From: Symbiodinium sp. CCMP2592
Taxonomy: Eukaryota > Sar > Dinophyceae > Suessiales > Symbiodiniaceae
Assembly (NCBI GenBank): GCA_905221615.1
Contig: CAJNDT010000145.1
Span: 124,001-188,000 of the forward strand
Direction: 5' to 3'
Length of the DNA: 64,000 nucleotides
Shown one piece after another: positions 1-64,000 of the stretch (position 1 is its first letter; each line of letters starts with the position of its first letter). The position numbers and the translations under genes were made by a program. The notes beneath the pieces are model-generated. The model did no database searches. It was not told where the DNA came from and saw nothing but the letters and a program-made list of their open reading frames with translations.

Positions 1-136
1 AGGTGCAGCCGGTGACTTTTCTGTGAGCTCGCGCTGCACCCGCAACATTCCGAATATTCATGCATGACTCTGCGGGGATCAGCGTTTTGCGTGTGTGTGT
101 GTGTGCCGCGTGCCCACGGCCGCAGGAATTTTCTAG

Positions 137-195
137 CAGAAGCTGATGAGACTGTGCGATTTGAGGGTCCCAACATACTCCGATTTTCCATAGGG
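137..195 (+). CDS. Candidate internal exon, unknown protein
   Basis: Two leading bases are followed by 19 codons ending DETVRFEGPNILRFSIG. The segment lies between an acceptor preceded by TTTTC (AG at 135-136) and a strong GTAAGC donor at 196. The mix of charged and aliphatic residues is protein-like and unlike the shadow frames around it. I see no partner exon nearby and do not recognise the family. The gene may begin upstream of the window. Confidence 0.4.
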
Positions 196-399
196 GTAAG
201 CTGCCCGAAGCACAGCGGACGAAGAAAAGCACGGGAAAAAGAGTAGAGCACGGGTGTCCCGACGGCGTGTTGCAAGGCGAAAAAAGCATAGACGAACGTC
301 ATGCATGCATACAATACATAATATCTGGAACCATCAATTCCTGGAAGTAAGTTTTCTGCAATTTATATGTTCATCCTTCCCAATCCTCTTTCACCCATC

Positions 400-660
400 C
401 AATTAACAGTTCACCCATCACGTATCAACCCATCCATCATCACCCTTGCATCTGTAGATCAATCCTTGCATCCATCCACCCATCCCTCCATCCATCCATC
501 GATCAGCATCCAGCCATCCATAACTTCGTCCAACCATGCCACCATGCATACAAACATGCATGCAGACATCAATCGGTGGCTACATCCATATACACATGCA
601 CGAAGATAAGCATAGACTCATGTAGATACATATACACACAGATACGCATATACACATATC
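400..660. repeat. CATC/ATCC and ACATATAC microsatellites
   Basis: Imperfect runs of CATC and CCATCCAT (about 405-530) grade into ATACACAT-type repeats (560-660). The open frames across them are repeat-encoded and are not genes. Confidence 0.85.
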
Positions 661-688
661 CACACATTTTTACCCAACGCACTGCCGC

Positions 689-920
689 ATTCAGAAGCAA
701 GCCCAAATATTTTCCCCCAACTTCCCGCAGATTGCAGAGCAGACAGGAAGCTCTTTCCTCCAAGGGCTACGGCTAAGTCCTGGCGGGTTTTTGCGCTGCC
801 ACAAGTAATTACCGGCGGATACAAGAGCAGGGCCAAAATGCCTTCCCAAAAGAATTGCGGGATTCAGAAGCGGGCCCATGGTGCTTTCCACAAAATACTG
901 GCGGATTCAGGAGCATCATG
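689..920 (+). repeat. Degenerate 43-bp tandem satellite, about five copies
   Basis: The best units are 43 bp each and begin ATTCAGAAGC or ATACAAGAGC, then GGGCCCA or GGGCCAAAA, CTTTCC or CTTCCC, and end TGGCGG or TTGCGGG. Two good copies lie at about 817-902. Two more diverged copies of 42-44 bp lie at 690-775, with a partial copy at each end. Four short open frames on both strands come from this array. Confidence 0.75.
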
Positions 921-972
921 TGTATTGGAGTTGGCAAGAATTTGAGACGCCACCGCCAACGAGAGGGGTTCT

Positions 973-1395
973 GTGTCCAGTGACTGGGTCAGAAATTCGG
1001 GAAGCCTGATCATTGAGTGTGCTGTTTACAACGGATGGCACCAACCCCTAAAATGCCAGACTGCACGTACGACCGGAGGCTCCCAAATTCGAGAAGACGA
1101 GCGCCGAGTGTATCGAAACTTGCAAGGGATCGCCCCGACCTCAAGAATCTTATTTTGCCCTGGCGCTTTTGCTCGTTTGGGACTCGGCTTCCCTCTGCTT
1201 GCCACCCTTGTCTCGGCCCGGCCTGCTCGTGCAGTGCGCTCCCAAGCGTTGAGGGCCGGGGTCAGTGCGCTCCCAAGCGTTGAGGGCCGGGGTTCGACAG
1301 AGTGCACTTCCTTGAAGGTTCAGAGACTCAGAGACAAGGCACAAAACACTCGGATGTCTTCCCAACTTTGCTGGGAGCCGTTGGTGGCCAGCTGA
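973..1395 (+). CDS. Open frame of uncertain status
   Basis: The first 65 codons look protein-like (GSLIIECAVYNGWHQP, REDERRVYRNLQGIAP) and follow a plausible acceptor (GTGTCCAG, ending near 980). The second half runs through a perfect 31-bp tandem duplication and reads as low-quality sequence, so only the 5' part, about 981-1180, could be an exon. No family recognised. Confidence 0.2.
   Translation: MSSDWVRNSGSLIIECAVYNGWHQPLKCQTARTTGGSQIREDERRVYRNLQGIAPTSRILFCPGAFARLGLGFPLLATLVSARPARAVRSQALRAGVSALPSVEGRGSTECTSLKVQRLRDKAQNTRMSSQLCWEPLVAS
1232..1293. repeat. Perfect 31-bp tandem duplication
   Basis: Two identical consecutive 31-mers, each starting CAGTGCGCTCCCAAGC and ending GGGCCGGGGT, at 1232-1262 and 1263-1293. 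Perfect identity in otherwise degenerate DNA indicates a recent duplication. Confidence 0.9.
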
Positions 1396-1469
1396 CTTCT
1401 TCTGCGAAGCCAGGGCTCTCATGTCATGGAATCTAGGATCAAGTTCGGACCATGGCCCTAAAGCCATGA

Positions 1470-1490
1470 TCAGAGAGAGAGAGAGAGATA
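1470..1490. repeat. (AG)n microsatellite
   Basis: A run of about nine AG units, with a second purine-rich stretch at 1550-1580. It encodes the SLSLSL stretch in the long minus-strand open frame across this region. Confidence 0.85.
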
Positions 1491-1710
1491 GCAGTAGCAG
1501 ACCTTGGATCCCTGTGCGCATTCGTGCACGAAGGTAGGCCCCGACCAAGCTAGAAAGAGAGACAGAGACAGATGATGACAGATGCTGCATCGGCGGATGA
1601 ACGAGCCGCAGATGTGATGTTTCACGTACTGAGTTCCAAGATTTCCCAGACCACGAGCCGATGCGGACTTCGTGTGCATAGCAATCTAGCAGATTCGATG
1701 CTAGCTGCAG

Positions 1711-1893
1711 GTGGGCTGTGAACTGGAGGGCCTTCCCTTCGTGGCTCTGATGCAGCACTTTGAGCACATAGTTCACAGGGTGTTTCAGTTTCACACCGAC
1801 ATATGCACTAGGAGAGTGTTCCACAAAACCTTCAAGTTTGCGCATGCTGCTGCTGCTGATGATGATGATGATGATCATGAGGGTGATGATTAA
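1711..1893 (+). CDS. Candidate terminal exon with acidic C-terminal tail
   Basis: Follows the acceptor GCTGCAG (AG 1709-1710) and reads 60 codons in phase 0 to TAA at 1891-1893. The translation starts VGCELEGLPFVALMQHFEH, continues with an aromatic and basic stretch (VFHKTFKFAH), and ends in alanines followed by an Asp/Glu tail (DDDDDDHEGDD) made by a GCT/GAT trinucleotide run. An acidic tail ending on a stop is a common C-terminus. A competing + frame upstream (1581-1710) and the antisense frame are also open, so the assignment is tentative. Confidence 0.35.
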   Translation: MGCELEGLPFVALMQHFEHIVHRVFQFHTDICTRRVFHKTFKFAHAAAADDDDDDHEGDD

Positions 1894-2404
1894 TGTTAGG
1901 AACAGCTTGTGCAAATGGACCGGCCTACAGCCCCTAGTCTGCCCTACCACACCTTGCTTGTTTTTCGGGGTTTAGATCTAAAGCTGAACCAAGAGCGCAA
2001 TGGAGCAGTTGGTTACGGGCTCTTCGCCTCAGTCGTCCGCCGGCGCCGCTCAGAGCCTCCGGCTGTGGCTGAGGGGTCTGGGATGGCCCGAGACTCGGAT
2101 CTGAGAGTGGTAACCACAAGGAAGCTGGGTTTGTAGGGTTTCGCGCCCTGCAGGGTTTAGGCAGCCGCGCATGCTGTGAGTTTTGACATTCGCCTGGCGC
2201 AGAGCAGACATGTGGCATCAGGGAAGCTGCTTTGTGGAACAGCTACTGTATGATGAATGTCTAGTGGTGCACCAAAAACCCTCAGCTTGCTGAGCCTTCC
2301 GAGGCGTCTTCCAAAGTAACTGTCCGCATCACATGCTCCCCGCAGACTTGGATTTTGCCAAGGCCACCACGTCCGGGTCGGTTGGGTGCGCCTGGTGTGA
2401 GAAT

Positions 2405-2740
2405 TCAAGAGCGTTTCATGTAGAAGTAATGCTGGATGCGAAAACACTTGCCAACAGCACGCCCAGCAACCCCGGTGCCAGTAACCAAACGCTCGTGTGT
2501 CATGACTGCCGGTGCTGCTGTGGTGATGGTGTATGATGGTGGTGATTTCGGTGCTGCGACTGCCGATTGGGATTGTGACTGTGGATGTTGCCGTTGCGGC
2601 TGCTTGTGCGGTTGGGCTTCGTGTGCTCGCTTCAGTTTGGTTCTGATGCTAGAATAGTACTCCAGCAACGTGAGTAATCTTCCCGGACTGAGCTCCTCGA
2701 CACGAAAGAGCTTCTTATTCCGAAGGCTCTTGGGGTCAAC
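2405..2740 (-). CDS. Candidate exon, Gln/His/Pro-rich C-terminal region
   Basis: One of few credible minus-strand exons. It follows a very good acceptor (long CTTTT/CCCTTC tract ending TCTGTCCCAG, exon base 2740). In phase 0 it reads VDPKSLRNKKLFRVEELS, then PGRLLTLLEYYSSIRTK. A Gln/His/Pro-rich segment (2500-2620) follows, then a short tail to a stop at 2405. The Gln-rich part coincides with a cryptic GNN trinucleotide tract, so it may be intron or repeat. A possible upstream exon near 3105-3149 contains STLLEIRNIPN, but its phase does not join cleanly. Family unknown. Confidence 0.35.
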   Translation of the reverse strand, partial: VDPKSLRNKKLFRVEELSPGRLLTLLEYYSSIRTKLKRAHEAQPHKQPQRQHPQSQSQSAVAAPKSPPSYTITTAAPAVMTHERLVTGTGVAGRAVGKCFRIQHYFYMKRS

Positions 2741-3439
2741 CTGGGACAGAGAAGGGAAGAAGGGAGAAGGAAAAAAACTGAGGGGAAGCGGGCTCTCGGT
2801 CCTCGGTCTCCTCTCCACTGTAAAAGGAGCCGTCCCCAGCCATCCTCACCCCAGAAAACTTTGATTGTGCTGTGCCCCCATGGATGTGCCAGGCTGAAGC
2901 CGAGCTCTGGAAAGCTTGCCCTTGGCCTGCAGTTTCGATTTGAGGCGGGACGTGCCTTGCTGGTTTAGGGCTCAGGGCATCGGGCTTGAGGAGTGGAAGA
3001 AACCAAAAGCATGCAGAATCCCAAAAACCGTTGGAGGATTTCCGAACCGGCTCTGCGCAATCAAACTGATCTTGAAAGCACCGGGCCCTAAGAGACAACA
3101 GAAGCGTACCGTTTGGGATGTTCCTGATCTCCAACAAGGTGGAGTTCATGCAGAGTCTCTTGCCGAACTCTTTTACAACACCTCTTGGTGTGGGCCCGGT
3201 CTTAAGGTATGAAGCTACCGAGTGCGTCGTAAGAGCTACTGTACTCTGTCAACAGAACGCTGACTCATGAAGTGATCTTGGATTCTTGACATTGCTTCGG
3301 GTGTTGCTGGGACTCGTAAGCTTGATGAGGAGCAGCCTAGACGCAGGTAAAGGTATCAGTGCCATTATGATGCTCCTGCTTGTCATTGCTTCTTGCTTGG
3401 ATATGTTCGCTTTTACTTTCGTGCAATTGCATCCAGCAG

Positions 3440-3560
3440 CCCGATACCTTTGGTGAACGTGCTTGCAGTGGTGCTAGTGGCGACGCTGGTGATGGCGGCG
3501 GTGGTGGTGCTGGTGGTGGTAACGGCAGTGCTCGCATCAAGGACTGTTGCAGTACTTGTC
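3440..3560. repeat. Cryptic GGT/GCT-rich tract
   Basis: GTGGTGCTGGTGGTGG-type simple sequence. It encodes Gly-rich (+) and Pro-rich (-) stretches with no other support as protein. Confidence 0.6.
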
Positions 3561-3659
3561 CAGGTCCAGAGTCCCGTTCATTTCTCTTCTGCATTGCTGT
3601 AAGATCCGAGTGGCACAGGCACGAACTCAAGCAAGCTAAGGAGTCAAACTGAGGTTACC

Positions 3660-4200
3660 AGAATAATGAGCCTGCCATCAGCTCTAGCGCCCTAGCGGCA
3701 AAGCTACTGCCACCGGTCTCAAACATCAGATGGACGTGCCGCGCTGCTAGCCCTAAAAGCACTAGCCAAGGATGCTTTCTTGCAGGGATGACGCCCTCAC
3801 AGTCATACCTGAAAGGGGCAATTCACTGCAAGATGCCGTGAAACCACTTCTCAGAAGATACCACACTGTGGCATTCATCAACGATCTCGATTAGCCTCGG
3901 CGCCGGCCCACCAACAATAGCAACAGTATCATTCTCAAGATGTGGCCTCAATTTTGTGCAAAATGGGCGAGGGCCATAAAAAGCTACAGGTGGTCACCAC
4001 ACTTCCTCATCTCCGCCGTGAACGTCAACAGCTTTGACGTCCGACGTCCGAGCCTTCATATTCGTTCCGGCAAGCTGCAACACAATTCAGATGTCGCCTG
4101 AGCCTTCGAGCGCTCCAGAACTCCTTGCTGCAGACTTCACATTTGCCTCCCAACGCTAACCCTAGGTCTGATAGCCGAGTATGGTCCTACCAATCAGGCT
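3660..4200. other. No recognisable gene
   Basis: No exon with good splice sites and protein-like reading was seen. It may be 5' remnant of the retroelement that follows, but no motif supports that. Confidence 0.4.
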
Positions 4201-4269
4201 AGGAAGGAAGGCCGGCGAACCTGTTGGAACCCCTTGGGCTGCGTCATGCGGTCGTTGCCTAGTAAGTTG

Positions 4270-6330
4270 ATTGCTGTCTTCCTCTTGGATGCGAATTCCA
4301 GGTTTGAGATCCGTGAAAGACTTGATGCTGCGAACCCCTCGGACAGATGCTGAAAATTTCATTGATTTCTTGAAGGAGCATGAGCTGTCTACACAACAAC
4401 TGATGAAGAAGGTCATGAACTGGTTGCGTGGCGATCTCGTGCTTGGGGAGCAAGCTGTATCGACTAGCTTGTGTTTCGCTGTGCACTTGATGCCTGCTCG
4501 CTTACCGTTGGCATTCCACCGAGCTTCTGTGATTTGCGAGGGCATGATCATTTTCCTGTCTTGCTTGAGCTTCGGTGGTGCAAGGGTCCTGTGTGTCGGA
4601 GACACACTTGCAGCACATGCACACTGCCTATGGCCAGGCTACACTCACCTTCAAAACGTGAATGAACACGTGAGGGCAGGACTTGTCGCAAAGTTTCCGA
4701 AGTCGCCCTGCAACCCAGAAAACAACACATTTCAGGGCAGCAGTGGGATGTCATCAGACAACGGCGTCATGCTCGTAGAGCTTGTTTCCGCGTCAAGCAA
4801 CAGCTTGACACGGATCTGAAAGCATGGTGTTTCCCTGCTTGGAAGGGCGGGGTGTCAGGTCACACACATGCAGACAAGCAGGAAGGCGGTTTGTACTGGC
4901 CAAGCTTGGCAAGTCACCACCATCAAGAAACTTGAGTCCAGGGATTCAGCTGCACATGTGCGCATTGCATTCCAAGAGTCTCGACTCAAAGGGTGTGCTG
5001 AGCTTGACAGGTAGGTCCGTGGTGTCATGAAAATTACTTTGCAGTTGCGGAGTGTGGCACCCAGTCGACTTTTGCACAGTTGAGTGCCTGTAGAATGGCC
5101 GTCGCAGAGTGTGTGGATGTGTCTGTCTATGCTGAAGAATTGGTTACCCTGCCAGAGTTGGTGCGTGGTTTCCTTGGGCTGCAGAGTAACCGGGCTCCGG
5201 GAATAACGACGATCCCGGCTGAAGCGTACAAGCTTGCCGCCAGAGAAGCTGCCAGAGAAGCTGCTTCTGTTCATTGGCCGATCGCTGCAAATGCCGTGCT
5301 GCGGCAAACTGTCCCCGTAGGTTGGGCTGGAACTCTTGTAGGTATCGGAAAGCCGCACAAACCACTCAATGTGACCGCAAGTTGGCACAGTACAGCCTTG
5401 TATGAGGCCGCCAAAGGATTCGCTAAGGCTTTCCATAACGCATGTGGCCGGCTTTTGGGTGCATCGGCAAGAACACACAGTGTGGTGTGCAGCGTGGTTG
5501 CCCAATAGAGCTTCCTTCACATGCTGCACGAGCTTACGTTCAAGTAGCCAGGAGCCATGAGGCAAGGTTCTTCTGATGGTGTGCTTTTCGTTGATGGCAG
5601 GTGCGCTTACTACAGCACTCTGAGAGAACACTTAGTCGGCATTGATGCCCTTAGCAATGTCGACCACGTTGAAAAGATGCCGGAAGCTTTGCACACGCAT
5701 GAAGAAACTCGATCGGCTTTGGTCGCAAACCTGTTCGGGCCGGGTTGGTTGGAGAACAATGGCAACCCGCCAGGCGTTTGCAGTTACGTAAGGGCTGCGA
5801 TGCGAAGCTCGTGGTTTTCATTGCAAGCTGGTACGAGACGGCTCCAAGAAACAGCGACGGGAACGATTCCGGGTACACCACTCGTAGACCTGCTGTATCA
5901 GGAGATTCAAATGATGATTTATAATGGACTTCAGCGGAGGCTTGAGTATGTGGGCTTGGAGGCGGTGTCCCTGCATGGTGAGACGACAGTGCCTGTGCCA
6001 TGTTGGGCAGATGACCTGGCGATTTTCCTTCCATTCTGTGACGCTCATGCTGACTCATGCTGTTGTTCCCCACCTGCGAACTATAACTCGAGAATCGGAG
6101 CACTGCTGCAGGGGCAGGTGCGCGGCTGAATTACGATGCGGGCAAGACCGAAGCTTAGTCTTCCTCAGAGGCTCTTGAAGCCACGAGGTCAAGCGCAGGA
6201 ACATTTTGCGAGCGAGAGCCCCATTGTTCCTGTTCCAGCTTCGCTGAGCAATGGCAGCACTGTCCAGTTACGACTCGTGCAGTTTTATGCTCATCCTGGC
6301 GGCAGGGTTTGTCAGACAGGATCGTGCCCG
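4270..6330 (+). mobile_element. Decayed non-LTR (LINE-type) retrotransposon
   Basis: The reverse transcriptase core is at 5080-6330. Upstream frames at 4750-5030 read RACFRVKQQLDTDLKAW and AAHVRIAFQESRLKGCAEL, which resemble the Arg/Lys-rich helical region ahead of the RT domain in dinoflagellate LINEs. An earlier frame (4271-4819) contains FIDFLKEHELSTQQLMKKV and may belong to the same body. No endonuclease motif, target-site duplication or poly-A end could be identified, so both borders are approximate. Frameshifts and stops show the copy is dead. Confidence 0.65.
5080..6330 (+). pseudogene. Reverse transcriptase domain, inactivated
   Basis: RT motifs occur in the correct order: SNRAPGITTIPAEAY (fingers), PVGWAGTLVGIGKPHKP, motif A FVDGRCAYYS with its catalytic Asp, motif B TGTIPGTPLVDLLY, motif C CWADDLAIF with both catalytic Asp residues, LNYDAGKTEA, and LRLVQFYAHPGG, where YxHLG is usual. 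From 5080 to 6129 the frame is continuous apart from two in-frame TAG codons at 5506-5508 and 5545-5547. After that the reading shifts by one base and then back. The enzyme would have copied element RNA at a nicked target site. Assignment is confident. Function is lost. Confidence 0.85.
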
Positions 6331-6454
6331 GAGGAGGAGATCACAGGTGCAGAATCCGGAGAATCCAGAGATACATCCGCCCTGCTTCTTCCTACACAAA
6401 AAAGCCACCACGTCAGTGCACCCCAAAAACAACAGGGGGAGATTTCCCGCCCCC

Positions 6455-6520
6455 CAAAAAAGAGAGCCGCTCCGAGGCCGAGCGCCGGGGCCGGCGAGCG
6501 CCAGGCGCTTTTTGCTTGGT
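6455..6520. repeat. GC-rich island, copy 1
   Basis: Contains GCCGAGCGCCGGGGCCG followed by GCGAGCGCC and GGCGC, flanked by A-runs (CCCCAAAAAA upstream). A near-identical core recurs near 9487 and related islands near 13370, 15310 and 26340. The GCGCC/GGCGC pieces could pair as a short hairpin. Confidence 0.5.
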
Positions 6521-6769
6521 TTGGAAAGCGTGAGCTCCTCTGCTTTTTTGTGAAAAGTTTCCGGGGATAGGAGTGGCCGATGGCGTGGCCCATGGGGGAC
6601 CTCCGGGGAACTTCCGTCGAAGAAGTGGGCACGAGTTTGGGCATCCTGAGTGCAGCGCCCGAGTTGGGAAACTCCGTTGCCCACGCCGGGTTGCAACTCA
6701 GTTTGGCACCGTGGTCAGGGCAAACTCCGCCCCCCACTCAGGGTGACACAACGTTCCGCGTTTCTACTC

Positions 6770-7150
6770 TTCCACTCTTCTGCTCTTCTACTTCTACTGC
6801 TTCTACTTCTGCCTCTACTTGTCTTGCTATCACCTGTTAGTGCTAGTGCTAGTGCTAGTGTTGCTACAGCTACTGCTGCTACGTTCTGCGCTCTTCGTTC
6901 TGCGTTCTGCGTTCTGCGTACTGCGTACTGCGTATTACGTACTACGTACTACTACGACGTACTACGTACTACTACGACGTACTATGTACTACGTACTACG
7001 TACTACGTACTACGTACTACGTACTACGTACTACGTACTACGTACTACGTACTACGTACTACGTACTACGTACTACGTACTACGTACTACGTACTACTAC
7101 TACTACTACTACTGCTACTACTGATACTACTACTTCTACTACTGGTACTG
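6770..7150. repeat. TACTACG heptamer array flanked by CTA/CTG runs
   Basis: A core of about 165 bp (6930-7096) is TACTACG repeated with a 7-bp period, interrupted near its 5' end by TACTACTACGACG. It grades upstream into GTTCTGC/CTTCTACT and downstream into (CTA)n and (CAC/CAT)n. Frames through it encode Tyr/Val/Leu/Arg repeats and are not genes. Confidence 0.9.
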
Positions 7151-7218
7151 GCACTACCACCACCATCATCACCACAACCATCATCATGACAATGACGTCG
7201 TCCCATCATCGCCGCGAT

Positions 7219-7419
7219 TAATCCGAACTCGTTGAAGTCACAAAGGTACTGGCCAGCAACCACGATGGCATCAGCAAGGATGCAACCATTGCCATGGTAG
7301 TCGCCATGCTGAGGGAGGAGTATCACGATATCCCCGATCATCAATCGTCGTTTGCTCATCAGCATCTTGATTCGGCCTGCATTTGGTCGATGTTGCGATG
7401 GGGTTGTTGACATCGTCAT
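7219..7419. other. Coding-like block open on both strands
   Basis: On + a frame from TAA 7219 to TGA 7408 reads EVTKVLASNHDGISKDAT, then IAMVVAMLREEYHDIPDHQS. On - a frame from 7419 reads LMIGDIVILLPQHGDYHGN and GCILADAIVVAGQYLCDFNE. Both look like protein. The minus reading loosely resembles the 'GD-V-L--G--AD' pattern of inositol-trisphosphate-receptor N-terminal domains, which is too weak to name. The neighbouring + exon at 7436 favours +. Strand unresolved. Confidence 0.3.
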
Positions 7420-7435
7420 TGCTGCCCTTGCGCAG

Positions 7436-7506
7436 ATCGCTGTGTTTCGACGACGAGGAGAAGCCGATTCCCGATATGCCTGTTCCTCAAATTTCCCGAG
7501 ACCAAG
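7436..7506 (+). CDS. Candidate internal exon, acidic
   Basis: Acceptor GCCCTTGCGCAG (AG 7434-7435) and donor GTAGAT at 7507. One leading base is followed by 23 codons: SLCFDDEEKPIPDMPVPQIS and RDQ. One trailing base. The reading is clearly protein-like. Family not recognised. Confidence 0.4.
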
Positions 7507-7530
7507 GTAGATTGGTATATTATTATAATT

Positions 7531-7848
7531 TTGGGTATGGCCTTAGGAGCCAGACGGCTCAGGTTTGGGAATGGGCAGGGCCTTCTTGGCTTGCCACGGT
7601 TTGGCTGCTTCAGCAGTTCTTCAGACAAGTTGCTTGACGTCGAAGACTGGAGATTGACTATTCGGGAGTTTGGGACTCTGGATTGCTTGAGCTGCGGCTG
7701 CATACCTGCGGAACACTTGAGGGCCTCGGGCAGATTCTACACAGCAAGCTTGCGCCAAAGCTCCGGCATGCATCCTAAATGGCAAGCTCTGAACCCTGAT
7801 GCCTCAGAGCTCGTATCGACGTTACAACCCTCCACAAACGTCATGTAA
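7531..7848 (+). CDS. Open frame, possible exon
   Basis: The frame ends at TAA following NVM. The 3' two-thirds are protein-like (LLDVEDWRLTIREFGTLDCL, HLRASGRFYTASLRQSSG, HPKWQALNPDASELVS). The 5' third is Arg/Gly-rich and doubtful. No convincing acceptor fixes the start. Unknown family. Confidence 0.25.
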   Translation: MGMALGARRLRFGNGQGLLGLPRFGCFSSSSDKLLDVEDWRLTIREFGTLDCLSCGCIPAEHLRASGRFYTASLRQSSGMHPKWQALNPDASELVSTLQPSTNVM

Positions 7849-8865
7849 ATCTTGGACGCTGGTTCAATCTTCAACCAAACTCAACAACAACTCCAGAAGC
7901 CTTCGGTCTGGCCCAGTGCTGGAAGTGCTCAAACTCCACTGGCGAGATGCATACCTGGTAAGTGGATCAAAGCTCGAGCCTCCAAGACCTATCGAGCTTC
8001 TAAGCTTCTGCACACACACACACACACATTTAGCACAAAGCAGAAGCAACTTCTACGCCCTAAGACCTGAAACCCCCACATTGCTACCCAAGAACCTCCC
8101 AAAACTCTTGTCAAAAGGGCCTTTTGGGGGCCGCCTTCCATGGCCATCGCCGGAGGGTCGAAGCAAAGCCGCTGGGCTCAGGCGCAGGCTCGGTGTTGGA
8201 GGGTCTCTGACATGGAGTTAAGGTCTTTTTGAATACAGATGGGAGCCACAAAGTTGTCTGCCGCGGTCTTCTTTTTCGGGCTTGGCTTGGGCTTCCAGCT
8301 CAGAAATTGCTGAGTTTCTCGCCGGTACGGCCTGGCCCCATGAACCCACGAAGGGCCCAGCAAGCCCAGCCTTGCGCTTGACCGCGCAGGCTGCTGAGCG
8401 ATGAGCTGCAAGTGCGGTGGGTCCGGCTTCTGTGTGGTGTCATGTCCTTCAGCTGAGGATTTCGGGCGCAACCTAGCGCTCTGTAGAAGACACGAGTCCT
8501 TAGAGCAGATCTTCCTGGGAAGATTTCCGCCAAGTTTAACCCAATGCACACAATGAGATCGAAGGATGTCACAGCAGCCCCACTACGAGATCTTCCCCGA
8601 AAGATCTGCCCCCACGGCCAGGGCTTGTGTCAACCAACGACATGCTGCTTGCCGGAAGTTTACCCTAGCTTCGAAAGCTTCCATGCCTCGAACACCCTTG
8701 AAATACCCACAGAGGCACATGCCCTGCAACCCATAACGGACACTAAACCGTAGAACAGCCGAGGCTGTCTGTGATGCTGCGGCTGGCATCGCGAGGCGAG
8801 TCCTGCCAAGCCATAGCTTCGAAAAGAGGTTACGGTAACCTGACGCCTGTCTTTGCATCATGCAG
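7849..8865. other. No secure gene; short (AC)n and two AGATCT palindromes
   Basis: An (AC)9 run lies near 8011-8029. GCAGATCTTCCTGGGAAGAT (about 8504) and GATCTTCCCCGAAAGATCT (about 8589) are similar imperfect palindromes 85 bp apart. Minus-strand frames of 92-123 codons occur but lack splice support. Confidence 0.35.
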
Positions 8866-8907
8866 GAGCAGGACCCACTCGACTTTTACGCCGACTGGAA
8901 TGCCTAA
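8866..8907 (+). CDS. Candidate terminal exon of 13 codons
   Basis: A pyrimidine tract (GCCTGTCTTTGCATCATGCAG) is followed by an AG|G acceptor and the phase-0 reading EQDPLDFYADWNA ending in TAA. The acidic and aromatic composition, regular third-position G/C and immediate stop fit a C-terminal exon. Its upstream partner was not identified. The exons at 7.4-7.8 kb are candidates. Confidence 0.4.
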   Translation, partial: EQDPLDFYADWNA

Positions 8908-9439
8908 ACTGTCAGCCTTATATCCCTGTCAGCCGTTGGCATGAACGCAATGTTGCATGATTGCGTGTTGATGGGCCTCCCAAGGAATTAAAGGTCTTAA
9001 TTCTGATCTCTGTTCGGTAAGCCTTCAGTTTCTGACACTCTCGAGGTCTCCGTATTGGCAGATCCTCAGGTATTGCGTAGGGGCAGGTTTCTGCCCAAAT
9101 CTCTTCGATGCTGTACCTTTGTAATCTTTCGGGATCGGGCAGGCTGTGATCTGCTTCCACCCCCCTCCCCAGAACTGTGGAATGTCTTTTTCCAGAGTTC
9201 TCGAGGGTGGGGGGAGAGAAACACATCTGGATCTGAGGATTCTGCAATTCTGCACTCCACCGGCCGACGATCCGACCCAATACCGAGCACCTCTGCGCTC
9301 ACCTGAAGTCACCTGAAGCTGAACCCACGGCGTAAACCTATAAGCCTCCAGGCTCTGGTCAGCGCGGCCCGACATTTTTGGCGCACATCAAAAAGACAAC
9401 CCGGACTCAAACTCAAACTCTCCCCCAGTTTACAGCGGC

Positions 9440-9605
9440 TCCAAAGGGAGAGGCGGCGCCCGCGGGGCCCATCCTCAGAGCCGTGGAGCCGAGCGCCGGA
9501 GCCGCCGAGTGTTGGGGGGGGTTTGGGGGCTTTCGGCCTTGGGCCCCGCCGCTCCTTGAAGGCTCCCTAAACCCCCCCCCACTTCCCCCCCCCACTTTTT
9601 TAGCA
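9440..9605. repeat. GC-rich island, copy 2, with G and C homopolymer runs
   Basis: Contains GCCGAGCGCCGGAGCCG (16 of 17 bases identical to the core at 6477), then G8, C9 and C9 runs in a TTTGGGGG/CCTAAACCCC context. Confidence 0.6.
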
Positions 9606-9689
9606 CAGCAGTGTAAATCAGTGCAATTATGGCAACTGCACTGTAACTCTGGAAGGACTATGCCCGCGTGCACCCACCACCGGGTAGAC

Positions 9690-10045
9690 ACCCTATAAGA
9701 CCATCCACACCACACGCTCCTCGCCCCTGCGTGAAGTTTGCAGATGCGCTTGAGACACCGTTTTTCATGTTCGTGAGGAGGCATGTAGTCTTCCGTGTAG
9801 CGGCTTGCCGCGCTGGGATCACGCAAGCCGAAGCGGCATTGAGGGAAAGAGACGGTATAAGCACCCGGCCGAGCCATCAAAGCCCTTATTTCAGGCTCCT
9901 CCCATGAGCTGGCTGTCGCAAAAGTGCTCGCACAAGAACTGTCGGCCGTAGTCATACTGCTGCGTCATCATGTCCACGTTGCATTGAATTGGCGATCCAG
10001 CGGTCTCTGTGCGCAGCTTCACTGTTGCAGGGTCCATCTTCTGAA
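9690..10045 (-). pseudogene. Decayed retroelement polyprotein fragment
   Basis: Reading from the higher coordinate, MDPATVKLRTETAGSPIQCN and MMTQQYDYGRQFLCEHFCD come first. Next, in a frame crossing 9950-9790, come ASSWEEPEIRALMARPG and YTVSFPQCRFGLRDP. A neighbouring frame continues RKTTCLLTNMKNGVSSA. The 'PQCxFGL-DP ... K-T--LTN' arrangement recalls pol-type polyproteins annotated as Copia-like in dinoflagellates. The frame changes in mid-motif, so this copy is broken. Integrase and RT parts are not visible here. Confidence 0.4.
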
Positions 10046-10079
10046 GATTGCACGCGCGCTGCAGCGTGCTGTGCATTGT

Positions 10080-11253
10080 GCACTCGGGACTGGCCTCAAG
10101 TAGGTATTCAACAGGCTTCTGGCACAGTGTTCACCACATTGGAAGCGACTCAAGCTTTCCGTTGTTTCCGTGCCGGAACAGGCAGAGCTTGAGCTTGAAA
10201 GAAGGGGGCAGGGATCAGGGAAATGCTGGATATTGCTACTCAAGAGAAACATATCGCCGTTGACCCCGGAGACTTCTCACATCTAGCACCGCTGATCTCC
10301 ATGACCCATGTCCCTGCTTCCACCCTAAACCCCAAATCCCAAACTTCTAGCCTCTCCCTCTTATCCCAACTTCCGCTTTTCTCACATCCCGCGTATCGCA
10401 CACGAAGGCTCTCATTGCAATGCGACCGCCTGGTATCGCCACGTGGAGCGGCGGCATCAAGCTGGCGAGGCTGAGGAGTTTAGTTGTTAAGAGGGGGTCG
10501 TCTGTCGTCGTCAACACACTACTCAAGGAAGGAGTGCAAAAAAGCATCGCTTTCGGCTACTGATCTACGGGTACCGGTTTCGTGCCATTTAGGCACTCGT
10601 CAGACATACTACTGCGGTAAGCAGCTGTCAGTGTTGGCCTGGACATTGTGCTGCTGTATTTTATGTGCACATAATCCTCAGAGCCTTCCTTGGCCCGCGC
10701 AGCCGCCGCCGCGGAGACGCAGCCCTAAACGGGTCTCTCTTTCCGGCTCCGTGCAGGAGGGACGCCGCAGCCGCCGCGCCGCGACGGGCTCCGGTGCCTC
10801 CGGCAGAGAAAGCAGGGGCTGCGCCTTGGACTTGTTGCTTGGCGGTCTTCGGTCTTGGAAGCGTGGCTTCCGGCTCGCTGTGGATATGCTCTCTCTGTGG
10901 ATGGGCATCGGCATCGTGTGTTCCGTGCTGGTCTTCGCAAGACTATGCAGAGTCACCATTTCTTGGATCTGTTGCTTCCCCGATGTCGCAGCCTGATCTC
11001 ATGCGAGTCGAACCACCTCGATGAAACAGATATCAACCTCAGGTGCCAGCCATGGTTCTTCATGTTGTCAGGCTTCCCTATCAATCCTTCTTTGTGAACC
11101 TGAACATGTTTGACAAATGTAAATCAGAAAGTCTAGCAGAGTTCTGGATTGTTGTTAGCTTCGCAACGTTTTGTTTGGGGTTGGTCGGGGTTGGTCGGTT
11201 GGTCCAGACTCGTGGCCGACCGCGTAGCTCAATCAGGCCCCTGCTGCACAAGG

Positions 11254-11289
<36 letters not shown>

Positions 11290-12240
11290 TGTGCACAGAT
11301 CGAGACGTGTAATCATTGAAATACCCCGACGCACAAGCCGAGAAGTGTATCATCGCGGCAACAAAGACCTGAATCCGGACCCCACCCTAAGATGAAGAAC
11401 CAACACTCTAGATTCTTCAACCTCGACCCACCGTAAAATGCCGGCTGCCTCAAAGTCCAAAGCCCCAAGCCCTACTCGAAACGAACGCAAGCGCCAACGG
11501 TGGCTACATCGATGGGAGCCAAGCGAGGGGAAGGGTTTGGGTGGCGCCGCTAGGTAGGATAGGGCATTGCCATCTGCATTCTTTGGGAAAGACCGTGGCC
11601 GTGAACCATTGCGTAATGCTGGAGCACTGCACGTAGCCCACGCCCGAAGGCCCTTAACTCGTAAAGGTTTGAGCATGTTGCCATCCGCCTTCTGCCAGAG
11701 CGGTTTGCAGCCCAGGCATTTGCCGGCCGGCTTTGCAGCGCAGCATCTGGTGCCTCTTTCAATGGTTGTCACTACGTTGGAGTTCCGGAATGAATGATAG
11801 CTTGATTGTTCTCATGCCATGCTTCGCATGATGGTTCGTGTCATGTGCTTTTGGTAAATGTTTGAGCAACTGCATGGTCACAGAGTTTGTATTTATGAAT
11901 CCTAGCTTGGGGCGTCCAGCCCAGCTCGAGACATCTTGCTGGAGATCGTAAACTTCGCGTCTTCACAAGACTAGGTGAGTGTTGGAATCTGCTGGGTGTT
12001 TCAACCTTCATTCTGATTTGAAAGATTAAACGAACCGGAGGAAGCTAAATAAGCACGACAACAAATGACTTCAGTTGTTCTCTTCCACGCGTTCTCTTCC
12101 ATGCGTCGAGTGCAGGTCACACTGTACTGCCTTGCGAACTGCTGCATGAACTTCCTTGAATCAGAAAGTCCCTCAAGGAAGTTGCCTGCCCTGTAGCTGA
12201 AGTTATACGGCACGAGTATAAAGAAGAAAAGCACAGTATT
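10080..12240. other. No secure gene; (AC)n at 11255-11290 and 43-bp-like repeats near 11565-11740
   Basis: A GC-rich patch at 10690-10800 (GCCGCCGCCGCGG) resembles the islands elsewhere. (AC)17 ends near 11284. Between 11565 and 11740 the motifs GCCATCTGCATTCTTTGGGA and GCCATCCGCCTTCTGCCAG recur, resembling the complement of the satellite at 689-920. A 170-codon + frame (10484-10996) is Arg/Cys-rich and not protein-like. Confidence 0.35.
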
Positions 12241-12246
12241 CTCCAC

Positions 12247-12690
12247 CTACAAGGCAGGAGAACCCTCAACCAGTTTGCAATGCCTTGGAAACTTGCAAGT
12301 TGAATAAAGGCAAAGCGGATAAGCCTCATCACATCCTTGATTCTCACAGCTGTCGGCAAAACTTAACCTCAGCTGTACGAGTTGGACTGCACCACATCGA
12401 GCATCTGGGCATCTGCACTCCGTGACGTGATGATTCCCCTGATGCAGTAGGCAGGTGCGGTTCTGCCCAGCGTGAAGCCTGGGGCCCTCATGAAAGGCTG
12501 TAGCACTGTTTTCAAAGCTGACTAGCCTGACATGCAGCACATTTGCATCCACCCAGATGAGCACCTGGATTGCTGCTTCAACGAAGCAACGGTCCAGTGT
12601 TTTTGTTGCATCGCCCTGTACTCTCATCAAGCGTAGTGTTGCAATTTCAAGCAGATATCGATGAGGGACACGTCTGAGGCGCGCGCACAC
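12247..12690 (-). CDS. Open frame, possibly coding
   Basis: 147 codons with several protein-like stretches (LLEIATLRLMRVQGDATK, CFVEAAIQVLIWVDANVL) and a Cys/His-rich part (CLLHQGNHHVTECRCPDARC). No splice evidence. It opposes the + exons just downstream. It could be retroelement-derived or chance. Confidence 0.2.
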   Translation of the reverse strand: MCARLRRVPHRYLLEIATLRLMRVQGDATKTLDRCFVEAAIQVLIWVDANVLHVRLVSFENSATAFHEGPRLHAGQNRTCLLHQGNHHVTECRCPDARCGAVQLVQLRLSFADSCENQGCDEAYPLCLYSTCKFPRHCKLVEGSPAL

Positions 12691-12856
12691 GGATGAGTTT
12701 GTCCCCTGCTGACCCGCTCAACACAATCCTGGAGCCTTACAGCATGATTTTCTTCAACTGGCTCACGGATGTTGAGGGATTCCGATGTATGCAACGGTCC
12801 TTCATCCGTTGCTCTAAGCTGGCTCTCGGAACTAACGAGCTTGTCATTTCCTTGAG

Positions 12857-13089
12857 GTGCCTGCGACCGACGGATACGAAATTCTGAAAGAACGAGACGA
12901 TGTCATGTCGCCTCTTTGGGTGAGCCCATGCCCGCATGATCACCCGAATGGGCGGGAGGGCACGAAAACGGGACGAACTGCACGTATCAGGGACCACCCG
13001 CTGCTCCCAAAACTGCTCAGCAGACCATCAGGCCTTCCCACCTGGAACCAGCATGCAGCAGGATGAGGACAGTGGCACTTACATAACAG
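12857..13089 (+). CDS. Two candidate exons, phase compatible
   Basis: Exon 12857-12919 follows CTTGTCATTTCCTTGAG|G and ends at a GTGAGC donor. It reads VPATDGYEILKERDDVMSPL plus W in phase 0. Exon 13062-13089 follows AGCATGCAGCAG|G and ends before a GC donor (ACAG|GCATTG). It reads DEDSGTYIT plus one base. The 142-nt intron preserves phase 0. The joined protein is acidic and hydrophilic. Family unknown. Upstream, 12720-12856 also reads plausibly (SMIFFNWLTDVEGFRCMQ) but would conflict with this acceptor. Confidence 0.45.
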
Positions 13090-13209
13090 GCATTGCGACC
13101 GCTAGGATTTCGTAGTTCAAGGCCGAGCGCCACGTCAGGTGGTGGACTTCCTCCGCCTCGCGGCTGTGCCTCTGCCTCCGCTTGTGCGTGTTGGGCCCCG
13201 ATGAGCTGC

Positions 13210-13300
13210 AGGACCGCCAGTCCCGCCAGCCGAACCCTTGACCCTTAACCCTGAACCCTAACAGCTAAACCCTAAACCCTAAAAGCCACCAGATCTGATC
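13210..13300. repeat. Telomere-like CCCTAAA cluster
   Basis: CCCTTGACCCTTAACCCTGA and TAAACCCTAAACCCTAAA: variant and exact CCCTAAA heptamers in C-strand orientation. Confidence 0.7.
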
Positions 13301-13359
13301 TTGCAGGAAGCCCAGCAGCCGAACACCTGAACCTCAAAAGCCTCTAAAGCCTCCCCTCA

Positions 13360-13510
13360 GCCGGAGGCCGGGCCCGGGGCCGGGCGCCCGCCTCTCAGAG
13401 GAAGCAGAGAGCCGAGAGCCGAGGCCGAGCTCCCCCCTCCGGTAGAGAGGGGGGTTTGGTGAGAGGGTTTTGTGTGTGGGTTCTGTCTGGCGGGGGGGGG
13501 GGGGGTTTGG
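13360..13510. repeat. GC-rich island, copy 3, with G14 run
   Basis: GAGGCCGGGCCCGGGGCCGG, then GAGAGCCGAGGCCGAG and a homopolymer of about 14 G, in a TTTGG context like the other islands. Confidence 0.5.
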
Positions 13511-13559
13511 TTTGGGAGGTGCAGAGTCTCTAGAGGCCGGGATTGTTGAGGATTCATCC

Positions 13560-14865
13560 TCTCTGTTCTGGCTTCTATGGGCTTTTGATTTGGTTTAGAG
13601 GTGGGGGGTTGGGGATTCCTTAAAAGGGCTCCTTTCTATTATGTTGCTTGACTGAGTGGTTGCTGGTCGCGATATGCGGAGCGCTCGATTCAGACAACTT
13701 CTGATTTCTGTGGCGCTTCTGAGGTCCTCGCTCGCAGGCGGCTGCCTCTCACAGAGACGCCAGGGTGTGCCCGCAACCGTAAGGCTGCAAGGCCCAGGCT
13801 CAGGCAGCATGATCTCCAGAGTTCTGTCATGCACATGTGTAGTGGGGCCTGGAGTCTTGGGAAGAGTTCTTTTCAAGCGCTCGGGTCGGCCAGGGGTAGG
13901 ATGCAAGAGATTTTGAAATTTCACATACCGGTGCCAGGGATTTTTCACCTAAATGCCCGTCGGCCCTGCTTGCTTTCTGTGAACTTGGACTTTGCTGCGA
14001 GCTGAGATTGAGAGCAGCCCCGCCGTGCTTGAGCGCCTCGTTCATGTTGCTCAGCGCTTTGACATGCTGATGATGCCTGGGTGGGCGGTTCTTCGGTCCT
14101 GGGTCCCAGTCCTTTTTTTCCAATCAGAGAACGGTACTTACGGGTCCAAACCAAACATCCTCCAAACCCCTCCAAAACAAACGTGCAGAGTCGACTTCCA
14201 GGCCCCAGGCCGCTCTTTGCGGCGCTTCGGCGTCGCGGCTTCGGGGACGGCTTCCGGCTCTCTCCGCGCGTCTCTGGCGTGTTCCGCTGGAGCAGAGGCC
14301 GCTTGAAAACATAAGCCCTGAAGCCTACAGCGCTTTGGCTTCGTGGAGTCTCTGATCCGCTGGTGTGCACACTTGGCCGCAGATGTTTGGCCTTCATGCC
14401 CAGAGGAGATGATCGTTGCTTAGCGGCCAGAACAGACGCTTGATCGATCTATAAAGGTTCACCATGGCGCGCTTTGAGGGCTCATGCGGATCTATCTGGA
14501 AGAACGGCAATGAACAATCATGTTGTCGAAATCAACCGTCAGTGGGTTCGTCGTCGGCGGAGTCGTCAAGTCACATCAGGACGATGGCTCCTCGACAGTT
14601 GCTGGAAAGTCATGGCAACGATTGCGGAAGCTACGAAGCATGCATTGGATTGGGACACTGTTTCTCAACGCTTTGCCCGCGCTGTGGCGTGTTCGGGCCC
14701 TCTCCCAGACTATGTCTTGTTCAGTGCTCAGGTCAGGCTTCCCCGAGCGTTAGCAAGAGGTTGGACAGCGTCGCAGTGGCTTCGGTGGTATCGCAGCCGC
14801 TCAGGCATCACTGAGAGAACTTCGGTCGACCTATAGTTTGTCCAATGGATGGGAAACCAGTTCAG
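13560..14865. other. No secure gene
   Basis: Overlapping open frames on both strands (for example 13656-13916 + and 13945-14397 -) are Arg/Pro/Ser-rich. At 14474-14836 + one frame reads WVRRRRSRQVTSGRWLLDSC and WKVMATIAEATKHALDWD, which is mildly protein-like, but an alternative frame is equally open. Confidence 0.3.
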
Positions 14866-14934
14866 CCAAGGCCCGGGGCGTGAAGTACCGGGCCATGTGT
14901 ATGAACACAGACCCTCTCCAAACTCTGTTGTCAG
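14866..14934 (+). CDS. Candidate internal exon
   Basis: Acceptor CCAGTTCAG (AG 14864-14865), donor GTGATT at 14935. Two bases are followed by 22 codons: KARGVKYRAMCMNTDPLQTL and LS, then one base. Third positions are mostly G/C. Unknown family. Confidence 0.4.
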
Positions 14935-15164
14935 GTGATTGTTGGTGGTCGAGCATGTATTCGGAGACTCTTTCATGCATCAGCTCTGTGGGCAGATCCT
15001 TGCATCCGGAACTCTCGCAGCATCTCTTACGAGACTCTGGGAGCAGGCCTCGCAAGAAGATCACCCTTTACATATTTGAGATTGAACATTGACTGAGAGT
15101 TTGTCTTCAAAACTGATAGAGTCTCAGTTTGGTGCGTCTTCAAAGCTCTTCACAAGCAGGAAGG

Positions 15165-15385
15165 CAAGAGCGTCCCCCCCCAACCACACGCCGGGAACCA
15201 TCCTCAGCCTCTCCCCCCCTTTTCTCCTCTCCTCCTCTCCTCCCAACCCCCCTTAGGGGAACCCTCCTCCTCCTCCTCCCTTCCTTCCCCCCCCAAAAAA
15301 GGGGGGCGCTTGGGCCATGGCCGGGGCTGCCGCCCGGCGGGCCCCGGGGGCCATGGCCCCGCTGACAGCGGCTCCGCAGGATGGT
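15165..15385. repeat. GC-rich island, copy 4, with pyrimidine tract
   Basis: A 120-bp C/T tract (CTCCCCCCCTTTTCTCCTCT) is followed by CCCCCCCCAAAAAAGGGGGG and a CGGGGCTGCCGCCCGGCGGG core. The adjoining C-run/A-run/G-run is a striking homopolymer junction. Confidence 0.55.
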
Positions 15386-15529
15386 GCAAAGCTGTTGGGC
15401 CTCCGCCCTAGGCCTAGAAAAACCTTCATTCCGAACATCACCGAGACGATTCGTCGGACTTTTCCAAGGGGGGGTTTTGAGGGCTAGAAGAGATTGGAGA
15501 GGGTTTGGATCCGGAGTTTTGTGGGGGGG

Positions 15530-16065
15530 GGTTTTTTGCTTTTGTTTTCTGGGCTCTGGGCTCTGGGCAGGGTTCAGGGGTTTAGGGTTTGGGGCTTTCT
15601 GGTGTCTGGCTTTCCGGATTTTGGGGTTTAGGTGTTTAGGGTTTCAGGGTTGGGGTCTTCGAAGGTTCATGCGCCAAAGCTCACACCCTAAACTTGATGA
15701 ACTTCGGTCCCAGGGTTTCTGGGCTCAGGGTTGATAGATTTCGGGCTCAGAGTTTCGGAGTTTAGCATTTCTGGGTTCGGAGCTTTTCATGGCTTTCGGT
15801 TTCTGGGTTGAAGGTTTCGGGGTTGAGGGTTTCTGGCTTGAGGATTTTTCCAGTCGGGGTGTATGTTGGGTTCGGAGCTTTTCATGGCTTTAGGGTTTGA
15901 GGCTGCAGGGTTTCTGGGTTTGGATGTTTTGGGCTGGGGAGTTTCTGTTCAGGATTTCTGGGTTCGGGTTTCTGCGTTCAGGCTTTCTGGCTGTTTTAGG
16001 GTTTGATGGTTCAAGATTTCGGAGTTTGACTGCTGTGGGTTTCTGGGTTTAGGGCTGGTCCTCAC
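15530..16065 (+). repeat. 540-bp block of degenerate TTTAGGG/TTTCTGGG repeats
   Basis: Continuous G-rich heptamer-like units (GGGTTTAGGG, GGTTTCTGGG, GGGTTCGGAG). The sequence TGGGTTCGGAGCTTTTCATG followed by GCTTT occurs twice, at about 15772 and 15866, showing a 94-bp segmental duplication inside the block. Confidence 0.75.
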
Positions 16066-16448
16066 CCGTTTGTCCTTGTGCTTCCCGCCCCGAGTTGTAT
16101 CGTAAAAGCAAACAAGCGAGAAGCACGGCCATGCCACCATCGCGATAATGCGGGGCACGAGCGGAAGCTACGATTTTGCAATGTCTTGGTCCCTGCCCAG
16201 GGGTTCTATTTTGCAACTTCGGGCCATGAGTGTTCGCATGCTGCACATGAGCTCACATCCTCAGGCCGGGAGAGAAGCCCTCCTTGGGCCGGGAGAGAAT
16301 GCCGAAACGCAGGGTCCCCCCTTGTCAGTCCAGAGGGGGGGATTCTTTAGACACATATTTCGCTTAGACTCCCTTTGTGCTGGTATTGCAAAGTACTAGT
16401 AGCTTGAAAGCCCGAGTCCAGTTCTTCACGTCCTCTGCTCGCATTCAG

Positions 16449-16497
16449 GGCCAGGGCGGAGGGAGCAGGCGCCATCTTGAAGCGGTTCTGTTGTCTG
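16449..16497 (+). CDS. Candidate internal exon with strong splice signals
   Basis: Acceptor TTCTTCACGTCCTCTGCTCG followed by CATTCAG|G, donor GTAAGA at 16498. One leading base, then 16 codons: ARAEGAGAILKRFCCL. Both splice sites are among the best in the window. A second frame (GQGGGSRRHLEAVLLS) is also open but uses poorer codons. Confidence 0.45.
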
Positions 16498-16711
16498 GTA
16501 AGAGGATACAAGCGCACACGTCATCGCACACACCTCCTATGTCTCAACTTTCTAGTCGAGCAGGTTCCGGTCCTGGGATCCTACGCAGGAAACCTTCCGG
16601 AGGCATCTGTGTCTCAGCTACCTTTAGTTTCGTGTCTTACGGCATTGGGTTTCATCTTCACGTGGCTTTAAGGGTTTGAGGGTTTATTCGGCGCTTGCAG
16701 GTCCAAGCCCA

Positions 16712-16762
16712 CGTTGTGTGTGTGTGTATGTGTGATATGTGTGTGTGTGTGTGTGTGTGGCT
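16712..16762. repeat. (GT)n microsatellite
   Basis: Interrupted GT/TG run of about 45 bp. Confidence 0.9.
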
Positions 16763-17142
16763 TTATTTGTGTGTCTGGGGTTTCTCATCTCCATGTGGTT
16801 GTTGGAAGGCTTGCATCCTTTGTCAGTGGTGGTTGAAGACTTGTGGTGATTTGAGTTTGCTTCCCATGGGTTGATGTGGTTCTTAAGGTGCACATAACAG
16901 ATTTCGACGGTTTGTGTTAGATTCTGTGAGGCTTCAGCCGGTGTTCTGGTGCTTACGAAACATGCAGCGCTTTTGGGCCTTCGTGTTGGCTCGCTCGCCC
17001 GCGGTTTCTGCAAGCTTCTTGTGGTGAGATGTAGTTGGTGCAAGGCTTAGGGTTTTGTTGTCATTTCCTTACCCCCCATTCGCTGAAACTCCCATATGTT
17101 CTGAAGCCTCTGCCGTGAAAAGTCAAACCAGGAGTTGTGCAG

Positions 17143-17353
17143 CTGTGATCCCATGCTGATGTCTCCTCTGGCTTCCCGCATTTCGCAAAATGGCAGGCAA
17201 ATCGACCGTACCAGTGCCGGGCTCTCAGGGCCAGAAGCAATGTTCAAGCATTTTGTCGTTGTTGTTAACCTTCTTAGCAGTATTGTCATGTTAGCCTGCA
17301 GCAGTGCTCGGAATGTAAAGAATGCTTTTGCTTGGAAGCTGGCTGAGGCCTAG
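17143..17353 (+). CDS. Candidate terminal exon
   Basis: Follows GGAGTTGTGCAG (AG 17141-17142). One base is followed by 69 codons to TAG at 17351-17353: CDPMLMSPLASRISQNGRQ, then TSAGLSGPEAMFKHF, a hydrophobic VVVVNLLSSIVMLAC (possible membrane helix) and NVKNAFAWKLAEA. The antisense frame is also open. Unknown. Confidence 0.3.
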
Positions 17354-17359
17354 GAGCTG

Positions 17360-18060
17360 ATGACGTCCATCCCGAGAGGGAGCGGTGTCTTGGGCCGCAA
17401 TTGTGGGACAGCCCAGGATCTGCGTCGGCAGCTGCAGCCGTTCATGGCAAGTGGACCTTTGCAAGCTGTGTGAGGCCCGCAAGACTTCTGTGCAAAACTG
17501 CCATGCATGCTGGGTGGTCAGCTGGGCCTCTGGATGCACACAGTAACAAGTGTCTTGGCCTAGCAGGCGAGTGAGCGTGTGAAGACCAGGTGGCTGGTAA
17601 ACTGGCACGAGTCCTTCGATAGAAACACCCGCCCCATGTCCCCCTCTAGCCTATCCATGTGCACCCCGGCGACACAGTGAAGATCTGCCTCTGCAAGAGT
17701 CTGTTCGCATGTGGCCGCGCAAGGCACGCGCATCGTCGACTCCCAGGACTGGAAGTTGGAAAACCTTTAAGGGCTGACGCCGCATCTCAGCCGAGCCTTC
17801 GCGCCTGGAGAAGGGCGGCATATAAGTGACTCGAGAATTTTCGCCAAAGGAGGAGGGTTATAGGAGGGTGTTTCAAGCAGTATCAGGGGGACCCCGTTGA
17901 TCAGAATGACAGTGGGCTTTTCAGAGGCCCTTTCTTGGATGTCCTGGTGTTGAAGGCGGTTGGAGGAGGACGTTCCTTTTGCATGTGTATCTATGAAGAT
18001 GTACATGAATTGAATGCACATAGCCGTGTATTCATGCTTGTGTCTTTCTCTGGAAGAACA
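17360..18060. other. No recognisable gene
   Basis: No exon-like segment with acceptable splice sites was seen on either strand. Confidence 0.35.
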
Positions 18061-18061
18061 A

Positions 18062-18215
18062 AACCCACGTATACGCGCACGTAGGTAAGTAAGTATGTAT
18101 GTATGTCTGTATGTAAGGAAGTTTGTCTGTGTGTGTCTGTATGTAAGTACGTATGCGGGTGAGCAAGTAAGTAAGTATGTATGTATTTGAGCAGGTAAGT
18201 TAGTATGCATGCGGC
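18062..18215. repeat. GTAAGTAT/GTATGTAT tetranucleotide repeat
   Basis: Imperfect GTAA/GTAT/GTCT units over 150 bp. Minus-strand frames through it (THTYLLTY) are repeat-encoded. Confidence 0.85.
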
Positions 18216-18227
18216 TCGGGCCACCAT

Positions 18228-18440
18228 TTGTGGCGATGCCGAACTCAGTATTGTGTCTTCATGAATGGGGTTCCGGCCACGTATTTTGAGTTTAGCCACT
18301 TTATGGGTCAGTTTGTGTTGACGGATCGCGTATTGATGTCCTCGGCTATTGCCGTAACTCTTTGCGGCTCAACGTCGCCACAACCCTGCTCCTCACTGTG
18401 CTTGCCGGCGCGGGTGGCCTGCGGCCCATCTCCAGCTTGA
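18228..18440 (+). CDS. Open frame, possibly coding
   Basis: 70 codons. The N-terminal part is protein-like (CVFMNGVPATYFEFSHFMG, FVLTDRVLMSSAIAVTL) and the C-terminal part is Cys/Pro-rich. No acceptor fixes the start. It ends 10 bp before a dispersed 45-bp GC element. Confidence 0.22.
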   Translation: MWRCRTQYCVFMNGVPATYFEFSHFMGQFVLTDRVLMSSAIAVTLCGSTSPQPCSSLCLPARVACGPSPA

Positions 18441-18450
18441 GGAGTCTTAA

Positions 18451-18495
18451 GCGCGCCTCAGGCTCGTGCGCGTTGCGCCGGCCGGGCTGCTGCTA
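18451..18495 (+). repeat. Dispersed 45-bp GC element, copy A
   Basis: GCGCGCCTCAGGCTCGTGCG then CGTTGCGCCGGCCGGGCTGC and TGC. Shares its whole length with copies at 29344, 37609 and 43919, all in the same orientation. Confidence 0.7.
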
Positions 18496-19040
18496 GTTTT
18501 GTCTTTTTTTTGGGCGGGGTTGTCAGGGGTGTACATTTGTAGTTAAAGGTTTAAGATGGGTTTGTATTCTCTGCAACCCCCATCTTCACCTATATACCGT
18601 AGACTCTATGCCACAGAACCGGAAAGTTCACTCGAAGACTAAAGCCTCAAGCATGCAGACGCGTACATCCCACATCCCTGGGTGAAAAATCACAGAACTA
18701 CCAGAATCAGGCAACCGCTGTTGAGGTACTTCATTTGCTCAAGCTGTTTATCCCAAGCCGTGTAGGCACTGAAGACTGGGAACCCTACATGTTCATCCAG
18801 GCTAAGCCCGAAAACCCCACAGCTTGAAGCCGTTGCCTTTGGTGTGAGCGCCGAAAGCCATCCCCCCGCGCAGGATCTCATTGTTCGTGCTGTGGTGTCT
18901 CAGCTGCCTTCTGTTTGGCCCAAATGGGTTGTTTTGTTTAGCGCGTCAAGTACTTGTAGTGTGGGCGGCTTTTTTTTTCAATCTCGGATGGCTGGGTTTC
19001 AATGGTCTGATTGGCCAGTGCACCTTTTTTCTGATGTCAG

Positions 19041-19156
19041 ATCCTATGGGGCCGATTTTTGTTTTAGAGACTCTGCAGGTTAAGGTCCGAAGGATTGAGA
19101 GGAGCCCTGTAGAGAGACGGTTCATTCTGAGGAGCCGGGGATGCTGTGATCTGTGA
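19041..19156 (+). CDS. Candidate terminal exon
   Basis: Very good acceptor (ACCTTTTTTCTGATGTCAG). Two bases are followed by PMGPIFVLETLQVKVRRIER and SPVERRFILRSRGCCDL to TGA. A GTTAAG donor after LETLQ (19078) would make it a 38-nt internal exon instead. Basic tail. Unknown family. Confidence 0.33.
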
Positions 19157-19159
19157 TGC

Positions 19160-21255
19160 TCGTGTTCCGTCAGCCTGAAGAGCATTCTGTATGAAAAACC
19201 TTGATTGCAAAGCCGTGAAGCTCTGCACACCTCGGTCCTCCACTACAAGGCCCCCTAACCCAACGTTGAATACCAAGTGACAGCACATCGAACCCAATAC
19301 AACTTGATCCTGAACCCTCAATCTTGAAAACCCAATCAATCTCAAAGCCTGCAGCAATGAACATCCACACCTTACAGCGCAAATCAGCATCATTTGCTAA
19401 GTCTGTTCGGAGCTTCCGGGCTCCGTTGAGCATCTGGCGGCAAGGACCCCTCTGCGGGCTGAGGGTTCAACGATTTTCGATTTGAGGGCTTTCCTACGGG
19501 CTTCAATAAATGTTGGATTGAAGGGGTTCCGGGGCCTTTTGACAGCTGCCTAGAACCATCTGACACTGCTGATTCCGAAAATGTGTCAGACCTCATAGAA
19601 TCCGTATGTAGAAGCCCTGTGTCACAGCCACGCGAGCTTCTGGGTCTGGGATGTCGAGGCTCTGCAGGGCCTTTTGCTTGTTTTGTTTGGCTGGCGAGTT
19701 TGCAGGGTGCATGGGCCCCTATGGGGCTTTGGGGTTCGGGTCCTCTTTCAGGGCTGCAGGACTTAGGCATGTAGGGTTTAGGAGTCGGTGTTTCGGCTCT
19801 TCAGGTTTAGGGCTTTGGCGCCCAGGTTTGATGCGATAAGATTGTGGTCCAAAGCCGTGAACCGGTCAGCTCGTGGTGCCGCAAAATCGGGTCTCAGCGA
19901 TGGGGGAGCCAGGAAACTTCAAAAGCCCTGAAGGAATCACAGTTCCTCAAACTGTGACACTCTCCAATACGTAATTCCCAGCATGACACGGAATCCTGAA
20001 TCCCAAACCCGAAATCTTATTCTCTTAACCCTGTACCTAATCCGAACAGGCCAAGGTTGGATGTATGGCTTCACAGCTCATAGGGGCAATTAAAACTCGA
20101 ACTTGACACTGAACCGATTGCTGGAGCTCTATAAACACCAGCACATGCGACGCTGAAAGCTCATTCGAGCCTGAACCCAAGGCCGTCAAACCTCAAACAG
20201 GGATTCATGAGTAAACGCAAAATCCTCAGCTCTCTTGCCGGTGTTGCCTCGGCATCTTATGGAGGAGCTCTCTGCACGATCTTTATTGTAGGGTTTAGCG
20301 GCTTGACATAGATAGAAATTTCAAAGGTGTGTGTAGGGCTTCCCTGCTGTTGCGCTCTGCAAATCGATCGAATAAGATGCTATTCACTGCAAGCGAAACG
20401 TAACCCCTCGGCCCTTAGCTCTATGCATTGTAGCAGGGCTGCAACACAAACTATCTGCGGCCTTCAAGATCGATGGTGTAGGATGAGAAGCACCCAAATG
20501 TTTGGTTTGGGTGTGCTGTATGCAGCCTCGATGCACCGGCTTGATCTGAACGCCGAAAGCACCTCTCTTCTTGTCTTTGGTCTTTAATGTCTGTTTCCCT
20601 TGTTGTCCGAAGGGTTTTTATGCCCTATGCCCGCGGCCACAAGTGTACCAATGACGCCAAGCAACCAGTAGCTCCCAAGCTTCAAAACGATGACGATGAC
20701 TGAAACATCTGCGCCGCAAGGCCTTTGTCCCTGACCCCAGAAAAGTCAAGACTCTGCAGCCTGATCCCGCCTGCCAAGAAGAGCCCGCTGGAAACCCGCT
20801 GCGAGTCAGGAAATGGTTTTTTTGGGGCCGCACATTCAGGGCGTTCGCTGCCCTTGGGCTACGAACTCAGGAAGTGCTCGCCTTGAGTGCAGCAAGAGTT
20901 TATTTGAGGAATTGTGGTGTGTGGGCTCCAGGAGCCGGTCGTGTGATGCTCGGGAGCGCAGGGCACCCAAAAGTCGCCTACTCCACTGCACACATGTTCC
21001 TCTTGTTGCATCCCCACAAAATCTGCGCGCACACATGTATACGCACATGTACACACGCATGCACGCCTCCATCCAACCTTCCATGCATGCATGGATGTGT
21101 GGATGCACATATACACCTCTGTATGGAACACTAACATCGAACATGCCAAACTTCCAATGTTGACCTCAGGCTCTTAGCGAGAATTGTTCTGTTCTTCCTA
21201 CCCTCTCTTCCCGCCCCCCTCCCTCTGCCGGCTTTCGTCTTCTTTTTGTTTTCTG

Positions 21256-21294
<39 letters not shown>

Positions 21295-22720
21295 CTCTCT
21301 CTGTCCGCTCTTCTTCCTCTCTCAATACCTACCGCATTTTGCTTCATTTCCTGAAGAGACCCTGAACTCCGAGGCACGAGCGCAGGCGGGGACCCTGCAG
21401 GTTAGGGGGTTCAGGGTTTAGGGGAGGTCGAAACGATGAGGGTTCTTGGGCTTAGGGGCATCATATCTTTGTTTGAGCCTTCTTCCACGTTTAAGGGTGT
21501 GTGCTTTGGCAAGGCTTGTTTTTGCTCTAGTAAATGCTGAAGAGGTTCGAGAGGTTCCGCTCAGTGGAGCGTCATGACGGCGCCAGAAGGCTGGGAATAG
21601 GATTGAGGTCGCAAGCATTGAAAATTCGGGAACGAGGGCGGTTTGGACCTGCCGCAGCCCTACAGGAGCAAGGAGCGAAGAGTCATTTCATGTTTGGTGG
21701 AGAAAGGAGCCACCGAAAGGAAAAATGTTGCTCGGGTTTACGGCTGGCTCTTGGTGTCTTGTTTAGTCGATATCCCAATTTCCTTGGCTCATCCTCGTAC
21801 GCCACCCGTATGTCGGCCTGTAAGCCCTCTAAATGCTTGAAGCACTGTCACCTCGTTAGAGTTTCCTGAATATTCGCTGCTTGCTTACGAATTTATCTTT
21901 ATATCGCGTCACCTTGACCCCAAGTGTCGCTACTGTTGACAAGAAGAGTGTCCAGGACCTCACACGTGTGGATACATGAGCGTTGAGAGTTCGGGCTTGA
22001 AGCCGAAAGCCTCGATTTCATGGGGGTTAATGCAAGCTGCACCAGCCAGGATTGGCTGGGGCCGCGTCTCGGCTCTCACCGCTGTGCCTGGGCCGGGAAC
22101 TCAACGTTGCTGAAGACGTTACATCAGAGCAGGCAGTCGTTTAAGCAACGACACTGTTCGCATACGTCACAGCTGAGTACATTGGCCCGAACGATACGTG
22201 CAAATAGTTCGAAGCAAAAGCAAGAAGCATGATACGCATGCCCACGCAGAAGCATTAAATCGGAACAAGAATACACTTAACAGTGGCGCTAGCAGCACTC
22301 CCTTGGAACCCACAGCCGAGGTTTTTCAAAACTCTTCGGTTGTGATACAGTAGGATATTCCAGATGATTTAGGGACCATCGCTTGCCGAAGGCAGTTTTG
22401 AAGGCCTAAGATGCCACCTGGAATCCTGGTATTGCTATCCGAGCCTGCAGAATCTGACATAGCGGCTCGAAAGACATACGTCCGAAGCCTTCAAGCACAC
22501 CCAGTCCCTGACTATCTTGCGACATATCTTCTTTTCTGCAACATTCCACTCAATCTATCTGTTTCTATCTTAACATGGGGGGAATATTGTGATACTTGCG
22601 TCAGACGATCTTTGTTGGTTTCACGGTTTGCCCCAGGGATTCGAAACCTTTGTTGTACCTGCACAGGTTGCAACAATCGTTTAGGGTTTATTTTCTGATC
22701 TCTAGTGCATTCATGGCTGC
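19160..22720. other. Gene-poor stretch with telomere-like heptamers and a CT microsatellite
   Basis: TTTAGGG/CCCTAAA variants occur at 19440-19520, 19720-19830 and 21390-21425. (CT)n lies at 21256-21302. (CATG/ACAC)n-like repeats lie at 21020-21120. Frames at 20327-20587 and 21534-21869 are not convincingly protein-like and have no splice support. Confidence 0.4.
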
Positions 22721-22937
22721 TGCTTGATGTTGTTGAGGGCTTGCTCGGGCGCTTGTGGTTGGTTCGGCGAGTTGGTATTGCTGCGTAAAGCTCAAGGGTG
22801 CCGGATCTGTGCACTTGGGCCCTGCATTATCAACATTGCTCAGCCCCAGGCGAAGTGGACAGCACCCAAGGAGAGGGATGCACATGGATCAAGCTCGATA
22901 TCTTTTTCTCTGGCGATGCGGGGATCCGCGCTTTCAG

Positions 22938-23002
22938 CAGCCAAGATCCTGAATGCTCGACGCCAGGAGCAGCTGCTCATGTCCAAGAAGCTGCTTGCTG
23001 AG
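22938..23002 (+). CDS. Candidate coiled-coil exon
   Basis: Acceptor CGCGCTTTCAG (AG 22936-22937) and a GC donor (CTGAG|GCAAGA). After two bases it reads AKILNARRQEQLLMSKKLLA and E: amphipathic, heptad-like. It sits in a longer open frame (22724-23128) with other plausible segments. It may be an early exon of the gene at 23380-27214, but the phase (out 0, next in 2) does not join directly. Confidence 0.35.
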
Positions 23003-23379
23003 GCAAGAAATACGGTTGTTTTTACATGCCAGGGTGATGTGATTAGATTTCGCACACAGAATCTGGGTGCAACTGTACACGAGTTGATGAGCACAAAATC
23101 AACAATCGTCAGCAAAGCCTGTGAGTGAAGGCCATTGGTTGGGTGGGAGAGTCAGGTCTCGTTGACTGGCGGCCGTTGAATGCAGTCCACAGCTAGACCC
23201 ACCGAAAGTCGAAGTCCGCACATCTCCAAAGGGTGCAGGCACTCGATAATGTCAATGTCGTTCAGTCTCACACAGCAGGTTCGTGCCGAAGTCGAGACAA
23301 TGGAGGTGCCGGCCTTTGGAACGCCATTCTGATTGCTTTCGGCTGCGATGTGGATAAAGCTGAGAAGTCGACTTCCCAG

Positions 23380-23951
23380 GCAGCAGCGCCTGCGCTCGAC
23401 CAAGGCCTTTGAATTGGAACTGGAGGCACCTCCTGCACAGTTGCGCCTGATTCCTGCAGCCGCACCAGGCAGAGTGAGCCTCAGCCTCCAATCGCCTCGC
23501 AACGCGGCGCTGGATAACTTCACCAGGACGGCTGCGACACATGGCACATGGCAAGCCGATGTTCCTAGCGATTACCACTCTGCAGGCTCTGTGAAGTGGT
23601 GACAGAGCAAGTGGAGAAGGCCATCCTTGCTCAGAAGCTGAAGATACGAGACGGCGTGTCGGCAGCGAGCCTGTTATAGACTGACAGCTGTACAGGCCAG
23701 GAGGACGATCGCGCATGGTCCATGCGTGGAGGCCCCTCTATTGCGGAACAGCCATCTACAGCGCCGCAGTTGCGGCACCATGACATCCGCATTTCTCCGA
23801 ATGTCTTGAGGCGAGGATCGAGCTGGACAAGCTCAAAAGGCGGCTCAGCGACCTCAAGAACAAGGTGGAGGCGTCAAAGAAGGAGCACGAGAAGCCGCCG
23901 TGATATTTTCGGACTCGTGGTGTTCTGTCGAACACACAACAGGTTCGAACT

Positions 23952-24007
<56 letters not shown>

Positions 24008-27000
24008 CGAGACAGAGAAAGAGCGAGAAAGAGACAGAGAGAGAGAGAGAGAGAGAGTCAGAGAGAACAATGGAGTCAAGCAGGCCGGTCAGCAAACTCA
24101 TGAAGGCTTGAAGACGAGCCATTCATAAAGCTCAACCTTGTGAGCGGGGAGACAAATCCAAAAGCAGGCTGGTCAATGCCAACGCAGACAGTATTTCTTA
24201 CCTGAGCATCATGCACGAACCGCATAACATGAAAACGAGAATCACACACAGCTGCATTGACTGTTAAAGGCTGCTCAACTCAAGCAAGTGCATGGAGCCA
24301 TTCCTCATCACTTGCAACCAAACGCATGATGCGCTGGAGTGCTTCTGTCAGCAGTCGAGTCGCTGATGGAAGCAGGAGTTGTAGCTGCGCTCGATCACAT
24401 CGAACTCTTGACGGCTTCGGCAGCATATCTTTTATACAAAACCCCCCGTGGTGGAAGAGGTCGAACTGTTTTTTGATTTCACCACAAACCAAGACACTTC
24501 TGAGCTATGCGTGCTTTGGGTGGCTGTGGAGTGCTTTGGTCTTTCTCTGTTTATCGGCTGCAGTCGCATGTCGAGTCCACCGTCACAATCGCAACGGTTG
24601 CAGGGGTGCAGTGTTTCAGAGGTTACAGCTTCAGGCTTCATTCTCAGGTATTTGGATTAAGGGGGCGCAGCTGCATTTGAGTCAGGGTGCTGTCGAGTGG
24701 AAATCTCTTGTGCAGATTACGAGCCAAGGCTGAAGCCAAAACAACCCAAGAAGCTTCAAAGCCATTCTCACCTCGTGAAGGTGCTTCCCAAGCTGCTGGG
24801 AGCGTGGCCTGGCGCAGAAGAGGGCTGTTCTCATAGGACAAGGGCTTGAGGGTTCAGGGTGTAAAGGCAAGCATAAAGGGTTGAGAGAGCTTTCTCCTTG
24901 TTCAGCAGAAGACAGTCCAACGCCATGTGGCAACCGGCCGAGTTGCCTCAAGCAGGGTTTTTTTCTGCAGAATGAAGGACCAGGCAAGCATGTCCGGTGG
25001 GCTCTTTTCTGGTGGTCTGAGGCAAAAACCTGTCGGCGTGAAGACCCGCTTGTTGCCGGCCACGACCATCTTGAGAATGAGCAACGTCAGCTGCACGTAC
25101 CCCGGCAAGGACCAGCCGACCATCATGGACAGCAGCTTGAGCCTGGTTGGGGGGATGTTTTAGGGTTCAGGGGGAGTTGAAACACAGGAAGACCGGCACA
25201 ATCTGGGGAACGCACACACAAACCCGGAAGGAGCGGAACAGACATCGGGTTGTGCGCGCGCCTTGAGGGGTAGGCCTCCGGGCCATGGGGTTGTCCGCAA
25301 CCCCTAAGCCCCCAAGCAAGCTAGCAAGCAAGCAAGCAGGAAGAACACAGAGAGAGCATCAGCATGAGCCCACCGTCCAAAACCGTTTCGGACAAAGAGG
25401 GCAATGGGAGATGAGTGGAAGGCCTACAGGCCCGGGCCTTTGCTGCAGAGCAATCCTGACTCCCCAAGAATGGAGACGACTCGGACTTGACAAGAGCCGT
25501 GGGGAAGCCACGCCCGGGGGCAGATGCGCTTGGGCGCGACCTGCGAGTCTACAGGGCGAGGCCAAAGCCTTCCTTGCAGATACAGACGTGCCGACATGAT
25601 GCATTCCACAGCGGGTCACATTCGCAGAATGGAACATGAAAGTGCATGTGGCTTGAAGCTTGATTTTGCTACACTTCCTTGAGTTCGGTCAGGAAGCGTT
25701 GTTGAAACTGAGGAGAACTTCTGATTTGGATAGAGGGTTGATTCTGGAGCTTCCTGCCCGAGGCTTACGCAACCTAACCTCCTTAGGGAGAATGAGACCA
25801 GGTAGGTCTTGCCGTTGAACCTCGTTTAACCTTTCCAGGTAAGATACTGTGCATGCTACTCAGCTAGTCTCGACTTGTCATCCCTACAAGCTGCACTTGA
25901 GGGACCTGGGGCCACCATAACTCTCAATCCGACGTTGTAACTCCAGAACCAGCCATAGTGATGCCACTCAGGGGCGCACGTTTTTCCCGTTGAGGAACAA
26001 GCAGCTGAGGGGCATGTCATTTGGCCGCGGGGAGAGAGTGAGAGAGCGAGGGAAAGAGAGAGCACTGGCCGCTCCAGGAGGTCTGCGACAGTGTTGCCAC
26101 CGAGAAGTTGATCATGAAGTGCCTTCGCCAGACTGGCCGCAACGGACAGCCAGCTGTTGGTGAACATCCCCGTCAGACGAGACGATAGATGACTTTCGGA
26201 GGTGTTCGGTTCTGTTGTAAGGTTAGCAGGATGCAAACGGTGCAAATTCCACTAAAGCAGACCTCAACAAGTAAGAAGTCTGATCTGAATCGTGTTGGCT
26301 GCCTTCTGAAGTGCGAGGCAAGGCCGCGCTCACGTCAACGCGAAGAAAGGCCGGGCCCGGCCTTCGGTTTGGGGGGGGGAAAAGTGCCTTCTTCGGTGCA
26401 GCTCAGGCCTGGGGCCCCCGGGGGGCGGTGTTTTCGGCGAGAAGAGCGGAGATGGAGAGCGGAGCGTGGCGGTTCGCCCGACTGCAAACGTGCCTTCCCT
26501 CGGCAAGGTTCGACTCAGCGAGGGCGCGGTTTGCGTCGACAGCGGTTTGCTTCTGTGCGTTTTGCTGGGTCAAGAAAGAAAGGATTCGGACGAACACTGC
26601 AACGCCCTGATACTCGTGATGCTGGATTGTGAACGAGCTACTCCTAGTGGTCCCAAGGGTAAAGCCACTTCTGATTCATCCGTAAGCGTGCTCAGATGCA
26701 TCGGTAAGGCAAGCTCTTCGGGATTGAGTTTGTGAGCTTGCAAGGGTTCTTCACAACGGGACTTGATGAGAGGGTTCCGTTGGGGGCTGGAGCGACGGCC
26801 AGCTTCACCTTTGAAGGAGATGGGCTTCCATGCCTTTGCAGGGCTTGCAGCTCCCTTGCTACTCGGTATCGCAATCGAGGTTACCACGACCGAGAAGGAT
26901 ATGAGGAAGTCCATCGAGGAAATTGAAAACAAGATCCAGGAGCCGAGCACACAAGCAGAGCTTCGGGTCGATGGCCCATAAAGTGTTTGTGCCGCAACGA

Positions 27001-27214
27001 GCTGAAGCCGGGATCCCTGATCTTTCGGGGGTCATGCTCTTCCTTATGGGCATCACGGCCAGGACGGCAACAAGAAGCCGCTGACCGATGAGGAGATGTG
27101 GGAGCTCGAGGACTCATGATGAACCGTGCCGCCTGCCCTGAAGAAGTAGTCTGGGCGCGAGTGTCGCAGGACAAGCTCAAGGAGCTGAAGGAGAGCCTGA
27201 AGGGCACCGATTGA
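23380..27214 (+). CDS. Spliced gene: coiled coil joined to EF3-like ABC exon
   Basis: Four exons join in phase: 23380-23473 (QQRLRSTKAFELELEAPP, donor GTGAGC), 23608-23655 (QVEKAILAQKLKIRDG), 23811-23899 (ARIELDKLKRRLSDLKNKVE, ASKKEHEKP) and 25022-25145 (EF3-like, see its own entry). Three more end a reading frame: 26842-26939 (TEKDMRKSIEEIENKIQ), 27063-27110 (DGNKKPLTDEEMWELE) and 27170-27214 (DKLKELKESLKGTD, stop). The last three join in phase 0 through introns with GA donors, CAG|GAGCCG...CAG|GAC and GAG|GACTCA...CAG|GAC. Most of the product is charged coiled coil. The nucleotide-binding Walker A and signature motifs expected after the EF3-like exon were not found before 26842. Either exons are missing from my reading, or the 3' exons belong to another gene. 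Confidence 0.5.
23958..24062. repeat. (GA)n microsatellite in an intron
   Basis: GA/GACA purine tract of about 100 bp inside the intron between exons 23811-23899 and 25022-25145. Confidence 0.9.
25022..25145 (+). CDS. Elongation-factor-3-like ABC protein, exon entering the second ABC domain
   Basis: After one base, 41 codons run from QKPVGVKTRLLPATTILRMS to NVSCTYPGKDQPTIMDSSLS and L. This matches the fungal/algal EF3 pattern at the start of the second ABC cassette: a GVKT(K/R) linker, a hydrophobic strand, then a Y-P-G-x-x-x-P aromatic-loop segment and the first cassette strands. EF3 ATPases act on the ribosome to help release deacylated tRNA. Acceptor CTTTTCTGGTGGTCTGAG|G, donor CTG|GTTGGG. 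The preceding exon leaves two bases (CC), which this exon completes, so the coiled-coil exons precede it directly. Canonical EF3 has a first ABC cassette there. Homology is confident. Whole-gene architecture is not. Confidence 0.7.
26325..26440. repeat. GC-rich island, copy 5
   Basis: GGCCGGGCCCGGCCTTCGGT, a G9AAAA run, then TGGGGCCCCCGGGGGGCGG. Similar in texture to islands at 6.5, 9.5, 13.4 and 15.3 kb. Confidence 0.45.
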
Positions 27215-27604
27215 GGCGTCACTCCAAACCCTGACTTTGAAGGGCAACGATAGAGGAATACTATTCGAGGTACTATGTTAGTAGGAGAGGATGCTCGGCA
27301 TAATTGTTTCTAACATACGGATCAAAGCCTCATATGCGGCTAATGGCGATCACCATCCGAAAGGCTGGCGAAACGTTTCACCAAAACCACTCATCTTCCT
27401 CTGCACCTCTGTTGCCAAGTGTGTCACTCACAGGAGGTTATAGGGGTGGCTTTGAGCGCCTGGGGGCCCGGAAAGCTGCCATTCATTGCAACGCGCAGTC
27501 ATTTCTCCATGGATGTTTGTTGCTTCAGGCTCGTTCCTTGCGGCGTGTACAAGCTTTTCCCCGGCAGTGGGAGGTGTTTGAGCCCCGTGCTGATGGATGC
27601 CCAG

Positions 27605-27654
27605 GGCCTCCAAAGAGATGCAAAGCTGCATGGAAGCCCTGCTCAAAAGAACAG
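27605..27654 (+). CDS. Candidate internal exon
   Basis: GATGCCCAG|G acceptor and ACAG|GTGCCA donor. One base is followed by ASKEMQSCMEALLKRT and one trailing base. Helical, protein-like reading. It lies inside a 197-codon frame (27304-27897) in another phase that I judge to be chance. Confidence 0.33.
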
Positions 27655-28145
27655 GTGCCACCGAAGGAAGTGCTGTATGCATGCGCCCCTGCCCTTGCAT
27701 CCCCGCCCCACACTTGTGCGGTCCAAGCGATGCACCTGAAGGCCAATGCTTCTCGAAGCGTTTGGGCTCGAACCGCACCAAACCGGCTGGGTGAACCGGG
27801 CATCTCCAGTCACGAAGTTCGAATCATTGATTATGTTTCAGCCCTCCAGGGATGCCTCTGCCTCACCCGTCTCTTCCACAGCTGCAGCACGAGCTGAGTT
27901 AGTTCAAAGCTCCGTGGTGCGCGGTCCTACCCGCCTCATCGCCGGCCGACTGTGTTCCTGGATCCGCGAGGCGGAACTAGCAGTCTGCACCAACATGTTG
28001 CTACTTCTCTAGCGATCCCCTCAAGCCTCAACCTGAAAGCTAAGAACCCTGGGAACTGAAGCCCTGCAAAAACCCCAAATCCCTAGATCCCGAATAACCG
28101 GACGTTGATGGTAGTCGAGTGTTTTTATTGGAAAAGTGACGACAG

Positions 28146-28389
28146 GGACTGCAGAGGCTGCAAGAGATGCAGCCAATCCCCGGACCCTTGACGACCCACC
28201 AGGCACGGCAAAGGGCCAGGCCACAACAGTGCTTTGTATCATTTTTAAAGGGGTAGGCTGTAGACGCTTACCGCGGTTTTTCCAGGCTTTTGCTCGGTTT
28301 TGCTCGGGACTTACTAGGGTTTGGATTGCAGCTGTTCATTTTCCGCACCGTCATGGGTTTTCTTGTCCTTGGGACCCTTCTGCTAGGAG
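28146..28389 (+). CDS. Two candidate exons, second possibly a membrane helix
   Basis: Exon 28146-28202 (acceptor GACGACAG|G, GC donor CCAG|GCACGG) reads GLQRLQEMQPIPGPLTTHQ in phase 0. Exon 28332-28389 (acceptor GGATTGCAG, donor GGAG|GTAGGG) then reads LFIFRTVMGFLVLGTLLLG in phase 0, a likely transmembrane segment. The alternative phase through the first exon (TAEAARDAANPRTLDDPP) is also protein-like, so the frame is unresolved. Confidence 0.33.
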
Positions 28390-28399
28390 GTAGGGCTCG

Positions 28400-29320
28400 T
28401 GGTTTATGTCACAATACCGAAATTTCTGAAACGCCATGTGGAGGTTTCCCGATGTTGCGGAGCATTAACGCCACTCCTGATCACAAGCTGTTGAGAACTC
28501 TAAGCCTTGAGGATAACCCTCAAACCCCAGCACTAGAGCCCTGAATCTTAACCCCACAACAGCTGTTGGGCGAAGCTTCTAGCAGTCTTGAAACCCTTTT
28601 CCTTGATGACAGCTTCTAGCACACCTCAAGGAACCATGTATGGCTCTATGTAGAACTCGCATCAGACCTTTGAACCCATCCAGCAAGCTCTTGTACCGTC
28701 TTTAAATCCGCGCAAGACCCTTTCGAAAAGAGTCTATGAACACCTGAAAGAGCCCCCGAAGAAGTCCCGCGCACAACCATCAAGACCAAGCCAATCCCCA
28801 ACCCCAAGCGGCCAAGTGCAGGTCCTCAAGCAAGGGCAGGGCTCTGACCTGGTGCATGGCTTAGTGTGGTCAGGGGGCAAGGAGACCCAAAGCGGTTTCG
28901 AGTCTTGGTTTAGGGCTTGGGGTTTCGCTAGGACGGAGGTGTGTCAAGGTTTCGGAAAATAGATAGTGCGTGCTCTGCATTAGAGCCCTCACATTAAGGA
29001 TCTGGCTTACTTCGAGAGCGAGGGGCTTGTGAGACATGTCCCAACCTTATGGGTTGTGCCATATGTGCTTCTCTTTTGGGTCCCTTAACGGATGTTTGCT
29101 TTCTGCTGTGCTCCGCGGCATGGGATCCCACAGGTGGAGCCCCGAAACCTCAAACCTGAGCCCCACAACCAAAAGCCTAAACGGTTTGGGTTTCAGGTTT
29201 AGTCTGTGTAGGGTTTTCAGATGTTTTAAGGGTCTAAGATGATAGCTGTTTATGGCTCAACCTGATCCAAAGAAACTACGATGTGAGGTTAAAAGAAGCG
29301 CCCCTGCAGGGCGACTTCTA
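28400..29320. other. No secure gene; telomere-like heptamers
   Basis: CCCTAAA-like units at 28500-28550 and TTTAGGG-like units at 28905-28960 and 29165-29230. One 68-codon frame (29036-29242) is not persuasive. Confidence 0.4.
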
Positions 29321-29343
29321 GGCACGTGACTGCGGGGCACTCA

Positions 29344-29385
29344 GCGCGCCTGGCCGTGCGCTCTGCGCTGGCGGGCTGCTGCTCG
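29344..29385 (+). repeat. Dispersed 45-bp GC element, copy B
   Basis: GCGCGCCTGGCCGTGCGCTC then TGCGCTGGCGGGCTGCTGC. Followed by CGGGTAAGTT. Confidence 0.7.
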
Positions 29386-29511
29386 GGTAAGTTATACTAT
29401 GAAGGGAAAGTAGTTCGAGAGAAAGAAGGGATTATTCAGGCGATACTGACGTGTAGGGATGCAGCAATACAAAGGTTGGATGTGGGTTGGGTGCCCTTCC
29501 AGCAATGGTAG
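29386..29511 (+). CDS. Open frame, possibly coding
   Basis: After the GC element the frame reads GKLYYEGKVVREKEGIIQAI, LTCRDAAIQRLDVGWVPFQQ and W to TAG. Protein-like throughout, but no clear acceptor. Confidence 0.28.
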   Translation, partial: GKLYYEGKVVREKEGIIQAILTCRDAAIQRLDVGWVPFQQW

Positions 29512-29674
29512 CACAGCCATTCCTTCAGAAATGTCTGAGTTGCACCCATCAGAGCTTCACATGACTGCATGTGCTTCTCAAAACTTGGCCTGAGCCCGTA
29601 GCCTTGAACACAGAATATCTCAAGACTCAAGAGTTTATGTATCTGTATGCACCTACATATACTTTGATGATGTT

Positions 29675-29974
29675 GTGTCGGACCCGGTCATCCAGATTTG
29701 TTTGTGGACCCTCTATCGGAGATTGACTGATCGTCAAACCGAACCTGCAGCAGTCTGGCAATTGTGGCCGTATGACACAGAATTTCGCCGTTATTGGTCC
29801 GGCATCCTGTGCCCGGCGTGCTGCGCCGAGTTATGGACGGAAGGCCGGTTGGAAGACCACAGGATGTGTCCGGGCATTGCGCCAGCTCACGAGACGAGTC
29901 CAGAACAACCAGTGTACGGCAGCAAGCGGCGCCGAAAGAATGAGCTTGACACCCTACAGTGGAGACAGTGGTAG
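29675..29974 (+). CDS. Open frame with C2HC zinc-finger-like motif
   Basis: 99 codons containing CPACCAELWTEGRLEDHRMC, a Cys-x2-Cys ... His-x3-Cys spacing that fits a single zinc finger. Several Trp residues precede it (WTLYRRL, AVWQLWPYD) and a basic segment GSKRRRKNELDTLQWRQW ends the frame at TAG. The first codon is GTG, so the true start is unknown (upstream exon likely). Retroelement proteins of dinoflagellates often end in such fingers, so it could be a LINE tail rather than a host gene. Confidence 0.4.
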   Translation: MSDPVIQICLWTLYRRLTDRQTEPAAVWQLWPYDTEFRRYWSGILCPACCAELWTEGRLEDHRMCPGIAPAHETSPEQPVYGSKRRRKNELDTLQWRQW

Positions 29975-30049
29975 CGCCGGACATGCTCTTTACAGAAGAT
30001 GCCGAGGTGTGCGATCTTCGCCATGCCTCCCAACCCTCACCAAATGCAG

Positions 30050-30240
30050 CAGACCCTGCAGCGGATCACGGAAGAAGTGCACATGCTCCAGCTGGACTAT
30101 GAGCACATCAAGCCGTGGAGTGATGAATACTGTGAAGCTTGTTGTGTTGAGCCGGAGTCCTTTGGGAAACACGGGGAGGGCCACGGGGAGGAAGAGAAGT
30201 TGGTGCAGCACCAGTTGCGTTGCATACTCGGGCGTCGTCT
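30050..30240 (+). CDS. Candidate exon, unknown protein rich in Cys, His and Glu
   Basis: Acceptor CCCTCACCAAATGCAG (AG 30048-30049). Phase 0 reads QTLQRITEEVHMLQLDYEHI, KPWSDEYCEACCVEPESFGK and HGEGHGEEEKLVQHQLRCIL. Consistent protein character and good codon use over 60 residues make this one of the better exons. The donor near 30225-30240 (GGGC|GTCGTC or CGTC|GTCTTT) is uncertain. Family not recognised. It follows the zinc-finger frame by 75 bp but in a different phase. Confidence 0.45.
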
Positions 30241-30579
30241 TTACGCAAACCCTGGTTCAGTTTGATTGCAACGCAGCAGTTGCTTGCTCTCGTGAAGACG
30301 TGGCCGGAAGCGGTTCTCTGTACTCGCTGGAGAATCGTTGCAAATAATCTCGCGCCTGTACAGGGGTGGACTGCAGGACGCAGCCGTCATCGCCGAAGGT
30401 GCCTTTTGGAGCCTGGGCCGAGTTCCTCGTGAGACACAGGCTTGAGTTTGAAGACCCTGAAGCCCAGTGATGCCCAATAGCACCAGCCCTTGGCAGTGAC
30501 TTTCCTTGCCGTTTAGGGGGACCCATCGTGCAACATTTCAATCTAGGATGCGAACAGCACTAACAGCATGGAAGTACCG

Positions 30580-30670
30580 ATATGTCGGTATGTCAGTATG
30601 TATGCAAGTATGTATGTATGTATGTTCGTATGTCTGTCTGTATGTATGTATGTGTACATGTGTATCTGAT
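30580..30670. repeat. (GTAT)n microsatellite
   Basis: GTATGTAT with GTCT variants over about 85 bp. Confidence 0.9.
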
Positions 30671-30779
30671 GTGTGCATCCTGTGGCATGTGTGTTATGCT
30701 CGAGCGTTGCCGAAAATAGTCATTTATAGGAACTGCCTGATCATGTGCAAGGTCAAAGGTTGCAATGCTGACTTCATGT

Positions 30780-32600
30780 GAGCAGCAAGTATAGGGCCTG
30801 GGGTTTAGGCTTGAGGGGTTTTGGGGTTTTCAGGGTTTAGGCCTCTTTGGCGGCAAGCATCAAACCCTGTAGAATCCGGCGGCTTCCGTGATGCGGGCCC
30901 TGGGTGATTGGCCGTTTGCTAACAGCAAGACAGCTAAAAAACTATACCTCGAGTGTCTTGTAACCCTAACATTAATTCCTTGGTTACTGAGTCCCAACAT
31001 GCTTGCCTGGTTCTGTTCAGCATGTAAATCGCGAGGCATCGTGTAATGTTGAGCTGTGTTTCGGGTCGTTCGTGCTTTCTTAGAATGACCAGACGACAGC
31101 TGTCAGGCGCAACAACGCGGTTGCTGGAGAAATTGAAGGAGGTTGCAATACGGGTGCTTTTCAAAGGGGTAGCACTGGCGTCGGCCAGAAGACTATCAGC
31201 TCATGTAAACGATGGCGGTGGAATGTATCTTCGCATATAGGGTCGTGTGCACAGAAATCTTCGCCTGAGCATGTGCTTGTCACACCGTTCAAACGGCTCC
31301 AGCCTTTTGCATTTGGCGTTTAGGACAGGCTCCGACTCTGCCCTTTGCGCTTCGTCGGCTGTGTGATGCGTTATACATATGGCGCTTTGTAAAGCTATTA
31401 CAGAGCATAATGGAAGAGTATTGCACAGTGTTAGTTTACATCTTTTCTCTGTAACTTTGCATGCAGTCAAATCGTTTTATGGCAGGTGCTCCGTTGCCGG
31501 GGCCCGGCTTGGTCTGGGATGGCTTCGACGCTTTGGCGCCATCCGGCAGACATGGGAAGGGTCATGACACGGTTCCCACGGTATTCAGAGTCATTTAGAG
31601 TTTAGGTTTGTGCTGCTTTCTATGCGCAAGCGGAATTCAAGAACGGTTCTGGCCCCTGCGCGAGTGCGGCAGGTGCACCTAGTCCTGCCAGCTAAGGCAC
31701 CGAGTTGCTAATGCTGCTTGCTTCTCAGAAAAGCCGTGACATCACCAGTCGAGTATCGCATCCATGAAGCGAAAAAGCTGAGGCGAAGCGGCTCTTTGGC
31801 AGCACTCCGGCCATCAGGCAGCGAGTCCAATGGACGGCACAATGCCTCGTGAACGTGACAACTCTCGAAGAATCTGCTCCCACCTGCTGGCTGCAGGCAC
31901 GATGAAGTCGCAGTGCAACCAGACAACAAGGGCGAAGGCCGCGTGTCAAGCCGAGAGCCAAGCCCCGGATGCCACAACTCGGATGACCGTCCTCAAACCT
32001 GTAAGCCCAAAGAGTACCACGCACTAGGCCAGTGTTAGGGCTACACAAAACCTCAAAATTTTCACGTGTATGTCTTGCGCACAAATCATTCTGAGAGTAG
32101 ATCTCTGAGAAAAGTAGCTGTCCTTGCAGTGTCCTGGGATCCCCTGGTACAGGCCATGCGGAAAGGTTCCCGCGGCCTCGGGTCTGGAACCCAGTCTCCC
32201 AGTTCTGGGCAGAAGGCTTCTAAGGTTGCCGGATGAGCATCCGTCATCAGCTCAGGCTGTACCACAACACTTTCGCAAACCTTGCAAAGTGGTCCACGGC
32301 CGGCTTTTCATGGATGGCCCGGCGCCCTGAATCCATGGGAGCAAAGCATCGCAAAGGCGCCTCCTGGGATCCAGAAGTTCTCTTGCGAAGGCCAGGGCTC
32401 ACATTTTCGTCATCGCGGTGAATCGAGACGCAGGCACTGAGATGCTTTGGTACGCTCCGACGCTTGCGGCTGTGTCTCGACTGCTTTCAATGGGTGGGGC
32501 TCAGGCCCGTCACCGGTGCAGCCGGCTGTCATCATGCCCAAGTTCTGCTCCGCCCACTGCCTCAGGCCTCGGCTGCGATTTGTGCAGTCTCCCACCTTGC
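30780..32600. other. No secure gene
   Basis: Weakly coding-like pieces at 31090-31200 + (LLEKLKEVAIRVLFKGVAL) and 32230-32330 +, both without reliable splice sites. TTTAGGG-like units at 30800-30850. Confidence 0.3.
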
Positions 32601-32621
32601 ATGCTTCTCATTTGGGGATTT

Positions 32622-32722
32622 CTACTGCTTCTATTACTACTACTACTACTACTACTGCTACTACTGCTGATGCTTGTCCTGCTGCTGCTACTGCTACTAC
32701 TGCTGCTGCTAGTAGTGCTACC
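32622..32722. repeat. (CTA)n/(CTG)n microsatellite
   Basis: TACTACTACTACTGCTACTA-type tract. The Leu-rich frame over it is repeat-encoded. Confidence 0.9.
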
Positions 32723-33202
32723 GCGGGAAACTGCGCTCAGGCTTGGCTGCTGAGATTACCCGAAGTTGGCCGAGAGAATATGGTGTGCTGCAGGGGTGGA
32801 GACTGCTGACGGCACCAGTTTGGTGATGTGTCACCCTGGCACCAGCAGGCCCAAATGCAAGCCTCAAAGTCCGCGGACGGCCGTCCAGTGAAACTGATCG
32901 TGGCTGTCCGGTTTCACAAGTGACTGATCCGGAACGTGATTGACACATGGCCCGGCACGGTTGGGTGAGTGGTGCTCCTACTGGAGTTTGCAAGTTTGGC
33001 TGTACTACATTGCTCGTAAATGATACGATGTCCAGTGGATCAGTAACACATGCTTACAGGAAGCGGCACTGTGATGCAGAATTGCTGTAGATAGTGTAGA
33101 AGGCGGTAGGAAGCGCTTACCATCAACCCTAAACCCATCTTGCATGAACCAATTAAGCTGTAGTGTCTGGGTGATTGCCCCGAGACAGCTTCATTCTCTC
33201 GT

Positions 33203-33463
33203 TTGGCCTTTGCTGAGCGGCTTGCTAGGGCGATGCCGCCGAAAGGGCGAATGTTTTCGCACAAGGCGACGCTAGTGCTTCGGACTTCATTGTTGCAGAG
33301 TGTGTCTCAAGTTGGTTCCGGAACTATTGTTTATGGCGCAGCCTCAATCATTGGTTGTCCCATGCCTTCAGGACCAAACCTCCGACCGATAGGTCCCCCA
33401 CACGAACCGTTTCATCGTCGGGCGCAGCCTCGAGGGTCACTCCATGTGTCTCCTTTGCTGTAA
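33203..33463 (+). CDS. Open frame, possibly coding
   Basis: An ATG at 33233 gives MPPKGRMFSHKATLVLRTSL, then LQSVSQVGSGTIVYGAASII and a Pro-rich tail to TAA. The first half is protein-like. No splice or promoter evidence. Confidence 0.22.
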   Translation: MAFAERLARAMPPKGRMFSHKATLVLRTSLLQSVSQVGSGTIVYGAASIIGCPMPSGPNLRPIGPPHEPFHRRAQPRGSLHVSPLL

Positions 33464-33719
33464 AGACTGTAACAGTACATGACATGTGTGATCAGTCGCG
33501 ACCCCTCCACATAGGGTTGGGCGAAAGGCTCCGACGCCTTTCAACGCACGAGTCAGTAAGGTCTTGAACCTGCTGAAACTGGCGGGTCTTGCAGAGTACT
33601 TCAGAGAGTACTTCAGTTAGTGCCATGTGGACGATGCTGTGCAGTTCGTTACTTGGCACCGGAAACACTCGGAGAAGTCGAGCAGGTGAAGACATAAAAC
33701 TTTCAGCGTCGCGTCCATC

Positions 33720-34450
33720 AATGCTGTCACCATCATCACCAGAGCAGCATCATCACGATCACCTCTGATCACTGATGCTCGTCATCATCGCCGACAGCTA
33801 GTACCAGTTTTACTGCAATCACGACACCTGTCCTCAACTCAATCATCATCATCATCATCTTGACTAGCATTCTCGCAGCACCATAATAACAACTGCAACA
33901 CATCACATGTCACCAAGAGACTCACCTCTATCGTCACCAGCATTGTTGTTCTTACCAACAACCAGAAGAACAACAGCAAGACGAACAGCAACAATCAGCA
34001 ACACAACCACCGACATCAACAACAGCAGCAGAAACAATACCAGCAATAACAACATCAATGATACGAGCAACAGCAGCTCCAGCAGCAAAACACAGCAACA
34101 ACAACAGCAACAGCAAAAATAGCAGCAGCAACAGCAACAACAGCGACAAAAGGAGCAACAACATCCACAGCAGAAACAACATCACACCAACACCATCACC
34201 AACAACAACAACAGCAACAACAACCGAGAACAACCAACAACAACCAACAAACCACAACCCACAGCAACCAATAAGAACCAACAACAACGACAAATGCAGC
34301 AGCAGCAACAATAACAACACCACCACCAACAACAACAAGAATTAGAACAAGAACAACAAATATCAATAACGACACCACCACCACCACCACCACCACCAGC
34401 ACCACCACCAGCACCACCACCAGCACCACCACCACCAACAGCAACAGCCA

Positions 34451-34489
<39 letters not shown>

Positions 34490-34497
34490 CCACAGCG

Positions 34498-34531
<34 letters not shown>

Positions 34532-34570
34532 TAACAGTAACAGCAACAACAACAACAATCACAACAAGTG
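33720..34570. repeat. 850-bp CAN trinucleotide tract
   Basis: Starts as CAT/CAC (33720-33860), passes into AACAACAGCAG (33960-34350), (CCACCA)n (34370-34440), (GACAGC)n (34450-34500), then (AACAGC)n (34500-34560). Strand asymmetry is nearly complete: the + strand has very little G or T. It ends 50 bp before the acceptor of exon 34624, so it is probably intronic. Low-complexity frames on both strands are artefacts. Confidence 0.9.
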
Positions 34571-34623
34571 ATTGCTTGCCAGGTGTCACCTTTTGCAAAT
34601 GTCGCCTTCTTTATGTGTTGTAG

Positions 34624-34815
34624 ACCCGAGCGACCGAGAGCTTAGGCTCGATCTTCTCTTGCGATGTGATTCTGATTGAAGAGACGGTTAAGGGTCTCCA
34701 GCGGCTGCGAATCATCGGCTTCACTCGAGCTGTGAAGAGTCTGCCTGGGCTGTGCAAAGGGCTTCACGAGAGCATGCGCCTGAACTCTGGTGTTCGCTGG
34801 GACACAGGCATGTGA
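34624..34815 (+). CDS. Candidate terminal exon
   Basis: A long pyrimidine-rich acceptor (GTCGCCTTCTTTATGTGTTG followed by TAG) precedes 63 codons in phase 0 to TGA at 34813-34815: TRATESLGSIFSCDVILIEE, TVKGLQRLRIIGFTRAVKSL, PGLCKGLHESMRLNSGVRWD and TGM. Codon use is consistently G/C-ending in the middle. The reading is strongly protein-like and there is no in-frame ATG near the start, as expected of an internal or last exon. Family unknown. Confidence 0.5.
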   Translation, partial: TRATESLGSIFSCDVILIEETVKGLQRLRIIGFTRAVKSLPGLCKGLHESMRLNSGVRWDTGM

Positions 34816-35237
34816 CACCACGGAGGCTCGAAGTCTAGAGCGCGAAAGACCCGCCGTCAGCACTTGAGCGGCTTGGGTACAGATCCAAGCCGAAGATCAA
34901 AACATGTTCCTTCATTAGCAGCCAGAGTCTCGAGAAGCTAAATCCAAGCCCCATGCACCCTGTGGGAAAGCGGAGAGGAGAGGAGCACGCAGCCGTGAGC
35001 AAGAGCGGATCCTTTAGCGGCTGGAGGGCGCCATGGAGCACAGCTCGCCCCCCGCAGCACTCCACGAGGCCCCGGGCTCAACATTATACGACCAGTCTCT
35101 CCCGAAGAGCTCCAGCCTCAGGTGACCGAGTTGAGAGAGCACTGCCAGGGCGGCGCTGAGGCTCTCTCCTGGAGGGGGGCGTTTGGGCTTGTTGGGTTCG
35201 GAGATACTGAGTGCGAAGGGATTGAAGATTTGAAGAT

Positions 35238-35690
35238 GTGCAGCCCGCTCTGACATGGCTGTCCCCGTCTCGCCACCACGGCGCATGCTCCCCCGGCATC
35301 CGTTTTGCATTCTTTTTGTTTCGGGAGCTGGCTCCAGCTGCTATTTCTGAAGTGCGGCAGCTTGAAGATCTGCTTATCGGCATACATTCGCTTGGCGACT
35401 GGCAGGGCTTGATCGCCGGATCGGCTAGCAACTCAGTCAGTTGCATCCTGCCGGATTCGGAGAGCAAAGCATTCTTCGAGGCCCTTTCTGCATTCTTGAT
35501 TCTTAGTAAGAGCCATGATCGTTATCAATGTGCTTTTGTTCCTCAACACCATGCAACATCATCACCGTTGTTTCGTGCGTTGCTAGAGCTGTTGAATGGC
35601 CAATATCAAGACATAAAAGCGCGACAAAATCGGAGGGACTTCTCCAGGTTGGCAGGAAAGAGGGGTCGACTTCGCGGGATCATGAAATAG
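35238..35690 (+). CDS. Open frame, moderately protein-like
   Basis: From about 35330 the 150-codon frame reads ELAPAAISEVRQLEDLLIGI, HSLGDWQGLIAGSASNSVSC and SESKAFFEALSAFLILSKSH, ending GRLRGIMK. The first 30 codons are doubtful. SLGDWQGLI is echoed as SLGDWPGLV in the exon at 42795. No splice evidence. Unknown family. Confidence 0.33.
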   Translation: MQPALTWLSPSRHHGACSPGIRFAFFLFRELAPAAISEVRQLEDLLIGIHSLGDWQGLIAGSASNSVSCILPDSESKAFFEALSAFLILSKSHDRYQCAFVPQHHATSSPLFRALLELLNGQYQDIKARQNRRDFSRLAGKRGRLRGIMK

Positions 35691-36507
35691 TAATGGTCTA
35701 TTTCGTATCGAAAAAGCTGCAGTTAGCAAAAGATGCGGAACTCAGCAATGCTGGCAGTATCGGAGCCAAAATAGGGAAAGTTAGCAGTACGTATGAAGTG
35801 GTATTCGGGAGGACCTTAAGGACATGTAGCAGTGGCAGTGTCAATCACTTTAATGCACGGCTATTCAGATATTCGGACCTTCGTTTTTGCTTTTAACCTT
35901 GACCAGTGTGGATGGATGCACGGTCACAGGAGTGGCTGCAGGGGATTCAAAGTTCAGGGGAGTAGTCACCAAACTGAGAACCCGAACTCGACATCGAGGG
36001 TAGCAGGCAGATTCTAAGACATGGGGCCAAACTGAAAGGCCTGGCGCGCGGGGCCGCGAGGCGGTGCTCAGGCCATCCCTTGTTGTTAGGTGGACTTTGC
36101 GTTTGAGGGTTGAGGGATGGGCTTTTGAAGGTGTCAGCTGTTTCTTGCTTCGTGGGTTGTTCCAGGCTTAGAGATGAGGGTTCACGGGCGCCTCGGTTCC
36201 TGGCATATGCATAGTCCAAGTGTAATAAGGGTATGTCTGCTTTCTCTTTGGTGGACGGCTTTGGTGTCCCGTTTGTTTAAGGTCTGGATTGCTTTACAAG
36301 TTGCCTGCTTTATGTTTACATGATTCTGCTTTCTAAAGGTCATGAGTTCGTGCTCCTTCTTTGACGCCGACCCCATCTCCCCAAACAGCATGGGAACTTG
36401 GCATCTAGCCTAGCGTGGCACCGGTTGCCGAAGGAGATTTCGTGGTTCAGACCCAGACTTCTAAATTGCGCCACTGCCGCTGCTAGGTAATCTTTAATGC
36501 TCTTCAG

Positions 36508-36760
36508 GATATGTTTGAAGCTCTTGAAAGCTTTGAAAGAGACGGTGAATATGAACCCTTGAGGCTGGTCTCTTTAGTTCAATCTTCACAAACTGCAGGC
36601 GCTTCTGCTGAGTGGTCCGAGAAACACGAACCAACCGCTGCCAGTTTGGGGCCACAGGCGCAGCCTGGTGTACGGCAAGATGATTTCCGAGCACATGCTT
36701 CTGGACGACGCTCCATTCGAGGTGCGCAAGGAGCAGGGGGACTGCGTTCTAATTGTTATG
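36508..36760 (+). CDS. Two exons joined in phase, unknown protein
   Basis: Exon 36508-36563 follows TTAATGCTCTTCAG|G and reads DMFEALESFERDGEYEPL plus AG. The donor is GC (TTGAG|GCTGGT). Exon 36658-36760 follows GGCCACAG|G, and its first base completes AGG. It then reads RSLVYGKMISEHMLLDDAPF and EVRKEQGDCVLIVM before GTCGCA. The intron (36564-36657) has GC-AG ends with the AG|GC repeat at both borders. DDAPFEV-x-Q-GDCVLIVM faintly recalls the last strands of CS (p23/NudC-like) domains, but a conserved Trp is absent, so I do not assign it. Confidence 0.5.
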
Positions 36761-37027
36761 GTCGCACTCTCTGAAACGAGCAGAAGCCGTCGACAGCTGC
36801 AGAACACACCGGAGTAGAGCAAAGATGAGGGCAGTATGGGGTGTGCACGATATGTGCCGGGCAGAGTTGACAGAGCTCGAGTCCGGAGCAGAGCACTGGG
36901 AGTCTTATTCGCCATGAATGATAAACCTGGTTGCCTGCAGAAAAGTCTTTCTCGTCCGCAGCCGTATACCCTGTCAATCGCACGCTCCCGAAAGAGACAT
37001 GGGCAGCATCTGGAGCGACGAGGAGCC

Positions 37028-37210
37028 CGCGGCTGAGATCATTTGTCGGTTGCGCCTTGTCAACAGCCTCTGTCAGCCCCTGCAAGGCCCCCTAGGGTCT
37101 CAAAAAGTCTCTGGACCTTTTACAGGTTGGAAACCATAGCGCTCTCGACTTCGAACCGCCAACATGGCACCCCGAAGAACCCAAATATCCGCATCCCAAA
37201 AATCCCAGAT
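37028..37210. other. Possible micro-exon near 36990-37030, otherwise nothing
   Basis: Just upstream, GACATGGGCAGCATCTGGAG reads DMGSIWSDEEPAAEII after a CCCGAAAG acceptor. It is too short and poorly bounded to call. Confidence 0.2.
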
Positions 37211-37608
37211 GAGCTTTTGCTTTCACGAGTCATTAGCGCTCAATGTCCCAGCTGTCAGAAAACCTTACAGAGAAGGGTCCTGATGTGGCAAAGCCACAAA
37301 CTTCTTGATTGCTCCAAGGCAAAGGAACAATCCTGACCCACCCATCCATCCGCGGAACGACGTACTGATTAACTGCCTGAATGGATGAGCAACTGGATCC
37401 AAACCCTAAAGACAGTGAGGCCCACGAAGCCTTGAACGTGCGCACCCCTCGGAACCTTCATAGCACTCGCCTAAACCATCCACTGTGAACTCTTCAGGCC
37501 TTCGACCCTGAACCATCCGCACTTCAAAGCTGCCCCCTTGCCCAGGCCGAATGATGGCCCTATCTACGACGCAGAAACGCCATCCAGGTTTAATCGGGGG
37601 TTTGATGA

Positions 37609-37650
37609 GCGCGCCTGAGCCGTGCGCCAGGCGCTGGCAGGCTGCTGCTT
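37609..37650 (+). repeat. Dispersed 45-bp GC element, copy C
   Basis: GCGCGCCTGAGCCGTGCGCC then AGGCGCTGGCAGGCTGCTGC. Same orientation as the other copies. Confidence 0.7.
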
Positions 37651-37659
37651 AGGTAGTTC

Positions 37660-39560
37660 CGAAGGGCTGTTTGACGCTAGCGAGGGTTTTTGGGTAGGGA
37701 CCTGTGGAAAGCTTAGAACCCCGCAGCAACCAAGCCCTTCCACCTTATGAATGCAACCGGCTAATTGTAATGAAAGCTCAGCACTGGCATCTCGCAAGTC
37801 TCACAAATTTGACGGATTCGCTCATCAGCTACACCCGGGCAGCTTTAGAAAACCAGGGGCAGCAGTAACGGCAAATTGTTCACCATGCAGGTGCATCGTA
37901 CTCGCACGCAGAACGAATGACTTTACTTTGTTTTGCTTACTCGGAGCTTAGATCAGATAGCTGCTTGTCTTGTCGCATTCATAGAGCCAGTTTTTGCTCG
38001 CGGGCAATTCCAGCAGAAACTTGCCCACCTTCTGCGTGCATGCACGGCTCTTGATGTTGCATAGCGGGGATGTGCAACATAACGCTGTTCTATTTGTTGC
38101 CACATACATGATGTAATGGTAATGCTGGTCATGTGCTAGTTGGGGCGTAACAGCACATTCCTACATGGAGCGTCTGAGATGTGTGTTTTGCTCAACGTGG
38201 TGTTACCGTAGAAGGTCGCTTGTGTAATGGGTGCATCGAGGACTCTGGTTCTTCATACTTGGGATGTTGCAGTTTAAAGTTGTTGACTTTGTATGCGCAT
38301 ACGGGTGCATGATATGATACCTGCTTTCTTTGATATAAGATTTAAGCGATTGTTTTCTTTGCGGGTGCATCCATGGGTTTGGGTCATGCATGCGAGGGAT
38401 GTTGCAGCATGGTGCTGTTTAGTCACCTGGTTGATTATGGTTGCTTTTTCACAAAACCATTGGGAGATTTCTCTTTTTCTCACTTTGACATTGTGGCAGA
38501 AAGTCTTTGTCTTGATTTGTGTGTCTGCGTCCGAAGAGTCTCTTGCATAACGGGCACAATGCAAAAGTTGTTCGACAACTATATTATGTAGGCGCGCCTA
38601 TCCATACATGATGGAATGCTTGTTGCCGCTCGAATAGACTCGGGTGGTGCACGAGAAATTCTTATGTATGCATATGTAGGAGGACATGCGCTTTGCTCAG
38701 TGTAACATTACAGCAGCAACTATTCTACCTGTTGGCATCGAGACTCGTGTTTCGCTTCTTCGGGTATTGCATCCTTTTCTGTGTTTGCACTGCAGGTAGT
38801 GCTTGTTTCACCACGAAGGAAAGGTACTCCAGGAATCCGGTTCGGCTGATGAATTGCCAAACTTCCTTTCACGGAGAACACCAACGCTGAAGTTAAGCCA
38901 GCTTATCATCCAAACCTGGCCGGAAGGACCTATTTGACAGACCGCGACTTGGCAATCAACTTACAGCAAGACTTGCAGCTGGCCAGGCTCCTACGGCAGG
39001 CCGGGCCTGCGTAGGAGCTGGACAGCCGTGAATGTGCTTCAACGGTTAGCAGAAGATTGAAGCGGAAGCCATCGGCCTTGTCAACTTCTCGCACACATAC
39101 TGCCGCCTGCTGCCAGATGGCGTTGCAAGAAATCCCTGTGCCCATCATGCAGCCGGGGACTTAGCTCGCCCCAGGCTAGCTACTTTGCTCGGGCAGTTCT
39201 GTTCCGAGTCTGCCTCTCTCCCATGTCTGCACGCACATCATCCTAAACAGTCGTAGGTAGCCTCGTTGGGATTCATCTCGGGTTGGTTCGGGATTACTGT
39301 AGTTTCGTTTTCTTCGTTGTGAGCCTTTCGACCTGAGCCATCAGAATTGAAAACCTTCATAGGCCCTATCATAGGCAACCATAGGCAACAAGCCAGAAGA
39401 AGCATTCACGCCATACGTCCCAAATTTTTCAAAGTGCACTCTCGCGCTACTCAGTACTCAGGTTGAGGTTTCATTTTCGACAACCTAGAATTTCATGCCT
39501 GAACGAACCGATAGACGACGACAAGCCTCAGCAGGAGTGATCCTCACAGGCCCTCAAACT
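37660..39560. other. No secure gene; AT-richer block with faint internal repetition
   Basis: 38000-38720 is AT-richer than its surroundings. CTGTTCTATTTGTTGCCACA (38090) and CTATTCTACCTGTTGGCATC (38719), and two ACATACATGATG/CCATACATGATGG pieces, hint at an old duplication about 600 bp apart. Confidence 0.35.
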
Positions 39561-39567
39561 GTGACAG

Positions 39568-39703
39568 TTACGCGGCTGCTGCCATGACGAAGACTATCCT
39601 AATTCACGGAGCCCTGAACCGCAAGACCAAGCCCTTTGAATACGAGATGTTTTGCTCCGAGCTTGTCGAATCCCACACGTACGGCTGTGGTTGCATGTCT
39701 CAG
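39568..39703 (+). CDS. Exon of unknown protein
   Basis: Acceptor CTCAAACTGTGACAG (AG 39566-39567) and donor CAG|GTACAAG. One base is followed by 45 codons: YAAAAMTKTILIHGALNRKT, KPFEYEMFCSELVESHTYGC and GCMSQ. Strong protein character and good codon use. If ATG 39584 is a true start, this could be a first exon. Phase out is 0, matching exon 40058-40099. Unknown family. Confidence 0.5.
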
Positions 39704-39928
39704 GTACAAGAAACGCCGGGACGTGCTTCCTCCCCCGGCTAGGCGCTCGCCAGCGAATTGGGAGTCAAAGATTTGGGTTTTGGGCCGAGCGGCTTCCGGA
39801 TTTTGGGTGTGGGGGCTGTTGATAGGAAAATCCGACAGCGTCAAGTCCTGGGCTTGCCGTTTGTTGCACAGGCGGCTTTCGATACTGGAAAGTCTGTGAT
39901 CGAGGTGTGACTGGGTGCATGGCATGCA

Positions 39929-40010
39929 GGGATGCTGTCCTGGACGGCAGCTCCAAGGGCTTGCAGGGCCGTTGCATTCGAGAGGTGCAGGAGACACGGC
40001 AGATCACGTG
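39929..40010 (+). CDS. Candidate exon with unresolved frame
   Basis: After GGCATGCAG|G one phase reads DAVLDGSSKGLQGRCIREVQ and ETRQITWW with typical codons, and another reads GRQLQGLAGPLHSRGAGD. The donor is unclear. It may belong between the exons at 39568 and 40058. Confidence 0.3.
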
Positions 40011-40057
40011 GTGGATTTGGTGGCATCACCAGCTTACCTTGAACGACTGCCTGTCAG

Positions 40058-40099
40058 CAAACATACATCTGGGAGTATGACGAACCAAGGCCCCCGAAG
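40058..40099 (+). CDS. Candidate 14-codon exon
   Basis: CTGCCTGTCAG acceptor and AAG|GTAGGC donor. Phase-0 reading QTYIWEYDEPRPPK. Aromatic/acidic and protein-like. Could follow exon 39568-39703 directly in phase. Confidence 0.38.
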
Positions 40100-40539
40100 G
40101 TAGGCTCGTACTACACGTACATGCTGATGTTGACTCCAAGCATTCCGCAGCAGGCCCTTGGCCGTCCACCCGTGCCGTGAGCGACGCCTGCTGACCTATT
40201 GAGACCGCTCAAACGGCTAGGAATATCCACTTTGTGGCAAAGTACTGGTAACGATTCCTGGATCCTGAACCATGAGTCTTTCATGAAGCCTTATCCTATG
40301 CTTCTTGATCCGAGATTGCTCGCACGGCCCCCCACATTGTTTGAGAAGCCTTGTGCTCTTGCATATCACAGGCCGACCAACATACCCCTGTCACTTCTAC
40401 GCACGGTACTTCTACACTGAAGATCCCGAGCACCTTCAGTACAGTTTCACCTTCCACAGTTTCACGGAGCTTTCACTGACGAGCTTGGTGCGAAAGTCGC
40501 GCTCAGCAAAGGCACGTTTCTTCCGGATGTTGGCAGTAC

Positions 40540-41115
40540 AAGTATGCAAGTTTATAAGTATGTGTACATGTGCGTCTAGTGTCGAGGTATACGCATGTGT
40601 AGATGCAAGCGTCTCTGCATGCCTCTATGTATCTCTATACACGTATATGTATACATACACATATATGTACATGTGTGTGTATGTGTTGGGTATGCGTTTG
40701 TGCATCTGTCTATGTATGGGTATAAGAACCGCTGTAGGTATAGCTACCCGTGCATGTGTAAATTCCTTCTATGTCGTGTCAGTATGTACATGAACGTGTG
40801 CATGCACGTGTGCATGTACAGGTAAGGTACAGGCATATGTATAGGCATCTGTAAAGGTGCATGTTTGTTCTGTGCTTGTTATGGGTATAGGTAAAAGTGC
40901 CAGCATAGCTGTAATTGTGTATGCATAGGTATATGTTGTTTTGCGTCAATGTAGGTGTATGTGTACTTGTGCTTGTGTCCGTGCCTGTGCATCTGCAGTT
41001 GAATTTGCATCTGAATGTGTCTGTGTATGTGTCTGTGTATGTGTACGCGCATGGGTCGTTGCATTTGCTTGTATGTGTTCTGTATCCGTATCTGCATGCA
41101 TAGGCGTTTAGCTCT
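40540..41115. repeat. Degenerate GTAT/GTGC microsatellite field
   Basis: ATGTGTACATGTGCGT, GTATATGTATACATAC and related pieces for over 500 bp. Open frames on both strands rich in Cys, Val, Met and Tyr (or Thr and His) are artefacts. Confidence 0.8.
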
Positions 41116-41146
41116 GCATGTGTACATAGTACATGCCTGCTTGCAG

Positions 41147-41207
41147 CAGTTCTGCAACATGTATGTAGACGCATCTGAAGTACATGATGCCTTCAGCGAC
41201 TTTACAG
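41147..41207 (+). CDS. Candidate internal exon
   Basis: Acceptor CATGCCTGCTTGCAG and donor ACAG|GTGTGC. Phase-0 reading QFCNMYVDASEVHDAFSDFT plus one base. Good splice sites and composition, immediately after the microsatellite field. Confidence 0.42.
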
Positions 41208-41520
41208 GTGTGCCTGTTGTGCTTTGTCCGCGCAATATGTTGTGTGTGTGGTGGGAGGGTCATGTCAGCGACGTATCATTGCATGACTCTGCGCATCCTC
41301 AGTCTGGCCAGGTTTGGTGGCTTGCCCTTGCAGCTACTGCTGCTTGCGGGTGCGGCGGTGGACCTGACTCGTCCGAGGTGGGTGAGGATACATGACACTT
41401 CTGCAGACATGTCCCGGCAGGGTCACGTTCGCTTTGTGAGCCTCCAGGCCCTGCAGGGCGTGCCCAGAAGGCCAGTGTACCATGCCATGCCTGGGCCAGA
41501 CCTTGAACCCTGAATCTCAC

Positions 41521-41729
41521 AAGCGGTCGAGGGTGGGGAATCCAAATCCTGGGGCCGGATTGCCAGGCTTCCTGCGCTTCGAGCCTCCATATTCGCCCAG
41601 GCCTTGTTGCAGTCCAGACCACCCTCTTGCTGCACATAATCTAGGGTGCTCTCAAGGACTTGGGTCAGATGCTCATCTTCTACCTCAGTCCAGGGAATGC
41701 CTACTTTGCCCCAAATTTGTACGGCCCGC
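41521..41729 (-). CDS. Candidate minus-strand exon
   Basis: Acceptor (minus) GTCATATCTTAG|G at 41730-41731 and donor GTGAGA starting at 41520. One base is followed by RAVQIWGKVGIPWTEVEDEH, LTQVLESTLDYVQQEGGLDC and NKAWANMEARSAGSLAIRPQ. One of the most protein-like readings in the window and against the + trend. Unknown family. The opposite strand frame is poor. Confidence 0.42.
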
Positions 41730-41839
41730 CTAAGATATGACCATGTGCATGTTCCTAAACGCATAAAAGCACCAGCGTACCCATCGGCGCAAACACACAC
41801 ACAGACCCACTCACACGGAATTAGCATATGTACGGTGCA

Positions 41840-42380
41840 AAGTTTGTATGCGTGTATGTATGAATGCAGGTATCTATGCAGGTAAGTATCTATGTATGGT
41901 ATGGTATGGTGTGTCATGGTATGGCATGGCCATGGCATGGCATGGATGGGATCGTATGGTATGGTCTGATATGGTATGCGTGTGTGTATGTGTGCCTGTG
42001 TATATGTATGTTTGCACCTCGGCATGGCTGGATAAGTAAGCAGGTATGTATGTGTGTGTCAGGCATGGATGTACGTAAGAATGTACGAAAGAAAGAGAAC
42101 ATGCTCGTATGTGTGTATGCATGCCCAACTGCGTGTCAATGTACATGTGTGTATTTGCATGCAGGCACATGTGAATGTGTGCAATGCGCGTGTATGTGTT
42201 TGTAGCTACATGCGTCTGCGGGCATGCTCGTGCATGTGCTCATGTGTATGACGCCTGTGTGTATGTGTGTTTGAGTGTATGTTAGTTGTAGTAAGGAGGC
42301 ATGTGTGCGAGTATATGCGGGTATGTATGTACGCTTGCGTGTATGCATGTATGTATGGATGTATGGATGGTCAGACTTTG
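41840..42380. repeat. GTAT/ATGG microsatellite field
   Basis: Includes (GTATG)n, a GGTATGGTATGGTGTGTCAT stretch with CATGG/GGTAT pentamers at 41893-41980, and ATGTGTATGC pieces. Frames across it are artefacts. Confidence 0.85.
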
Positions 42381-42794
42381 TGCTTGCACCTCGAACCAGA
42401 AGCTGCTTGGACTCGGACCTCTGTAGATACCAGCACAAAATCCTTGAGACTCGGCCCTGCTGCCACTCGGCAAATGTTTGCGGTCCTGCAGCCAAGCCTT
42501 TCGTTAGTCTCGACGACAACCGTGCAGACAACGGTGCCAGTCCGAAGTTCGGTCGTATCGCTGTTTCCCGAAAAGTTCTTGCTCCCCATGTTGGAAAGGA
42601 AGATTCCGAAAACCATCGCCAGCAAGGTGCTGTAGACAGCCTTTGAGTTTGGGGGCTTCAAGCACACAGATGCCGAGGCCATTTGTTGACTGGTACTCAG
42701 TCTGGAGAGTGGCATCTGCAAGTTTTGAGGGTATTCGAAAGTAGAGACATGCATCGCTCTCGAAGCAGCTGCCGGAGTTATGAGCCTGTGGCAG

Positions 42795-42923
42795 GCTTTG
42801 CTCTTCGCTTGGCGACTGGCCGGGCCTCGTGGTTGAACTGCTGGCGGCTGAGAGTTACCGTCATCCCCGCGCAGCTGTGCAGAAGCATCGCATACCTTTA
42901 GTCCTTCAATGGTTTCGATTCGC
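42795..42923 (+). CDS. Exon of unknown protein, possibly extending into a poly-Gln tract
   Basis: Acceptor GAGCCTGTGGCAG|G. One base is followed by LCSSLGDWPGLVVELLAAES, YRHPRAAVQKHRIPLVLQWF and RFA. A donor GTCATG is available at 42924. Without splicing, the frame continues through SRSRSRR and a His7/Gln14 tract encoded by (CAG)n to 43278. Strong protein character in the first part. Unknown family. Confidence 0.45.
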
Positions 42924-43027
42924 CGGTCATGCCGACAACAGCCGTAGTCGTAGCCGTCGGGTTACCCTCGTCCTTGTGCGTCCTGCCCCTCCTTGTCGTC
43001 GTCATTGCGATGTCCTTCTTCTTCTTC

Positions 43028-43085
43028 TTCACCACCACCATCACCACCATCAGCGGCAGCAGCGGCAGCGGCTGCAGCAGCCGAT

Positions 43086-43130
<45 letters not shown>

Positions 43131-43150
43131 GAAGCAGCAGAAGCAGCATC
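43028..43150. repeat. (CAC)n and (CAG)n trinucleotide tract
   Basis: CACCACCACCATC followed by about 14 uninterrupted CAG units near 43090-43132. Either coding poly-Gln or intronic. The acceptor at 43184 favours intronic. Confidence 0.85.
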
Positions 43151-43184
43151 ATCATAATTATCATCCGCCCTTTCTTGGTCGTAG

Positions 43185-43609
43185 GTACAGTTTGGGGTCC
43201 CGAAAGCGGGAGGTTGCAGCGCTTATTGGAACCGCCTGGAAACCCTCAAAGCAGGGATTAGGGACTGCAAATGCTTGAGTACTGCTTTGGTTGTCGTGGC
43301 CATCTTGCAAGCAGTACAGCAACACGTTTCTGCATCCCTGTTCCCCGTGGCAGGCCCCGGCTACAAAGCTGTCTGCTCGATCACCGGAAGGCCGTCGACT
43401 TGGAGTCAAGGAGGTGGCAGGCTAAGTTGTAACTTTTTTCTCTTAGACGTAACGTTTTTCCGGCTTACCCCACCTACCCCGCCTACCCCGACTACCCCAC
43501 CTGTTCCACCCCCGACCACAGTAACCCCATCTACCTCTCCTACTCCCGGTACCGGACCTGTCACACCTAAGCCCTCTGCTTTGTTCAACGGACTGCGCTG
43601 GAAGCCTTA
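43185..43609 (+). CDS. Candidate terminal exon with Thr/Pro-rich linker
   Basis: Acceptor GCCCTTTCTTGGTCGTAG|G, then 141 codons in phase 0 to TAG at 43607-43609. It begins VQFGVPKAGGCSAYWNRLET, LKAGIRDCKC, then a hydrophobic STALVVVAILQAV. Later comes an 86-bp run of TP repeats (LTPPTPPTPTTPPVPPP), typical of extracellular or surface linkers, ending KPSALFNGLRWKP. Some of the middle (GRPSTWSQGGGRLSCNFFL) may be intron. If expressed it would suit a secreted or cell-surface protein. Family unknown. Confidence 0.42.
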
Positions 43610-43918
43610 GCTTCAAAAAGACTCCATCCCCTAGTCAAGCTTTTCATCTGAGCCCGGGCTTGGGATCGGCGAAGAGTCTGAAAGAACAAAGTGTATTGCT
43701 CACCTACCCCGAGTAGAGGCTTCTGCCTTTTGACGGGGCCAGTTGAATTAGACTATTGTTGCCAGGGACATGACAACAGGGTAATAGCGAATCCGCGAAG
43801 CCCCTTTCCCATCTGATTCTGTGGACTTCACCCGCTGCGTCGGCTCAAACTGGCCTTGGCGCCATGTGCATCGCGCTGGCTGCTACCCAGCCGCTTCTGC
43901 AGGAGACAAGTGGCGATA

Positions 43919-43961
43919 CGCGCGCCTTGGCTCGTGCGCTTTGCGCCGGCCGGGCTGCTGC
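43919..43961 (+). repeat. Dispersed 45-bp GC element, copy D
   Basis: CGCGCGCCTTGGCTCGTGCG then CTTTGCGCCGGCCGGGCTGC and TGC. Closest to copy A. Confidence 0.7.
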
Positions 43962-44131
43962 GTCACCCATTTTAGGAGGCAGGGGGGGGTCGTGGGTTTT
44001 GGGTTTTAGGGAACGGTAGTTTGTGTGAAGTTTTCTGGATATGTCATTAGAGCCGTTGTGCAGGGTTGGGCCCCTTCCGGGCAAGGGACGCACCAGCCGT
44101 CCATTGCATCGCGGATTTTTCTCTTTTGCAG

Positions 44132-44173
44132 TCGATCTTTCAACTCTCTGCCTTTGCCATGAGATCTTCTCTG
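44132..44173 (+). CDS. Candidate 14-codon exon
   Basis: Excellent acceptor (GCGGATTTTTCTCTTTTGCAG) and donor CTG|GTATTT. Phase 0 reads SIFQLSAFAMRSSL. Another phase reads DLSTLCLCHEIFS. The splice sites are better evidence than the reading. Confidence 0.4.
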
Positions 44174-44235
44174 GTATTTTCCATCCAGAGGCGGCCCTAA
44201 TAATTATCGACTACATGATATTGTACACTGGATAG

Positions 44236-44283
44236 ATGAGAGTCCTCACGGGCAACCCCAAGTCGTTCCCGTACAACCTTAAC
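44236..44283 (+). CDS. Candidate exon
   Basis: After CACTGGATAG, MRVLTGNPKSFPYNLN with consistently G/C-ending codons. No GT donor. AACT|GCTTAC would be a GC donor. It might belong to the ubiquitin-protease gene downstream. Confidence 0.35.
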
Positions 44284-44419
44284 TGCTTACAGATCTCAAA
44301 CATCTGTATATGCCCTATATACTTCTATGCATCCGCGCATAACCCTTATTTTTCCTTGAAAAGAGATTCCTAAGCTATTTGTACACAGCCCATCCCACAT
44401 CTTCCTTGCAAGTCGATAC

Positions 44420-45560
44420 ACTGTGTAGGGTTCAGAGTTTAGGGTTTAATAAGGGTTTCAGGTTCACATTTGAGGTTTTAGGTCTCGAGTTGATGTTGGA
44501 GACGTTTCCAGCTAAGCGATAGAAATTTCCGCACACTTGCAAGGGAATTTAGCTTGATTGCTCTTCCAGTGGAAGGCGGCTCGAAAGAGGATCCATGCGC
44601 CCGTTGGATCCCTGATAGATAGAAGAGCAGTAGAGCCTCAGATCACGGAATTCAATCCCGAAACCCTATGCCGTGCTCCCGAATCCGGCACAAATCATTT
44701 GCTACCCGCTGAACCCGCTTCCCCTAGCAAGTCTTAGACCGTAAAGCCTGCTGGTGTCCAGGGTCCAAGCCATGGATCCCCTATCTGGTTATGGCTTTTC
44801 CAGTCCCATGATTGGGCTTGTGCTGGTCATGAGAGTCCAGAATGGACTCGGCTGTCAGCACTTGCTGATCACATCAATAGTTGAAGTTTCGGAGAATGCC
44901 GAGCTTTCCACTCTTCACCCTACGCTTTAAATCGCTAGTTCTGAACGAGTGATAATTCGAAGCCCTATTCACCAGACCCGAAGCCGCAACTCGTCAACCC
45001 CCACCCACATTCCCCTAATCCCTGAAGGACTTCCGACGCTCTTCCGACGGTGCCTGGGCTTTCAACTTGAATGTGAGGTTTGAGGTTCACTTGGGGTTTA
45101 GGGCTTAGGAGCATGCCCAAAATGAGTATCGGACCCCGTTGTATAGCTCCTTGAAAATCCAAAAGAATCTATGTCATGTTGGGGAGGGGAAGGCTTGGGA
45201 GGGTCTTGGATTGGTTTATAGATGGCGTGGGCCGGCATTGCGCGGTTTAGGCATCCTTTCAGGCTAAACACAGATCGGAATCTGGGACCATGACAATATT
45301 GGTGTTCTGCAGCAGCCCCGAAACCTGAACCCCCTAGGCAACGCGGCTGAGCGTTTCGGATCTTAGGGCCATCAACTATAGTGTTTGAGGTTTAGGGCAC
45401 TATGAGTCCTAAACTCGAAATCCCCAACCCTAAATCCCAAGCCCCGAACCCTAAACCCTGCATCCTAAGCTTTTAGCCCGAAGTCCCAAACCCTCAATGA
45501 ATCCTGAACCCTAAATCCGAAATCCTGGACACGATCTTGTTTGACGCCTCTCCCACAGTC
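44420..45560. repeat. Telomere-like CCCTAAA/TTTAGGG blocks
   Basis: TTTAGGGTTTAATAAGGGTT at 44430, a C-strand cluster at 45395-45530 (CCCCAACCCTAAATCCC, CGAACCCTAAACCCTG), and single variants between. No exon seen. Confidence 0.7.
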
Positions 45561-45682
45561 ATCTCAGGAGTCTGTAGCACATATACGTGCGTGCTCACTG
45601 GCCAAATGCGGAAATCTTAACCTTCGTCCACGACTAGTGGTCGGCAAACTGATAATTTGGCCCACCAGACTGGCAAACCAAG

Positions 45683-45783
45683 GCAACTTTCCTTCTTTGG
45701 CGGAGTCTCTGACGCATACATCAAGAACTTGATGGGAGAAATGACGTACCCCCAACAAGCATCCCAGAGGACTGTGATGATGG
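45683..45783 (+). CDS. Exon, probably of the ubiquitin-protease gene
   Basis: Acceptor CAAACCAAG|G and donor GATGG|GTTTGG. One base is followed by QLSFFGGVSDAYIKNLMGEM, TYPQQASQRTVMM and one trailing base. Strong protein reading. The trailing base completes the first codon of exon 46568 (G+TT), so the two exons are phase-compatible across a 784-nt intron. No catalytic motif falls here, so membership in that gene rests on phase and proximity. Confidence 0.48.
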
Positions 45784-46377
45784 GTTTGGGGTTCCGGCTT
45801 CAGGTATGTACCGAGACCTTGGGTTTAGGGCTGCAGGTTTCGCAGTCATAGTTTAGGACTGCAAGTTTAGGATCTAGGGCTTCGGATTCAGCCCCGGCAT
45901 ATGATCTAATAATATATGGGTTTAGGGTTTACCATGCTTGCACAACAGCCCCCACTACAGGATGTGTTTGTGTTTAGGGTTGAGGCCTTGTCACAAGGTT
46001 TTGTGTTTGGATTCTAGACTTGTCGGGTCTATAGCACGAATATGTACAGCACATGAATGATTTGATTACTGCCAAAAACATTTGCAGAGAAGCATGTGCC
46101 ACGCACAGAATACAGAACTGCATATCACAATGGACAACGATCCCCTGTATACCTACAATCAAATGTAATCCATGAGTACGCAATTCCTGAAGATAAGACA
46201 AGCGGCTAGACAAACAGCCAGGCTCAACGATAGAGGACAACGAGTACATACAGACACAATTATTGAAACAAGAACTAGACAAGTGAGTAAACACATGAGC
46301 ACATAAACGACAGTAACATCAAACAAACAATCAAACACACATAAATATAGATAAATAAATAGGTAAATACATGAATA

Positions 46378-46400
46378 TATATATATATATATATATATGT
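46378..46400. repeat. (TA)n microsatellite
   Basis: (AT)11 within an A/C-rich simple-sequence region (46260-46500, AAACAAACAC type). Confidence 0.9.
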
Positions 46401-46567
46401 CTGTATATACATAGATACAACATGTTTACAAACAACCAACAAGACAAACACGCATAAACAGACAAACAAACAAACCAACACCCAAGAGGACAAAACACAC
46501 ACGGACATGGCCTTTTTGCATTTCGTCACGCCCTGCATGTTTGTGAAGTGACTGCTTTGCTCTGCAG

Positions 46568-47049
46568 TTGAGGCCTTCATTGACGGCTGTGATGACAAGA
46601 CGGTCAAGACGGAAGATGAAGTCGAGATCCAACCGCATCTTGTGGCTTTGTCAGCCATCTGTCTACCGGGGTCGATTTGCCCAGCATTGCAGTTTTTGTT
46701 TAATTCCGGACTGCATCCAGGTATTCGGCAAGTACAGGCTTACGCTCAAAGCAATCGTGTGTCACGTCGGTCCGTCGGCCAGGCGCGTTTTGCTATGAGG
46801 GTTTGAAAACCTTTTCGAGCGCACATCCGTCGCAGGCAAGGGCACTACGTTTGCTACCGGAGTTCTCCTGACGGCCGATGGTGGCACTGCGACGACGAAG
46901 CCGTAACACAATGCCAGGTGGGGCTGGGGTGGAGTCGGGGCAAGGGTCGTTGCAGCAGATGGCTGTGCTGCCAGGATGCGCAAAAGGCTTGCGAGAACTG
47001 CAAGAAAGAAGCATACTTGCTGCAGCCCGGCCGAGGTGGCTTTTCGTAG
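46568..47049 (+). CDS. Ubiquitin-specific protease (USP/UBP family), C-terminal end of catalytic domain, four exons
   Basis: Exons: 46568-46641 (VEAFIDGCDDKTVKTEDEVE, IQPHL), 46721-46782 (VFGKYRLTLKAIVCHVGPSA), 46836-46917 (QGHYVCYRSSPDGRWWHC, DDEAVTQCQ) and 46975-47049 (DAQKACENCKKEAYLLQPGR, GGFS, stop). Phases join at all three introns: 79 nt GT-AG, 53 nt GC-AG (CCAG|GCGCG...GCAG|G) and 57 nt GT-AG. The protein shows the USP His box in full: Y-x-L-x-A-I-V-x-H-x-G, then QGHYVCY with the catalytic His, DGRWWHCDDEAV with the acidic partner, and EAYLL near the end. These cysteine proteases remove ubiquitin from proteins in cytosol or nucleus. The Cys box and upstream domain should lie 5' of 45.6 kb but were not found. 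Confidence 0.8.
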
Positions 47050-47304
47050 ACCAGGAGCAGTTCGCTTTCGGTTGCATCTCAGGTTCTACGCAGTGGAAAG
47101 CCTCCCAGCTTCCTCCACGGCCGGGCGTCTTGCATGCACCGGCAGTCAACCGAAGACCCAAAACAATCCATAAATGCAGAATCACACAGGTTCGCAAGAA
47201 GGGTTCTATGAAGGTGTTTTCGGGTCTCGGGCTTACGGCTTACATGACATGCAAGGTTAGGGCAGAACCTTAACAGTACGATCCTGATTTAAGGGCTGCG
47301 CCAG

Positions 47305-47700
47305 GTGCCGCTAGCCAACCCGGAGCTTTACAGAAAGTTTGAATCCCATCAAGGCCCTCCAAAAGCGCGCATCATGAGCGAATTCGCTGCCGCTGTACTG
47401 TACCATCCAAAAACATGCCCGGACTGCTCCACGGAACGTGCATGTGTATTTCCGTTTCTGCGACGCCGCAGAGGCGCGCAGGGTTTACAGGTCTTCCGTG
47501 GAAAAAGCAACTGCTCGAGGCCTTCTGGGGATTTTGGTGTGGGAGGGGGAAAGGGAGGTTTGCACCTCCGAACCCACGGCAACCCCACGCCCAAACCCAG
47601 AAAAGTTGTTGTTGGGCTCGCCATGGCCCAGGATTCAGGCGAGATCGTGCGGCTTCAGCGCTGCCTGGCATGCAATCGGCTTCAGGTTGCAGCGATTCGG
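47305..47700. other. Open on several frames, probably not coding
   Basis: Frames of 218 and 171 codons start here and run into the 100-bp tandem repeat downstream. The amino-terminal parts (CPDCSTERACVFPFLRRRR and similar) lack consistent coding character. Confidence 0.3.
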
Positions 47701-47714
47701 CTTACATTCGGGGC

Positions 47715-48165
47715 CAGAATGGGGTATTGCAGTTGGTGGTATGATCTGGGTGGGAGTTTTCTTGCGTTATTCTCTGAGTTGGGACTTCAAAGTTTGGCCC
47801 GCTCGGTATTCAGTTTGCTCCAGGCAGGAGTTGTCTGTAGTGCAGGACGATGCAAAATTTGGCCCCTTGCGAATCGCAGTTTTGCCAGAGACATCGCGAC
47901 AGAGCCTGTTTATTTTGGATCTCGGTGGGAGTTTGTTTGTTCTGGGACGCTAAACACTTGACCCCCTTCGCTTTGCAGTCTTGGCAGGGAACACCGCGAC
48001 AGCGCCCATTGTTCGATCTCGGTGGGAGTTTGCCTGTAATTCGGGAGATGCCGAAAATTTGAACCTTTTCGTTTGGTATGGGAGTTTGTTAGTGGTTTGG
48101 GACGCTGAACAGTTTGCACCCTTTCGTATTTCATGGGACTTACTGTGTGGTTTGGAAGCTCAGGG
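47715..48165 (+). repeat. Degenerate 100-bp tandem repeat, four to five units
   Basis: Units start GACGATGCAAAATTTGGCCC (47846), GACGCTAAACACTTGACCCC (47946), GAGATGCCGAAAATTTGAAC (48045, shortened to 56 bp) and GACGCTGAACAGTTTGCACC (48101). Each full unit ends GATCTCGGTGGGAGTTTG plus about 12 bases. A diverged copy precedes them (47735-47845). The unit contains GCGACAG and CGGTGGGAG landmarks. Confidence 0.75.
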
Positions 48166-48349
48166 TGTTGGTTTCGGGTTGATGGCACATTATAGTGCAT
48201 AAAAAGGCTCAGATCCTTAGATAACTGCCAATGCTACTTCGAAGGCTCCTCATTGCAATGACAGTATAGTATCGTAGTTACACACCAAAGCCTGTTTCAA
48301 TTATTAATTATCGCCTTCATAGGTTCTTGGCTTATTTTGGACCCCACTC

Positions 48350-48700
48350 TTGACTCCAGATCCAAACCCCCGAAACCCAAAGGCTCAAAAGGCTGGGAGC
48401 GGGGGTGGGCTTACTGTTTTAATTAGGTTTGCAGGGGTTTGGGGTGGTGTTGGGTGGCTTGAATTCTATAGGGTCTTGAAGGATTAAAGAGTTTTTGGAG
48501 CAGGGGTTTCGGGATTGTGCTCCAAGACCTGAAACCATTGGAACAGGAGGTGTTGCAAACTTGCAACCAGCAGCCGCGCTTTCTAAGCTTTCAAAACGCC
48601 AGTCAATTCTGAAGAGGCCCTAAACCCCGAAAGCCCCCAGCAGGCAAACCCAAAAACACAAAGAAAACCCAAACCTGAACTCCCCAAGCCCCAAAACCCC
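48350..48700. repeat. Telomere-like heptamers
   Basis: CCCGAAACCCAAAGG, GGGTTTGGGGTGG and CCCTAAACCCCGAAAGC in both orientations, just upstream of the first IQ exon. Confidence 0.6.
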
Positions 48701-48728
48701 GTGCGCTCCCTTCTGCCCTCTTCTCGAG

Positions 48729-50053
48729 GCGGCTCGCATCATCCAGCGTCACACCCGCGGCTTCCTAGTGCGAGTGGCCATCCGAAGGCCCCTACTGTTG
48801 TTGCAAGTATACTTTTAGTTTCTATCAGTAATAGTTACTTGTACATAAATAAATAAATATAAAAAAATAAAAAAAAATATATATATATATATATATACAC
48901 GCGCTCCGCGGCCCTCCGCTCCCCCTCTCCATGGTCTATGGTCCAGGATGCCCTCCCTCCTGTGGGATGGAGTGTGGGTACCCTCTTCCCCCTGTGGGGT
49001 GGTTGTGGGAGTTTTGGGTCAAGCTTAAGCTTTTGAGTTGTGGGTTTAGGGTTTGGGTTAAAAGGTATAAGGCTTCGAGTCCACAAGGGCTTAGGGAGGG
49101 TTTGGAGTGTAGGTTCGCTAGGGTTGACAGTTTATGTTCTGGTTTAGGCTTAGAGCCTGCATTTAGGCGGGGTTTAGGGTTTGAAGTTTAGGTTAAGATC
49201 AGCAGAAGCAGGAGCAGGCGCTACTGTGCTACGTTATAGGATTTATGGCTTGCGTAGGGCTTGCGTACGATGTTGGCCGCCTGGCCGTCCCTCCAGCTGT
49301 AGCTCCAACGGCCCCCACCCCTCTCCGCACGCGCCAGGCCCCCCCACCCCCGACCCCGTACCAGACCATACCATTCGGGGGGGGGGGGGGGGCTGGGAAC
49401 GCCAGACGCCTGACCATATATATATATATATATATGTCTACATGTGTGTATCCAACACCCATTCTTGTCGTTAAGTCCCCTATCCTATATGGCGGTCCCT
49501 GCTTTGTTGCGGTTGTTCAGCATACTTCACGCTTATCTAGTTTTGAGTGGTTGTCGACATGATGCATCATTTTGGATACCCTAAACACTAGGTGCCATAT
49601 CATACTAAAGACACAGATTTTTTTCCACAACCACCCATTAACCCTAAACCCTAAACCTCTACAGAACTCCTGAGATCCTACATGTCCTCATGTGCTTCAA
49701 ATCAGTAGGATCTTGGGCAAGGGCGAGGTCCTCTCTGACACAGTCACTTTACGCGTTTCGACTCAGCTGTTTTGATTCATCCTATGATCGGCCCTTTAGC
49801 GTGTTTCACATTGTCAGACTCCGAACCATATGCCTCGCCTGGATTGTCCGAGTGTGAGCGCCGAAACCTCTACAGACCTTGCGGGCTTTGCTGACTGTGA
49901 GAGTCAACAAAGACTCCAAACCTCAATATAACCCCTATAAACCCACAACCCCAAACCCAACAACCCATGTTATGGATTTTCGCGAGGCATCAGGCTGCTG
50001 TGGTGATCCAGGCTTCCACGGCCTTTTCGGGCGGCCGAAGAATGAGATTCGGA
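48729..50053 (+). CDS. IQ exons 1 and 2, joined through a GC-AG intron
   Basis: Exon 48729-48787 follows TTCTGCCCTCTTCTCGAG|G and reads [19 protein letters not shown] plus AG. The donor is GC (CGAAG|GCCCCT). Exon 49987-50053 follows GGATTTTCGCGAG|G. Its first base completes AGG, and it reads [20 protein letters not shown] and FG. The two IQ cores, [11 protein letters not shown] and [11 protein letters not shown], are then 22 residues apart, the spacing expected of tandem IQ motifs. This is independent support for the inferred splice. Confidence 0.65.
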
Positions 50054-53000
50054 GTTCTTTTTTTGGGTTCTAGGGTTTAGAACTTAGGGCGTCGGTGCTC
50101 GGAGGTTCAGAGTTAAACCCTTATTTGCGGGGTCTTGAAATCAATCCTTCTAGACGTCGAGGGTTGAGGCTTGGGGGTTTCAAGCCTATAAGTTCAGCCC
50201 TTTCATCAATCCCTTATCCGAACCAGACAGACAAAAACTTGTCTAATCCGATGCTAAAATACCGGGCATTACCTAAATGAAGACATCTCTAGAGGCTGAA
50301 ACTCGAGATTCTGCACGCTTCGGCACGAGACCTGCGCTTTTTGGGAAAGGCCCTTCCAGGCTCTAAGCCCTGAGCCCGGAACGCTGCGGTAAAGCACAGC
50401 CTTTTTTTTGGAGTTGCGGGGTGGAGGATGCTGAGGGCAGAGACTCAGCAATCGGTCCCCCAAGCCCCAAAATTTGGGGTCTGGCCTGAGGGTCTAAAAT
50501 TGCGATATTGCGGGCTTTTGACAACGTAAAGCACTGGTCGGTTCAGGGCCTCCGGGACGATCTGTTGGGGATTTGGTGTTTGGGCCCTGCAAGTATGATG
50601 CTCCAGCCCTCGAGGCCTCCTATGTCCAAGACAAGGGATGCGATCCCATAGCAACAGACAGAAACTAGTAGCAAACCCTAAACCCTAAAGCGAGATGCGG
50701 AGGGGGAAAAAAAAATAGGAGGGAAAAAAAAGCGAGATGCGAGAGCGTAAACCCTAAACCCCTAACCCTAAACCCAAATCTCGTTCTGTTTGGTTTTGAC
50801 AACCACCCAAATGGAGACTTTCCTGCAACCCTGAGGCGAAACCCGAACTCCCCAAACCCCATTTTCGAAAGGCCAGCATGGCATACCATAGAAGCCTAAG
50901 AACTTTCCAAGGGCATTCCTTCTGGTCCGTTGTGGCTCCTTATTCTAGCCGTACTACCATGTACCGCCAAACCCTGTTCGAGCTATGGACTGAAACCGAC
51001 TGCTGCATCCGGAAGTCTGAGCTCCTAAAGCCCTTAAGAAGGTCGAAGACCTTCTTCTGCTGTGCAACGCTCTAGAGTTTAGGACTTAGGGCTGAGGCCT
51101 TAGGATTCAAATTTGGGGGTTTAGGGTTTAGGATTTCGGGTCGAGCGTTTCTAGTCTTTCGAATGTAGACACTATGCCAGAAATAGGTTGCAAAGGACCC
51201 TGTCCAGCAACACCAGAAGGCGAGCCCGATAGGAAAATCTCGCGAACGTCGTTTGCCCACATCCCATCAACAATTAACAGCCCTATGAAACAACCCCTCA
51301 AAAGCATGCCAACACCCTGTAAACTCCATCCACAACCGCGCTCAGCGCTGTGCTCGTGGCTTTCTCGCACGACGCAACCTGCGCCAGGCGCCTTCGGCCT
51401 TCGGTGTTGTTCGTCGGGTGTCTCTGGGTATGGGGTTTTCCAGATGCATAGTCATGCGGCAGGACTTTACTGCGCGTGCACAGAAGGGTGTTATAGCTTG
51501 ATTAAGCAGCACAGGGTGTTTGGGTAAGTCGCGGTAGAATGATATCGGGATTCTGAGAAAAATGCTGTGACAAATTATTCGGGCCATGGTTAGCTTCTTA
51601 CAAGGGTTTGAGATGTTTGTTTTATATATGGTTTGGGCTCGAGGGTTCTGTGGTGTTTTTTTTGAGATCCCAGCTCCAAGCTCGAAACAGGTTACCACAC
51701 CCTATTTCTTCGTAGTGTCCGAATACAAACCCTAAGCCAATAAAGCTCTAAACCTTGAGCGGGACATGAGGCTCGGAGTATGGGTTCTATAAAGATTCTA
51801 TGCGGCCTACTTAGAAGATCGTGGGATTCAGTCAAGACGGTTAAAAACAAAACATACTTTTGCTTATATATATATATATACATATGTGCATAATAATGTA
51901 TACATGCATATACACTTATTATGTAAGTTGTCTGTACGTATGAATACTGGTCGCCCGATTCCAGGACCTGCGGCCCTACATGCAACACATTGACAGAATC
52001 CTAAACCGTACTGCCCCCTTAAACTCACACCAACAAACCAAAAGCCCTCAACCCCAAACCCCAGACAGTATGGGTTGAGGCTTAGGGGTTTAGACTTAAA
52101 GGTTTAGGTTATAAGCCTTAAACCTTAAAGCACAAGACTCGTCCAGGCCGTCGATGCAGCCGTCCGGGGACCTGGCCAGAAGTTGCTCAAGATCTTGGGG
52201 TGTTCTTACTCGAGATCCCTATTCAGGTATTTCGGGTCATGGGGCTTGGAGTTTTTTTGGGGTCAAGGCCCTCTTGCTTTCAAGAGCGTTATCGGGCATG
52301 AAGACCCCACACCTCCCTACCCTAAAGCCTGCTATATACATGCAGGCTTTTTAAAAATTACAGTCTGCAGCGACGACGGTTGCTTTGAAGAAGCGTGGTG
52401 AGAGACTAAGGTTTACGACTTAAAGTTCCGGGTCCAGCATGGTCCCCGATTTAGCGTCTAGGTACGGCTAAGAAATGCCCTATACTACGTATATATGTCT
52501 GCTAGATTCCTAGGTCATATTGCCAAAATAGATGTGTATATATAAATATGTATGTATATTCATAACGGCGTAGAACAGAATAGTATACATTATACTTCAC
52601 TACAGTATAAAGTCTGTTATATACTAGCTTAAACATCAGACTTTATGTTTGGGAGATGTTGAGTCAGCATCCGAATGCCATGCGGTTCCATGAAGCTTCA
52701 ACCCTGAACCAAACGACGGACAAAAGGTTTTACAAGGAGGGGTCTGCCTTTTATCCCTTCCTGGGGTTGGTGTCCATGTTGTAATCCCATCGGCATGAAG
52801 CCTGACACTTTGCAGCAGTTAGGCCACGATGCATGGCCCACTTTCAGGACCATGACGCAAGAGACCCCGAATGTTCAGCAACCTCTGCATGGGTTCGGTG
52901 TCGGTAAAACCGACACAGCCTGGAGACCGAAGCCTAATCTTTCGAACAGCCTTACAACCTGTTACAAGAATGCGGTAACCGCACCTCAGCTGTATTCACT

Positions 53001-56000
53001 TGCAGTACCTTTATCCCTAAACCCGTAGAATCTCGGGCACTGTTTCAGCCGCGCAATCTCCCCGTACGATATTGCATATTGATGTTTCGGGGCCCTGGGG
53101 CATATGCTAGATAGGTGTATAGGATTGATAACGGGGAAAGCATTATGGACTACGTGTTCAGTCCTCTACGTTTATCCATGCCTAAAATCCTGGGCAAGAT
53201 ACGCATTCAACGTGTCGCGCGGGCGAACATGGCCAAGGTGGAGGTCGAGGCAGTCTGGGTTTCGGGCTTGGGGTTGAGAAGCCTTGGGTTTTGGATTTGG
53301 AAAAGTGGGTGCTTCCTGTCTGCGAATCGAATCGGACTTACAGTTGGGGTTTGAGGATTTTTAGGCTTCGTGTTTGGGGTCGGGGGCTTAGGGATTTGCC
53401 GTGCGCGAAGTGGGGTACTCAGTACCCGCAGATCGAAGCAAGCATTTAGGACCCATCATAACGATATCGCCAGAATCCGAAACCCTGAACCGTAAGAACT
53501 TCCATCCCAAGCGATCTTCCGCAACACGCTAAAACAACCTTTAATTGAGGCTCAGCTCAATGTCTTCACCCGATACTCTATAAGCCCTACGCCGCACACG
53601 CCAAAGTTTCCACACAGGGGCTGAACCCCCACATCTTAGGCCATAAAAAGCCTTCCTTCACTGGGCCTCGAAGGTGCGCCGGAGGCTCATCCATCGCGCT
53701 GCGTGTGTCATCCGTGCCCAGATCCGTGGCTCCACAGCACAACATCCGAGAGCCCTAAACGCTTTGGGGTTTTGGGGGCCCGAAAAACCCTGAACCTAAA
53801 GCGGCTGGGGCGTAGGGCTTCATGAGGGGTTCAGTGTCCTATAGGACTTCGAAATTGGGCCTGGCGCTTCACAGGCCTTTCATCTAAATCAGGGGTTTCG
53901 CGCGAAAGAAGGCATCGTCTTCGACGCTTGAGGGGCAGGGGAGTTTGGGGGTTCTGGGGCTGTGGGTTAAGAGTTCCGAGCTTGAGGGCTTAGGGTGTAC
54001 GGTGCTGAGGGTTTAACAGGCACGGGTGTAGGGTTGAAGGGACTGCAGGCGAACATGCAGGGCGATAAAGTATTTCGGATGATGTCGTCGCTGACTTCCC
54101 ACTGAGCACAAGCCGAACCATAACTGACGTTTGAAGCCATCGGCAAAAACAAATGTGAGAGAAAGGCTTGTGAAGAGAACTAAGTATGTCCCCCAGCCAA
54201 AAGCCCCCAAGTTAAGTTGGAAAGTACAAGTACAAAGTCAAGCAATCAAACCAAAGCCCACCTCTGCCTGAATCTGTCTGTGAGTTTGGAACCCGTTCAT
54301 GCAACCCAGCAGGTTACGAACCGAGCCTCTGAGAGCATGGACTCTGAGCTTGAGACCCCAAAATGTGAATTCCCGAAACCCTCGTCCCTAAACAACCCTC
54401 CGCCGTAAACCCTTAAACCCAAGCGAACCCCTAAATGCTGCGGGGCGAGACAGCCGGAACCCTACCGGCAGGATCATGGGACTGAGTGATCGTAAGTAAG
54501 GTTCTGAGTATCCTGATTTGGGATGTTTTGTGAAACAGACACGTCTGCAGGAGCAGGGCAAAAATGTTGATGGCGAGCGGAGCCGGTGTACCGCGAGCCC
54601 TCCTTTTCTTCTTCCTGGTGCCCGCCTATTTGCCGGTGCCCTACCTTGCGCAGCCTGTGACACCTCCCTTTCGTGATGACTTCGGGGGCATGCCTAGATG
54701 TGGACAGGTATGGAGTGCGTCGCTGCTCATCCTCAGGCCCGTCCTGTGCAACTGGCGGCATGGCTTGATGGACCCGGCGACGAGTCCCCTATTGCGCACC
54801 CGGACGGTGCCTGCCATCCCGGCCTTCTTGAGGCTTTGCTTGCGCTTGAGGTAGCTGATGATGAATCCGTTTGGGCCCAGCATGGCCCAGCCCTTTGCTG
54901 ACATGCTGCAGCCAACATGCTCCATCTTCCGGACCCATCCGTTTGCTGCGACCAGCCAGTATCAGCAGCCTCGTTCGGCTTCTGGACCCGTGGACTTCAG
55001 TACTGCCGTGGCTTCCCTGCCTGGGTTGGTTTTGCCCTTCGTCCTTACAGGCACTGCGGCAATCCTGGTCTTCGAAACACCGCCGTTGCCCGGCTACGTG
55101 TACCCCATTGACGGCAGTGCGCCATTGGCGCAGACACAAAGGCGCATTGCACGTGCGAGGTTGTTCCTGCTGCAGTCCAGCAAGCCTCATGTGGACCTGT
55201 GCTTCTCCGGGCATCGGGCGCTGCTTTGAGGTGTCTTGAGCCGCTCACATCATGGCTCGTGTCAGGGGGCTTTCTTCGCACTTCCGACGGTCTTGCCTTG
55301 CCGCATGACTGATCGGCGACTGTTTCACCCTTTGAATTTGTTTGCCAGAGGCGCGTCGGACAAGAAGAAGATGGTTACCTTATCTATAGCCCTATAGTTT
55401 ATAGTTATTAAGTCCCTTGACTATTCACTAACCCTGACGAGTAGGCTCCTGGATCTGCCGGCGGGATCTCAGCGAGCTTCGGGTGCATGCGGATCGCAAG
55501 GAGGAGCCCAAGGGCGGAGAAACTTTCAGGGTCTACAGGGTTTACGGTTGAGGGGTTTCAGGGTTTAGAACAAGCTTGAGGGCGGACCCGGTAGAGGCGC
55601 TGCAGACCGGATGCAAAAAGAAGTCTTAGGCAGGGTTTGGGGATTAGGGTTTTAGGGCTAAGGTGTCAGGTTTGATTAGGGGGCTTGGAGCTTTCAGGGT
55701 TTTGATTTTGTACTGGGAGTTCCCCTCATCAAAAGGCTGATGTAATTCTTGGGGTATCCAAAAAGGCACTTCATTCGAAAGAATCGGATTCCGTGCATAA
55801 TCGTCTGTGCTTCTCTTCTCTCCGTGTGTGTGTGTGTGTGTCTGTCTGTGTGTGTGTGTGTGTGTCTGTGTGTGTGTGTGTCTGCGTGTGTCTGTGTCTC
55901 TGTGTGTGTGTGTATGGGTGTGTCTGTGTGTGTCTGTGTGTCTGTCTGTGTGTGTGTGTGTGTGTCTGTGTGTGTCTCTGTCTCTGTGTGTGTGTGTGTG

Positions 56001-59000
56001 TCTGCGTGTGTCTGTGCGTGTTTGTGTGTGTGTGTGTGTGTCTGTGTTTGTGCTTGTCAGACATACCATGTGATCCGCTTTGTGCAAAGGGGATGTTGAA
56101 GTTATTTGTGGTTAGATGTGCCCTAGATGTTGGCTTGCTTATGCCTATTGGTAACACCGCTTACTGGATCCACAAATCCTCCAGATAACCCGAGACCCTA
56201 AACCCTAGAAGCAATCCTGTTTACTAAGTCCTCTGATTGCCCAAGCATGCTGGATAGCGTCGGAGGTCCAGTGAGGTGCTTTTGGCTTTTTGGCTAAGGG
56301 TACGATTTGAGCGTCAGTACAAGAATGCCGTGCTACGTTTCGCACAAGACACAGCAAGACCCTTATTGGAGATGCGAGTCTTTCTGGGCCTTGGTATGGA
56401 GATCTGGAGGAAGCGTATCAGTACTCCGTTGACGTCACTGCGAATTCACTGTACAGAATACCTGGAATCCCTACCCCAACTAGAATCCTTATTATACGAC
56501 CCTACGAAACCCACCAAACCACCACAGGTCCCCGTCAATCCCTACCCTTGGCCACCAGTTCTTAAGGGCCTAGTGGGTTTAGGTGTTTGGGCTTCGTAAC
56601 CCTAAACTCCGTAAGCCCGCAACCCTCCGAAAACCCGACACCGATTAAAAGCACGGCAGGCGGTGGAGAATGCAGCTCTCAAGATCCAGAGCACCTTTCG
56701 CGGTTGCGGGGATGCCCAGCCCAGCCACCGCTGTTTAGGGTTGAGTGCTGAACTCCTCAACCCTCAACCCGAAATCCTAATCCTTCCACCCGAAATCCTG
56801 TTACGTAGATCCTGAAGCCTAAACTCTTTAGCCTTGCAGTGGTGTTGGCGTTTAGGCCTGATCAACCCTGATAAACCCTATACAACACATATATGCATAG
56901 ATAATATACATATATAGAGAATCCCATCAAATAAAACCCTATAGACACTTAAACCCGAAAGCTTACGTGGAATTCCCAATCAAGCGAGGGGGGCCACAGC
57001 AGCAGCTTCTTTTGAGTCCTTGCCTCGTATATATGCCCCCTCAAAATACTCGACGTGCTCCAATCCCCGAGCCCCCAAAACACTACCCTAACCTAACAGC
57101 ACCGAGGCCCTGAACCCGAAAAAACACCTGATCACAAGTCAGTAGAGAAACCCTGTAAATCCACATCATCTATAGGTTTGGTTTGCTGTAGAGGCTTACA
57201 GGAGTCCAGTGTAAATCTAGGTCCTCTAGGTTACCTTAAACCCGTACCCCAAACCCCAAGCCTTAAGTCCCAAACCCCACCCCAACAAACCCTAAACCCC
57301 AAAGCCCTAAACGCCCTTAAACCCTTTGGACCTCGGAGGCCGCGGGCGGAAGACTCATCGAAAGCTTAGGCCGGGAGCCTCCTAAATGAACGGGCTAATG
57401 TGGCGGGGGACCTGAAGAGAGCTTGGGTTTCGGGTTCAGGAATCAGGATTCAAATTTCGGGTTTAGAGAATCAGAGTAAGGATTGAGGTTCAGTGTGTTG
57501 AGGCAGGATTGCGGGATTTAAGTAAGTAAGGGTTCAAGCATATGTCCAATGTGCACCAATGCTGCACCAACACCTGTCTTTAAGGCCTTTACACTCCATT
57601 CAACCCGAGCGTATACATGGAGGATCATCGGACTCAGTAACTATGGTTATAAACAAGGTAGCTATAGTTCTAAATATGTACAACTCCAATGACGGGGTTA
57701 TATAGATCCCTCATCGCTGCCCTCAAAAAGCCCCGCAAAGGCCCCGACAGTTCACCCTGCGAGGACGGAGCATGACCTCATCTTCAACTCCGCCGCGAAG
57801 CTCCAGGCAGACTCAATGAAGTTTGGGGTCCCGTTTAGGGTCCCTTGGAGGGTCAACCCTTTAAGGGTTCTATAAGGCAATGTCAAACCCCAAACCCAAA
57901 ACCCGAAAAAACCCTTACTTGTGATTCCTGAGAGTCCCTGACTAGCAGTCCTTGTACTTTGAAATACACCAAGAATCAAAACCTAAACCCCAAGGGACCG
58001 TAGTGGGCACTGTTTATTCATCCTCAGGGGTTTCTTACAACAAGTATGCCAGGAGATGTATTTGCCCGGAAAAATGTTTTTTTTTCTTTGGGTGGTTTTG
58101 GGGTTTATGTGGTTTAGGGCTTTGGGCCGGAATAGTTGGTACATGTTGGTACTGTTCTTCCCTTGGAGTTCTTTGTTACAAGTATACTACCATAACCCAA
58201 AAATCCGTTCAAAGTGTTGAAGGGCCGTCTGGCAGGGTTGATAATAGGGGCGTTGTTCCAGGACGCTTCTACCCCAAATGCCCTGAAGACTCTGCTACTT
58301 CTAGCCCATGTTACTGGAACTGCTCATTTGCTACATAGGTAGTTGGTGGTTGCCAAACATGGTCCTTTTTGCCGAAAATTTGTGGCTCGATATTGATGCT
58401 CATCACAGTTCACAGAACTGGGGCTTCAGGGGGTTTAAGGTTTATCTGTTAGGGTTCACGGAGGTCGCCTCTTTCGGCTTTAGGGTTACTCTTTGGGGCT
58501 TGTTAGGGTCTAATTACTGCGCTGACGGTTGAGGGCTCAGGAGTTGAGGGTGTTGAGGTTTAGGGTCTGAGGGTGTATACGGTTCAAGGTTTGTGTTCGC
58601 TGTGCGCTTGTTTTTGGATGTGTGCCTGCTGCAAACAGGTTGCATAGAATCGCAGAAGAAGAGCTCAGCCTAGAGCCGCAAGTTCCCTACATGAAAAGCC
58701 CTACAGCCTAATCAACAAAAAGAGCAAGGCCGGCATCCTTCACGCTAACGAACAACTGACTCAAAACCCTAAAGCCATGGACCCTGAACCCTCAATGAAA
58801 CTTGGCACGTTACCTCCTGGACCCCAACACACAAAGTTCGAAGCCTTGCAGCTAAACCCTAAGCCCTATATAATCCGAAGTAATTATATCACACACCCCC
58901 AAGACCCTACTTAGATTTTCTAGGCCCCTAAATAGCCCCTTCAGCAGCTGTCGCCCCCAACGATACTGAACGATATGCCATGATATATTTTCGTAGTCAA

Positions 59001-60103
59001 TTCTCAAAAACTAGCTGTCGAAATTATCTATTTTAGAATACTTATTCATGCCCTAAAAATCAACTATAGTTATTGTTTAACATAACTATATACTGGCAAG
59101 GAGTAGCCTACCCGGAGCCTCTGGGTATGTTCAAATCTCAAGTGCATCGTGACAGGGCCTTCGCAGACATGCTCAAAACGAAGATTGAAGTTTGCGTTTC
59201 TTGCAGTTATGGCACATTTAAACATGTGCATGCATGGCACTTGATTTCGCGTCCGTCTCCTTCAAAGCGCATATGCACACTTATGTCTTGGCACGCGCAC
59301 ACACCCTTTGTGGACTTTGGTGTGGGATGTGCGCTTTTTTACGCATGCAGACACGTATTATATACATGGATAGGTATGAACATACATTCGCCCCTGCCTA
59401 GAACACTCGTGTCCTGATACGGTTTACGGCACATGCAGCAAGGCATATCGACGGCGACTGCACCGTCCATCCATACACTCACCTAGACTCATGCACCAAT
59501 GCATTCATCCACCTGAGTTTCGACATGAGTAGTATCACCCAGCGATGCCTTTATGCATCGGTTGATATGCGACCATCTAGTCATTCCTTAATCCGTTCAG
59601 AAGCATTCACTCATCCAACCGATCATCCAGCTAATCGCCTGAATATCGATGTTGATCGTACCAGCCACCCATCCGTCCATCCATCTATCCATCCATCCAT
59701 TCATCCAACTAACCAGCCAGCCAGTCAGGAGTCCATCCATCCATCGATGCAGCCAGCCCCCGCCTAAACCCTGAACCCGGCAAAGGATATCTTGGCTTTT
59801 CTTTGGAGGATTTTTCGTGATGCCAGGCGAAGAAAGCGGCAGATGAGAAGGCAGCAGATGCTCAGAAGGTGCCATATGTTGGTTGGGGACATGTTCCGTG
59901 GAGGAGTTCGCGCGCGACGGTTTGAGTTTGAGTGGCAGCACTGATGCGATTGCTTTAGCAGTGCTGTGTCTGCTTCGGTACGGAAATGTGTGTAGGTGGA
60001 GGCGAGTGTGCGGCTGTGCAAGTCAGAAAGGTTCCCGACGAAGGTGTTTAGTTTCGAGATCGAGGACATGCGCAACGTCTTTCTGTTATGGTTATGCTCC
60101 TGA
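48729..60103 (+). CDS. IQ-motif (calmodulin-binding) repeat gene, many small exons
   Basis: A chain of small + strand exons encodes tandem IQ motifs (I-Q-x3-R-G-x3-R), which bind calmodulin or calmodulin-like light chains. Proposed exons: 48729-48787, 49987-50053, 50293-50359, 50547-50614, 50949-51041, 52147-52199, 53199-53249, 53674-53728, 55445-55530, 56312-56393, 56652-56702, 57339-57369, 57764-57827, 58028-58075, 59827-59931 and 60031-60103 (stop TGA 60101-60103). Phase carries across most, but not all, adjacent pairs. The links 50614 to 53199 and 58075 to 59827 are unproven, so two or more genes are possible. IQ motifs are spaced 22-27 residues, as in tandem arrays of myosins and ASPM-like proteins, but no motor or other diagnostic domain is visible. 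Introns are largely TTTAGGG-like. Confidence 0.5.
48845..48900. repeat. A/T-rich tract ending in (AT)n
   Basis: ATAAATAAATATAAAAAAAT then (AT)12, inside the first IQ-gene intron. Confidence 0.9.
49000..49960. repeat. Intronic telomere-like repeats, G13 run and (AT)n
   Basis: G-strand heptamers at 49010-49200 (GTGGGTTTAGGGTTTGGG), a G13 run at 49377-49391, (AT)9 at 49415-49433, and C-strand heptamers at 49635-49665 and 49915-49965. Orientation flips inside one intron. Confidence 0.75.
50293..51041 (+). CDS. IQ-gene exons 3 to 5
   Basis: 50293-50359 (acceptor GACATCTCTAG, GC donor CCAG|GCTCTA) reads [20 protein letters not shown] and LP, in phase with exon 2. 50547-50614 (acceptor GGTCGGTTCAG|G, GC donor CGAG|GCCTCC) reads [20 protein letters not shown] and LE, in phase. 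Unspliced, it would run on to a TAG at 50666-50668. 50949-51041 (acceptor GTGGCTCCTTATTCTAG, donor AAG|GTCGAA) reads [20 protein letters not shown] and [10 protein letters not shown]. Its phase does not join the previous exon directly. Confidence 0.45.
50660..50860. repeat. CCCTAAA cluster
   Basis: GCAAACCCTAAACCCTAAAG at 50671 and CGTAAACCCTAAACCCCTAA at 50746, with two AAAAAAAATAGGAGGGAAAA-type purine runs between. Confidence 0.8.
52147..52199 (+). CDS. IQ-gene exon 6 (candidate)
   Basis: Acceptor GACTCGTCCAG|G and donor TTGGG|GTGTTC. Phase-0 reading [17 protein letters not shown] plus two bases. Small and basic like its neighbours, but not itself an IQ motif. Confidence 0.4.
53199..53728 (+). 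CDS. IQ exons 7 and 8
   Basis: 53199-53249 reads [17 protein letters not shown] and ends at a GC donor (CGAG|GCAGTC). The IQ core is [11 protein letters not shown]. 53674-53728 (acceptor CCTCGAAG|G) continues in phase 0 with [19 protein letters not shown]. The core IRAQIRG has Arg in place of the Gln. The cores are 27 residues apart after splicing. The donor CGTG|GCTCCA and the acceptor of the next exon, GTAG|GCTCCT, share the six bases GGCTCC or GCTCC at both intron borders. Confidence 0.5.
53250..54020. repeat. Intronic TTTAGGG-like units
   Basis: G-strand units at 53255-53450 (GGTTTCGGGCTTGGGGTTGA) and 53935-54020, C-strand units at 53470-53500 and 53750-53800. Confidence 0.65.
54560..55230. 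other. Coding-like block inside the proposed IQ intron
   Basis: On +, exon-like 55051-55229 follows a superb acceptor (TTTTGCCCTTCGTCCTTACAG|G) and reads [40 protein letters not shown] and [17 protein letters not shown] to TGA. On -, 54960-54750 reads [20 protein letters not shown] and [20 protein letters not shown]. Both are protein-like and cannot both be functional in one gene. This may be an inserted or nested gene fragment. It conflicts with a single IQ transcript unless it is skipped. Confidence 0.35.
55445..55530 (+). CDS. IQ-gene exon 9
   Basis: Acceptor CCTGACGAGTAG|G and donor AGG|GTCTAC. Two bases are followed by [20 protein letters not shown] and PKGGETFR. The two bases complete the Gly codon left by exon 53674-53728, giving AQIRGSWICRR across the junction, which restores an IQ-like RG-x-R pattern. 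Confidence 0.5.
55818..56060. repeat. (TG)n microsatellite with TCTG interruptions
   Basis: About 240 bp of (GTGTGTCT)n. Cys/Val-rich and Thr/His-rich frames on both strands are artefacts. Confidence 0.95.
56312..57827 (+). CDS. IQ-gene exons 10 to 13, phase-continuous
   Basis: 56312-56393 (donor CTTG|GTATGG) reads [20 protein letters not shown] and MRVFLGL. 56652-56702 reads [18 protein letters not shown]. 57339-57369 (acceptor CCTCGGAG|G, GC donor CTTAG|GCCGGG) adds [10 protein letters not shown], giving the canonical IQ core IQSTFRGGRGRK across the splice. 57764-57827 (acceptor CACCCTGCGAG|G, donor GTCCCG) reads [20 protein letters not shown] and G. All four join with correct phase, and the IQ core is created only by splicing. 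This is the best internal evidence for the gene model. Confidence 0.6.
56580..57330. repeat. Intronic CCCTAAA-like units
   Basis: C-strand variants at 56595-56640, 56755-56880 and 57230-57320 (CCCCAAACCCCAAGCC, AACCCTAAACCCCAAAGC), around the exon at 56652. Confidence 0.7.
57420..58010. repeat. Intronic TTTAGGG-like units, mixed orientation
   Basis: G-strand at 57425-57540 (TTTCGGGTTCAGGAATCAGG), C-strand at 57880-57995 (AAACCCCAAACCCAAAACCC). Confidence 0.65.
58028..58075 (+). CDS. IQ-gene exon 14 (candidate)
   Basis: Acceptor GTTTATTCATCCTCAG|G and a GTTTTT donor. Phase-0 reading [16 protein letters not shown], phase-compatible with exon 57764-57827. Another phase ([16 protein letters not shown]) is open. 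Confidence 0.33.
58430..58900. repeat. Telomere-like units
   Basis: G-strand at 58435-58600 (GAGGTTTAGGGTCTGAGGGT), C-strand at 58760-58880 (CAAAACCCTAAAGCC, CTAAACCCTAAGCCC). Confidence 0.65.
59073..59417 (+). CDS. Open frame, possibly coding
   Basis: 114 codons. [20 protein letters not shown] and [17 protein letters not shown] are protein-like. The remainder is Cys/His/Trp-rich over ACACGC-type sequence. No splice sites. Confidence 0.22.
   Translation: MFNITIYWQGVAYPEPLGMFKSQVHRDRAFADMLKTKIEVCVSCSYGTFKHVHAWHLISRPSPSKRICTLMSWHAHTPFVDFGVGCALFYACRHVLYTWIGMNIHSPLPRTLVS
59640..59760. repeat. (CATC)n microsatellite
   Basis: CCATCCATCTATCCATCCAT run and AACCAGCCAGCCAGTCAG. Confidence 0.9.
59827..60103 (+). 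CDS. Terminal two exons of the IQ gene or of a separate gene
   Basis: 59827-59931 (acceptor TTTTTCGTGATGCCAG|G, donor GA|GTGGCA) reads [20 protein letters not shown] and [14 protein letters not shown] plus GA. 60031-60103 (acceptor GTCAGAAAG|G) completes GAG and reads [23 protein letters not shown] and TGA. The junction gives FEFEFPTKVF. A second phase through the first exon ([14 protein letters not shown]) is also open, so the frame is not certain. The Arg-rich helix resembles the tail of an IQ region. Confidence 0.45.
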
Positions 60104-60180
60104 GGTAAGAAAGAGAGAAAGAGAAAGAGAGAGCGAGAGAGAGAGAGAGCAAAGGGAGAGAGCGAGAGCGACAGAGAGCC
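60104..60180. repeat. (GA)n microsatellite
   Basis: GAAAGAGAGAAAGAGAAAGA-type purine tract of 75 bp. Confidence 0.9.
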
Positions 60181-60362
60181 AGAGCTGGATTCTGAACACT
60201 AGCTGAGGTTGAGGGTTTCGCCTGCCCCTTTGCAGCTGCAATATGGGTCATAAGACCTTAAGTCACTGCTAGCAGCAATGGTGATCCTGTCATGAACACG
60301 TTTGGCAGCAGCACTAGTACTGGGAGTACTGGTGCCTTGAGCTTGCCCTTGTCTGCTTGTAC

Positions 60363-60536
60363 ATGCTTGAAAATGGACTTGGCATGCAGGCGCCAGTGGG
60401 TGTCTGGGATCCTGTCGGATTCACCAAAGATGGCATCGCCGACAACTTCGCCCACCGACGTCAGACGGAGCTGAAGCACGGGCAAACTGCAATGCTGGCA
60501 ACCATGCGATATATCACCCCAGAGTTGAGCAAGTGA
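60363..60536 (+). pseudogene. Light-harvesting (acpPC-type) protein fragment, N-terminal and first membrane helix
   Basis: The frame ATG 60363 to TGA 60534-60536 (57 residues) reads MLENGLGMQAPVGVWDPVGF, TKDGIADNFAHRRQTELKHG, QTAMLATMRYITPELSK. It matches the N-terminus and first chlorophyll-binding helix of dinoflagellate peripheral LHC proteins, whose pattern there is E-x-GVQAPVGFWDP-GF then RRRQTELKHGRI-ML. These proteins bind chlorophyll a, chlorophyll c and peridinin in the thylakoid membrane. Here the helix Glu and His are kept, but the Arg of ELKHGR, which normally pairs with a Glu in the third helix, is Gln, and a Gly in MxYITPE is Arg. The other two helices are absent downstream. A truncated copy, or an exon ending at GA|GTTGAG, is possible. 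Confidence 0.75.
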
Positions 60537-61200
60537 CCGGGCTACTTTAGATTTGTTCGGCTAGAGTAGCCCTGAATATGAATGGAGGAAGTGGTTGGCT
60601 GCCTTGCCTAGCGACTCCTACTGTATTCAGTCCCCTAGCATCGTCCTGATATTTAGACTCTGCACTGCGAAATGCTCACCGAAGCCTTGTTTGAGGCAGG
60701 TGGGTAGTGCAAAGGGTACCTAAGGGTCCTATACATAATCCTCCCAAACCTGCTACTACAAGTACTATCGCCACCAAAGCACCGCAAAGCGATTATTGGC
60801 TACTTTTCCTTGTTGATTTCCTTGCTTATACACGTGGGCATTTCTCCCTTGTCACAGCTCGTGTGCTGCCGTTCTCTTGCAACCTGTCCATCTCCAGCCA
60901 AGCTGATAAGAGGCGAGAGCTGCTTTTTCTCTGATAGCTTCTCATGCGACTAGATCTGGCTTGAGGGAGACACCCAGAAATCTTTTCTACACCGGTCGTC
61001 ATCCTTCTACTTCACTCGAGGTTGGCGCACAAAGTGCGAGCATGGACAATTTTTGAGTACACTCCCCCGCAAATGAAAAGCCTCGATGGTAGGAGAATAG
61101 TGGCTGCCTCGCAGGATTCTTCCGCACGACCAAGCCCAGAAGCCTGCACGAAAATGCTTAACCATCGAACTCCATCAACCCAGCGCCATTGCAATCATAG

Positions 61201-62094
61201 ACAGTCACGTGGAAACTGGGGTGCTAAACGAGCTGTGCGAAGATTACTACCCTACAACAGGAGGGTCAAAAAGCCTAAGCGTTGAAGTTCTTGCAGCTGC
61301 TCAGGTAGATTGTACTTTTAACCCACGCTTCTCGAGCCTCTGTCTAAGGCAGCTTCCGGTACTTCTTGGCAGAGAGGCGACATGTCAAAGCTGGTCATGA
61401 GATTCAAGATTGCCAATTTTTTTGCTAAACAAGATAGGGGCCAACCGTCAACTGATCACCCCTAAACTTTGCAAAGCTTGGGGCTTAGGTTGACTAGCAT
61501 GCTAGCAAGAGGTTCAAGCATCACTGAGGACACTGTTACAGACATATGATGGGCGTGGAATTTCCTATTCCCTCAAGTGTGCCAGTTGAGTCGTTCTTGG
61601 AGCAACGAATGCTTTGAACGTTTGAACAGGGAGCGCCATGAGCAGTTCTTCCGTGCCAACACACAACTTCGGGGTGCATCAGTTGCTGACGCAAACTCAC
61701 AACATCGCTCACTCACTCCAAGTGGTATTCCACCGAAATAGAAACCCTCAGGTGTGTTCATTTGAGGTTGCTAGTTTCCCAAAGTGGGTGCCGCTACCCG
61801 AACAGGAGCAGCGGAACAGAGGCTACTACTCCTGATAGCTAACAAGTTGAGGTGCTCAACATCAAACGGGACGACATCGGTGGTGTTGACGCCAAGCTGC
61901 TCTTGGGCCATCTCGCTTCAGCGAGAGGGGCTTCGAGGTTCTGAGCAGAACAGCTGCTTAACACTGAAAGCTCTGAAGCCTTTGGCTTCTGTCATACCGA
62001 GCGTGCTAGAGGGAAGACAGCGCACTGGGCAATCGTGGGGAGTTACGACCTGAAGCATGGCCAGCTTCTCTCCCACAAGTCTACCAAAGATTGA
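61201..62094 (+). CDS. Four candidate exons of one gene, unknown product
   Basis: 61201-61304 (acceptor CATTGCAATCATAG, donor CAG|GTAGAT): SHVETGVLNELCEDYYPTTG, GSKSLSVEVLAAAQ. 61586-61741 (acceptor CAAGTGTGCCAG, in phase 0 as required): LSRSWSNECFERLNRERHEQ, FFRANTQLRGASVADANSQH, open to TAG, so a donor must lie before it. 61852-61937 (acceptor AACAAGTTGAG|G, donor CGAG|GTTCTG): VLNIKRDDIGGVDAKLLLGH, LASARGAS. 62012-62094 (acceptor GTGCTAGAG|G): KTAHWAIVGSYDLKHGQLLS, HKSTKD, stop. The last two do not join in phase with the obvious donor. A GA donor at GCGA|GAGGGG would fix it. HWAIVGSYD recalls the His segment of papain-fold proteins, not enough to assign. All four readings are strongly protein-like. 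Confidence 0.5.
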
Positions 62095-62280
62095 CAGATT
62101 CTCTGAGCTCCAGTGTCAAAACCCCGAAAACTAGGCCTTAAGCCTCCTACGGGGCCACAACCTCGGAAAAGCTTGCTTGTAAACTCGAAGCGCCCGAGCT
62201 GCCGAGGAAGACACAAAGAGGTCCCTGCAAGAGACGATCCTGTACCCAATCGACCACCCGGTGTCTGGCCAGAAATGCTA

Positions 62281-62300
62281 GGGTTTAGGGTTTGTCCTTG
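62281..62300 (+). repeat. Short TTTAGGG motif
   Basis: GGGTTTAGGGTTTG, an isolated pair of telomere-type units. Confidence 0.8.
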
Positions 62301-62434
62301 TGCTGTTTTGTGAAAGAGGACACGCCAGTCATGTAGGAAGGTATTCCGGATAAGACAATCATGCCTTCAAGCACATCGATCGCGTGACCTAGCATTGCTA
62401 CAGGGATGTTCTAGGCCAGAGACGGTTACCGGTA

Positions 62435-62575
62435 CCTTTCTATCTGTTTGTCTGTCTGTCTGTCTACCTATTGATATCGATCTATCTATCTATCAGTCTT
62501 TTTGTCTATCTATCTTTCCATTTACCTATCTGTCTATCTGTCTGTCTGTCTAACTATCTATCGATCTGATCTTGT
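62435..62575. repeat. (TCTG/TCTA)n microsatellite
   Basis: GTCTGTCTGTCTGTCTACCT and ATCTATCTATCTATC tetranucleotide units, interrupted. Confidence 0.92.
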
Positions 62576-62659
62576 AAGCCGCATGCAGACCCTGCATCGT
62601 AGGTCCAGGCGGGAGACAGAAAATCTGTCTATCCATTCATCTTCCTTATACTGATTCTA

Positions 62660-62694
62660 TTATACTACAGCTACTGCTACTGCTACTTCTTCTT

Positions 62695-62742
<48 letters not shown>

Positions 62743-62956
62743 TTACTTCTGCTACTACCACTGCTACCACTACCACTACCACTACCACTACCACTACCAC
62801 TACCACTACCACTACCACTACCACTACCACTACCACTACCACTACCACTACCACTACCACTACCACTACCACTACCACTACCACTACCACTACCACTACC
62901 ACTACCACTACCACTACTACTACTACTACTACGACGACGACTACTACTACTACTAA
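62660..62956. repeat. (CTA)n and (CTACCA)n satellite, left part
   Basis: (CTA)n then about 25 units of CTACCA (62757-62913), then (CTA)n with ACGACG. Ser/Gly- and Val-repeat frames are artefacts. Interrupted at 62957 by an inserted element. Confidence 0.95.
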
Positions 62957-63655
62957 GACATGCGCTCGTAGGAGGCCTGGTGGTTTTCATGGGTTTCAAG
63001 CAGAACGCATTCTTCAGGTTCGAGCACCTTTACGGCACTCTCGGCTGCCACACAAGGTTGAATGTGCAAAACATGGTGCGTTTAGGAAATGCCGAAAGTA
63101 CTGTCAGGGCCAACAAAAACGCGCATGAGGCAGCCGCCGGTGTCGGAAATCACGAAGTAGCATTTGTAGGTTTTGTATGCTTCTGGTGCTGCGGGCTTAT
63201 TACGCAAAAGGAAAGCACTACGTGCACAGTATGCTGTACAAAGAGGCAAAAACGCTGTAAACACCAGTGTTTTTAGATGCTTGTGACAACTTGTTGTGAT
63301 CCACATCCTTGCGCAGTACGTTGTACATGGATGCTTGTGACAGCATGTCTCCACATCCCTGCGCAGCAGTATGTTGTACGAAGAGCAAAATTGCTGTACA
63401 TAGCTCGTTTCAGGCAATAACATGAACGTTATCATCCCCACCCCCCAATATCCCACTCCTACCGTGCAAAGTGGCTCCGCAAAAAAACGTGCGTAGAAGC
63501 AACAGTGCCGTAAATACCGGCGTGCTGTGCATGCTCGCCAAAGGCAATCACATGAAATCATCCCCCCCTACCCCCCAACCCCCAAAACCCTGCGCCTACC
63601 GTGCAAAATGGCCCCGAAAGGCATGAAAACACCAGGCCTCCTACGAGAGTGTGTC
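62957..63655. mobile_element. Non-autonomous DNA element with terminal inverted repeats (MITE-like)
   Basis: Left end GACATGCGCTCGTAGGAGGC CTGGTGGTTTTCATG (62957-62991). The right end (63622-63655) is its inverse: CATGAAAACACCAGGCCTCC TACGAG then AGTGTGTC. From 62965 inward 26 of 27 bases pair, and the outermost GACA/TGTC also match. It is 699 bp and sits inside the (CTA)n array. No transposase frame. Inside are about 130-bp direct repeats: CTACCGTGCAAAGTGGCTCC (about 63459) and CTACCGTGCAAAATGGCCCC (about 63597), with AACATGAACGTTATCATCCC and ATCACATGAAATCATCCC before them, and GTATGCTGTACAAAGAG-type motifs repeated upstream. The target-site duplication cannot be read in the CTA background. 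Confidence 0.7.
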
Positions 63656-63718
63656 ATACTACTATACTACTAGTACTACTACCACGACGACGACTACTAC
63701 TACTACTACTACTACTAT

Positions 63719-63804
<86 letters not shown>

Positions 63805-63807
63805 GTG

Positions 63808-63873
<66 letters not shown>

Positions 63874-63939
63874 CTAATAATGCTGCTACTACTACTGCTA
63901 CTACTACTACTACTACTACTACTACTCCTAATAATGCCG

Positions 63940-63981
<42 letters not shown>

Positions 63982-64000
63982 CTACTACTAATCCTACTCC
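63656..64000. repeat. (CTA)n satellite, right part
   Basis: CTA repeats with CTG, CTT and CCTAATAATG interruptions running to the window end. A CTACTCCTAATAATGCTGCT-type variant occurs twice, about 53 bp apart. Confidence 0.95.

Follow-up and report, generated by a model that had tools for sequence, protein, structure and literature searches.

Does the plus strand of this locus carry a gene in which IQ motifs are completed only by splicing, and if so, what distinguishes the pieces of such a motif from chance resemblance? The window, which is the whole stretch of 64,000 nucleotides that was analysed, corresponds to C145:124001-188000 in an assembly of 1.098 Gb and 5,383 contigs. Two short segments of it, here called exons F and G, each encode part of one IQ motif. 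Our reading, to which we assign a probability of about 0.85, is that F and G are coding exons of a plus-strand multi-IQ gene and that removal of the 633-nt GC-AG intron between them restores a full IQ motif. The features concerned are as follows.

56660..56705, plus strand: exon F, first part of the split IQ motif, entered in phase 0 and left in phase 1
56706..57338, plus strand: GC-AG intron of 633 nt, lying inside IQ codon 8
57339..57376, plus strand: exon G, second part of the split IQ motif, with a GC donor at 57377

The first half-motif lies in frame at 56672-56704, and the second is in phase from 57341, after the AG at 57337-57338. The initial annotation had placed the two parts of the core at 56652-56702 and 57339-57369; its central idea, a motif restored by splicing, is retained here, whereas the boundaries of F are redrawn. 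Exon F starts at 56660 and not at 56652, because conservation with a paralogue on contig C1399 begins at the acceptor AG (56658), and it probably ends at the GC donor after 56705. Exon G ends either at 57376 or at the 57369 chosen earlier, a GC following both. The peptide first printed for this junction, IQSTFRGGRGRK, is not what those earlier coordinates produce, a shared glycine having been counted twice. Joined at 56705/57339, the spliced peptide contains the IQ-x3-RG-x3-R core and forms a full IQ motif, matching positions 2-21 of the 21 in the Pfam IQ profile (PF00612; curated cut-off of 20.3 bits) with a score of 22.2 bits.

On profile and phase alone, the F/G pair would be doubtful. It had been argued that a chance match would not be expected to place the second half-motif exactly in phase downstream of the first. 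This argument fails: when the letters of the 700 bp downstream were shuffled 500 times, an AG|G partner completing RG-x3-[RK] in phase was available in 54% of cases, and with the GT fragment described below the stricter RG-x3-[RK][RK] was available in 8.6%. Spliced and unspliced scores were calculated with a profile of IQ preferences against a background of 40 dinucleotide shuffles of 48001-66000, whose maxima were 13.1 (unspliced) and 14.4 (spliced). With its GC donor, F+G scores 14.6, which barely exceeds the spliced maximum, and 57339 ranks first of the 109 acceptors in range. The top-scoring partner overall is acceptor 58440 combined with a GT donor (16.5); it outscores 57339 but was rejected, no conservation being found for it among the C1399 matches listed. 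Within 48500-58000, all eight IQ pattern matches lie on the plus strand, and a profile scan of the reverse strand of 48001-66000 gave a maximum of 11.9 unspliced and no spliced match of 12 or more. One loose pattern match occurs on the minus strand at 52950.

The non-chance status of the F/G pair follows instead from the pattern of substitutions relative to C1399. A DNA search of the genome returned a match to exon F on this contig, and comparison of the two contigs added exon G, 16.6 kb further on. The counterpart of F (C1399:13351-13396) differs by three substitutions and that of G (C1399:30027-30064) by six, all of them synonymous. Taken together, the 84 nt of F and G (46 + 38) show 9 synonymous and 0 nonsynonymous changes, the numbers of sites available being 21.7 and 62.3, respectively, a pattern with a chance of about 5e-6 if change is assumed to be equal at all sites. 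The acceptors of both exons are intact in C1399; in the 150-bp stretches that flank the exons directly, identity is 40-60%, and the alignment next to F is heavily gapped. When the frame was fixed beforehand from the initial reading, permutation gave a P value of 0.035 for F (over 43 nt) and one of 0.00085 for G; with all six frames admitted, the values were 0.18 and 0.005, and one antisense frame of F is likewise without amino-acid change. At the level of sequence comparison, these results show coding constraint on F and G, a constraint that rests on one diverged copy, the tandem copy described below being identical and so uninformative in this respect. A protein search of the genome with the F+G peptide in its GT form matched only C145, twice, and C1399, once.

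The strongest alternative concerns the donor of exon F. A GT after 56702 and the GC after 56705 are both in phase with G and both conserved in C1399, the GT being intact in both paralogues. Use of the GT would yield IQSTFRGRGRK, one residue shorter and with K at its end instead of RK. This product reaches only 17.1 bits against Pfam IQ and covers positions 2-13, that is, the first half of the profile; in our own scoring it falls to 13.8, and 57339 drops to third of the 109 acceptors. The GT donor moreover strands 18 conserved nucleotides in the intron, against 15 for the GC donor. From these sequence features, the GC donor is to be preferred by a clear margin, and use of the GT donor appears unlikely, while remaining the most serious of the competing readings. 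GC donors are common in Symbiodiniaceae, where GC/GA-AG introns are put at 25-74% in PMC11453091.

The 15 nt that follow the GC donor (56706-56720) are identical in C1399:13397-13411, though the adjacent flanks are 40-60% identical, and neither donor choice accounts for them; they may act as a signal within the intron or reflect another end of the exon. In a further reading, F extends to a GC donor after 56718 (..FRGCGDA), with F and G belonging to separate isoforms or connected through an unseen micro-exon. In its favour, only three differences, all synonymous, separate F plus its extension from C1399 as far as 56720. Such an extended exon, however, leaves 2 nt where G needs 1, which makes a direct join impossible, and the donor after 56718 was accordingly discarded as a partner of exon G on grounds of phase. 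The F-G interval contains no conserved block among the C1399 matches listed, and the extended form is without the RG-x3-R ending. We consider this reading improbable, and retain F ending at 56705.

Two blocks upstream of F, 56074-56147 (85%) and 56225-56278 (91%), also align to C1399:12675-12982, without a clear common reading frame, and conservation near F is therefore not all exonic. These blocks may be an exon lying upstream or an element without coding function. A specific candidate, 56225-56258 with a GAG|GT donor in phase with F, is not counted among the exons: 56225-56278 carries 5 differences in 54 nt, of which even the best frames translate 2 into amino-acid changes, and the acceptor of the candidate is off by one base between the copies.

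Exons F and G recur past the window, at C145:188360-188405 and 189062-189099, where 46 of 46 and 38 of 38 positions are identical. If G ends at 57376, F+G constitutes an 84-nt module that encodes a 28-residue repeat and has phase 0 at both ends. Between the tandem copies (C145:188227 onward), identity amounts to 98.8% for 56527-56862 and 97.2% for 57147-57502, the second of these tracts ending at a large gap. These high-identity tracts are roughly centred on the exons, and the middle of the intron between them is 60.4% identical. The alignments show tandem duplication of the F+G module, at least once. Recent gene conversion within an older duplication would explain the exon-centred tracts, assembly polishing being a lesser possibility. 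The downstream F/G copy may belong to the same gene, which would then continue past the window.

This comparison also bears on the extent of the gene as first drawn, namely four phase-matched exons within 56312..57827 and a micro-exon gene spanning 48.7-60.1 kb. The middle two of the four exons, corresponding to F and G, stand; the outer two are abandoned. For the first (from 56312), the C1399 homologue has frame-breaking insertions of 2 nt and 11 nt plus a long gap, and homology with the tandem copy begins only at 56521. The fourth (to 57827) aligns to the tandem copy at 79.5% identity across a gap of 12 columns, no better than its flanks (78.7% and 77.8%); neither stretch shows constraint. 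A real small-exon gene with a splice-made IQ motif is likewise upheld, with the exception of its 3' end at 60.1 kb, since a copy of F and G lies past the window.

Upstream of F, the locus contains further exons and candidate exons.

48729..48787, plus strand: exon A, a complete IQ motif (Pfam IQ, 21.9 bits), ending in phase 2 at an AG|GC donor
49987..50011, plus strand: exon B, first half of the second IQ motif (..HQAAVVIQ), entered in phase 2 and left in phase 0, GC donor at 50012
51346..51387, plus strand: exon C, second half of the second IQ motif, GC donor at 51388
53199..53237, plus strand: candidate exon D, GT donor, unspliced profile score of 14.5 (at most 13.1 in 40 shuffles), without a Pfam match
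53674..53728, plus strand: candidate exon E, GC donor, from sequence reading, without a Pfam match alone

Exon A has an unspliced profile score of 22.8, compared with at most 13.1 in 40 shuffles. The second IQ motif (49987-51387) is another split IQ, cut directly after its IQ. Spliced, B+C scores 16.7 against a shuffle maximum of 14.4 (n=40), with exon C ranked first of 120 acceptors and the runner-up at 4.7, and reaches 29.9 bits against Pfam IQ when the frame is continued beyond exon C. When A, B and C are joined by removal of a phase-2 and a phase-0 intron, both GC-AG, the product carries two IQ motifs (39.3 bits in two stretches). D is a weaker candidate and E weaker than D. Searches found no exons joining E to F and none after G, and the assignment of A-E and F-G to a single gene is presumptive. 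Exons A-E have no homologue among the C1399 matches listed, and a protein search of the genome with the B+C peptide returned the self match only. In IMG/VR, where records near this genome may be left out, 48 pattern matches to A+B+C yielded 0 confirmed relatives. A genome-wide PF00612 search returned nothing in this genome and nothing in 14 controls either, and therefore carries no information.

C1399 carries IQ-like exons of its own, all on the same strand as the counterparts of F and G.

C1399, from 41472: IQ-like exon h, loosely typed peptide of 12.1 bits, below the IQ cut-off
C1399:44035-44076: IQ-like exon i, 14.9 bits when joined to j, below the IQ cut-off
C1399:47276-47303: IQ-like exon j, scored joined to i (14.9 bits)
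C1399:49728-49790: IQ-like exon k, 25.6 bits alone, above the IQ cut-off

Exon j is organised like exon B (one base, few codons, AAxxIQ, GC donor). Loose IQ patterns also match the minus strand of C1399, and exon h alone is weak evidence.

Several of these observations would be expected of a pseudogene, the relic of a formerly functional IQ gene: the DNA of the claimed fourth exon drifts freely, the tandem copy is absent upstream of 56521, and linking exons were not found. Against such decay, F and G are intact at three sites and show solely synonymous change relative to C1399, while A, B and C splice in phase, and we judge a relic to be about as improbable as the extended form of F. Chance resemblance without any gene is scarcely credible: a half-motif with free choice of partner comes cheaply, as the 54% of shuffles attests, but the 9:0 ratio of synonymous to nonsynonymous change against C1399 and the scores of A, D and B+C above the maxima of 40 shuffles are at odds with it. 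A functional multi-IQ gene containing F and G is thus the reading that we carry forward.

The surroundings of the exons are marked by telomere-like words. Over the 210 nt upstream, C-type (CCCTAAA-like) words exceed G-type (TTTAGGG-like) words in all seven exons A-G, and over 400 nt in five of the seven; compared with random positions, the combined flank statistic gives post hoc P values of 0.0024 and 0.011, respectively. Upstream of exons h-k of C1399, the edges of which are approximate, C-type words are in excess in 4 of 4 cases at 210 nt (combined P of 0.037) and in 3 of 4 at 400 nt (combined P of 0.27). Downstream of the IQ exons, the corresponding rule for G-type words holds in part only. 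As a general splicing rule, telomere-like flanks were ruled out on 25 myosin exons, which upstream gave 8 cases for, 15 against and 2 ties, and downstream 9 for, 9 against and 7 ties; the pattern is at most a feature of the IQ gene family. It is conceivable, at very long odds, that telomere-derived arms mark the micro-exons, C-type before and often G-type after each IQ exon, and that the two ends of an intron, being complementary, pair, so that weak GC donors are drawn close to the matching acceptors with the participation of the conserved intron starts. A segment of about 2.2 kb on C1399 (27751-30000), directly upstream of the exon G homologue, is dense in C-type telomere-like words.

The genomic setting bears out the dinoflagellate origin that had been proposed for this DNA: the 21-mer of the dinoflagellate spliced leader has 429 exact matches in the genome, against 0 for a reversed control. 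A spliced-leader relic near 56279 was considered and rejected, since the agreement there, 14 of 21 bases, is also reached at other positions. The GC content of 52% together with the CCCTAAA/TTTAGGG telomere-like debris would fit Symbiodiniaceae, TTTAGGG being the telomere repeat of dinoflagellates in the excerpts of PMC7023079 and PMC11508785.

Upstream of the IQ gene, 46834-47022 on the plus strand matches Pfam UCH (ubiquitin protease) with an E value of 0.0032 and 17.5 bits, below the cut-off of 23.9. The best sequence relatives of this stretch are solved ubiquitin hydrolases, weakly matched (E of 0.034 and above), and reading by eye gives a final exon of a ubiquitin-protease-like gene with its TAG end at about 47050. 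The segment 46834-47050 looks like the C-terminal part of a plus-strand ubiquitin-specific protease gene. Because that gene apparently ends at ~47.05 kb, the IQ gene probably starts after 47.1 kb, and its 5' end plausibly lies not far before 48.7 kb. Other elements were noted in and around the window. Between exons E and F, at 54560-55230, reading by eye reveals two long coding-looking open stretches, which could be an intronless insert or a retrogene. The interval 57601-57705 is a dispersed repeat with at least 40 matches on other contigs, and C145:118194-123533, just upstream of the window, is a large tandem array of units of roughly 320 bp that are about 67-88% alike.

With its two IQ motifs, A+B+C resembles the multi-IQ arrays of Pfam PF00612, such as the myosin V neck and FAP305 (7n6g). 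A point of difference is that introns here interrupt the motif at two distinct positions. Among solved relatives of the B+C peptide, FAP305 is the best (E of 2.7e-05), followed by PRDM9 (5v3g; E of 0.00035), for which no single stretch passes alone, and myosin Va (E of 0.043). F+G in its GT form has no convincing relative among solved structures, the best matches being a designed repeat (E of 0.13) and the sperm protein Sp17 (E of 0.21), which has a sequence stretch in common with it. Beside the array, the frames scanned gave only the UCH match and a chance-level match to TMEM51; neither a myosin head nor a CH domain nor any further domain was found. ASPM-type spindle proteins likewise combine many IQ repeats in one protein and have a CH domain upstream of the array. 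A Pfam search for CH in the three plus frames of window positions 39001-48602 and 48502-57503 and of C145:188001-197902 gave no match; micro-exons are invisible to such scans and could hide a CH domain.

Introns that split IQ motifs have a precedent in the plant IQD genes. As excerpted, PMC1368998 describes a phase-0 intron at codons 9/10 of the first IQ motif, invariant with few exceptions, and an IQ67 domain of three IQ motifs with spacers of 11 and 15 residues. The A-B spacer of the present gene, 11 residues, equals that between IQ67 motifs 1 and 2, whereas its splits fall in codon 8 (phase 1, F/G) and after codon 2 (phase 0, B/C); the second spacer of 15 residues is not seen, and the third motif is uncertain. 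Because the split positions differ from the codons 9/10 given in that excerpt, this is not an IQD gene. For a Symbiodiniaceae genome, the corresponding excerpt of PMC5177918 reports a mean exon of 109.5 bp and, for S. microadriaticum, a mean of 21.8 exons per gene, GC, GT and GA donors and a GC value of 50.5%. The present gene resembles those so described in its many small exons and GC/GA-AG introns, and differs in exon size (25-59 nt against the 109.5-bp mean). Among the papers listed, no title points to micro-exon IQ genes of dinoflagellates.

IQ motifs are established as holders of calmodulin or light chains. Once transcribed and spliced, as we presume it and its remaining exons to be, the gene would give a protein in which successive IQ motifs line a long basic helix, a complete motif of 11 residues arising on excision of the intron that interrupts its codon 8. 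Each IQ repeat could hold calmodulin or a related EF-hand or light-chain-like protein. By analogy with known IQ motifs, calmodulin binding by the predicted protein is somewhat favoured, and the protein is most probably a calmodulin-binding IQ-array protein of an ordinary kind. Copying of F+G would add 28 residues without a frame shift and lengthen the array, and the frame-neutral, duplicated module indeed resembles an array growing by copies of intron-split modules.

The gene looks fairly ordinary for dinoflagellates, though unusually finely cut, and introns splitting IQ motifs are already known. What it illustrates is that a motif invisible in unspliced DNA can yet be recovered in a dinoflagellate genome through the substitution pattern of a paralogue, the missing element being the GC donors. 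Annotation that assumes GT-AG introns and normal exon sizes would overlook such genes.
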